DNA from: Impatiens glandulifera
Lineage: Eukaryota; Streptophyta; Magnoliopsida; Ericales; Balsaminaceae
Direction of reading: 5' to 3'
Length of the DNA stretch: 64,000 bases
Assembly: GCF_907164915.1 (NCBI RefSeq)
Contig: NC_061869.1
Span: forward strand, 11,988,221 to 12,052,220
The notes beneath the pieces were generated by a model that was not told the DNA's origin, did not search any database, and saw only the letters and a program-made list of their open reading frames with translations. The first letter of the stretch is position 1, and every line of letters begins with the position of its first letter. A program made the translations under genes and the position numbers. Of the stretch, positions 1-64,000 are shown piece after piece.

Positions 1-790
1 CTAAAAAGTAAATCTATTTGTTTTCACAAGTTCCAACTTTTGAGCATGATCACAATTTCTTCTTATTAATTAGTATGATTTTTTCATTATATCTAAAGAA
101 CACATTTTAATTAAAAAAAAATAGAAAGTAAAAACTAAAAATTAATCTATTTGTTTTCACAAGTTCCAACTTTTGACATGATCACAATTTCTTCTTATTA
201 ATTAGTAGTATTTTTTCACAATTATTTTTTATCTTATTTACCAAGAATTCTTTCTTTCAGACCTCTTTATCCAAAATTTTGGTGCATTCCTTTCTCTTTT
301 CAAACTATATATATTCGTATCCAATCACTTGTTATACTCCAAATGAAACTCATAAAGCCCATTATCATATTTTTACACTCACATTTATCCTCATCTAGAT
401 TTTCTCAAAGACTTTGAGGATTTGATTTAATTTCTACTAATTTGAACTTGACAACACCTAATATGATAACGTATGGTAACGGCGATAAATGCCCTTACAG
501 AATCCCATCAGTAACGATTTTACTAACTTTCAGTAACGGTTTTCGTCTTCACTTATGTTCATTTTTCTACTTTTTCTACTAGTGCTTAATTCAAAAAATA
601 AAAAATACTACAAATTTATTTTTATTTTCAAATGCATCTATTTCTCCGTAACATTAACTTAGATATAGAAATGTAATTATTCTAAATCACTTAAAAAAAT
701 AAGATAACATACTAATAAAAATTCCTTAATTTAAAAAATAAATCCTAATTCATCCCCTACATGTATAGCAGTTTGTCAACCGTCCTAAAC
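1..790 (+). repeat. Dispersed repeat family F, copy 1
   Basis: Non-coding AT-rich repeat found again at about 5080-5860 and 44640-45440 in the same orientation. Shared landmarks are CAAGTTCCAACTTTT, GATCACAATTTCTTCTTATT, CCAAAATTTTGGTGCATTC and TTGTTATACTCC. In this copy the first ~90 bases are tandemly duplicated (about 1-85 and 130-217). A TAACG-rich insert at about 462-540 is absent from the other copies. A diverged partial copy is seen at 2990-3130. No coding capacity is apparent; the origin of the family is not recognised. Confidence 0.7.
462..540. repeat. TAACGG-motif short repeat (inverted match at 63.1 kb)
   Basis: Short segment carrying several TAACG/GTTAC motifs. Its reverse complement matches about 63130-63215, sharing CGATAAATG and CATCAGTAACG in the same order. 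It interrupts repeat family F copy 1. Repeated short motifs like this are typical of transposon subterminal regions, but no terminal inverted repeats were found, so the class is open. Confidence 0.5.
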
Positions 791-949
791 CAAGTCGTCG
801 GAAGTTTCCGCCAAATCAATACTCCCCAAACAAGACATCGGCAACACTCTGCTCTTCCGATCCTGCCAGCCAAGCCGCAACTAAGACATCCACACGGATG
901 AACCAACGATTTTATTAGTGGTGCATAAGAAATCCCTAAAATATTAGAG

Positions 950-2800
950 CACGTAATAAATATATATAACTAATAATAGCAATTTTTCTAATTTATATTT
1001 CATTATAGATAAATATATTTTGTTAATTTAATTATATTTTACATTTTTTAAATAATTATCCTTTCTAATATATTAGATAATATTTTTTCACAATAATTTT
1101 TTTTCATTTTTGTGCATAATTTAAAAAAAGATTTATATTTTCTAAATTTAGCTCTAAATTGATAAATAAGATTTTTTATTTTAAAAGTTAAAGTGAAGTG
1201 ACAAATATAATAAATGAGGCTATATATTTTCAAAAAAGAATTATGTATATGTTATATAAATATATAATACATCTTAGGATATGTAAAAACATTTTGTTAT
1301 ATATATACTAATTGTTTTTGTTGAAAAGCTATAATCATATGTATTAATTAAGTCACTCCACTTTCACTTTCAAAACAGTAAATATTATATATAAATTTAG
1401 AACTATATTTAGAAAATGTAAATAATTTTCAAAAAAGAATAATAGTATTTAAATATATAGGAAATTCTGAATAATTATCTTAAATGGTACGTAAGAATAT
1501 TAAACTAAAAGGCTCATCATTTTAAATGTAAATTTTCTTTAGTTAAATGTAATCATTTTTTCCATATAGTTTCAATTAATTTAAATTATTTTAATATTTT
1601 TGTTAAAATAATAATAAAAACATTTTTAGATAAAAAAAAAATTAAAATATGAAATTATTTAAATACTTTATGAAAGGTAATTATTTAAAGTTTTTTTGGA
1701 TGAAGTTTAACATAATAAAGTTTGATTTTATTTACACTACAATTGTAATTGATACTAACTAGCTTGTAATCCTTATTATCTCACATATTTTTGTTTTATA
1801 TAGAAGTTTCATCTCCTAATTCATCTCATTCATGTCTATCATCTCCTTTTTTGTTTATTGTTATTAGTTTTAATAATCATAGATTTAACACAACAAAAAA
1901 ACTTATCTGAGTTGAAATTCTATATATACATCGCCTTTCTGATAGATCTTTCACGCCATCAAGTAAGTAAAAATTGTGAAATCTTTACAAGGAATTCGTC
2001 AACCAGAGTACTCTTGTGAATCCGAGAAATTTGACAAAAGCTCCACCCACCAACAGCTAGCGTCAACAAATCATCTCTAGATTTGTACTTGAATCAAATA
2101 GAAAATTCAACTAAGATATGTTTGAGTGATTTATTATTGTTAGTCCTTAAAAATGGATATATAAAAGACAAAGTCACAATATATGTAAGAAACTTAACCT
2201 AACAAACTATGACCACACCTATTTCATGTTAAACAAAATACTTACACTTTCAGAATAAATTGTTTTCAATTTAGCCCTTAACCTTTTCTTTATCTCTGAA
2301 AATTTACCTTTCTTTTCCTCTTTTCTCAAAACAGACAAACCCAAAATTTTATAAGACCATATTTTCTTTTAAAAATTTACTATTTTAAGGATTTATTTTT
2401 TTATATATTTTAAAGTAAATTTTATTTTATTTACAAAAACACAAATAGGCTAAAAGAAAAGATTTTGACACAGCCTAGAGCAAGTTTAATATTATAATAA
2501 TTATTTTCAAAATTTTAAATTATGTTCAGATTTAATATAAAACTTGGACATGTTTCATTTCAATTTAATTTAAGTGTAACTAAAAATTAAAATAGTGAAA
2601 TTTTAGTTAAAAAATAATGTTATAAATATATATGAGACAAGAAGAGAGAATACATGTCTTTAGTGTTTTTTAATCATGATTTTCTTGCTTTGATTACATT
2701 CAAAGAGAGACAAATGCCAAGTATATATTGATTTGTAATCATATTTTTACTTGTGAGACTATTTTATGAAAAGAAAATATTGATAAAAAAAATCCTACAC
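950..2800 (+). repeat. LTR-like dispersed repeat, copy A (most diverged)
   Basis: First of five copies (A-E) of a roughly 2-3 kb non-coding repeat, all in the same orientation. Landmarks here are GATAAATAAGATTTTTTATT near 1160, ATAAATGAGGCTATATATTT near 1211, AACCTAACAAACTATGACC near 2197 and TTTAGCCCTTAA near 2271. The better copies C, D and E carry an LTR-like end followed by a tRNA-iMet primer-site-like motif; here that motif is lost (about 1870-1900). No open frame of note. I infer a decayed non-autonomous LTR retroelement. Confidence 0.6.
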
Positions 2801-3154
2801 ATGATTATATTTCATATACAAAAGAATAGTACTATAGTGATTTTTCTTAATTGAAAAATAAGAATCTTTTTGATTAATAATAAGAAAATATAAAATATCC
2901 CATTAAGATATATGTTAAAAAGAGTTGTTTAAAATATTATCTAGAGAACTTAAAGTGAGGTAATTATCTAGAGAACAAACTTTAATTTAAAAAAATAAAT
3001 GTAATTACAGAAAATAATTACATTTATTTGTTTCCCACAAGTTCTAACTTTTGAGCACTTCAAAATTTTTTGGTATTAAGTTCATTTCTTTCAAATCTTT
3101 TTATATATATCAAAATATTATGCTCATTTCTCACTTCCAAATCTCTTGAACATT

Positions 3155-3185
3155 ACACTACAATAAAAAAGGGGATTTGTAACCA
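3155..3185 (+). mobile_element. CACTA-type terminal motif, single end only
   Basis: The sequence CACTACAATAAAAAAGGGG matches the usual CACTACAA start of plant CACTA (En/Spm) terminal inverted repeats. No matching reverse-complement end was found downstream, so this may be a truncated element or chance in AT-rich DNA. Confidence 0.3.
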
Positions 3186-3189
3186 AAAC

Positions 3190-4390
3190 TTATTGGTGTT
3201 GGTGGATCATCATAATTTTTGTATGGTTTTACCCACTTAATTTGAGACTAAATTAATAAATGTTGGAAAATTAATAAAACATAAAAAAACGTAGAAAAAA
3301 ATTAAAAAAAATTAAAAATTTAGCTACATTCATTCCCGCACTTTTATCTAAAGGAAACATATGACTCAAATTCTCCAGGAAATTTCATTCTTATACGATA
3401 TAACACACATAAAATTTATTATTCCGTCTTTTATTTGTCAATCACTGTGGAAATATATCAATTACTCAAGTGAGAAAAAGAGAGAATTAATTTGTTTCTT
3501 AGTTTTTCAGTAGGTTTATTCTATTTGTTTCTTTACAGGAACATAAGTGGATAGTGGATGTTCTTATTATTGTTCATATATATGCTACAGAGTCTGTAAG
3601 ACTAATTTATAATTTTCTCGATTGGGTGTAATTTTGTGCTTTGCCAACCATTTTTAGCTAGAAAGATGGTTGCATAAACGATTTATGATTCATACATTAC
3701 TAATTGTTTCAATAACGTAATTGTTTCAGCTATATGATTGTTTATAGGAATTTGAAATTTTTTATGAGTTTCAGTCTTTCTATTTCCTTGGCTTAATTAT
3801 TAGATCAATAGTATGGTTGATATCTTTTCCAGATTTTATCCACGTGGAATCCAAGGTTGTATCTTGCATGTGACATCTTAAGAAATTGTTATGAATCATT
3901 TGCATGTCTAGGTGAGTGTTACAATTTCTAACTTCGGGTTTTCCTTAGATAAGCATTTAATTAACTCTGGTTCTTTAATTTGATTGCATGTATTATTAAA
4001 GAGAGTTTTGCCAAATATTATCATCCTCTTGCATTTAATTAAAGATATGACATTGTTTTTAATTCTGTGTGATCATTCTAAATCGTAAAGATGAAATTCA
4101 GTGACTAATTATTCACTTATGAACCAAATGATTTATCATACTAATGAACATTTTCTCACATTTCTTTCTCCACTAAATATAGACAGCTATGCTAAAAAAA
4201 AATTGGTCTAAAAATGTGAACCTTTTTTTTATTATTATTGAAAAATCATTTGGTTCATTAGCTGTGAAAGTTTTCACTTTTAACCAATCACATACCTTTT
4301 AAAAAAAATCAATCTCCTTTCAAAGAGCATGTGAAAGTTTTCACACAATAAATTATTTTCTCTTGATTTTGTGAGAAAAAGTAAATAATG
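3190..4390. other. Gene-free AT-rich stretch
   Basis: No reading frame, RNA gene or recognisable element. Stops are frequent in all frames and no splice-linked exons stand out. Confidence 0.6.
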
Positions 4391-4397
4391 ACTCTTG

Positions 4398-4630
4398 GGG
4401 CTTGTTCGATTGGGTTATTTGAATAACCTAGAGAGAAAAAAGTAACGATGGTTGATGATTTTGAGAATGTGATGATTATATTTGGTAAAATGATTTAAAA
4501 TGTATTGATATATATAAATAAAATAAAAAATAATAATTAAAATATAAGGTATTTTAATATTTTGATTAATGAAATTAATGATGTGATTGGTAAGAAGTGA
4601 TTGATGAAAAAACTTATTTTGTACAGATTA
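4398..4630. mobile_element. Tourist-like MITE relative, one clear end
   Basis: Begins with GGGCTTGTTCGATTGGGTTA, close to the terminal repeat of the intact MITE at 20738-20980. The body, including TGATGATTTTGAGAA, matches the further copy at about 21032-21275. The second end is not clear. Class is inferred from the end sequence (PIF/Harbinger, Tourist type). Confidence 0.45.
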
Positions 4631-5079
4631 AATAAAAAAAAATTTAAAAAACAAGACTTGAAATAAAAATGAAAAAATTTAAATAGGTATTTATTTTAAA
4701 TTTAATTTAATTATTTTTAAAGAAAATTGGATGGACAAATTTTTTACAGTACATTTCTCTGGTGATTCTATTGGGGACAGAGATGTTTGACTCGAAACAT
4801 AATTTTGGTCATTTTATAAATATATTTTTACACTTTAAGGTTTACATACTCGGGATTTGTTTGTCTTTCTAACTTGCATGAGCTCTATAAGTTCTTTTTA
4901 CTTTGAGGTTGTATATGGTATGTATGGTGTGACACCGGCTATACATTTATTGCCTTACGTGTTAATATCGACCAATGTGAAATTACTATTTTGCGTCTAG
5001 CTTTGGTGTAGTGGCTATATTTCGATTTATCGGGAGTAATCAATTTCCACTACTTCTAAACTTTTTTTTTTAATTTTTC

Positions 5080-5860
5080 CTAGTTTTGTGAGAAAAATTA
5101 GGTGACGTTTCATTCGTCAAAATTATTTTAAATTAATTAATTTAAAAATAATTTTAATTGAATCTATCATATTATTTTCTTATCTCACTCGAGATTCGAG
5201 AATAAAGTAAACATTGTTCCATTCAATTAATTTTGATGAATCTAATTTAAACTTAATTTTTGAAACAACTTAAAATTAACTCTAATCTGAATTGAAATTA
5301 ATGACTTTATTTGAGAACCCACCTTAATTTTAGAAAATAAAATAATTAAAAAAACGAAAATAAATCTATTTGTTTTCACAAAGTTCCAACTTTTAAGCAT
5401 GATCACAATTTCTTCTTATTAATAGTAATATTTTTATCACAATTTGTTTTATATTATTACCAGGAAATCTTTACTTTCAGATCTCTTTATCCAAAATTTT
5501 GGTGCATTCATTTCTCTTCAACTTTTATATATTTCTATCCAATCAATTGTTATACTCCAGATGAAACAGATAAAGAACATTTCTCCTCATCTAGATTTTC
5601 TTGATGACACTTAATTCAAAAAATGAAAAATACTATGACTTTATTTTTATTTCCAAATGAATATTTTTCTTCATAATAATAATAACTTAATTAAACCAGT
5701 GAAACCTAGACTCTACAAATGTAATTATTCTAAATCACTTAAAAAACAACAAAGCATACTAATAAAAGTTTTTCAAATATAAAAAAGAACATTCCTAATT
5801 CATCCCCTACATTCATATGCAGTTGCTCAAACGTCCTAAACCAAGTTATCGGGTTTAATT
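5080..5860 (+). repeat. Dispersed repeat family F, copy 2
   Basis: Same landmarks and order as copy 1 (CTTATCTCACTC, TTTGTTTTCACAAAGTTCC, GATCACAATTTCTTC, CCAAAATTTTGGTGCATTC). It aligns over nearly its whole length with copy 3 at 44640-45440. Non-coding. Confidence 0.7.
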
Positions 5861-6680
5861 ACTACTGGTCTGCCCGTCATACTCACAAGAACCACAAAGT
5901 ACTTCACTAGTTGACTGCCCCACAAACGTTTTATAAAGTGTTTGTCAAGGATTATCGATCAAATTCAAAATATCACCTTGAGTCTCCCGGTAGGTTGCTC
6001 TTCAATCAAAACGATCACTTACGAGAAGTTGTTTTTCTCAAAAAACTTTACGTGCGGGACATCTCTTGGTAGACAATTTTGATTTCCTTATCGACGATGT
6101 TCTTTATCGCGGTCAAGATTGTTGTACCTAATTCACTCTAACCGTTATCCAAGAAAATGCATTAGTTATAAGTGTATGAAGATGATTTCAACGTGAATAA
6201 GTTTATGAATTTTGAAGAAAATAAACTCAGAGTTTTTGGGAGCATAATAGAATCATCGAAATAATATAAGAAAAGGTTGAAGAATGTGAAATTGTTGAGA
6301 GTAGAAATGAAATAATTAACATATATAATAAAATTTTAAAATAAGCAATAAAGAAAAGTGGTTAAGAAGTAGTGTATATGTAATTTGAAGCATTTGATCC
6401 GTTTTTTTAAGGTAGTTGTTTAATAAAATTAATTTCTTTGATTTGAAAATATAAATAAAAAAAATGATTTTTGACAAGGGTAAAAACTCTCAGCGAAAGT
6501 TTAATTGGCGTCGGTGATGGTTTTCATCGAGGACGACAAATGCTTCCAGAAACTGCCGGTAATTCAACTTTCTGTAAAAGAAAAATTAGTATCACCGAAA
6601 ACATTTAAAGTAATCGTAGATAATATTATTATCGAGAGCACTAATCACTCTAAGGGATAATTCAATTCTTATCGAGAATA
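5860..6680. other. Gene-free stretch, slightly GC-richer
   Basis: A less AT-rich patch (about 5860-6170) than its surroundings, but no frame could be matched to a known protein on either strand. It lies downstream of the kinase relic on the minus strand and could hold decayed exons of the same gene; this is not shown. Confidence 0.4.
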
Positions 6681-6689
6681 GAGTCCATG

Positions 6690-6990
6690 CTTAATCAGGA
6701 AAAAGATCTGCCTGCAAAGAGAGTTCGAGCTATAAATTAGCACACAAGTGATACCCAAAAAAAGTGTTTGACAACTGAAATAACCTAAGCATCATATTTC
6801 TGAAGTTGCAAGTCCTTTAGGTGGAATAAGTCTTATAAAAAAACAATCAGCAATCTTCTTCATGAGGTAGAAATTAGGGTTTGTTTTTATTACTTTGCAA
6901 ATCCAAAATCAGCAATTTTCAAAACTGCATTCGCATCATTTGTAGTGAGCAAGAGATTCTGTTCAAATTCAATCTCATATTAGATTAAAA
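6690..6990 (-). pseudogene. ATG1-like Ser/Thr kinase fragment
   Basis: Minus-strand translation gives QNLLLTTNDANAVLKIADFG followed by FAK. This matches the end of the catalytic loop and the Mg-binding DFG motif of autophagy-initiating ATG1 kinases. Further along, PPKGLA and then LQLQKYDA recall the activation-loop to subdomain VIII/IX stretch (QPxGLA ... MQLQKYDA) of plant ATG1. An intron-like GT...TTTGCAG follows, and then GCAGATCTTT, the codons that would continue as A-D-L. The HRD motif upstream is frameshifted, the CGSP-APE part is missing and stops follow FAK, so the piece cannot encode a kinase. ATG1 phosphorylates autophagy factors in the cytosol. The intron-like gap argues for a genomic relic rather than a retrocopy. 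Another CAMK-like kinase cannot be excluded. Confidence 0.5.
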
Positions 6991-7585
6991 AAAAAGCATT
7001 TCAAAACAACTGATCTCATGTTAAACATACTCGAGGCTTTTGGATTACGAGAAAACCAGCGAGTCTATGGAAGTAGTATCAAAGTCGTTCGTAAGATTGA
7101 TGAAGTGGGAGAGAATTAAGCGATATTATAATATTTTCCAAAGCATTCTTTCACTTCGACAATAATTCTCGGTAATCATACAGAACTAGTGGTCATTGTG
7201 GCGAGTTTTAGAGTACGAGAAAATATGTACTGTAGATTTTGTTGTTTCCGATGACTCTATGCCGCTGGATGACCAACCATTGATACCCGAGATTTTGTGG
7301 ATATGGTTCCGGCTACAAGTATTTTTGTTACCTTCTTTTCAAAGTGAAAATTGAGTGTACATAGAAATTCCTAAAATTAGTAGAAACACATAATAAATAT
7401 ATTAGATAATATTTTTTCATTTTTTATTTTTCATAATTTAGAAAAAGATTTTTATTTTATAAATTTAACATTCAATTGATAAATAAGATTTTTTATTTTA
7501 TAAGATAAAGTGAAGTGACAAATAATAAATGAGGCTATATATTTAAAAAAAAAATATGTATATGTTATTATGGTTTGTAAAAACA

Positions 7586-7734
<149 letters not shown>

Positions 7735-8349
7735 CTACATTTAGAAAATGTAAATATTTTTTAAAAAAGAATAATATTATTTAAATTTATAGGGAATTCT
7801 GAATGATTATCTTAAATGGTAAGAATATTAAACTAAAAAAACTCATCATTCTAATTGTAAATTTTCTTTGGTTAATTGTAATCAATTTTTTCTATATCTT
7901 TTCAATTAATTTCAATTATTTTAATATTTTTGTAAAACTAATAATAAAAGAGTTTTTAGATAAAAATAAAATAAAATTTTGAATTATTTAAATAGTTTAT
8001 GAAAGGTAATTATTTATATATTTTTCATTTAATTTATTATATACATTTTAAGATACCTATTAGAATGGTAAAATCTTATGGATAGTAAGATAGCTCCAAA
8101 TTTTAATTGTTAGATAAATCATTTATTTTTTTTTATTTTTTATGGATGAATGACAAATTTATACTTTAAGATTATTTTATTGGGATGAAGATTAACATAA
8201 TAAAGGTTTTTTTTATTTACATGATAATTGTAATTGATGCAATTTAAAGTTTAAACAATAATATTATATAATTAAATACGACTTTTTACTTATTATTATT
8301 ATTATTATTATATAATATAATACATATTTATTTTTATTTTTTTAAATAA

Positions 8350-8590
8350 CGCTCAGGAACGGATTCAAGATTTAGAGTTAGGGTGAGTTTAAAAATAATT
8401 GAGTTAGAACTTAAAAATAACGAAATTTTTTTGGATAAAATGAGTGGAAAAACGTAAATTTACATTTTTTTTAATAATTAAATAAACAAATAATAAATTA
8501 TGTTGAAAATTTTGAAAAATATTAAAAAGTGATTTCACATTTCTGCCGTAAAAAAAAATTCTTTTTTTGGGGTGAGCCATTTAAGTTAAA
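8350..8590 (+). repeat. Small dispersed repeat family S, copy 1
   Basis: About 240 bp repeat with landmarks GGATTCAAGATTTAGAG, GGTGAGTTTAAA and TTTAATAATTAAATAAAC, ending in a GGGGTGAGCC stretch. The same family lies at 10836-11055 (-), 22520-22735 (+), 29785-30020 (+) and 48925-49150 (-). Non-coding and MITE-sized. Confidence 0.65.
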
Positions 8591-8825
8591 AAATGTAACA
8601 ATAAGTATATAGTACCCAATAAAGCTTAAACTGTATTTATATGTATGTTTTCTATTTGTTTACATTGGTTTATTTATTCAGACCATTTTTTATTTTTGTT
8701 TTGTTATTGGATTTATTCATAAAGTAATTTGTAAGTCCTCATGAATTATTATATATTTTGAAATCGTTTTGATTAAAAGTGGAAAGTCATGTATGTGAGG
8801 TTTCATTTTAATTCTCCTCATCTTC

Positions 8826-8869
8826 AAAAAAAAAAAAAAAACAAAAAAAAAAAAAAAAAAAAAAAAAAA
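8826..8869. repeat. Poly(A) tract
   Basis: About 44 bases of almost pure A with a single C and a trailing T. It may be a retroposition tail or simple repeat; no adjacent retroelement 3' end is recognised. Confidence 0.8.
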
Positions 8870-9726
8870 TAAAAAAATTATAATTAAAAATGATAAATGG
8901 TAATACTATTATATATCTCACATATTTTTTTTATATAAAAGTCCCATTCAAAGCTGTCAAAATCGAGAGTTTACGTAAAATCGTTAGTTGTAAACTGATA
9001 AAAAATCTAAAGTTTATTTGAAATCGTAAAATTTTAATATAAAAAAATAATAGTTATATATTATTATCATTTATATATATAATTAAGTATTTTATACTTA
9101 GCCAATTTTAAAATTTTGTATATTTAAATATAAATTAATTAAAAAATATTAATAAATAAATAACATTATAAAAAAATTATACTTAGAAAATTAATTATAT
9201 TAATTAATTTTTTTTGAATAAATAATAATTTTATTTTTTATTTTTAAATATAAATTAATTTTTTAACGTAAAATCGTAAAATCGAAATTATTTATAAACT
9301 CGTAAAATCTTATCTTAGTAAATTTAAAATCGTAAGAGTTTACTTAAAATCAGACTCGTTAACCTCATGTAACATCGTAAAATCGTAAGATTTTAAGAGT
9401 TAACTCGAGATTTTAACAGTCTTGGTCTCATCTCCTAACACATTTATCTCATTCTTGTCTTTCATCTCCTTTTCGTTTATTGTTATTAGTTTTAATAATT
9501 TTATTACAGAAATTATTTTGATTTTAACGCCACGATTTTTTTTATTCAAGTTAGATTTTATACTTACATCGCTTTTCTAATAGATTCTCCACGCATCAAG
9601 TTAAAATCGTGAAATTACGTGGAATTTGTCAACTAGACTCACTGAATCCATGAAGTCAACTAAAGCTACACTCGCGAACAACAACACCAAATCATCTCTA
9701 GATTTGGACTGGACTTGAATTAAAGT

Positions 9727-10838
9727 TGATCTTTACATTACGAGGAACTCCATAAGTTGCACTTGGTGCCGAGTTGACTTCTTTAAGTCACCCTTGCTTC
9801 TTAGTGTACCTGATCTCTAGTCATCCCGTCTCATCTACCTCTAGAAAGTTGTTGTTGACTCCCGTATCCAACAAAGCTTTAACCATGTGGTTTCTTAATT
9901 TTGTTTCCACGAATAGTCGTCCTTTCTTCGCGAACTTTGACTCCTTAAACTTTGTTGTAACGGCACTAAGTAAGTTTAACGACCACAATCGAGCTTCATC
10001 GTGAAGGTGTTCTTGCTCCTCCATCTATGCTGATAATTTGTTCTTCATAGGGCACTCTCTTGCTTTGTGCGGCCCTTCACAAAAGAAACACTTTATTCAG
10101 GGTCTCTCTCTACGTTTCTCATCCCGACCTTCTCTACCATTGAGTTTGGTAAACATAACTGGGTTTTCATTGTTGTAGATACGGTCTCCACCATTTTCCC
10201 CCTTGTCATTCCTCTCATAGGTGGACTTTGGTTTCTCTTGTCTTCTCATTTCGACAAAAGATTCAGCCACGACAATAGCGGTGTTTAGATCTTGGACACC
10301 ACGCCGTTCCAACTCAAGCTTTGCCTACATTTGTAGACCATCAGTGAATGCGAACAAGGCTTCATCGTCTAAGTAGTTAGGGATCTCAAGGAGAGTAGTG
10401 ATGAACTCCTTGACATACTCCTTGATACTCTCTGTGTGTGAGAGTCGCCGCAACTTAGCCCTTGCTTCTCGAATGACGTTTTCAGGATAGAACGGTCTCT
10501 TGAGTTCCTCATTGAATTCACCCCAAGTATTGATAGAACATAAACCTCTTTCTATGTCACCACTTCTTCTCATTCACCACAACATTGCGGTGTCTTATAA
10601 GTACGTCGTGGCAGTATCTATCTTTCTCGCCTCTTCCACTAGGCCGAGTGCTTTCAAGTACAAATCTAGACCCCATAAGAAGTTGTCGATCTCTTTTGCG
10701 TTCCTCTCACCTAAATACGCTTTAGGTCTTAGAACGTCTATCTTTGTCGCGGATTAGGGACTCCTATAGGCGCACTTCCGCACTCTTGCGCAACCGCTTT
10801 CTTAAGTAACGTCACATCTTCTTCAGTAGTTTGTAAAA
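9727..10838 (-). pseudogene. Ty3/gypsy gag-protease relic
   Basis: Minus-strand remains of a gypsy polyprotein, in order gag, zinc knuckle, protease. The gag part (10325-10573) contains INTWGEFNEELKRPFYPENV and LRRLSHTESIKEYVKEF, as in the retrotransposon gag family. A CCHC-type knuckle reads CFFCEGPHKARECP near 10055-10090. The protease part (9821-10024) has MVKALLDTGVNNNFLEV with the catalytic D-T-G intact. Stops and shifts separate the parts. The same region lies at 46873-47975 with conserved order. At its 5' end (plus coordinate 10838) it is fused directly to small repeat S; gag N-terminus, primer site and 5' LTR are missing. At 9727 it is fused to repeat copy B. Decayed, not coding. Confidence 0.85.
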
Positions 10839-11055
10839 AAAAAGTTACGATTAAAATGTGACATTGCCCCTAAATTTTCAAAAATTTTCAATATAATTCA
10901 TTATTTTATTTATTTAATTATTAAAAAATGGTCAAACTTACATTTATTTACTCGTTTTATTCAAAATTTTCTCGTTATATCTTTAAGTCCAGCATAACCT
11001 TTTTAAACCCACCCCACCACTAAATCTTGGGTTAAATCTTGGGTTCGTCCCTGCA
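10836..11055 (-). repeat. Small repeat family S, copy 2
   Basis: Inverted relative to the 8350 copy. It aligns base by base with 48940-49150, which also abuts a gypsy gag region, and ends near CAGGGACGAACCC read on the minus strand. The shared flank supports a common origin of the two loci. Confidence 0.65.
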
Positions 11056-11059
11056 GTCA

Positions 11060-11235
11060 GTAGCAACAAACAACAGCAGTCATCGGTCGCTAGGTGCAGC
11101 AAACGTCGGTCTTCGGCCAATAGAAGCAATCTTCGGTCGCCAAGTGCAGTAAGTGTAGGTCTTCGGTCAGCGGCAGAAAACAACATTCGCCTTTGGTAGC
11201 CAGGTACAGAAAACGACGGTCCTTGGTTGCCAAAT
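11060..11235. repeat. Diverged internal tandem repeats (CGGTCGC-type)
   Basis: Repeats of a roughly 35-40 bp unit such as CTTCGGTCGCCAAGTGCAG, CTTCGGTCAGCGGCAG and CCTTGGTTGCCAAATAGG. A shorter version is at 49145-49285 beside the second gypsy block. The open frame on the minus strand follows the repeat and has no family match. Confidence 0.55.
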
Positions 11236-12522
11236 AGGAATTGAAACATTTTCTACTAATCGCATATATTGTTTAGTATTTTTTTTTTAAAAAAACTATA
11301 TAAATTAAATAAATTTTAATGCTTACCTTGTTATTTGAAAGTGAAACTGGAGTGGCTGGAAATCCTAAATAATAAAACACATAATTAATGATGAGATATA
11401 ATGATAGGTAAAGAGTCGCAGGAGTAAGACAAATGGGCAAAACTTGAAGATGTATAAGATAATAAATATTCAGAGTATTGAGAGTCATAGCTAATTGTCA
11501 CATAATTCTTCGAAAACCTGAAGATGAATAACCTTTGTAAATGTGTTAACCGATTAATTTTATGAGTCGAGAAAAAGTTCAATGATGTTCTCTTATTCTC
11601 TTATATTTGTGAAGGTTTAAGGGTGGAAATAAATGTTTTGGTTATGTCAAGGTAACCAAACATTGATTCATCCGTGGAAAATGATGCTTTGGCTAATTGA
11701 AATTTTATAAAAGTTTATATTTTGTTAAAAGTTATGCATTACATTTTTTTTAATAATTAGACATGCTGGAGAATAACATTATAGAGTATTGTATAATATT
11801 TTTCACAATAATTATTTCCCTTTTTTGTACATAATTTACAAAAAAGATTTATATTTCCTAAATTTAACTCTAAATTGATAAATAAGATTTATTTCATTTT
11901 AAAGTTAGAGAGAAATAACAAAATAATAAATGATTCTATGCATTTAAAAAATATATATTTCTTTAAATTTAGGAGAAAAGGGAAATTATATTTTTAATTA
12001 TTCTTTTCATCCAATTATTTGAATCTTAATTATATACCTGATCAAATTAATTACTTATATATTATCGTAAATTTATATTTATATTTTAAATTTTTTTATT
12101 AAATAATATTTAAGAAAAGTTAGTCAGAATTTTAATTTTTCTTTTAATGAATCCTCATACAATTTATTAGCTCAAGTAGCAGACCAGATAATAAATCTAA
12201 TATATAAACATAAATTTACAACAATATATACAATAATTACTTTTGATAATGTATACAAACTTTTCCGTAGTTAAACATTATGTGTAAATGAGCAAATAGA
12301 TAATACGTTTTTCTTATTTTATTTATATTATAAGAAAATATAATATTTTTTATTATGTAAAATTAGTAAAAAAAAAATATGGCGAGACTAGGGTTAAGAG
12401 ATTATAATTGAAAATTTGTGGTTTTCAAATCTTATTATCTCGCATATTTTCTATCTAAATATCTCGGTATTCCTTTATCTCATTTCATTCTTATTGATTG
12501 ATACTTATTTTAATAATTACAG

Positions 12523-12530
12523 TGGTATCA
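12523..12530 (+). other. Primer-binding-site-like motif
   Basis: TGGTATCA follows the TTACA end of the LTR-like segment by one base. tRNA-iMet primer sites of plant copia and gypsy elements read TGGTATCAGAGC; here the last four bases are changed (AATT). The same motif is kept in copy E (about 50234) and as TGGTGTCA in copy D (about 29160). Confidence 0.5.
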
Positions 12531-13130
12531 AATTGGTTATTTTGATATCAACACAACAAAAAAAACTTACGATTTAATATTCCAACAATCCTCCAGGTCA
12601 TCCTAAGTAAGTGAAATTGCAAAATCGTTATAAGGCATTCGTCAACCCCACTTTATGACTTATAACTGAATCCGAGATTCAACAAAAGCTCCACAATAGA
12701 ACAAGGTCAACAAATCATTTCTAAATACAGATATGAATGAAATAGAAATTAAGTTTGAGTGATTCATTATTGTTAAAGTATTGGAAATAAAAAGGGTAAA
12801 GTCACGAGATATGTAAACTTAACCTAACAAACTATGACCACACTTATTTCATGTTAAACGTAATTTCCTAAGAAAAATAGTTACACCTTCAGCACTTTTT
12901 TTTTTTCATTTTAGCCCTTAAAATTTTCTTATCTTTTAAAAAGGACCCTTCTCATTTAAGCCCTTAATTTTATAAGACCTTATTTTCTTTTAAAAAAAAT
13001 ACTTTTCTAAAGAATTTTTTTATTTTAAAGTCAATTTTATTTTATTTTATTTACTAAACACAAATAGGCTAAAAGAAAAGATTAATGAGAAATATTCATT
13101 CATTTTGTGTTTGACACGGTCTAGAGCAAG

Positions 13131-13131
<1 letters not shown>

Positions 13132-13178
<47 letters not shown>

Positions 13179-13180
13179 TT
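13132..13180. repeat. (ATT)n microsatellite
   Basis: About 49 bp of TTA/ATT repeats inside repeat copy C; much shorter in copies D and E. Confidence 0.9.
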
Positions 13181-13389
13181 TATTTTCAATTTTTAAAATT
13201 AGGTTCACATTTAATATAAAGAGATATAACAATTGAAATAGTGAAGTTTTAGTTACACATAATGTTATAAATATATGAGATAAGAGGAGAGAGAGGGCAT
13301 GATTATAAAAATTGAAAGAGTGAAGTTTTAGTTAAACATATCACTGAATAGGCAAATATAAGGTTTTTAGTTCACGTTTTAGAAGAAGA

Positions 13390-14054
13390 AGAATGAGGAG
13401 GGTAAAATGACGTTTTTTCGTTTAACCGAAACGGCCATTTTGACGTTACGTCCGTGTTTGGGCGTTTTCGGCTAACAGGGTTGACATCTCGTTAGTTTAT
13501 TCCGTGTAGACCGGGCACATGCGTGCTTCTGCTACAACGGTGTGTGTGGCGTGTTTCTAGGCGCTGGATGAAAATCCAACGCTGATCTGATGACTAGAAT
13601 AATGCTACAATAATTAAACATAATTTCAGCCACACAAGATTATTAATTTATATTTTTAATAAAAGAGTTATTTGAAATCGAATTTTAACCCTTTGTTTAT
13701 ATTTTTCTTTCCCAAATTAATACACAAAAATATTTTTGATAACTAATAAAAATTATTATTATTTATTTTAGTTTTGAATATTTGGGGTATTTATTTAATT
13801 ATTTTAAGCCATAAATTATACATAATTTATATTTAAAATCTTAATTAAATAATTACAACCTTTTGGTTTAATTTGGGTAAAATAAATACACTATTTTAAC
13901 CTAAAATTATTTTTGGGTTTTTATTTAATTTTTATAATTAGGGCCCTAATTTGGTTTTTTAATCTCTTTTTATTTTGAATTTAAAATTTCAAAATATTAT
14001 TTTAATATTATTATAAATTAATAATATTTTTTTTTTATAAATTAGGGTATGTCA
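13390..14054 (-). mobile_element. Tat/Ogre-type LTR, 5' end fragment
   Basis: Matches the outer 0.7 kb of the long LTR at 54335-57422, in the same orientation. Shared landmarks include GTTTTCGGCTAAC, GGCGCTGGA and ATAATTAAACATAATTTC. Read on the minus strand it starts TGACATACCCTAATTTAT at 14054, beside the terminus TGACATAATCCTAATTTAT of the other copy. It breaks at a GAAGAAG run at 13390. It lies between repeat copy C and a LINE fragment. Confidence 0.7.
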
Positions 14055-14635
14055 AAATACATAAACATTTCTGATATCAACTGTTTCCTATGTTCGAGAG
14101 TTGAGGAAAGCATAAATCATTTATTTGAGGAATGCTCTTTTGTAATACAAATCTTGAGGAGGTATGCTGCAAACATTAACATCATCAACTTTCCAGGAAC
14201 ATGGGAAGAAATCCAAGAGTGGATGAAGAATAAAGTAAAAGGAAAATCATTCTATATAAGTATGTTGAAATGCTACTTTGGAGCAGTAATCTACAATATC
14301 TGAAAAGAAAAAAAATTCAAAAACTAATAGTGGAAGAAGTAGAACCGATGAAGATATTTGGGAAGATATAACTTCAGATGAAAATGCACTCATTCAATTC
14401 TGGAGAGGAATCAAAAAAATGAAGAGAATAAAAAGCTCTGCCATATATGAGATATTTCATTTAAGAAAGTCATAATTAAATCAAAGTAAAAATGTTATAG
14501 GCGCTAATTGATTGTTGTTGTTGTCTGTAATTCAATTATTGTGTCATTGTCAAATCTAGAAATTGTATAGATCTGATTTTAAACTTTTATATTTTTTCTC
14601 TCTTTTGTTTTTTTTAATGAAATGACACTAATTTG

Positions 14636-14637
<2 letters not shown>
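14055..14637 (+). pseudogene. LINE 3' end with zf-RVT domain
   Basis: The frame to 14303 encodes CFLCSRVEESINHLFEECSF. This matches the zinc-binding domain found after reverse transcriptase in plant LINEs (C-x2-C-x7-H-x4-C pattern). It is followed by AVIYNI and, past a stop, sequence typical of the LINE C-terminus. A 3' untranslated region with AATGAAATGACACTAA follows. The ATG usually chosen for this frame lies inside the neighbouring LTR end, so the frame is only a 5'-truncated coding remnant. No reverse transcriptase core is present. A similar remnant is at 34140-34930. Confidence 0.65.
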
Positions 14638-14668
<31 letters not shown>

Positions 14669-14674
14669 AAAAAA
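14638..14674. repeat. C21-A16 homopolymer pair at LINE tail
   Basis: Twenty-one C followed by sixteen A, directly after the LINE 3' untranslated region. The A run is the expected retroposition tail; the C run before it is unusual. Confidence 0.85.
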
Positions 14675-15200
14675 TTAATGCTTACAGAATGCCCCTCTTA
14701 AAATGAGTTTGAATAAAACAAATTTAGCTTTTAAAAAACGTGGTTTCGAGGTTTGAACATCTAACTATCCTAACTTATAAAAAGGTAGAAGGATAAAACA
14801 TAGATGACAGTAAATGTTGGGGATAAATATCAACAATGAATCATAGGTGGGGATAACTACATGATTATTCATTGGTTGGATCATGTCGGGGATATAGACT
14901 ACCGCAATAGCCTTACACATGCTAGGAGTGAATAGGATTCTAGTTGGAGATGGATTATTACAATAATCCTACCATAATAATGATTGATAATGTCTATTAA
15001 TAGATAGGACTTGCCTAGGGAGTATTCTTACAAAAGTAAGACTTTTTTGGTATCTATTAATAAATAGGACTCTCCTAGAGAATATCTCCTGGGAATAGAT
15101 AAAACTCTCCTGGGAAATATTGATAATAATCACGCTATGTCTTTTAATAGATGGAATTCACCGCTAGAGGTTTGGTCATAATAATGACTTCTATGGATGC
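14675..15200 (+). repeat. Left arm of a diverged inverted repeat
   Basis: Starts with TGCTTACAGAATGCCCCTC. The reverse complement of 17790-18160 matches in order: TGCTTACAGAATGC, GAGTTTGAATAAAACAA, TCGAGGTTTGA, GGTAGAA, then GGGGATA / TAGACTA subrepeats. Non-coding, with short degenerate repeats such as ATAGGACTCTCCTAG. Probably terminal or untranslated sequence of two opposed LTR elements. Confidence 0.5.
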
Positions 15201-16055
15201 CTATCATAGGATAGGACTTACTGTGGGAAAGGGTGATAACAATCACTTTGAGTGAATATGTTACAACAATGACCTATATTGATGTCTATTATAATAGAGC
15301 TTTTACAAATCATAACAATGACCTATGGTGCTGAACAAAATAGGGCTTTGTAGAGGTCTTATACAAAGTGACTTTCACAGCTTGTTGAAAGATCATACTT
15401 TAGCTGGGGATTGTTTGAGAGGAGTTGCTCTGATTGACAACTTATATCTTCTGACCTAGACAAAGTGTCCTTAATTAGGTGAAACATCAAACAATTGTGA
15501 TGAGGAATGCTTTGGTCTTGTTGTGACAAAATTTCCTTCACAACTGGATTAAAACTGTTCACTCTTATGAGATTTTTATCACTTAGGGAATATTTCAACA
15601 TAATTTTTTTTCCTTACGAAGTGACTTTCACAACTAGGTGAAACATCGACCATTGTTTTGTCATTTCTGGTGAATGGACTGTTCCCAATTCAGTTTCAAA
15701 TAATATTTGAAAATAGAAGAAACCTTGATCCTATACATAAATTATGGAAACTTGGATTCAAAATGTGTTTAGGGTTAAATTTCGAGCATTTTGTAATCAG
15801 GAGGGATTATCTCGCTTAAAGAGCTCGGGTTCCTTTTTTCTCCTATGTTAAGATACAAATGATAATTCAATCTCGTGCAAACGAATATCAAAATTCTTAA
15901 CTCGCATTGAAGGTGATCGAGAGGTCTTGTTCAGCTATATTTTTTATTGTTTTTTCCATGGACCGCAATTCTTTGAAAGTTCGATTATTCCTAGTATAGT
16001 TGTAGAGAGAGTTTCAACTTTCTAGCTTCGGGAATTTTCCTTTTTATTATTTTTT
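15200..16055. other. Gene-free stretch inside the inverted repeat
   Basis: Moderate GC content with subrepeats continuing from the left arm. An 80-codon minus-strand frame (15359-15601) has no family likeness and is not called. Probably untranslated retroelement sequence. Confidence 0.4.
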
Positions 16056-16056
16056 A

Positions 16057-16333
16057 GCTTCCGGGGTGTATCTGGGGGAATTGATACGTTTTTCTCACGT
16101 GATAGTCATTGGTACAACCGCTTGAGTGAGCTTAAACGGTGATTTCAATACCTCAACCTACATGAGAGCTTTCATATATATATATATATATATTGGGTTC
16201 CTGAGGTATATCTAGGGATTCAATACGATTTGCTCATGCGATAGTCATCGGGACAACTACCCGAGTGAGCATAAACGATGATTTCAACACCTCAACCTAC
16301 ATGGGAGCATATATTATATATATTATACATACA
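16057..16333. repeat. Tandem duplication, about 138 bp unit
   Basis: Two diverged units (about 16057-16194 and 16195-16333), each with GTATATCTGG/AGG, GATAGTCAT, GAGTGAGC, AACxxTGATTTCAA and ACCTCAACCTACATG in order. Each ends in a TA-rich run. Confidence 0.75.
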
Positions 16334-16889
16334 TGTATAGATTTTTTGAACATTGAGTCTAGTTCTCTCTTTTCTCTTGTATAAAGGGGAATGAGACGTC
16401 CTTTCTTAAATTGTGGCTTTGGCTTGGCTTTTGGGGATTTATTTCAGTTATCTTTTCAAAAGCCTTCCATAGAGAGTTAATTTCTTGGATAATCGCGTAG
16501 CACGAAAATGAGCTTATTAAGCATATTTATTGATTAGAGTTTTCTATAAACTCGAGGTTATATTTGAGATATTAATCATTGTTTGATTAACAAATAAGCT
16601 CTTAACTTTTGTTCCTACTTATTTCCTAAAATCCTAGTCCTCGATTGGTGAAAAGAACCAAGGTCCTACTATCGTTAGACTTTAGGCGAGATAGAACTAG
16701 GAGTAGTTATTCCTTTATTTATTTATTTTTTATTGATACCGGACCTATATACATGTTGCCTACGTACATTCCTTTGTCCTTGATATATTCTTTTTATTCT
16801 TTTGTAAGAATTAGGTCTCACGTAGTTCTCTTGTGTGTAATGACGTAGTTATACAAAACTATAGGTCGGTTAGTCCATTCGAGGCTGGG

Positions 16890-17095
16890 GACTAAACCTG
16901 TTTTAATCCTGGTAAGGCTAGATTGTGAGCCGTCATAATACTAGTAAGGCTGGATTAGTAATCCTGGTAACGCAGGATTGTGAGCCATCGTAATCCTAGT
17001 AAGGCTGGATTGTGAGCCATTGTAATCCTAGTAAGATTGAATTGTGAGTCGTCATAATCCTTGTAAGGCTGGATTGAGATTCGTCGTTGCACGTG
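16890..17095. repeat. Short tandem repeats, about 35-40 bp unit
   Basis: About five imperfect copies of a unit containing TAATCCTAGTAAGGCTGGAT and TGTGAGCC(A/G)TCG. They lie directly downstream of the integrase remnant on the minus strand, where Tat/Ogre elements often carry tandem repeats before the 3' LTR. Confidence 0.75.
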
Positions 17096-17169
17096 TTGAT
17101 ATTACACATAATATCATTTTAGTGCGTCTAAATTGCTTAGAGCAATACATTTTTCACCTTCAAATGTAG

Positions 17170-17735
17170 ATATGCAAAACTACACCTCCAACGATAATTC
17201 TCTTAATTAGGAAACGTCATTCCCATCGTGGTTGGAACTTTCCCTTAAGGTCTAATAGTTCTCGGGTTCATTTGAGCACCAAGTCACCTTCTTTTAGGTT
17301 CTCGAGCTTGAACTTTCTATTGAAGGTATCAGCCATTCGTTTCTTGTAAACTTGAGTTTTTTATAACGCATCCAACTTGTGGTCTTCCATTAATGTCAAC
17401 TAGTCATATCGAGATTTTATCTAGTCTTCTTCAATGACTTAGGACTCTAGAAGGACTCTCAATGTAGATATTTCTATCTCAATGAGTTGTACGACATCCA
17501 TACTATATACTATAGAATATGGAGTTTTATTTGTCGATGTCCGAGCAGTCGTACGATATACCCATAAGGCAAATGGAAACTTCTCATGCCAATCCTTGTA
17601 TGTGATGGTCATCTTTTTAATGATCTGAATCACATTTTTGTTAGCCGCTTCGAATGCACCATTAGTTTGGGATTAATAGGGCAATGATTTGCGGTGTTCA
17701 ATTTTGAACTCTTTGAGCAAGGTCAAAGGAAGAAA
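17170..17735 (-). pseudogene. Ty3/gypsy (Tat/Ogre-type) integrase fragment
   Basis: Minus-strand frames give HRKSLPY then QTNGAFEAANK, followed by WHEKFPFALWVYRTTARTST and KTPYSIVYSMDVV. These match the C-terminal half of the integrase catalytic core in Tat/Athila elements (family form HxxSxPYxPQTNGxxEAANK). The catalytic Glu after NGA is kept. Further down, LENLKEGDLVLK and LDLKGKFQPRWE match the integrase C-terminal domain. At least two stops interrupt it (in PY*SQTNG and after LVLK). Integrase inserts the element cDNA into the genome; this copy cannot. Reverse transcriptase and the rest of pol are absent. Confidence 0.8.
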
Positions 17736-17789
17736 CTCTATGGGAAATTTCCCTGAGTGTTAAATCCCCAATTGGAGTCACGTTCACTC

Positions 17790-18160
17790 CCCAACAGGAT
17801 AAGACTATTATCATAGTCTATCCTATGCAAGATTCAACAAAGAAGAGAATGAGCCATTGTCATGACTCATCCCCCATCAACACTCTAGCATCTTCTCGGT
17901 GCGTGATAAGACTATTGTGATAGTCTATCCCCGATAGAAGACAACAGACAAAGGAAGATCACGTAATCTCCCCAACCATGAGTCATTGTGATGACTCTCC
18001 ACCAGTAACTGCTGCCATCCAGGTTTTATCTTTCTACCTCACTGTAGGTTAGGGTGCAAATTTTTATGATCAAACCTCGAACTCACGTTTTTCAAAAACT
18101 AAGATTGTTTTATTCAAACTCGGTTCGAGAGGAGCATTCTGTAAGCATGAAAATTTAACT
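17790..18160 (-). repeat. Right arm of the inverted repeat
   Basis: Reverse-complement partner of 14675-15200. It carries internal palindromic subrepeats such as GATAAGACTATT...GATAGTCTATCC and GAGTCATTGTGATGACTC. Same strand as the integrase fragment. Confidence 0.5.
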
Positions 18161-18179
18161 TACCATATTTGAAAAATAA

Positions 18180-18691
18180 TATTATTATGTTTAATAATAT
18201 TAAAATAGTATTTTGGATTTTTATAATCAAAATATATTTAAAGAAGGAATTAAAACCTAATTAAAGTTTTATATTTTTAATATATTAAAAATATTATTTT
18301 ATTATTTTTATATAAATATTTAGATAGAAATAATATTAATTATTTTTGGTCAAATAAAATATTAATTTAGAGTAACTTTTTAAAATATTATTTAATAATA
18401 ATTAAAAAAATATATTAAATATTTTTAAGCATGTAATTTTAATCATTAAAAAGAAAATATTTAAATTAAAATTAATTTAATAAAATTTAAAAGGATAAGT
18501 AATTAATGAAAAACTAATTATATTTATATTTTTGTATAGAAGATTAAAATAAAATAATAATAATTTAATTTAATGATTTTAAATAGTTAAAAATGAAATA
18601 ATTAAATTGAAATTAAGATAATAAATTTAAAAATGATAAGTTATTAATTAATAAATAAATTTTTTTTTTATTTTTTTAATTAGATCAAAAT

Positions 18692-18777
<86 letters not shown>

Positions 18778-19640
18778 ACTTTAATAGCTAATAATTCATA
18801 TAATGTATAGATAGACGAGTAAAAATTTTACAGTCATCTAATTTTATATTCTATATTATATAATTACGTGTTAATTGTTAAATTATAATTTTATTTTAGG
18901 TAAAAAATTATTAATTTATATTCTACATTATATAATTATGCGGTAATTTTTAAATTATAATTTTATTTCAAATAAAAACATTATTGTTTGAAAATTAAGA
19001 AAATCACCTTTAATTTCAAAAACTAAGTATATTTTAACGTTACATAAATTAAATGTAATTAAAGTAAATAATTATTTTATTTATCAATTTGATTTAAAGA
19101 TTAATTTATTAATTATCAATATTTTGACACTTATTTAAGATTTGATATCAAATTTAATATTATTAAAAGAAAATTTAATCAATGAATGAAAATATGTGTG
19201 ATAATGTAAAATAGAAAAAATTGTGAATTATTATATAATAGTATTTGACTAATAAAGAAAAGAAGATATATATATATATAAAAGATAACTTCAAGTTTAT
19301 CGTTATCGTCTTTCTCTATTTTTTCATCTTTATCCAATAATTAATAGAGTTCGCAACATATTTAATATTAGATTATATTATTATACTCTTTTTATGAATA
19401 TAATTATATATATATCAAAATTAATTGACAAAAAAAAATGTGAATTTTATATTTGTTTTTCGCATTAAAATCAAAGATATTTTATTTTTAGAACAAATAT
19501 ATATCTTTTCGGATCTTATGAACAAATTCAATCAATTATAAAGATTTTATTTATATTTATATTTTAGTTTAAAATAAGATTGAGTTTAAAATTGACTAAT
19601 TAAATATTCAATTATACAATTGTAAAGTTAAAATCATTGT
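18180..19640. other. Gene-free, extremely AT-rich stretch
   Basis: No open frame or recognised element. Contains a long (TA)n tract and a small direct repeat (ATTTATATTCTACATTATATAATTA type) at about 18840-18890 and 18910-18960. Confidence 0.7.
18697..18776. repeat. (TA)n microsatellite, about 80 bp
   Basis: Uninterrupted TA dinucleotide repeat. Confidence 0.95.
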
Positions 19641-19671
19641 TGGATAAAATTATATTTTATACCACCAGATC

Positions 19672-19683
19672 TATTTATAAATA
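19672..19683 (+). promoter_or_regulatory. TATA box of the 19.8 kb transcription unit
   Basis: TATTTATAAATA lies 98 bases before the first ATG (19781), with a pyrimidine-rich leader between (CTCCTTGCCCGTCCTCTCC). This spacing is normal for a plant class II promoter. Confidence 0.55.
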
Positions 19684-19780
19684 GGACAGGCCCAAAGGGA
19701 AGTTTCATAGAGACTTTAACCTAAATATGTTTTTCCTCCTTGCCCGTCCTCTCCTGCCGCCGTAGTTTTCAATCTCTCAA

Positions 19781-20590
19781 ATGAATCAGTTCCAATCTAT
19801 AGCATCTTCTTCCGATTATGCCAAGATTGAAATATCTAAAGAAATGTCTCCGATGGTATATATAGAATCTACCGAACCTTGTTGCTGTATAAGGTTTTCG
19901 GTCTCACAGTCTCCCTGCATCATTCCGCAGCCGTTTGGGCTTTCAAATCAGGTTCGACAGTGACCATTTTTTGCATCTAGTTTTAATAATTAAAATGTGG
20001 ATTTGATTTATGATTTAGATACTGTATGGTCTCTCAGATTTTAGATAAAGTCCCAGTGGGCATGATCAAGACTTTGGGTCTTTCACACTGGCCAAGTCTC
20101 AAAAGGAGATCAAAACTAATTGGGTCATACATGATGATCGGGTTGTTTATCCAGGTACTGTTTTTGCCTTATATTGTCCCATCTATCATATTCAAATTGT
20201 GATTGTCTTTTCAAACTAAACTTTTCTTCTTTAATTTTGGCTTTCCTTGAATGCAGGATTCATATGGGCCAGCATTGATCCCTTTTGGCATTCTCCAGGT
20301 GAGCCAACTGGGGGTGGTACTGAGTGCCTCAAATTCGTTCTGGATGTCATTTCCCATCAATATCTGTTTAATTTCATATGCTGTAAATATAGATGGGGGG
20401 AGAGTGGAGGTAGGGTCATTAGATGGAAGAGTTGGTTCAAATTGTCAAGAGCAATGACAACCATATCAACTACAAGAGACTCACTCAGATGGGTGGGGTT
20501 CCATGTTATGTATGCGCTAATGACCTTAGGAGGGATGCAGGTGGTGAGAGAGCGGTGAGAGAGCGTGAATTTTTTCCTCGTCCTCATCCT
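19781..20590 (+). CDS. Unrecognised spliced gene or gene fragment
   Basis: I do not recognise the product. The first frame opens at 19781 (MNQFQSIASSSDYAKIEISK) and reaches an AATCAG|GTTCGA junction near 19951. If spliced there, an acceptor CTCTCAG near 20037 keeps the frame (ILDKVPVGMIKTLGLSHW). That exon ends CAG|GTACTG near 20154. The next acceptor AATGCAG (about 20257) leads in frame to DSYGPALIPFGILQ, ending CAG|GTGAGC near 20299. A later frame around 20427-20590 reads MEELVQIVKSNDNHINYKRL then TQMGGVPCYVCANDLRRDAG and may be a further exon or a different frame. GC content is clearly above the flanks and a TATA box stands upstream. No signal peptide or known motif. The total is short, so it may be a truncated gene or a transposed exon group. 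Exon borders are my inference. Confidence 0.35.
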
Positions 20591-20597
20591 TCTTAGA

Positions 20598-20601
<4 letters not shown>

Positions 20602-20634
<33 letters not shown>
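20602..20634. repeat. (TAA)n microsatellite
   Basis: About 33 bp of ATA/TAA repeats directly after the possible gene, then AT-rich DNA. Confidence 0.9.
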
Positions 20635-20737
20635 TTAATATTATATTAGTTTAATTATAGATAGATTATAATGTAAGCAATATATTATTTAATACAATTT
20701 TTCGCATTCTAACTAATCATCCTAAATAACAAAGTAA

Positions 20738-20980
20738 GGTCTTGTTCAGTTTGGGTTATTTTAAATAATTTAACTCACTCAAATATTATTTTACTTTCTT
20801 TTTCATCAATCATATTCTTTAATTCATTACTCAAAATAATAAAATAACTTCTATTTTAAATTATTATTTATTATTTTATTATTACATATCAAAAATATTA
20901 TTTTCTCTTCAAAATCATCATCAATCATTATTCATTTTATTCCTCTAAGTTATTATAAAAACCCCAATTCAAACAAGACA
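20738..20980. mobile_element. Tourist-like (PIF/Harbinger) MITE
   Basis: Begins GGTCTTGTTCAGTTTGGGTT and ends AACCCCAATTCAAACAAGACA, which are imperfect inverted repeats of about 20 bp. It is flanked by TAA on both sides (20735-20737 and 20981-20983), the three-base target duplication expected of this superfamily. It is 243 bp with no coding capacity; mobilised in trans by a PIF-type transposase. Relatives lie at 4398 and 21032. Confidence 0.7.
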
Positions 20981-21031
20981 TAAGTGAAAATGACAAATAT
21001 TTGAAACATAAATATCCTCATGAGGCACTTA

Positions 21032-21275
21032 TGACCTTGTTCAGATTGGTGTCTTTGAACAAACTTAGAGAAAAAAAAATAATGATTAATGATGATTTTG
21101 AGAAGGTGATAATTATTTTTTATAAAAAAAAAACTTCAAATATATTGTTATATATGAATAAAATAAAAAATAATAATTTAAAATATAGGGTATTTTAGTA
21201 TTTTGGTTAATAAAATAAGTGATTTGATTGTTAAGAAGCGATTTGATTAGAAAATTGATTTTGGATGATTTTTTT
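21032..21275. mobile_element. Tourist-like MITE relative, decayed
   Basis: Starts CCTTGTTCAGATTGG. Its body (AATGATGATTTTGAGAAGG, TTTTAGTATTTTGG) matches the copy at 4398-4630. The far end is not recognisable. It lies about 50 bp from the intact MITE. Confidence 0.45.
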
Positions 21276-21289
21276 TTTAAATAAAAAAG

Positions 21290-21860
21290 AACCAGGCAGG
21301 ATTCAGAGGATCAAATCTACTATTTACATTTTTAAGTTGATTGAAGATTGTAAATTACATATTTTTTGATATTTTTTGGTTAGCAGACTTGAGTTATTGA
21401 AGATATTTTTTTTTTTCTTTTCTTACTTAAAACTTCTTAGGATTCTAAAAAAATTAGATGATGAAGGATAGTTATTACTTTAGACTAATATTTTTAAAAA
21501 GTCAATGAAATAATAAAGTTCAACTCTAGTTATATATTCATAAAAAGATTCAAATAACTCATGTATGTAATTATATATTTTTATGCCAATAAAATGCATA
21601 TTGTAAAATAAGTTAAAGGCCTATTTGGATTATTGAAAAAATTAATTGTAAATAAAGTTATAAATTTGTTTTTATCTTCCGAGATAATTTGTTTAAACTT
21701 TGTAACTCTAACTAAGTCATTTTAGTTTAAACAATACTATCACAATATCATATTATATATAATTTATCTGTGTAACATAAACATGCTACATTTTTCTATT
21801 TTTTCAATACGGGACAAACTCACTAACTCGATTTTATTATTGAAATTCACCTATTTAATA
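21290..21860. other. Gene-free AT-rich stretch
   Basis: No coding or RNA feature seen on either strand. Confidence 0.6.
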
Positions 21861-21862
21861 AA

Positions 21863-22390
21863 AATTTAATTAATTATCCACATTAATAGAAATTGTAAGA
21901 TTATGCCAGTGAAATGTTCAATAGTTGAATCCTACATAATATATGTAGATATTACTCATTGAACATTCCCTTATGAAAACATATAACTTTACTAGTTGGT
22001 TAGTAGACTCGATGTCATTGAACTATTCTACATTCTGTGTAAGTAATCACACACTTTCATATATAATTCTTCCTAATACATGTCAAACTCTCATGGTTGT
22101 GTTTGTATTGGCCTGAAACGCGAGCTTAATTCTATGAGAGAATATAGAATTGAGCTGTACAATTCTTTCGAAGTAACCCTACTTCTCTTTCACATATGTG
22201 ATCTATTTGTTAAAAAAATCATTAAAAAGAATATGTTTATCGTAGTTCCCAATCGGTACACATGCCGGACAATTACAACAACAAGAACAAACCTCGTTTT
22301 TTGTTACAACCAACCAAACCTCAAACTAAAGCCATACACAAACTCATCATCACATTTAGAACACTTTCAACCTAAAGTGGAAGCCTAAAC
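21863..22390 (-). repeat. Copia 3'-region repeat, copy 1
   Basis: Matches 42594-42975 in order and orientation (GAACATTCCCTTATGAAA, ACACACTTTCA, CATGTCAAxCTCTCATG, CACAT(A/G)xGTGATCT). In the 42.6 kb copy this segment lies between a copia RNase H end and an LTR start, so it is a retroelement 3' untranslated region. The plus-strand frame within it (22080-22388) is not a gene. Confidence 0.55.
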
Positions 22391-22519
22391 CACGCCATAA
22401 TACATACTAGAGTATCACTTACAACTTAGAGAAGTTGATTGGAAATTTCAGTTTCATATAACTCGATTACAGCAAACTAAAACAAATTCTAATTGGCTTA
22501 AAATCATCTTACAAACTCA

Positions 22520-22735
22520 ATCACAGCCTTAGATCCAGGGGCTTTTTATAAATCTGAGTTGTGGTGGACTTGAAAATTTTGAGGTGAGCTTAAAAAATAT
22601 AACGAGAAAATTATATATAAAACGAGTGGATATAGGTAAGTTTTTGTCATTATTTTAATAATTAAATAAAAATAATAATGAATTAAATTGAAAATAATTA
22701 AAAAATTATGGGGTAATGTTACAAATCTTGGTTTT
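22520..22735 (+). repeat. Small repeat family S, copy 3
   Basis: GGTGAGCTTAAAAAATATAACG, TTTTAATAATTAAATAAA and GGGGTAATGTTACA align with the other S copies. It ends next to the TNP2 relic. Confidence 0.6.
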
Positions 22736-22739
22736 TTTA

Positions 22740-23150
22740 CTCCGATCTGTAGTAAGAACTATGCCTTCTAGGTCTCGTGCTTGCTCGTAAATTTTTTGTC
22801 ATGTTAACAATTTCGAGGGCTCTCTATAATCTATTCAACCATTAAACGACTCTTTATCCCTTCTGTATTTGTAGTTTGGTGGAAGAAAGTGTCTATGACC
22901 CATGTAACATTATTTCGGACCATTAACTAATCTAAGAGATATAGTGTCCTTGTTACAACAAGGACAAGCAAAATTCCCTTTTGTACTCCACCCTGACAAA
23001 TTTGTGTACATTGGAAAGTCGTTAATGATCCATAGCAACGTCGCTCGCATGTTAAAGTATTGCGATGTGTGTGCATCAAACGTTCTCACACCACTACGCC
23101 ACAGTTTAGTCAACTCTTCGATTAATGACTGGAGAAATATGTCAATGGCT
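22740..23150 (-). pseudogene. CACTA TNP2-type transposase fragment
   Basis: Minus-strand frames read LIEELTKLWRSGVRTFDAHT, then MRATLLWIINDFPMYTNLSG and WSTKGNFACPCC, and after a shift YMGHRHFLPPNYKYRRDKES. All match the TNP2-like family of CACTA (En/Spm) elements (family form LxELxxLWxxGVxTYD...LWTINDFPAYGxLSGWxTKG..CP.C...MGHRRFL). TNP2 cuts and joins the element ends in the nucleus. Internal stops (after SFNG and LLT) and loss of both protein ends show it is dead. No terminal CACTA repeats were found beside it. Confidence 0.85.
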
Positions 23151-23259
23151 AGAGAAATATTAAATTTTCATTTCAAAATGAACAATGATATCTCAATTTG
23201 TCCATACAAACAACATAAATCAAATTACGTCTAAATGACGGTACAAAAAAAATAGCCAT

Positions 23260-23780
23260 TAAAACCAAATAGTAACTTGTACTTAATAACAATCTAAAAT
23301 GCCATATTTAGTTTTTCTTATCATTAAATATAATTAATTAATTTTTAATATATTTTTTTCTAATTTATTTATTTAATTAAAAATACAAAATATTATCATT
23401 TTTATATTATAATGATTTAAATAAAATATATAAAAGATTAAAGTGTGTCCTAATTTAATAAAATATAAATATTTAATATTTTATTATATTATATATATAT
23501 ATATATATTAAAATACTATATATTAATAATTAATCAAATTAAATATAATGATTTATTTACTAATATATACTAAATATGATAACATTGCATAATATTATTT
23601 TATTAAAATATTTTATATTTAACTTTTTTTAATATTTATTTGATATAATTTTTTATTTATTTAAGTTTTTTATATTTTAATTAATTTATTATAATTTTAT
23701 TATTAATATATAATATTTAAAATTAATTATATATCTTTAAATCTTTTTTATCTAGATCTTTTTTATTTTTTTATTTTTTA
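23260..23780. other. Gene-free AT-rich stretch
   Basis: Almost pure A/T sequence between the TNP2 relic and the MULE, with a short (TA)n at about 23489-23510. Nothing coding seen. Confidence 0.7.
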
Positions 23781-36479: not shown

Positions 36480-37600
36480 TCAATCAAAACTTCAAATGAA
36501 TAATCTTTTTCTTAAATTAATTATGTTTATTTAATTTAAATTGGATTTTATAAAAAAAATCAAATTACCATTCGATTATAAACAAATTTACAGATTATTA
36601 AAATTTGAACAAAATTAATATTTACATCATTAATTTTAAAAGCAGTCAGGTACCAGCAAAATATTTTTAAATAATATTTTATTCTAAAAATATGTTTGAC
36701 ACGTAAACTAAGGTTGAAACCATCGAACTTCAAGTCACTCTAAGCCCGCATGCGCACTTGCGCCTGACACGCACATGCAATGCCTGCTCCGGGATTCTCA
36801 AAGTATCGAGGGTTACAAAGTGTTATAATAATATTGACTTGGAAAATATGTTCTATAACTATAGGTAACCATAATTAATTTCATATATATATTTCAGATT
36901 TTACAATAACTTATTGCAGGTAAATAATTGAATGTGCGGGTAAATAATTGAATGTATAATGAGATGTATAAATAAATAGTTAAAATTGGTTTCATAAATC
37001 TCAAAATTATTGGTTTTATTGGTTGAAAGTAATAGATCTTCATTATATTTATTAAAATTTGTTTGATTAGTAGTAATAATAATAATAATAAAAGTTATAA
37101 AACCAAAAAAAAGAAAACATTATTAATAATTTTATTTTGGGTTTATTTATTTGTGCTCATTTTTTTTAAGTTAATTGAATAATATATATAATTTTAAAAA
37201 GTTAACATTATGTATTATTCTGAGTTTATTTTAATTTAATAATTTTTTTTAAATCATTTACGGTTACCACTTAAGCTAACCTAATTATAGGTTCTATATA
37301 ATATTTGACTATTAAAATTAAAAAAAAACTGAAAAATGGATCGAATTGTATAACATATATAATTACAAATTATTTATTTCTCACACCATACTGCACAATT
37401 ATTTTTTTTTAAGAGTAAACGAGTTGAATTATTAATTCACAAGCGGACACCTCCACTATATTTGAAATAGTTAAATTATAAAATATAATTAAAAATATTA
37501 TATATAAGTCTTATTGAACTTATGACATGAATTATAAAAGTTAAAACTTCATATCCATGTGATTCCATGTTCTAATATAAATAAGATCGTCTTTATTGTA
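36480..37600. other. Gene-free AT-rich stretch
   Basis: Downstream flank of the cysteine-rich peptide gene. It includes a short GC-richer patch (36740-36810) with no coding match. Confidence 0.5.
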
Positions 37601-37620
37601 TTTGAAATGTTCGATCTTAT

Positions 37621-37955
37621 TTATTGCATATCACACACACATTTTCTATTTACACAAAACACAGTCAAGATACATCGATTTGCATCGCAGTCATTTTCAG
37701 TCTTACATGTTCCAAATTTTTTTTGATAACAAATACATTTACCTTCATAGCATATACTTAAGCCACCCTTAGCACATAATTTGCAATCATGCATATTCCG
37801 GCAATCCAAAGCTTTTGATGAAAGTGTACCTAAAAGAATTGTACACTCATTAACAAAAAAAATATATATTTATATACATTTTTATTGAAGATGGTGAGAG
37901 AAAGAATACCCATTAAAAACACGAATACAAATGCTTGAATAAAACTATTTCTCAT
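37621..37955 (-). CDS. Secreted two-module defensin-like cysteine-rich peptide
   Basis: Two exons, 37910-37955 and 37621-37829, joined by an 80 bp intron (37830-37909) with GT...TTTTAG borders in phase 1, give an 84-residue protein. Residues 1 to about 23 (MRNSFIQAFVFVFLMG then TLSSKAL) form a signal peptide, so the product should enter the secretory pathway. The mature part has 12 Cys at 25, 31, 34, 42, 47, 49 and 57, 63, 68, 74, 79, 81. That is twice C-x5-C-x(2-4)-C-x(5-7)-C-x4-C-x-C, two tandem six-Cys modules of defensin-like type. An intron within the signal-peptide codons is usual in this superfamily. A TATA box stands 79 bp upstream; AATAAA overlaps the stop codon. There are no frame defects, so it looks intact. 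Role unknown: antimicrobial, reproductive signalling or nodule-type peptides all share this layout. It lies between two Helitron copies. Confidence 0.8.
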
Positions 37956-38033
37956 ATCTTTAACTTCAAATAGTAAATTAGACAAATATCAAAATTATTT
38001 AAATAAGCAATTTCTTATTGACAAACAATATGC

Positions 38034-38041
38034 TTTATATA
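38034..38041 (-). promoter_or_regulatory. TATA box of the cysteine-rich peptide gene
   Basis: TATATAAA on the minus strand, 79 bases before the start codon at 37955, a fitting distance for a short plant 5' leader. Confidence 0.65.
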
Positions 38042-38059
38042 GTCAATAGAGTATAGAGT

Positions 38060-38600
38060 GCAAAAGTATATAATTATTTTAATTTTGTAGAAATGCATTA
38101 ATGATTTTTTTATTTATTATAAAATTATAATATGGTTTGAGTTAATTAAATATTATTATTATGATTCATTTTTATATATATAAATAATATGTAATAAATA
38201 CTATGTTATAAATAAAATTAAAATACTCATAAAGAAATACTAAAAAATTTATAAAAATATAAAAATAGAGTATTCATTTATTAAAAAAGAAAAAGGGGAA
38301 ATATATTAATATTTAATTATTAAATATATAAATTAAAAAATAAAAATTAACTATTGTTTATTAATAAAGACTAAATGAACCAATTTTTGGTAAAACGTAT
38401 GTTTAAATGACATTTTTTAATACACACGTTTAAGTGAGCTAGTTGTATAAGTACATACATCTAAATACGTTTTTTTTCAACAATCTCAGGTGGTTAAAGT
38501 GTTCATATTTAATGCTTAAGACAATGGTTCAAATTCTAAAACATGCAAATAGATTTTTAAGAAATGCATTATTGGACTATAATATATGATGGCGCAACTT
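38060..38600. other. Gene-free AT-rich stretch upstream of the peptide gene
   Basis: No reading frame or element recognised; presumed upstream region of the minus-strand peptide gene. Confidence 0.5.
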
Positions 38601-38609
38601 TTAAACAAA

Positions 38610-39090
38610 TCGGAATTAATGGGTGGTTTGTTGAAGCGTTTGAAAGTGGGACTGTGTGAGGTAATAAGATGAATGTCGGGTGGTGCGTGGTTTGTCGAGT
38701 GTGATGTCAGAATTAGTAGTTGGTTTGGTGAGCATTTAAAATGTGAAGTCACGAGATAAATGTCGGGTGTTGGGTGGTTTGTCGAGTGTGAGGTCACGAG
38801 ATTAAGGTCGGGTGATTGTTGATTATTTGTTGAAGTGTGAGTAAAATTGAGATTGGTTGTTGATTTGTTGAAGTTGGAGTAAGAGAGGGGTCGACTAAGA
38901 TTGGTGTGAATCACAAGATTAAGAGGCATGTGAAAGGTAGTTTGTTGAGGGATAAAAATGTATGTGAAAATATGTGAGTCACAAGATTAAGATCGTTGGG
39001 TGATTTGTCAAGGGATAAAAAGACATATAAAAAAGTGTGAATCACAAGATAATGTTCAATTGATGGGTTAGGTGGAGTGTCTAAAAAATA
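38610..39090. repeat. Degenerate minisatellite
   Basis: About ten imperfect units of roughly 40-50 bp with GGGTGGTTTGTCGAGTGTGA and GTCACGAGATTAAGGTCGGG variants, later GTGAATCACAAGAT forms. The long minus-strand frame across it (38516-38929) is a by-product of repeat periodicity, not a gene. Confidence 0.75.
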
Positions 39091-39174
39091 AAATATATGT
39101 TAGATTAAACTTAATTTTTACCAACTAAACCCAATTTTAAATTAATTAGATTTAAATAATATTTTTATTTTATA

Positions 39175-39658
39175 CCAGCAAAAAGTCCGTGCGTTTGCAC
39201 GAAAGTAAGTTAACATATATTAACTAAAAAAACATGAAAAAAAAATGAAAATTGAAAAAGAAAATTTAAATTTTCTGTTTTTTCGTCTAAAAAAATCGTC
39301 GTTCGTCGAACAGCCACTAAATGCGTCGAACAACAACTAAATGCTTGTAATTGTCCATGTTACTTAAATATACCATTCAAATGGATTCCTTTGTGTTATT
39401 TTTTGATATTCTAATATCAATAGATATTATAATAGTTAGTCTAAGTTATAAACATAAAAAAATATAAGATGAAATAATAAGTGAAATGAATATCGATAAT
39501 TGGACAATATTTTTTTACTAAATTTTTTTAAGGTTGTAAGGATCGTAAGAGAAATCAGAAGTTTTAATTTCTCGAAATATATGACTATAAATATCATTTA
39601 AAAGTCTTACCAATTTGAGACTATAAATATTAAACAAAACTCTTATTCATAGTGTGGA
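39175..39658 (-). mobile_element. Non-autonomous Helitron, copy 2
   Basis: Minus-strand start TCCACACTATGAATAAGAG at 39658 after an A. The end is CGTGCAAACGCACGGACTTT then TTGCTGG at 39175, followed by T. The hairpin is perfect here (CGTGC-AAAC-GCACG). 484 bp, same orientation as copy 1. Both copies also share 14 bases just outside the TC end (TTCAATCAAAACTT on the plus strand). Confidence 0.75.
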
Positions 39659-39699
39659 TTCAATCAAAACTTATCCAAATTAAATTACAGAGATCAATA

Positions 39700-40039
39700 A
39701 ATACGATTGAAATCATCATCTGATAAAGATTTAGTGGTTCTACACATTCAAAGAATAAAATTGTTGTTCGAAATTTCTCTTAAATTGAATAGATGAAAAA
39801 ATAATAGAGAATGAAAAATATAATATCAAAAGGCTAAGAGTTTGGTAACATTCTCAATAAACATCTTATTATTTTAATTTTAAATCACCAAAATATAGAA
39901 TAGTGACAAAAAAAAATAAGTTTATTACCAAATTGAAAGACAATTACATTTATAAATACCAAAATAGAGTAAATATTGAACCACCAGCAATATAACATTA
40001 AAGTTAAAATATATCAAAAAATAATAATAATAATAATAA

Positions 40040-40073
<34 letters not shown>

Positions 40074-41050
40074 GTATCCATTATTTATGAATTTACTTGT
40101 ACTACCTAACAATTTGTCTAAAATTTTGTAAAATGAAACTCATTTTTTTTGTTGGTGTCAAATGCTTATAATCCAATTTTTACAATATTTGCATTAATTA
40201 GTTATAAATTATAACTGAAATAGAACTAAAGGGTTTGTTTTATTTAATATTTTATTTGATGTTAATTATTTGGATAAATTACTCATATATATGAATTGAA
40301 GGTTATAATAATATTTATTATCCGTTAATTTTATTTACATTAATTAGTTATAAATTATAATGAAACTGAATGATTTATTTTATGGACGGGAGGTTATAAT
40401 AATACTTATTATCTGTTAGTGAACATATTTAATGTAAGTATATTTTTTTATAATTTAAATCTCTTAAATAGTTTTTATAATTAATATTAATATTTAATGC
40501 AAAAATCAATAATTATAAATGACTTTTTTAGATGAAAAAGGTTTATTTTATTTGAATTTATTTATAAATAATCAAATTATTTAGATGAAATATTTAATAA
40601 AAAAATATTAATATATATGAATGGTAAGTTATATTTATTGAGTTTATTTTTACTAACATTTTTACTAATATGTGCATTAATTATTTATAAATTATGGTTG
40701 AAATAGAATTAGAAAGGTTTGTTTTTATTTGATGTTTTATTTGATGTTAATTATTTGGATAAATTATTTAATATATATGGATCGAAGGTTATAATAATAT
40801 ATATTATCCGTTAATTTTATTTTCATTGAATATGGCGTTAGTGAACATATTCAATGTAAGTATATTTTTTTACAATTTAAATCTTCTAAATAGTTTTTAT
40901 AATTAATATTAATATTTAATGCAAATCTCAATAATAATATATGACATTTTAGATGAAAAGGGTTTATTTTATTTGAATTTATTTATAAATAATCAAATTA
41001 TTTAGATGAATATTTAATAAAAATATTAATATATATGGATGGTAGGTTAT
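39700..41050. repeat. AT-rich stretch with large imperfect direct repeats
   Basis: Repeated blocks at about 40195-40330, 40330-40630 and 40680-41050 share TTATAAATTATxxxTGAAATAGAA, GATGTTAATTATTTGGATAAA, GAAGGTTATAATAATA and TAGTGAACATATT in order. An (AAT)n run lies at about 40020-40075. No coding feature. Confidence 0.6.
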
Positions 41051-41098
41051 ATTTATTGAGTTTATGTGTATCAAAAATAAAAGTATACCATAAAAATA

Positions 41099-41176
41099 GA
41101 AGTTGCACAATAAAATTAAATTCATAAAACACATTAAGAAGTTGCACAATAAAATTAAATTCATAAAACACATTAT
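41099..41176. repeat. 39 bp tandem duplication
   Basis: Two adjacent copies of a unit beginning AGAAGTTGCACAATAAAATT and ending CATAAAACACATTA. Confidence 0.85.
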
Positions 41177-41229
41177 TATTTCATTAAAAATGGGAGTATT
41201 AAACAAAATACTTGATCTTCAATTATTCC

Positions 41230-42430
41230 AAGTTAGTGTATACATATGAAGATACAAATCTAGAGTTAAACACAATTATCTCAAATTTAAAGTATTTTAA
41301 ATGAACAAACATTCAGAAGTACAATATCTTGCATCCAGAAATATAATGACCTGCAATGGCTGAAAGTACCTGAAATAAACCAAACAAAATTAGGAGTTAA
41401 TGCAATAGAAAAATCAAAAAATCTTTTTACAAATGAATTTTATGATAAAATGATCAAAATTTCACTGACTTACTAATGCTCACGCCTCCAGGCATGATAG
41501 CACGATTATCACCAAAACAACTTTGCATAACCATGATAGCACCATTATCGCCAAGACCTAATAAAAAATCAAAGTTGTTTAATGTTGAATCCAATCAACC
41601 CAACATCTCCATCAAAACATCAATTGAAATATTAAAAATCAACCTATTAAAGTGATGACTAAAAGCACTTGAAAATAACTAAACAAATCAGGAATTATTA
41701 TTATATATATATAGTCTCCAAATAACTTTGCTCTCATCTGTCTCTGAATAACAAAGTAAGACTTAAGGAGAGACGAAACATAATAGAGAATAAATGTTAT
41801 ATTTCAAAAACTAATAAAAATATATGATAAGAAGTTTAGACTTGAGCTCAAGAGTTCATACCACATTACACAAATATGAATCTTCTTTGAAATAACTAAA
41901 AACTCGTTCTCCCTATGAAAACAACAACATTATGTCAACAAAAACTCAAGAAAAAAATTCATTGCATCAATAACAAATAAAGACCTTACAGAATATGATT
42001 TCGTCTAAGATTTTGAGAAACCTAATCAAGAACTATTAAAGAAGAGAGAAATATATATCAATAACAAATAAAGACCTTACAGAATGTGATTTCGTCTAGG
42101 ATTTTGAGAAACCTAATAAAGAACTATGAAAGAAGATATATATATATATATAAGAAAAAAAATACATATATATGACGATGATGTGGATCATTTTGGAGAG
42201 AACATGATTAATATATATAATATTTTAGACAAGAATTCATAAGGTTTAATTTAATAATTATTAATAATAAAATATTAATATATATAAGAGTAACCGACAT
42301 AGAATAATTAATGATGAAACTTCGTTAATAAAATTGATGAAAAAATATGTTTTATATTATTAGTGTGAATATATATATGGTAAGGGAAAGAAAAAATAAT
42401 TAATTAATAAAGATAAATGAAGAGAGAGAA

Positions 42431-42466
<36 letters not shown>

Positions 42467-42591
42467 AAGAAAGAGAAAATATTATATTAATGATATGAAT
42501 CATTTTGGAGAAAGCGTGATGTACACCTCCAACATTTCAAATTAAGCGTCATTATATATATAGATTTATGACATAGTTTAAAATTTCAACA
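41230..42591 (-). mobile_element. Copia 3' LTR, inner limit uncertain
   Basis: Begins on the minus strand with TGTTGAAATTTTAAAC at 42591, directly after the polypurine-like GTGGAGGAT, as in many plant copia elements. AT-rich with (TA)n runs. It contains a tandem duplication of about 90 bp (41966-42055 and 42056-42140, marker GACCTTACAGAAT). The far end is not defined; the span given is a maximum. Two exon-like bits near 41480-41560 are discussed under rejected items. Confidence 0.45.
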
Positions 42592-43400
42592 ATCCTCCAC
42601 ATTAATGAAAATTTAAAGATTAACCCGATAAAAGGTTCAACACTTGAATTCTACATAAGATAGGTAGGTATAACCCTTTGAACATTCCCTTATGAAAGTA
42701 TATAACTTACTAGCCGATTAATAGACTCGATGTTCATAAACGATTCATCAATTTGTGTAAATAATTACACACTTTCACATAGAATTCTCCGTGATACATG
42801 TCAAGCTCTCATGCTTGTGTCCGTTTTGGCCATGGAACACGCGTTTGGTTCTGTCAGAGAGTTTAGAATTGAGTCATGCAATTATTTCAAAGTGGCCCCA
42901 CTTCTCCCTCACATAGGTGATCTCTTTGCGCACAAAGAATCATTAAAAACAATATGCTTATCCTCGTCAAAATATATATTGTTTCGTTATGGGATTAATC
43001 CTCAATAATAACTTTCCAAGTCATTACAATTAGGTTGTCCCATTGAACCTAGTTCTTGGGATCTCTAGTCTACCTAGGTTGAGTTTCCTTCCTACCAACT
43101 TATAGTAGGATTATGTCTTAAAAGACTTTCAAACTAATTATATATTCAATAATTTGGTTAGTGGATCCACAATATTATCATTGACTTACGTAGTCAAATT
43201 TGATAACTCCATTAGAGAGTATAGTCTAATGACATTATGTCTAAGATATGTATGTCTAGACTTATCATTGACTCTAAGCTTATCCAATTTCAAATTACTA
43301 TCACAATAATTAGAAATTCTCATTGGTACATTCTTAGGTAATATTGAAACATCTTCTAATAAGAAGCATAATCATCCGTACATGATTATCATTAAAAAAA
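42592..43400 (-). pseudogene. Ty1/copia RNase H end and 3' untranslated region
   Basis: From 43400 down, minus-strand translation gives NDKSRHTYLRHNVIRLYSLM, then NDNIVDPLTKLLN and VGRKLNLGRLEIPRTRFNG. This matches the end of copia polyproteins (family form KSRHIxxRHxxVR...NxADPLTK...). It is interrupted by stops. A region of about 400 bp follows with the polypurine-like GTGGAGGAT before the LTR. The frame on the plus strand at 42730-43008 lies in this untranslated part and is not a gene. A partial extra copy of the untranslated part is at 43420-43530. Confidence 0.7.
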
Positions 43401-43529
43401 ATTATTTATAATAATATTGTTTATTTGGCTAACTAGTAGACATAATGTTTTGGAACTATTCTGCCTTCGTGTAAACAATTAGATATTTTCATAAATATGT
43501 TTTATTTTTTGACATAGATTATAACGTTT

Positions 43530-43766
43530 AATCTATCGATCATAATTTTTTTTTAAAATTTCCATACGTAGATTACAATTTCATGTGTAAACATATTCAC
43601 TTGTAGACTTAAGTATTTAATTTATAAATATCAATATATCATTTGATAACAACGTTATATTTCGAGTAGTGCAATCACATCCTTAGTATATTTAATCTTA
43701 TTGTAATTTTCAACGATAAATATATAGTACAAAAGACATGTAATTAAATAATTTTCATTATTTTCA

Positions 43767-43805
<39 letters not shown>

Positions 43806-44640
43806 TATAATTATCATCTTAATTTTTTTTAATGTATGAGTAATTTTGTATCATTATTATAAAATTGTAATCATGTCAAGACTTTATAAGACTTTATAAA
43901 CTTTCTTTTTTATTTATTTCATAAATTTTTTTTGAAGAGATTGGTTATTTAAATTTTTATTAAAGAAAGTCAAAATATGGCACGTTTCTTGATTTTAAAA
44001 TTCTCAAATTTAAAATAGCAATTTGAACACCAACTTTGTAAATATAAACAAAACATTTTTTTGTTATTTTTATTTTGTAAAGTTGCACAACTTTATCTCT
44101 TATAGAACATATTTCTCTTAAAATAAATTATATTTTTATTTATCATGTAGATTAATTTTTACATATTTACATATTGTTGACACTTTTACTCTTGATGATA
44201 TAATGCTTGTTTTTGGACTCTCTTTTTTCATGATGCATGATTACTTTGATATTCTTTTAATCTTCATTATCATTCTTTTACATTTTTACTCTTGATAATG
44301 TGTGTTTGTTTTCGGTTACAAATTTCTAAGTAAAAGAAGTCGTTTTATTTATGTTTTACGAATTATTCCATGCCCATAATAAACCGCGGGTCATCTACAC
44401 GAAATTAATATTGTTTCATCCTTAGACTAGGTATATGTACCGACATGACCTCCTAAAATCAAATAAAAAGTAAGTGTGAAGATATTTCTAAAAGTGACAA
44501 AAAGCATTTAGTATAGAATCTATTTTGACAGACGTTTGAAACATAACGTGAATGATCTTTCTCACAGTATAATCAAGCACTAAATCCATTTTAAAACATA
44601 TTTAAATAAATAGCAATCTTTACAGGCTAAAATAACTTTT
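43530..44640. other. Gene-free AT-rich stretch
   Basis: A (TA)n run at about 43769-43802; nothing else recognised on either strand. Confidence 0.6.
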
Positions 44641-45440
44641 CCTAATTTTTTTAGAAAAATTAGATGACGTCTCATTAGTCAAAATTATTTTAAATTAATA
44701 AATTTAAAAAGTATTTCTAAGAATCTACTGTATCATTTTCTTATCTCACTCTGGATTCAAGAATAAGGTAATACATGTGATTCATATCGTTAAGTTAAAT
44801 TAATTTTGTGAATCTAATTTAATATTAATTTTTGAAGCAACTCAAGATAAACAGTTTTTATCACTATTAACTTTAATTTGAAGAGATTATAACTTTATTT
44901 GGATAACTAACCTTAACTTTAGAAAATAAAATAATTAAAAACTCGAAAATAAATCTTTTTGTTTTCACAAGTTCCAATTTTTAAGCATGATCACAATTTC
45001 TTCTTATTAATAGAAATATTTTTTCACAATTTGTTTTATATTATTACCAAGAATTCTTTCCTTTCAAGTCTCTTTATCCAAAATTTTGGTGCATTCATTT
45101 CTCTTCAAACTTTATATATTTGCATTCAATCAATTGTTATACTCCAGATGAAACTGATAAAGCACATTTCTACTGATCTAGATTTTTGAAGACTTAGAGG
45201 ATTTAATTCAATTTCCCCCTTTAATATCAATAATTTGAACATGATCGATGACACTTAATTCAAAGAATGAAAAATATTATAACTTTATTTTTATTTACAA
45301 ATGAATCTTTTTCTTCATAATAATAATTTAGGTAAACCAATCAAACTTTCTCTATAAATGTAATTATTCTAAATCACTTAAAAAATAAGAAAGCATACTA
45401 ATTATAAAAGTTTTTCAAATAAATAAAAAAGAAAATGGAA
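44640..45440 (+). repeat. Dispersed repeat family F, copy 3
   Basis: Aligns with 5080-5860 from AAAAATTAGATGACG through TTGTTATACTCCAGATGAAAC to AATCACTTAAAAAATAA. The 76-codon frame at 44959-45189 is within the repeat, is not kept in the other copies and is not a gene. Confidence 0.7.
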
Positions 45441-45578
45441 ATATATAAGACAAAGTCACGATATATGTAAGAAACTTTTATTTTGGGAAAACTATTTAAC
45501 AACATTTCTTTAAAAATCCCAAAAGTGGGAGGGGTCAATAATCAAAAATAGACAAACCCTAGTTTTGATCTTTTAGAT

Positions 45579-46089
45579 ATGTTGCTGAATTTTCTACGGT
45601 CAAATTTAATAAGCTGATTTTTAAGAATTCTCAATTTTTCCGACACAAAAACGAGTAATTAGTCAGGAAGCAACACTCGATGCTTATTAGAAATGACACA
45701 AGAATTGTAGAGAAAGAATAAAATCTTATAAAGAATAATATTATATAACTTGAATATTTGATGATTTACAAAGTAATACCTTTGAGGTATTTATAGGACT
45801 CATTATAGCTACCACATTAATGACACACTAATTTAGGACATTCCTTCTAATTTCCAACTAGTGTGTCACTAATTTGGGGTATTCCTTCTAACTTCCCATT
45901 AGTGACGCACTAATCTAGGACATGCCTTTTTAATGTCAATTAATGATGCATTAATCTAGGCCATGCCTTTTAACTGCCAATTAATGACACTAATCTAGCA
46001 CATGCCTTCCAACTAGAATATTCCTTGAACTGGGCTTACTTTAACGATTGGGTCTACCCTTGGGCTAGGAATATTGGGACACCGTGTCA
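45579..46089 (-). mobile_element. 3' LTR of internally deleted gypsy element
   Basis: Read on the minus strand it starts TGACACGGTGTCCCAATATT at 46089, exactly after a polypurine tract. It aligns with the 5' LTR (48402-48908) along most of its length, including TCCTATAAATACCTC, which is the likely TATA box of the LTR promoter. The inner end near 45579 is diverged and set by length comparison. Confidence 0.8.
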
Positions 46090-46102
46090 TTCTCCCCCAC
46101 TC
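46090..46102 (-). other. Polypurine tract
   Basis: AGTGGGGGAGAA on the minus strand, immediately before the TG of the 3' LTR. It primes plus-strand DNA synthesis in LTR elements. Confidence 0.8.
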
Positions 46103-46560
46103 ATTCTATCGACGTCCTTGTCGAGTCCTCGTTGTAGGTTGGGATGATGTCTCCACATGCGACAGAAGTTTTGAGCGATATGCTAGCTTTCCAACCTGTT
46201 TCTTTTCTAAGAAAGGGCCTTCGTATTTCCTCACAAGTTCCTTGTAAACTTTGGAAAATCATCTCCCTTGATGGAGGAGAAGTTTTACTATCACTCGGTT
46301 TCCTCCAAACTCCAAGTGTCTTCTCTTCTTGTCCTCCCATTTCTTCATTCTTTTGGAGGCCTTGGCTATTTCGCACTTCTCTTTCTTGAAGAGCGACTCC
46401 TCCGGTTGTCTCTTAAATTCCTCAAATTTGGGAGGTTTCATGCGATAAAGAACCGTCGTCGATGGTTTAGTACATTTGACTAACTATTCTCTATGATCCA
46501 CCTCTCTCTTATGGTCGGGTTTTTTTTGATAATCTAGCGGGTATTACATCATAACCTTTC
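46103..46560 (-). pseudogene. Gypsy RT start fused to integrase C-terminus
   Basis: Within one minus-strand frame (46259-46441), YRMKPPKFEEFKRQPEESL, the reverse transcriptase N-terminal motif of gypsy elements, runs into KASKRMKKWEDKKRRHLEFG then NRVIVKLL, the integrase C-terminal domain. After a shift, YKELVRKYEGPF and VGKLAYR continue that domain. So reverse transcriptase, RNase H and the integrase core are deleted at an in-frame joint. Just before this, KEKIPPEVTTVLEKGYDVIP is the protease-RT linker. An element of this form cannot make its own enzymes. Confidence 0.75.
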
Positions 46561-46561
46561 T

Positions 46562-47260
46562 CTAGGACAGTTGTAACTTCTGGAGGTATCTTCTCTTTGG
46601 ACGCAGTTTCTCATCTTCTTTTAGGGTGACAAAAGATGATGGGTGGGTCTTCTTCGCACCTTTTGAGAGTTGCATGGCAGATATGTGCTTAGTTTCTCTC
46701 TTGCCCTCTCTTGTTAAAGGTATTATGCAAATATTGTCTTTGTCTAGAATGTACATCTTATTGGAAGAAGGGAGTATGAAGGAATTTACCTTGTCTAGGA
46801 ACTCTATGCCAAGAACCATTTTATAGTTGTCCATGTCAATAATGGAGAAATCCAGAAGGCTAGTCCACTCCCCCAAGTTGATCTTTACATTACAAACAAC
46901 TCCATAAGTTGCACTTGGTGTCGAGTTAACTGCTTTAAGCCACCCTTGCTCCTTAGTGTACCTGATCCCTAGTTTTCCCGCCTCCTTTACCTCTAGAAAG
47001 TTATTGTTGGCTCTCGTATCCAACAAAGCTTTAACCATGTGGTTTCTTAATTTTGTTTCCATGAATAGTTGTAATTTCTTCGCGTACTTTGGCTCCTCAA
47101 ACTTTGATGTAACGACACTAAGTAGGTTTAACAACCCCAATCGAGCTTCATCGTGAAGGTGTTCTTTCTCCTTCATCAATGTTGATAGTTTGTTCTTCAT
47201 AGGGCACTCTCTTTCTTTGTGCGGCCCTTCACAAAAGAAACACTTTATCCGGAGTATCTC
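46562..47260 (-). pseudogene. Gypsy zinc knuckle and aspartic protease
   Basis: CFFCEGPHKERECP (CCHC-type knuckle, about 47210-47255) is followed by a frame of 212 codons (46562-47200). It has MVKALLDTRANNNFLEV and MVLGIEFLDKVNSFILPSSN, the retropepsin fold with its flap and the I-L-G-x-x-F-L end motif. The catalytic triplet is D-T-R rather than D-T-G, so protease activity is doubtful. The homologous copy at 9821-10024 keeps D-T-G. The protease would release gag and pol products from the polyprotein. Confidence 0.85.
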
Positions 47261-47367
47261 TCTACGTTTCTCATCTTGATCTTCTCTACTATTGGGTTTG
47301 GTAAACTTAATTGGGATTTCAGTGTTGTAGATACGGTCTCTACCATTTTCCCTTTGTCATTCCTCTC

Positions 47368-48384
47368 CTAGGTCGACTTTGATTTATCTTGTTTTCTCAT
47401 TTCGACAAGAGATTCAGCCACGACAATAGCGGTGTTTAGATCTGGGACACCACGTCGTTCCAACTCCACCTTCGCCCAAATTTGTAGACCATCAGAGAAT
47501 GCGAACAAGGCTTCGTCGTCTGAGTAGTTAGGGATCTCAAGGAGAGTAGTGATGAACTCCTTGACATACTCCTTGATACTCTTTGTGTGTGAGAGTCGCC
47601 GCAACTTGGACCTTGCTTATCGAATGGCATTTTCAGGATAGAACTATCTCTTGAGTTCTTCCTTGAATTCACCCCATGTATTGATAGAACATAGACCTCT
47701 TTCTATGTCACTACTTCTTCTCCTCCACCACAGCATTGTGGTGTCTTCTAGGTACGTCGTGGCAGTATCTATCTTTCTCGCCTTCTCCACTAGGCCGAGT
47801 ACTTTGAAGTAATGATCCAAACCCCATAAGAAGTGGTCGATCTCTTTTGTGTTCCTCTCACCTAAATACGCTTTAGGTCTTGGAACGTTTATCCTTGTTA
47901 GATTAGGGACTCCTATATGTGCACGTCTGCACTCTTGCACAACCGCCTTCTTGAGTAACGCCGCATCTTCTTCAATAGTTTGTAACTTATAAGTCATTAC
48001 CTCAAGTTTCTCGTTCAAGGTACTAATCTCACCAAGGAGTGTCTGCTCCACGATTTGAGTTTGCTCTTGACATTTGGACAACCCCTCATTCAAGGCACCT
48101 TATATCCCTTCTCGGAGCTCATCTCTCTCCTTCTCGAGCTCGGTGATGCGTTCCTCTAGATTCCCAAAGTTATCTTGTCCGTAAGCCACGTTGAGTTCTA
48201 CTTTCTCCAACTTGGCGACAATGTTAGTGATAGCATCTCTTGATCTCTCCCTTTCTTTGGTATTTTTGGAACCTCCCGTTTGAACCTGACTCGGGTTCGT
48301 AAGATCATCTCCGATCTCTTGGGGAAGTTTCTCCACTCCATCCACGTTGTTAGTTGTTGCTCTTTCTTTCAATCTCTTCATCAT
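47368..48384 (-). pseudogene. Gypsy gag
   Basis: Begins near 48384 (MMKRLKERATTNNVDGVEKL) after the primer site. A coiled-coil stretch (NLEERITELEKERDELREGI) is followed by a stop at 48097-48099, then EQTLLGEISTLNEKLEVMTY and the capsid-like gag core (RPKAYLGERNTKEIDHFLWG, WGEFKEELKR, KEYVKEFITTLLEIPNY). More stops sit after EELKR and ENAIR. Gag packages element RNA; this copy has at least three stops. Order and strand match the flanking LTRs. Confidence 0.85.
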
Positions 48385-48388
48385 TCTA

Positions 48389-48400
48389 TTCTGATACCAA
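48389..48400 (-). other. Primer-binding site (tRNA-iMet type)
   Basis: TTGGTATCAGA on the minus strand, one base after the 5' LTR end (GTGATA). It matches the TGGTATCAGAGC primer site complementary to initiator tRNA-Met, with the last bases changed. Confidence 0.8.
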
Positions 48401-48401
48401 C

Positions 48402-48908
48402 TATCACGGGCTCGGTTTTTCTACCAATGATCAGTGCTGCACTAGTTACGATATTCGCAAAAACGAGTAACAAGTCAATCTTACTCGAAGCAACACTCGT
48501 TGTTTATTATAAATGACACAAGAATTCTAGAGAGAGAAAAAACTCTTACAAAAAATAATATTATATAACTTGAATACTTGGTGATTTACAAAGTAATACC
48601 TTTGAGATATTTATAGGACTCATTATAGCTACCACATTAATGACGCACTAATTTAAGACAATCCTTCTAATTGTCAATTAGTGTGTCACTAATTTGGGGT
48701 AATTCTTTTAACTACCAATTAGTGACGCACTAATCTGGGACATGCCTTTTTAATGTCAATTAATGATGCACTAATTTGGTCATATCTTTTAACTGCCAGT
48801 TAATGACACTAATCTAGCACATGTCTTCCAACTAGAATATTCTTTGAATTGGGCCTACTTTGACGATTGGGCCTCCCCTTGGGCTAGGAATATTGGGACA
48901 CCGTAACA
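48402..48908 (-). mobile_element. 5' LTR of internally deleted gypsy element
   Basis: Starts TGTTACGGTGTCCCAATATT at 48908 and ends GAGCCCGTGATA at 48402, next to the primer site (the usual terminal CA appears as TA). About 507 bp. With the 3' LTR it defines an element of about 3.33 kb (45579-48908). The right neighbour is small repeat S. Confidence 0.8.
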
Positions 48909-48924
48909 AGAGGCTCGGATGGGC

Positions 48925-49150
48925 CAAAACCAATCCCGGAAAAAAAAATTACAGTTAAAATGTTACATTACCCTTAATTTTTTAAAAATTTCCAATAGAA
49001 TTCATTATTTTGTTTATTTAATTATTAAAAAAATGGTAAAACTTAGCTTTATTTACTCGTATTATTCAAAATTTTCTCGTTATTTATTTAAGTCCATCGT
49101 AATTTTTTTAAGCTCACTCCACCACCGAATCTTGGGTCCGTCCCTGCGGT
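48925..49150 (-). repeat. Small repeat family S, copy 5
   Basis: Inverted copy ending CAGGGACGGACCCAAGATT as read on the minus strand. Matches 10836-11055. Its other end (CCATCCGAGCC) abuts the gypsy 5' LTR. Confidence 0.65.
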
Positions 49151-49279
49151 CAGCGGCAACAAACAACAACAATCATCTGTCGCTAGGTGCATCAAACGTC
49201 GATTTTCGGTTAGTGGCAGTAAACAACATTCGTCCTTGGTAGCTAGGTACAGAAAATGACGGTCTTTGGTCGCCAAATA

Positions 49280-51240
49280 GGAAATGAAATAAATCACATA
49301 TTAGTATTTAAAAAAAAATGCAGAAATTAAATAAATTTTATGCAGAAATTAAATAAATTTAATTGCTTACCTTGTTATTTGAAAGTGAAACTGGAGTGTT
49401 CCGGAAATCCTAAATAATAATTGAAACACATAGTTAATGATGAGATATAATGATAGGTAAAGAATCGCAGGAGTAAGACACATGGGCAAAACCTGAAGAT
49501 GTATAAGATAATAAATATTCAGAGTATTGAGAGTCATAGCTTGTCACATAATTCTTCGAAATTATATGAATAACCTTTGTAAACTTGTTAACCGATTAGT
49601 TTTATGAGTGGAGAAAAAGTTCAATGATGTTCTCTTATTCTCTTATATCTGTGAAGGTTTAAGGGTGGAAATAAATGTTTTGGTTATGTCAAGGTAACCA
49701 AACATTGATTCATCCGTGGAAAATGAAGCTTTGGCTAATTGCTTTTGTTGAAATTTTATAAAAGTTTATATTTTGTTAAAATTATATATGTATTCAATAT
49801 TTTTCACAATATTTTTTTATTAAATAATATTTAAGAAAGGTTAGTCAGAATTTAAAATTTTCTTTTAATGAATCCTCATAAAATTTATTAGCTCAAGTAG
49901 CAGACCAGATAATAAATCTAATACATAAACATAAATTTACAACAATATATACAATAATTATTTTGATAATGTATACAAACTTTTTCAGTAGTTAAACATT
50001 ATGTGTAAATGAGCAATAATTTTTCCTTATTTATTTATATTATAAGAAAATATAATATTTTTTATTATGTAAAACTAGTAGAGAGAAATATGGTGAGATT
50101 AGGGTTAGGAGATTATAATTGAAAATTGTGGTTTTCAAATCTTATTATCTCACATATTTTCTATCTAAATATATCGGTATTCCATAATCTCATTTCATTC
50201 TCTATTGATTGATACTTATTTTAATAATTACAGTGGTATCAAATTGGTTATTTTGATTTCAACACAACAAAAAAACTTACGATTTTATACTTACGTCGCG
50301 GATTCCAACAATCCTCCACGTCATCCAAGTAAGTGAAATTGCAAAATCGTTATACGGCATTCGTCAACCAAACTTTATGACTTATAACTAAATCCGAGAT
50401 TCAACAAAAGTTCCACAATGGAACAAGGTCAACAAATCCTTTCTAATTACAGATATGAATGAAATAAAATAGAAATTAAGTTTGAGTGATTCATTATTGT
50501 TAAAAGGCTTGGAAATAAAAAGGGTAAAGGCACGAGATATGTAAACTTAACCTAACAAACTATGACCACACTTATTTCATGTTAAACGTAATTTCATAAG
50601 AAAAATAGTTACACTCAGCACTTTTTTTTCATTTTAGCTCTTAACATTTTCTTTATCTTTTAAAAAGGACCCTTCTCATTTTAGCCCTTAATTTTATAAG
50701 ACCTTATTTTCTTTTTTAAAAAAAGTTACTTTTCTAAGGATTTTTTTTATTTTAAAGTCAAATTTATTTTATTTACAAAACACAAATAAGCTAAAAGAAA
50801 ATATTAATGAGAAATATTCATTCATTTTGTGTTTGACACGGTCTAGAGCAAGTTTATTATTATTATTTTCAATTTTTAAAGATGTGTTCACATTTAATAT
50901 AGAAGTTGAGATATGACTAAAAATTGAAATAGTGAAGTTTTAGTTAAACATAATGTTATAAATATATGAGACAAGAAGAGAGAGCGCATAATTATTCGCC
51001 TTTCCTAATCTTGTTTTGATTACAATAATGAGAAATGCATGTTTTTTGTGTTTTTTAACCATGCTTCTCTTGCTTTGTCTTGCCTTGATTACGATTATAA
51101 TCAAGAGAGATAAATCCCAAAAGAGTTCATCATGAATAGTAATATGAATTTGAAAAAAAACTCTAGAGTTTTATGGAGCATGAATTATAAAATGATCGAA
51201 CAAATATGAAAAAGGTTGAAGAATGGGCAATTGTTCAAAT
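49280..51240 (+). repeat. LTR-like dispersed repeat, copy E
   Basis: Aligns with copy C throughout. The LTR-like end ...AATAATTACA is at 50232, then TGGTATCA from 50234 and GATTTCAACACAACAA. AACCTAACAAACTATGACC is near 50547. No coding capacity. Confidence 0.65.
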
Positions 51241-51249
51241 TAATTGGAA

Positions 51250-51270
51250 ATCAAGTAAATTAAATTGTGT

Positions 51271-51335
<65 letters not shown>

Positions 51336-51810
51336 ATTATAATAAACTAATAACGAAACTAATATAATAATTTAATTAAGTTATCAATGTTATAATATTG
51401 TGATAATATTTTACCTATATTATTTTATATTATAATATTTTCCTCAAACTTAAGATATTTGACAACTTGAGTTGTAGACGAGATTGTCAAATGTTACAAA
51501 TATTATAAGGGCGGTGACCAATTTATATTTAAGAGGGAGTAGCGATCAAGCAGAAAGAGGATGGCATGTTATCACAATATTATAATATTGTGATAATATT
51601 TTATCTATATATTATTTTATATTATAATATTCTTCTCAAACTCAAGATGTAAAAGACTTTGACAACTTGAGTTGAAGACGAGATTGTAAAATATTGATGT
51701 TATGTTCTTCAAGCCTTATAAACGCGTGAGTGTTGAGATACATTTAACGACGGAATGACAATGTGTTGACTAAAAACATGCAGTGAAGAAAGTAGAATTC
51801 CATTAGTAAG
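51250..51810. repeat. (TA)n tract and tandem duplication at the end of copy E
   Basis: (TA)n runs from about 51275 to 51331. Two diverged copies of a segment with ATAATATTGTGATAATATTTT, CTCAAACT(T/C)AAGAT and TTGACAACTTGAGTTG lie at about 51385-51490 and 51570-51700. The following TATAAACGCGTGAGTGTTGAG matches the right end of copy D (30750). CATCTTGAGTTTGAG on the minus strand resembles the end of copia coding regions. Confidence 0.55.
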
Positions 51811-54300
51811 ACATAATATTGTCATAAGTCTTTTTGCTATAATCACACAAGAAGGATCTTTGTTGCATTTTCACATTTCGTGTGCTACCTCGATGATTCT
51901 CGAGGAGGGCTTACCATTTACTAGTGTTAGAAAAAAATGAGCCAGTAGGACTGACATCGTTATCATAGATGATCCCAGCTTTAGAGGGATTTCTACATCT
52001 ATTATTTCCATCTTGGTCCAAATTTGAAAATCGGCGTACATTTTCGCGATGATACTATCAGCCGTAGATTTGGAGTATTCGTACTCTTCCTTTAAGAGAT
52101 TTCTGATGGGTATTGAGTCTATGAACGATCTTAAATATATAATATTTTTTGTTGTTCGTCATCAGAATAGCCCAGAATTCTTCTATAACTAGGCATATAG
52201 ACCTTTTACCGAGGAAGTAGGCTCGTTTGATAAAGTTCCACCTTTGCTGCATCTCCATCATGAAGGTTGAATTTACTTTGAAGTTTATGAACCTCATAAT
52301 GAAGATGAGACCATAAGATTGATAATTTAATTCGTTAGCGTGAAAGTAATCAATCTAGGGGACCAGCTCAACGTCCGTCAACATGGACATTGTTGAGATT
52401 GCGATCAAAGAGGGGGTATTACAATTGTAAAAACAAGAGCATATACATATGCAAAAAGCATGACTTAGAGTAAACATTTCATAAGCGTTTTTATATACTT
52501 TCTTTAAAGAACTTCCAATTTTACATAGTTTAAAATTTCGGAGTTCTAGGTTTGCTAGTTAATTATACTATCGCCTTCTAATTTCCGTTATAAAAAAGGG
52601 ATAAAACTAGAGCTCCTCTTTAGGGGAGCGAGTTCTTCTGCATCAGGTAAAGGTGGCGGAACCTTCACTCTCGTCTCTTCTTTTTGCTGATGTCAGAACT
52701 CATCCATGATCTAGTCGAGGTAATCCCTTTTGTCTTTATGGATGCCAATCTCACTGCATCAATCCACAATTCTAGGTAATTTATGAAATCATTGTGCTCA
52801 ATAGGCATGTCTATGGATACCGCATAATCACGATAGGAAGGCATGCAATCTCGTTTGAATTGCTTAAAAAGCTCGTTAGTGTAGTAAGAAGTAATCCACT
52901 CAAGACCATAAGTATTATTATGTGTTGATCATCCATAAGATAGACCATCTTCTTAATATTGTACCATGGTAGAAGTTCACGTATGGAATCGTTATCATGG
53001 ATGGGTATCTAAGGGCAGGCGCTCTTAATGCGTCGGTATTTAAGGACGACATTCATCTCATTTCTGGGAAGTGGGGGAGGTATACGTTCCATTTTTCCAA
53101 GAGCCAAATGTAGATAATGATCGGAGATCCTCTCTTATTGAGATAGTATGTGAAATATGATTTGTTCAAACCTAGCAATATTTTAGCTATGAAGATTCCC
53201 ATGGGATCTTTATTTGCTCCTCTAAGGTGATAAAACACTTCTAGTATCTTGGAGGATGATAGGCGGTTACTTGATGGGGCGAGGAGAAAGTGATCCATCA
53301 TGATTGTCATAGTGAAGAAGAGGTATTGAAATTCAGTGGAATCTCTCCTCTTTGAGTGGCCAGGTTTATCCAGCGCGATAGGTCCAAGTATGTTCTTGCA
53401 AGGATCTTGTCTTTCGTGGTCTTCGTATACCCGAAGTCCTTGTGGATCTGGCGTCTAAGAGAAATAGACTTCATGTAGGGCTTGAGCCTTATGATGTTCT
53501 TGTTATCGATCATCATGATGGCTTTCTATTCTTCGATGGTTAGATAGATTTGACGATCACGTAAGATGAAAGTCATGTGTACCGGATCTCACTACTATTG
53601 CTGCATCTCCATCATAATGTTATGATGGATTCGGAAGTGAGTGTATTTGAGAGAGATACTTAGACTGTAGCCTCAATAGTACCATTTTGTTTTGTGGAAA
53701 TGGTCCCTCTAGAGGAATAGATCTTCGTTCTCTAAAAGGGACATTTTGCGATCGTATAATCAACTTAACAAACATGTCGTTTGGTTTTGATAAAGCAAAT
53801 ATGCTTAGATATGTTTATTATACCTATTATAGATGTATGCATGTATAATAAATAAGCACGTACATGTTGACTTGTCGAGGCTTTGTTGTTCGGGCACGTT
53901 AAACAACGGTTAGGTAAAGTAACCAGTTTTTGTGTGCTAAAGTTTAGTAGAGGTTTGGGTTGGAATATCTCCCCACCGTTGCTAAGGTCGCATCCTTACG
54001 GATGTGCCAATGCCGAAAGGAGGGATCCATTACGGGTTCCTAATTTTTCCTCACGCCACATCTCTTGGTCACAGACTAGTATTATCATTCTTCATGTAAT
54101 TCATAGGAGTACAGAGTTTCGATCTTGTACTTCTTCATGTAATCCTGAATGATATACCCGTTTCGGGTTTTTGTCAATTATTAGGATAGAGCCTATGTAC
54201 CTTTTAGGGTGATGGCCCCGTAATGTGGGCTAATGTGAAGGTTCTCTAAATGTTATAAATAAAAATTTATATAGCTAGAGTTTTATTTATTTATAAATTA
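51810..54300 (-). pseudogene. Tat/Ogre-type element, 5' internal region with ORF1-like pieces
   Basis: Minus-strand fragments downstream of the long LTR. One at 53053-53310 reads LEVFYHLRGANKDPMGIFIA and IYIWLLEKWNVYLPHFPEM. Others at 53307-53516 and 52058-52297 flank it, and LPWYNIKKMVYL lies near 52950. These resemble the protein of unknown function encoded before gag in Tat/Ogre elements (usual pattern: xxIxAExLxxLxxxx...xxxxLxxWLxEH). Stops and shifts are frequent. The element breaks off at about 51810 against repeat copy E, so gag and pol are missing. Family assignment rests on pattern memory plus the primer site and LTR type. Confidence 0.5.
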
Positions 54301-54306
54301 AAAAAA

Positions 54307-54329
54307 TGATCCACAACGGAGTCGCCAAG
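54307..54329 (-). other. Primer-binding site, Tat/Ogre type
   Basis: TTGGCGACTCCGTTGTGG on the minus strand, five bases inside the LTR end. TGGCGACTC begins the primer site used by many Tat/Ogre elements (tRNA-Arg complementary); the tail differs from the common CACTGGGGA form. Confidence 0.6.
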
Positions 54330-54334
54330 AAAGT

Positions 54335-57300
54335 TGTAACCCCCGGGTGTGTTCCTCTCGTAGCTTAGCACGTGTTTAGATGACACGTGGCAATACGCGA
54401 GAGACCCGAGGTGGCTTGAGGTTCGATGAGTTTGAACATTGGTTTGTGTGTTAGACATCTTTTTAAAAGAACTTAGTATTTTTAAAAAAATTGAAAATAC
54501 CTAGAAGTTTTATAAATTATTCATAAAAACAATTAATTTTATTCAAATTTTAATAAACTTGGGGACCAAATAATAATTTAATTAAAACCCGGTTTATATT
54601 AATTAAACATAATTAATTTAAAAGATTATTTATTTGAATACAGAGTCCCCTAATTATTTTTAAAAAATCAGTAAAAGGTACGTGTATAAACATACTTTAT
54701 ACTAGAGTTTCTATAAGGGGTTCGATTTTTTGTTACGCTCGAGAAATGGTTTTCGCGTTATGTATTCCATGCCCGTTAAAGGACGATTTTATTTCTTGAG
54801 TAAAAGTTTGGATATTGAAAGATTTATTTATAACATTTATTTCATTTAATTAGTAGTCAAGAGTCCTAAACAAGGATATGTTTAGATTACGTATATAATT
54901 GTACAAAATTATTTAGAAAGGCGTATTTGTGATTGCGTTGATATAAGATTAAGAATAATACCTGAAAAGTATCAGAAAAGTGTTAGAATTTAAAAATTAA
55001 TTACAAATCGGGTCTTAGTCAAAATATTTATTTAGGAAATATCCCCAAAATATATAAATATCATTTTTTGACCTTTCGGAATTTTTTGAAAATGAATTGG
55101 GGTTCCAAAATTAAAAAAATAATTTTGAATTTTGAAAAGTGGAACCAAACAGGCCTTAGGACCGGGATCGTAGAGCTTGGGTCCGTTTAGACCGATCTAG
55201 TCTCGAACAAGCTCGTTCTAGACTGAAGTGTTCTAGATTAAAGCTCGTGGTGCACGGTTGAGGTACCGGAAGGCTCGGTCCTGGGGCTCAAGAGACTCGG
55301 TCCTGAACTTAGGTTGTTTGGTCCTAGATCTAAGAGGCTCGACTCCTAGTCTACCATCCTCGGTCGTGAACTTAAGAGTCTTGGTCCTAGGTTAGACCTC
55401 TCGGTTCGAGGTTAGAATCCTTGGTCAGATTCCTCGGTCCTTAGGTCCTTGCTCAAGAATACCGGTCTTAGGTTTTGGTCCTAGCTCAAGAATACTAGTC
55501 ATTGGTCTCGGTCTTAGGTTGGTTTTCTCGGTCCTTGGTCTAGGTCAAGACCGAGAGTTCTCGGTCCCGTTCCTATAGGACTTGGTCGTCGGGGATCGAG
55601 TGTTCTTCATTTGGTATGAAGATTTGTAGGTTTGTATCTTTTGATACAGACCATGAAATTGTGATATGTGAGTTGCAATCAAATCATATGATTTTAATGA
55701 TCGTAATCCACATCCCTAAATACGATCAATTAAACTCTATAACAATTGGTTTTTCAAAATCATTTTTAGGGAAAAATTTGGGAACTTTTGATTTAGGTCA
55801 TCTCATGGCCTAATTCTTGTTCCAACAACTTTGAAATGATGATTATAGTCGAACACAACAAAAAAAAAACATCAATCACGCTCTCTAACAACTTGTAAAA
55901 CTAAAATTCGAACTTATTTTTTGAAAAGTTGAATCAAATATGATCGGGATGTTGTTATAATGATCTTAAATTCATCATAACATGTTTACAAACATGTTTA
56001 GCAGCTATTTGAATCAAAAATTCAAGCTTAAATCTTAAGAACAAGATTTTCAAATTTCCAGATTTAAAAATCAAATTTAGGATTTTTTTATTTAGGTTGA
56101 ATTGATCAAATCTCTTTCGACATAAAGCTTATAAATCATCTAGAGAATGATTTCAAACAAAAAAATCACGTAATTGAACCATAAATATGATCGACCTGAT
56201 TAAACTTGAAAAAAATCAATTTCAAATCACAAATTGAATTACAGTAGATCTGGAAACTTACCAACGATTAGAGAACACTCCAATGATGTGTAGGAAGCTT
56301 TCCCAAGCCCTGGATCACAGCTTTGAACGCCGGAGAAGATTTTCAAAAAATCAGGTCGCGGGAGTTCTTCAATTCTTTGAATTAAGCTGTAATGATTGAT
56401 GATTGTTTGATGGATTGGAAGTTTAACACCTAGAGACTGTTTATACTCAACTAGGTCGGCTATGGTGGACGAATTCAACTTCAATTTGGCCACCAAAGTT
56501 CTTCTTCGTTTCTTTTTTGTCCTTAGCAGCCTAGGTTAGTGTAGGTTTTGACTTCTAGACTTAGGGGAAATGATGGCGAGGAGGAGACATGCACATGGTT
56601 CACTTTTGGAGGGAAATGATGGTTATAGGCGGAGATAAGGTTTCTGAAAGAAACGCTGGCGTCGATCACGTTTTCGGTGATCCCCTAAAGAAGAAGAAGA
56701 AGAAGAAGAAGAAGAATGGTAAAACGACGTCATTTTATTTAAGCGAAATGCGTCGTTTTGACGTTCCGTCGTGTTTCGTCCATGTCTGGGTGTTTTCGGC
56801 TAACGGGGTTGACGTCCTATTAGTTGATTATGTGTGGATCGGGTGCGCGCGTGCTTCTACTATAGTGGGGTGCATGACTTGTTTCTGGGCGCTGGAAGAA
56901 AATCCAGCGCTGATTCGATGGCCAGAATCCTATTACAATAATTAAACATAATTTCGGCCACACTTGATTATCAGTTTATATCTTTAATAAAAAAAGTTAT
57001 ATGAAATCGAATTTTAACCCCTTTATTCTGTTTTTCTTCTCCAAATTAATATACAAAAATATTTTTGACAGCATAATAAAAATTATGATCATTTATTTTA
57101 TTTTTGAGAATTTTTGGTTATTTTGGAGTATTTATTTAATTATTTTAAGTCATAAATTATACATAATTTATGTTTAAAATCATAATTAAATCATTTCAAC
57201 CATTTTTGGGGTTTATTTTGGGTAAAATAAATACATTATTTTAACCTCATATTATTTTTGGATTTTTATTTAATTTTTATAATTAGGGTTTTATTATCAT

Positions 57301-57422
57301 AATAATTAGCCATAATTTGATTTTTCAATCTCTTTTGGGTTATTTTAAATTTAAAAATTCAAAATATTATTTTAATATTATTATAAATTAATAATTTTTT
57401 TTTATAAATTAGGATTATGTCA
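54335..57422 (-). mobile_element. Long Tat/Ogre-type LTR
   Basis: Starts TGACATAATCCTAATTTAT at 57422 and ends GGGGGTTACA at 54335, giving TG...CA ends and about 3.09 kb, a length usual for this lineage only. A repetitive patch at 55180-55590 carries many CTCGGTCCT/TTGGTC motifs. A GAAGAAG run is at 56690-56718. The outer 0.7 kb is duplicated at 13390-14054. The frames at 56239-56496 and 56589-56945 lie in the LTR and have no family match. Confidence 0.65.
55180..55590. repeat. CTCGGTCCT-rich degenerate repeats inside the LTR
   Basis: Repeated short words such as CTCGGTCCT, TTGGTCCTAG and AGGCTCG over about 400 bp, with clearly lower AT content than the rest of the LTR. Confidence 0.7.
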
Positions 57423-59150
57423 AATTTTCATACTTATAAAAACTAATTTGAATTAGTCAAGCTAAATTGAAAAGACTTGATTTTTTTTTAAATTGGGTTG
57501 TTATTCTTGAGCTTTAGTTCAAGAATAAGTGATTCCAAAAGTCTCATAACACATTTCAAATAATGTTGGGAGTATTTTCAAATCAATTCTAAGAAGTTTA
57601 AAACATATTTGTCTGAATTTAAAAAATTTCAAAAAAAAACTTCGGATTTTAATTTTAAAAATGGCTAAATGTGTAGCCAATTTGGTTTAAAGGGTTAGTT
57701 TCAAACATAATAACCTTAAGGAAGACAAATAGAATTCAAATTAGAAGTCCAAAACATACAATTCGATTTTTTGGTCAATTTATATTGGAGCTTCGTCGAC
57801 CCCTTGTCGGTCAAAAAAGAAGTATTTAAAAAATAAGAGATCAAAATTCAACAACTTAGTGACACACTTCATCAAGTAATAATTTACCAAGAGAAGGGAC
57901 ACATTGTAATCTTCTTGAACCACCTTGTAATCTTCCACTGTATAGCTCTCGAAACATCGTCCTCGGTTAACCTCGAGAGTAGTTGTTACTCCTATCCTCG
58001 GCAATCCTAGTAGCATATATGAATTCAAAATCAAGCAAGCTCCTAAAAGGAGGTTTTTCTTATTTTTGCTAAGATTATTTGATCATTTTTTATGTGAGTT
58101 TTCACCGTCTAAACAATCATTTTGTCAATAATTAAAATCAATCAAGTCTATTAGAAAAAGTTAATAAAAAAGAATTTGTGTAACTTGATCAAAACTTAAA
58201 AAATTAATCATTTTTCATCTAAAAATATTTCATTTAATTTAATTACATATTTAATACTCTCACTTTTTACTTTGATCATTTTCAAATGTAATTATAATGG
58301 TGACAAAATATTAATTTTCAAATAATCTCAATGAATTAATTAAGTTTATCGATCTAAATTCAATCTATTGGGGGGTTACTTGCCTAGTATGAGGAGAAAG
58401 TGTGCTCTGTTTAGCTGGAACACTACCTCCACTAATCAAAACACTTTCTGAAACAAATAAAAAAAATTAACAAATAATAATATAGAAAATGTGGATTATA
58501 AATGATGAAATAAAAAAAAAAATTAACAAATAATAAAAATCATTCTATATAGAAAAATGTGGATTATAAATGACGACTACCAATCTGAACCATTTGACCT
58601 ATCTTTTCTTGAATTTCATGTCAAAATCTGCAGTTGCCAAATACCCTAAAAACAAAAATGTGGAGTTTCTACCCTTCTTCAATCTCTATTAAACAGTCTT
58701 AATTATTTAAACATGAAGAAAGTGTACATATATATAAAGAGAGTGTGGGAGAGAAAATAGGTGAAAAAGTAAAATGTGTTTACTTAGTATATGAAGATAT
58801 TAGTGTTTAATAACTTTCTGATTTCAATTTAATATTAGTGTTTAATTGGTCTAATATATAGAAAATAGATTTGGATAATATTACTATAATTAGTTTTTTT
58901 ATTTAGAAAGATAACTCTATCTTATTGTATTTGTCTATCCATGAGAAATTGTTCTAAGATCGGCCAGTATTATTAGGAGCTAAATTTGAGATTTTTGTCT
59001 CAATAGCCAACAAAAACTTTATGGATTTTTGTAAATTAATTAGTGATAACTTTGTATGAGAGAGAGAAAAATACTTATTTTTAATATGTTTGCTTGTCAA
59101 TAGATTTATCATCACTTCTTATTTAAAGATAATTTTTATTTAGGGCTACA
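57423..59150. other. Stretch without a confirmed gene
   Basis: AT-rich. Two short minus-strand segments look exon-like. One at about 58383-58452 is bordered by TTTCAG and GTAACC and reads VLISGGSVPAKQSTLSPHTR. The other, at about 58590-58650, follows TTTTTAG. No product could be assigned and no frame links them, so no gene is called. A 30 bp direct repeat (ATGTGGATTATAAATGA) is at 58490 and 58557. Confidence 0.45.
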
Positions 59151-59195
59151 TGTTTAACTATGTAATATGATTTTGCACTAATACTATATCAACAA

Positions 59196-59267
59196 GGATC
59201 TGTGGCGCAATGGTAGCGTGTCTGACTCCAGATCAGAAGGTTGCGTGTTCGATTCACATCAGGTTCA
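59196..59267 (+). tRNA. tRNA-Trp (CCA)
   Basis: 72 nt, folding as a standard cloverleaf with anticodon CCA (CTCCAGA loop) and A73 discriminator. The acceptor stem GGATCTG / CAGGTTC is fully paired; T6-A67 looks like a compensated change from the usual C-G. The D stem has a G-T wobble and the T stem one C-A mismatch (C50/A64). Internal A box (TGGCGCAATGG) and B box (GTTCGATTC) are present. A CAACAA motif lies just upstream and a T8 run just downstream, as in expressed plant tRNA genes. No intron. It decodes UGG in cytosolic translation. The T-stem mismatch leaves some doubt about full function. Confidence 0.8.
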
Positions 59268-59269
59268 AT

Positions 59270-59277
59270 TTTTTTTA
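59270..59277 (+). terminator. RNA polymerase III terminator
   Basis: Run of eight T starting three bases after the tRNA-Trp gene. Confidence 0.7.
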
Positions 59278-59357
59278 TTTTTTTGTGGCGCTTTTGAACA
59301 GAAGGTTGTGTGTTCGATTTTCTTTTAGTTAATATTGGTTCTCCTTCTCGTGAAACT

Positions 59358-59909
59358 ATTATGGATGGTTTTATTGACCAAAACTAATAACACTAATAAT
59401 TTAGTAAGATATCTATGCAATATGTGGTGCAATAGTAGCGTGTCGGACTCTATATTTGAAGGTTGCGGGTTCAATTCAATATAATTTGTTTTTTAAATGC
59501 GAAATTATTACTTTTAAATCTCTCTATCGCTCATAAATTACCCTTTATGGATAGTTTTATTGACCAAAACTAATAACACTAATAATTTATTAAGATATCT
59601 ATGCAAATATGTGGTACAATAGTAGCGTCGGACACTATATCAGGAGGTTGCGTGTTCAATTCAATATAATTTGTTTTTTAAATGCGAAACTATTACTTTT
59701 AAATCTCTCTATGCCTCATAAATTACACTTTATGGATGGTTTTATTGACCAAAACTAATAAATTTAGTAAGATATCTATGTAAATATGTGGTGCAATAGT
59801 AGCGTCGGACTCTATATTAGAAGGTTGCGTATTCAAGTCAATATAGTTTGTTTATTAAATGCGAAACTATTACTTTTAAATCTCTCTATCGCTCATAAAT
59901 TACACTTTA
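59358..59909 (+). repeat. Tandem array of tRNA-Trp-like units, about 185 bp each
   Basis: Three units (about 59358-59544, 59545-59728 and 59729-59909). Each contains TTTTATTGACCAAAACTAAT, AGTAAGATATCTATG, a tRNA-like core (GTGGTGCAATAGTAGCGT...GAAGGTTGCG...TTCAATTCAATAT) and ATGCGAAACTATTACTTTTA. The tRNA-like core keeps A-box- and T-loop-like parts but has lost the anticodon stem and acceptor pairing. A fourth unit is at 61303-61492. Confidence 0.8.
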
Positions 59910-60000
59910 CCGACACAAAGTTATGTGTCGGAAAGTCTTTTCGACACATAAAAACTCTTTTTCCGGCCTAAATATATGTTTAACTGTCATTAATTTATAT
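59908..60000. repeat. TGTCGG palindrome block, copy 1
   Basis: CGACACAAAGTTATGTGTCGG is a hairpin-forming palindrome, followed by TTTTCGACACATAAAA. The same block recurs at 61491-61590. Short inverted TGTCGG/CCGACA motifs are typical of CACTA subterminal regions. Confidence 0.65.
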
Positions 60001-60022
60001 GTCGGTAATAGTGTATCAAAGA

Positions 60023-60094
60023 GGATTCGTGACGCAATGGTAGCACATCTGGCTCCAGATCAGAAGGTTGCGTGTTTGATTCACGTGATCTATG
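60023..60094 (+). pseudogene. tRNA-Trp pseudogene
   Basis: GGATTCGTGACGCAATGG then GGCTCCAGATCAGAAGGTTGCG keeps the CCA anticodon loop and D-arm region. The T loop is changed (GTTTGATTC) and the 3' acceptor strand does not pair with GGATTCG. Another half copy (ATGGCGCAATGGTAACGG) follows at about 60092-60110. Confidence 0.75.
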
Positions 60095-60128
60095 GCGCAA
60101 TGGTAACGGTGAAACTCATTATGGATGG

Positions 60129-61156
60129 TGTCACAAGGGAAAGCAACGCATCGGATTTTTGCTTAATTTTTCACCCTTGTGCGGCTTGTTTCGCACACCA
60201 AAACAATCAGCCAACTCCGAGGTTTACTTCTCACCCAGAAATAAACAAGTAACTCACAATAATCAATAAGTATGCAGGAAAGAGAACACACACAATTATG
60301 GTCCACGCCCAACTTTATAATTTTATTTCGCTCACAAATAACAATTACAAAGAGGCTACAAACACTCTTGATTGCACACAAAAGGACTCTCACTAGCTGT
60401 GGGTATTTTTCTACCAAAACTCAACCAAATGTCCTTGTGCAGCTCAAGAGGTATTTATAGCCCTATGGATAACAATCAGCTTAAAGGAAAATAACCAACT
60501 CCGTAGAGTGGGGAAAAACCGCCTGGCAGTTATTGTTGGACGTAGGTCTTCCTCGGTCCTAACTATTGTTGTGCGTCTGGACGTGGGTCTCCCTCGGTCC
60601 TAACTGTTGATGGGCGACTAGACGTGGGTCTAACTGCAAGTAGTGGGTCTTAACTGCCCCATTACTCCAGTCTCACTTCCTCCATCGGTTCTAACTGTTG
60701 TTGGGCTACTGGACGTGGGTCTAACTACAAGTAGTGGGATGTAACCGCCCACTATGCCCACGTTTTCCACCAAACCCAACTCCTCCCAAAATTTCCGCCA
60801 CATCTGCCCATCATGCCGACTTTTCCGGTTCTTCTCACAATCGTCACAAGTTAGCTTGATTCTTTCTCGAGCATCCTCTCAATGCACCAGTTGTCACCCT
60901 TTTGTGCTTAGGTCGCACACACAACCACACTCAGGCTCGGTCTTGGTACTCCACATCATGCCAAGACAAACGCATGCTAACATCATTCTCTCGATCCTGG
61001 TATTCCACATTCATGCCACGATAGAAGTTTTGGACACTTAGCACTTCGCATCTGTGGTGCCCATGTCGCACGCCCGCGACACTCTTTTCAGGCACATCTC
61101 GGTCATGGCCATCCACAATCAAGCCAAGACCGAGGTCACCATTTAAAGTTGTAACA
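60129..61156 (-). mobile_element. Solo LTR
   Basis: On the minus strand it starts TGTTACAACTT at 61156 and ends CCCTTGTGACA at 60129: TG...CA with short inverted ends. It contains CTATAAATACCTCTTGAG (TATA box) and then AATAAAATTATAAAG (polyadenylation-like) in proper LTR order. Flanking five-base sequences GATGG and GATTG differ at one place, consistent with an old target duplication. It splits the tRNA-like repeat array: GGTGAAACTCAT lies on both sides. No internal region remains, as expected after LTR-LTR recombination. Frames within it are not genes. Confidence 0.7.
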
Positions 61157-61302
61157 GATTGTGTATAATCGTGGATTTGTGGTGCAATGGTAGCGGTGAA
61201 ACTCATTGATGGTATATAATTGTGGATATGTGGCGCAGCTTTTGAACATAAGGTTGTGAGTTCGATTTTCTTTTAGTTAATATTGGTTCTCCCTTTGATG
61301 AA

Positions 61303-61492
61303 ACTATTATGGATGGTTTTATTGACCAAAACTAATAACACCGATAATTTAGTAAGATATCTATGTAAAGGTGCAATAATAGCGCGTCGGACTCTATATC
61401 AGAAGGTTGCGTGTTCAATTCAATATAATTTGTTTTTTAAATGCGAAACTATTACTTTTAAATCTCTCTATCGCTCATAAATTACACTTTAC
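61303..61492 (+). repeat. Fourth tRNA-Trp-like tandem unit
   Basis: Same content and order as the units at 59358-59909, separated from them by the solo LTR and the pseudogene. A partial tRNA-like start (GTGGTGCAATGGTAGCGG) precedes it at 61178-61196. Confidence 0.75.
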
Positions 61493-61656
61493 CGACACAA
61501 AGTTATGTGTCGGAAAGTCTTTTCGACACATAAAATCTATTTTCTGGCCTAAATATATGTTTAGTTGTCACTAATTTATATGCCAATAAATTTCCTTGTT
61601 ATACGCCGCAAAATATTGATTTATGTGTCGGTAAAAATCATTTTTGTTGTAGTGTT
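61491..61656. mobile_element. CACTA-type terminal region with TGTCGG palindromes
   Basis: Ends on the minus strand as CACTACAACAAAAATGATTT followed by TTACCGACACATAAATC. That is the usual CACTA (En/Spm) terminal repeat with subterminal CCGACA motifs. The region repeats the palindrome block seen at 59908-60000. The opposite terminus was not found, so the element limits are open. Confidence 0.55.
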
Positions 61657-61659
61657 TCA

Positions 61660-62785
61660 TCCCCACACAGTGTTTTAGCACAGATTTCCACTGTCCCAAA
61701 TGAAGAGTTTAGATTTGTTTTTGCTAAGACAATTTTCAACCGAAAAAATTATTTTAAATTCATTTTTGTGTAAATGTCACATAAACAGTCATTCTTTTTC
61801 AACCGAAAAATTCATTCTCATTCTCAAATTCAAAAAGAATATTCTTTTTACATCACCTTTTATAACTTTTTAATATAAGCCCATATATTAATGTTTGAAT
61901 AAACATTATTAAAAAAAATATCATTAAATAATATTTATTATTATAATTTTTTAACATTATTATAATTTTTAAACATTATTATAATTTTTAAACATTATTA
62001 TAATTTTTTTAACATTATTATAAATTTAAATAATAAATTATATAAAAAAGTTTAATATATAAAATATACCTAAATTAAATATAAGGGTTGAATTTGAAAA
62101 AAAAATGTTTTGAGATTGATGAACAGTGTAAACCTATATTTTGCATTTGCAATATAGAGAAAATGGCTGAAAATTCATTTTAGGTTTGAAAATGTGTATC
62201 AATTGGAGGTAAAATGACTGAAAACTCATTTTGGATTTGGGTATGGAATTCGGTTGGAGATGTTCTAAGAGTCCAGTAGTATTTGATTTGTTTTGTATGT
62301 GCGTTTTTTCAGGTCAAAATGAATCATGTTTATTAAAAAAAAAAAAAGTTAACTTAATCTAAATCTTATCACAAGAATCATTTTATTCATCTAAAACAAT
62401 TTCATTTAATTTAGTAGTCTTACTTTTTACTTTGAAAATTTTTAAATATAATTAATTATGATGGTGATAAAATCATAGTTTTCAAAAATCTCAATAAATT
62501 AAGTATCTCCTTTTAAATATTAGTTTTTTATTTTAATAATTAAACATAAAAACAAAAAAAAAAATAACATGAAAAAAATAAAAATAAAAGGTTTGATAAG
62601 ATTTAGTTCCAATTAATATTATTAATTACATCCTATGTACTTTTTAACTAATCATTTTTTGTTAAACAAATTATTAGTTTTTGAATTTTGAAAATTTTGT
62701 TTATTTTGTATAATAAGATTAATAGTGACACTTTTCATTGATTTTTTTTTTTCTTTAATACTAATATTTTCATTTGTTTTTTATA
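61660..62785. other. Gene-free AT-rich stretch
   Basis: Contains a short tandem repeat of a TTATTATAATTTTTAAACA unit at about 61930-62030. No coding feature on either strand. Confidence 0.6.
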
Positions 62786-62792
62786 TAACACC

Positions 62793-63096
62793 AGGCACCT
62801 TGAGAAGCCCTGAGATTTTGGGGGCCCTATGCAAATTTAAATTTTTGGACCTCTAAAATATTTAAAATAGTAATAAAAAAAAAATTTAATATTAATTAAT
62901 AAAATATAATATAAATAATTAATATATTATAATACGAGACTAAAAAGAGATATAAAAGTTATTTTTATAATATATATTTAATATTAAAGGAGAAAAAAGA
63001 GGAAAAAATAATATTATTAAATATAAAAAAATGGGGCCTATAAAAGTGGGGGCCCTATGCAAGTGCATTGGTTGCTTTACCCAGGGCCGGGTCCTG
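62793..63096. mobile_element. hAT-type MITE, copy 2
   Basis: Starts CAGGCACCTTGAGAAGCCC and ends ACCCAGGGCCGGGTCCTG. Inner GGGGGCCCTATGCAAGTGCA is the reverse complement of the copy at 26849-27178. Ends are of the CAGGGCCGG hAT type. About 300 bp, non-coding. Confidence 0.65.
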
Positions 63097-63124
63097 TATA
63101 ACACACGTAAAAAAGGAGTATTAG

Positions 63125-63350
63125 TAAGAGCGAAAGTCATATCACTGAAAGCCCTAAAACCGTTACTGATGACATTTTGTAACGACATTTATCGTCGTTA
63201 TCATTCGTTACAGAAACGAGTGTTATTGATACTCTTCTAGTATCAACAAGGGCTTTTGAAAACCATTACTTAAACTAATATTAGTAACGGTTAAACAACC
63301 GTTACTAGAACTAATATTAGTAACGGTTAAATTTAACCGGGACAATAGAA
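63125..63350. repeat. TAACGG-motif repeat
   Basis: Many GTTACT / TAACGG motifs in both orientations (for example AATATTAGTAACGGTTAAA twice at 63274-63335). The left part is the inverted match of 462-540. Probably a transposon terminal or subterminal region; class not resolved. Confidence 0.5.
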
Positions 63351-63384
63351 TTTAAAGTACTGTGGATATTAATACCTTTCCTAT

Positions 63385-63440
63385 AATATAATATAATATA
63401 ATATAATATATATATATATATATTATATATTATTATGTGA
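63385..63440. repeat. (TATAA)n and (TA)n microsatellite
   Basis: ATAATATAATATAATATAATA then TATATATATATATATTATAT. Confidence 0.85.
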
Positions 63441-64000
63441 TCAGAAAGGATGGGCTCGAACTGATGGATATCCAGAATTTTATGTATAGTCAAAATAGTT
63501 CGTGGACAATTATTTTTTTTTTTAGTCTCAGATTAGTGTGAACTATTTGGAATTGATCAAAAATAATTATTGTCTAAAGCTAGGAGCAATTGATAGTTTT
63601 AGATGTGATATTCAAATTTTCATTTTATTATTTAAAATGATAAAATGATATAATTGAGTCAAGATGACCTGTTGATTTGATGAGGAGGTTCATTTTAGAC
63701 AAGCCGAATTTGTTGCCATCCATGGACCAACCTTTTTTTTATATAAATATTGTAAGGTACATATTCTTCTCTTCTCTCAATATATTTATATATACAATTA
63801 GTCTTCGTTTGCTTACACATATGATGCTTCACGTAACAATAAAATCAATTATATATTTAATAATATATTTAGGTAAATTTTGATTTGGGTCTGCCCTCGC
63901 TCTTAGGCTTGTTGCGCTTACCATGTATCAGCCTTGACGGCATGTATATGTACTTCTCGAATCCTCTAAGATAATTTAATGTTTAAAATTTAATTTTAAA
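63440..64000. other. Window end, no gene recognised
   Basis: A 68-codon plus-strand frame (63677-63883) has no signal, domain or family likeness and is not called. Confidence 0.5.

Follow-up and report, generated by a model that had tools for sequence, protein, structure and literature searches.

Results

The gene and its product

The window analysed here, a stretch of 64,000 nucleotides from Impatiens glandulifera, carries on its minus strand a two-exon gene that runs from an ATG at 37955 to a TAA stop codon at 37623-37621. Exon 1 (37910-37955, 46 nt, ending in phase 1) encodes the start codon and part of the putative signal peptide, MRNSFIQAFVFVFLM plus one nucleotide. It is followed by a phase-1 intron of 80 nt with GT..AG borders (37830-37909), and exon 2 (37621-37829) encodes the end of the signal peptide, two six-cysteine modules and the TAA. 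A TATA-box-like sequence, TATATAAAG, lies upstream of the ATG at 38041-38033. The original prediction of a complete two-exon gene with a TATA box and a phase-1 intron was borne out by this model at 38041-37621, on a strand that had been left unstated and is minus; a like model was obtained at 10 of the 21 family loci of the genome. Across these 10 intact models, exon 1 is invariably 46 nt long and the intron ranges from 73 to 349 nt.

The spliced product is 84 amino acids long and has 12 cysteines and a hydrophobic leader, which we judged by eye to be a candidate signal peptide. Module 1 (37729-37803) spans the first to sixth cysteines with the pattern C-x5-C-x2-C-x7-C-x4-C-x-C, and module 2 (37633-37707) spans the seventh to twelfth with C-x5-C-x4-C-x5-C-x4-C-x-C. 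The gaps measured along the peptide, 5-2-7-4-1, then a linker of seven residues, then 5-4-5-4-1, agree exactly with the spacings first proposed for the two modules, and no two cysteines are adjacent. The cysteine richness of the gene exceeds chance: 12 cysteines lie within 62 amino acids, whereas in the window shuffled 60 times under a Markov-1 model the richest 62-residue stretch, taken over all frames of at least 60 amino acids, held at most 9, with a mean of maxima of 5.6. The mature peptide has a net charge of +3, within a range of -1 to +5 over seven mature peptides. In its small size, its N-terminal leader (as judged by eye) and its even and conserved number of cysteines, the product corresponds to the broad description of plant secreted cysteine-rich peptides. 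The idea of a two-module secreted peptide holds for the modules, which one exon encodes in all 10 intact models; secretion itself is predicted from the leader.

Nine long open reading frames elsewhere in the window were compared with Pfam, which recognised retroelement pieces in two of them and nothing else. Nothing in these nine frames contradicts the claim that the window has no other obviously intact gene; the isolation of the gene was overstated, given 21 related places in the genome. An integrase (rve) fragment at 32689-33423 on the minus strand (E = 6.5e-6, below the curated cut-off) is presumably part of a copia-like element, and an aspartyl-protease remnant of a retroelement lies at 46562-47356 on the same strand (Asp_protease, 2.8e-7). 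The long open frames at 23784-26495 (minus strand), which we take to resemble a MULE/FAR1-type transposase, had no Pfam match at 0.001. A tRNA-Trp (CCA) gene is found at 59196-59267 on the plus strand (58.2 bits), and a 177-bp tandem repeat at 59359-59909 adjoins it.

A gene family in the genome

We searched the I. glandulifera genome itself (654 Mb in 1110 contigs, nine of them large, at 38.8-162.2 Mb) at the protein level with the mature part of exon 2, and found at least 21 places at E <= 0.001, the window gene included. Stop-free two-exon models with a phase-1 intron could be built at 10 of the 21, the window among them; the other 11 contain stops or frameshifts, lack exon 1, or gave no model under the search pattern used. 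Nine of the intact models retain all 12 mature cysteines; L024, the one exception, has 10. Seven family places lie within 25 kb on C5, six of them in the same orientation at a spacing of about 3.8-4.1 kb and the seventh inverted. The remaining places are dispersed over C1, C2, C3, C4, C6 and C8, and the window copy, on C8, stands outside the C5 tandem array. At L009-L011 (C5, 8.403-8.428 Mb) intact and broken copies are intermixed in tandem. A near-identical pair with a common exon-1 deletion and an in-frame TGA flanks one intact copy there, and the arrangement suggests that a broken and an intact copy were duplicated as one.

Pairwise dS among the intact models reaches 0.86. The 10 models form 45 pairs, 42 of them with dS above zero; for 28 of these 42, dN/dS fell in the range 0.4-0.8, and for the rest in the range 0.12-1.62, several values being near 1. 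With its cysteine frame retained and the remainder changing fast, this is, as read from the sequences, a birth-and-death family, and selective constraint probably acts on the family as a whole. The leader region upstream of the ATG (37956-38025), which reads AATAAGAAAT.ACTTATTTA ... TATTTGAAG..AAAGATATGG, is strongly conserved across 15 aligned loci, in which the TATA box is less conserved. The alignment holds 15 of the 20 loci tried, three having escaped the pattern and two near-identical ones having been removed. Such a conserved leader suggests a regulation common to the family loci.

Two modules on one chain

Cross-comparison of the modules points to an old internal duplication. A profile of module 2 found module 1 of the L009 peptide at 1.9e-4 and that of six other frames at 0.005-0.02, and the profile of module 1 found module 2 of L009 at 5.4e-4. 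In the window copy the likeness is fainter: the module 1 profile scored module 2 at 1.8, the module 2 profile did not list module 1, and in a direct comparison of the two modules 49 of 5000 full shuffles scored as high, as did 522 of 5000 shuffles that preserved the cysteines. It is likely, though not certain, that the modules arose by such a duplication. The roughly 0.31 Mb examined, the window included, yielded no gene with a single module.

The original prediction had also proposed that the chain might be cut between the modules at YQKKFG. A precursor cut into two six-cysteine peptides would have a precedent in the genus, where the Ib-AMP precursor of Impatiens balsamina, likewise a secreted precursor with several cysteine-rich modules, is described as being cut into six (PMC10136942). 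In that account the Ib-AMP domains are 20 residues long, have the framework CCx8Cx3C and are spaced by acidic propeptides of 16-35 residues (PMC10136942), features that the peptide described here does not share. The spacer here has seven residues in all seven peptides measured, its sequence varies, and the KK pair does not recur in, for example, YEKTFGT of the C5 copies or FEEKNKR of the C6 copies. A constant length combined with a variable sequence favours a fixed spacing of the modules over a cleavage site. The comparison lends the proposed site no support, and we regard processing into two peptides as quite improbable. The other role proposed for the tandem pair, that of a bivalent ligand, is neither strengthened nor weakened by these sequences.

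Likeness to known peptides

A single-sequence search of 5.8 billion proteins returned no homologue of the window protein, and a search with an eight-row alignment returned none at E <= 0.1; in these searches the two-module 12-cysteine framework matched no protein at that level. Sequence searches of solved structures and of NCBIfam gave no match. The fold prediction run on the peptide was weak: the AlphaFold model, built from the single sequence, reached a pLDDT of 62.3 with short hairpins, and the best PDB match to it, at E 1.4, was not significant. Among other weak Pfam matches, EGF_TEN came up at 0.031 with the window peptide, at 0.019 with exon 2 of the gene and at 0.0047 with a C5 peptide; these and the matches to DUF7107, EB and CBF_beta lay far below the respective cut-offs and were taken as chance. 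An Impatiens-focused literature search, judged by titles, found nothing on this peptide family. So far, the two-module, 12-cysteine family with its non-defensin framework appears to have been seen in Impatiens only.

The CS-alpha-beta framework of defensins is described as having Cys2-x3-Cys3 and Cys5-x1-Cys6 (PMC5234102). Cys5-x1-Cys6 is present in both modules of the window peptide, whereas Cys2 and Cys3 are separated by two residues in module 1 and by four in module 2, which departs from the strict framework. One of the closest known systems is MtDef5, a bi-domain defensin of Medicago truncatula, which is likewise described as two cysteine-rich domains on one secreted chain with a linker of seven residues (PMC5700942). 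The two defensin domains of MtDef5 have 50 amino acids each, are 84% identical and give a charge of +16, and the complete protein is reported to have a higher potency than either domain alone (PMC5700942). The modules described here span 25 residues with six cysteines each, have diverged, and belong to a peptide of charge +3; we do not claim homology between the two.

A third comparison is with the nodule cysteine-rich (NCR) peptides of legumes. In the NCR motif, the cysteines start with Cys-x5-Cys and end with Cys-x4-Cys-x-Cys, and the modules of the window peptide start and end in the same way. Two exons, a phase-1 intron, a hydrophobic leader and fast evolution add to the likeness, and in NCR genes, too, the phase-1 intron is described as lying before the first cysteine (PMC12461094). 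The Nodulin_late profile (PF07127) matched six of eight spliced peptides at E-values of 1.6e-4 to 0.036, although exon 2 of the window gene alone gave none. None of the eight peptides reached the curated cut-off of 30.4 bits, the window peptide scoring 18.7 and the best of them 22.3. A PF07127 search of the genome found no match, but it found none in any of 14 control genomes either and is hence uninformative. Known NCRs are described as having four or six cysteines, occasionally eight to ten (PMC12461094, PMC7230169), compared with 12 here. The host, Impatiens (Ericales), is not a legume of the inverted-repeat-lacking clade: its plastid ccsA product is 100% identical over 312 amino acids to that of Impatiens glandulifera, against 94% for the next best matches, from other Impatiens, which identifies the plant as I. 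glandulifera or a very near relation. An inverted plastid gene order is typical of most papilionoid legumes; in the plastid DNA of the host, where we take two of the genes to be ycf4 and psbK, the distance from trnQ to ycf4 exceeds 50 kb, which differs from the order in the inverted-repeat-lacking legumes. Matches this weak in an Impatiens host do not make a legume nodule peptide. The host plant contradicts the label, the plastid gene order and the sub-threshold scores speak against it as well, and we give it next to no credence.

The gene lies in a Helitron-type segment

The gene belongs to a unit of 2.68 kb (36493-39173) that comprises the gene with about 1.2 kb of upstream and about 1.1 kb of downstream DNA, and parts of which are homologous to loci on C5, C1 and C3. 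Its upstream part includes a GTCGGGTG-rich minisatellite-like unit (38610-38805), of which several copies occur at positions 1-489 of L020, near another family locus on C8. The unit is flanked by direct repeats that are 93.8% identical, both on the minus strand: R1 (39174-39672), which ends CTGG/T, and R2 (about 35998/35999-36492), which joins the gene unit at a common AAG and ends CTAG/T. The repeats are dispersed in the genome, with at least 44 matches when 40 of 214 candidates were scored.

We inspected 15 repeat ends, 10 from dispersed copies for which both ends were fetched and five linked to the gene. CTRR was present on the gene strand at all 15 (13 CTAG, one CTGG and one CTAA), each time with a T directly after it. 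The ends were aligned by script on the CTRR motif itself, and the stop of similarity at this point was judged by eye. About 10 nt before CTRR there is a palindrome, GTGCAAACGCAC, which is perfect in at least eight of the 15 ends; in the others it runs off the sample edge, is mutated or, at one end, is deleted. The DNA past CTRR is unlike between copies, with the exception of R1 and of the inner repeat of L015, both of which are followed by the gene unit. A CTRR end, a palindrome and an adjacent T are described as the 3' features of Helitrons (PMC2575219, PMC4778049). By these 3' features of its sequence, the element around the gene is of Helitron type. Direct repeats of 495 bp might also recall an LTR retrotransposon, a reading that we rejected: inspection of the borders by eye showed no TG..CA ends, primer-binding site or purine tract, and the repeat ends at CTRR/T and runs into a larger dispersed element.

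That larger element lies to the right of R1. Past 39672, R1 and the 10 dispersed copies continue alike, and the DNA of the window to the right of R1 (39673-40372 on the minus strand, the length tested) is 82.7-90.3% similar to all three fetched copies over 331-706 alignment columns. The copies stay similar for 700 bp or so, at the least, beyond 39672; the fetched DNA shows no end common to them, and no 5' TC end was found in it. From this continued similarity we conclude that a longer Helitron-like element lies to the right, with R1 as its tail. The Helitron-like body covers 39174-40372 on the minus strand and possibly reaches about 41200. To the right of it lie two repeated blocks (40415-40647 and 40837-41065) that are 93% alike.

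The start of R2 is abrupt. The sequence there is TTTGAAG/TTTTGATTG, the Helitron reads GGATAAG/TTTTGATTG, so that AAG is common to both, and the unit on C5 continues at the same point as GAAG/ATATAG. The chimeric joint GAAG/TTTTGATTG is common to the copies on C8 (the window), C1 (L013) and C3, and the DNA beyond CTAG is unlike among these three insertions. In L013 the gene unit is missing its 5' part. L015, on C3, is a tandem arrangement of unit, R, unit and R, which carries the chimeric joint twice, once with small changes; one of its units is truncated, the first part of the gene being lost, and the other is without the gene.

One may ask whether ordinary segmental duplication dispersed these copies, the Helitron pieces being there by chance. 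The C5 tandem array and the unit-R tandem of L015 show that ordinary exchange does act on the unit, and L013 is cut short inside it on the 5' side. Against this, the gene-bearing copies on C8, C1 and C3 end exactly at CTAG/T and have unlike DNA beyond it, and we consider dispersal by duplication quite unlikely.

State of the window copy

The gene had been called clearly undamaged. As far as the reading frame goes this is correct, but the copy has a G77R change in module 2, at a glycine that is kept in the seven other rows of the eight-row alignment, its stop lies one codon away from that of the C5 copies, and its setting is transposon-derived. The comparison with the C5 copies does not establish that the copy is undamaged in the sense of being under selection. 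Between the window copy and the intact copy C5_2, the coding sequence differs at 18 of 255 positions (7.1%) and the non-coding DNA of the unit at 7.7% (Fisher p 0.80). The ratio of nonsynonymous to synonymous changes, with the changed stop counted as nonsynonymous, is 13:5 for the same pair, compared with a neutral expectation of 0.72:0.23 (p = 0.44). The nearest sister is L013 on C1, which groups with the window copy with a support of 100/100 and is frameshifted.

These observations are what one would expect if the window copy were a passenger that was dead on arrival with its Helitron, silent, drifting and intact through youth: coding and flanking divergence are equal, the substitutions fit neutrality, a conserved glycine and the position of the stop have changed, the nearest sister is broken, and the units of L015 have lost the gene or its first part. 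Other observations go against it. Relative to the three intact C5 copies the coding sequence is free of indels, whereas the remainder of the unit has 20-22, and Nei-Gojobori dN/dS against the same three copies is 0.54-0.59, from 17-18 changes. A simulation of substitutions only gave a probability of 0.27 that the frame and all cysteines survived the seven substitutions of the copy's own branch by luck; for all 18 substitutions it was 0.038, though this figure includes the C5 lineage. On sequence, the evidence for a live window copy appears evenly balanced and the copy appears young. That it is a silent passenger is a serious possibility, to which we give somewhat less than even odds.

Discussion

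Our preferred reading, to which we assign a probability of about 0.55, is that the gene encodes a lineage-specific extracellular peptide, probably of defence, with two modules on one chain, and that the window copy owes its place to capture and dispersal by a Helitron. The product would be a chain of the secreted type, some 60 residues long, with two probably homologous six-cysteine modules at a fixed distance of seven residues. It would be exported to the apoplast by means of its leader, fold through six disulfides, and act outside the cell as a single two-module chain of the antimicrobial type. The defence role is suggested by analogy with plant antimicrobial peptides only, and a net charge of +3, with a range of -1 to +5 in seven peptides, is weak for an antimicrobial peptide and leaves the target open. 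A reproductive signal, of the kind exchanged between pollen and pistil (LURE-like), would be another employment for a secreted cysteine-rich peptide; no sequence feature points that way, and we hold it to be improbable.

For the capture we propose the following order of steps. A Helitron located 5' of an ancestral gene copy would have read through its own 3' end and copied 2.68 kb of DNA, that is, the whole gene with its promoter. Copying would then have switched at AAG back into the 3' part of the Helitron and ended at CTAG, and the resulting copies would have been inserted at C8 (the window), C1 and C3. The order of these steps is inferred. A CTRR end, a palindrome, an adjacent T and transduction of the 3' flank are described for gene-capturing Helitrons in the read-through model (PMC4778049, PMC2575219), and have their counterparts here. 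The captures described in these sources concern gene fragments (PMC4778049, PMC2575219), whereas the captured DNA here includes the entire gene and the promoter region as well. A stronger proposal, namely that a Helitron captured a complete promoter-bearing gene once and then spread working copies of it, seems to us rather doubtful.

The importance of the window copy as an undamaged gene was overstated in the original prediction, which overlooked the Helitron-type segment around it and the family to which it belongs. How the gene reached C8 is more interesting than its undamaged state. The DNA shows the joint, the microhomology and what seems to be a bypass of the terminator, and the broken sister copies serve as controls. 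A capture accompanied by broken sisters makes it possible to test if an intact gene remains active after its capture. Small secreted peptide genes easily escape annotation, and their spread beyond tandem arrays is rarely visible. If the stronger proposal is true, a family of two-module, 12-cysteine peptides would have been re-dispersed in the form of ready-made transcription units, and the new copies would be free to gain expression or function.
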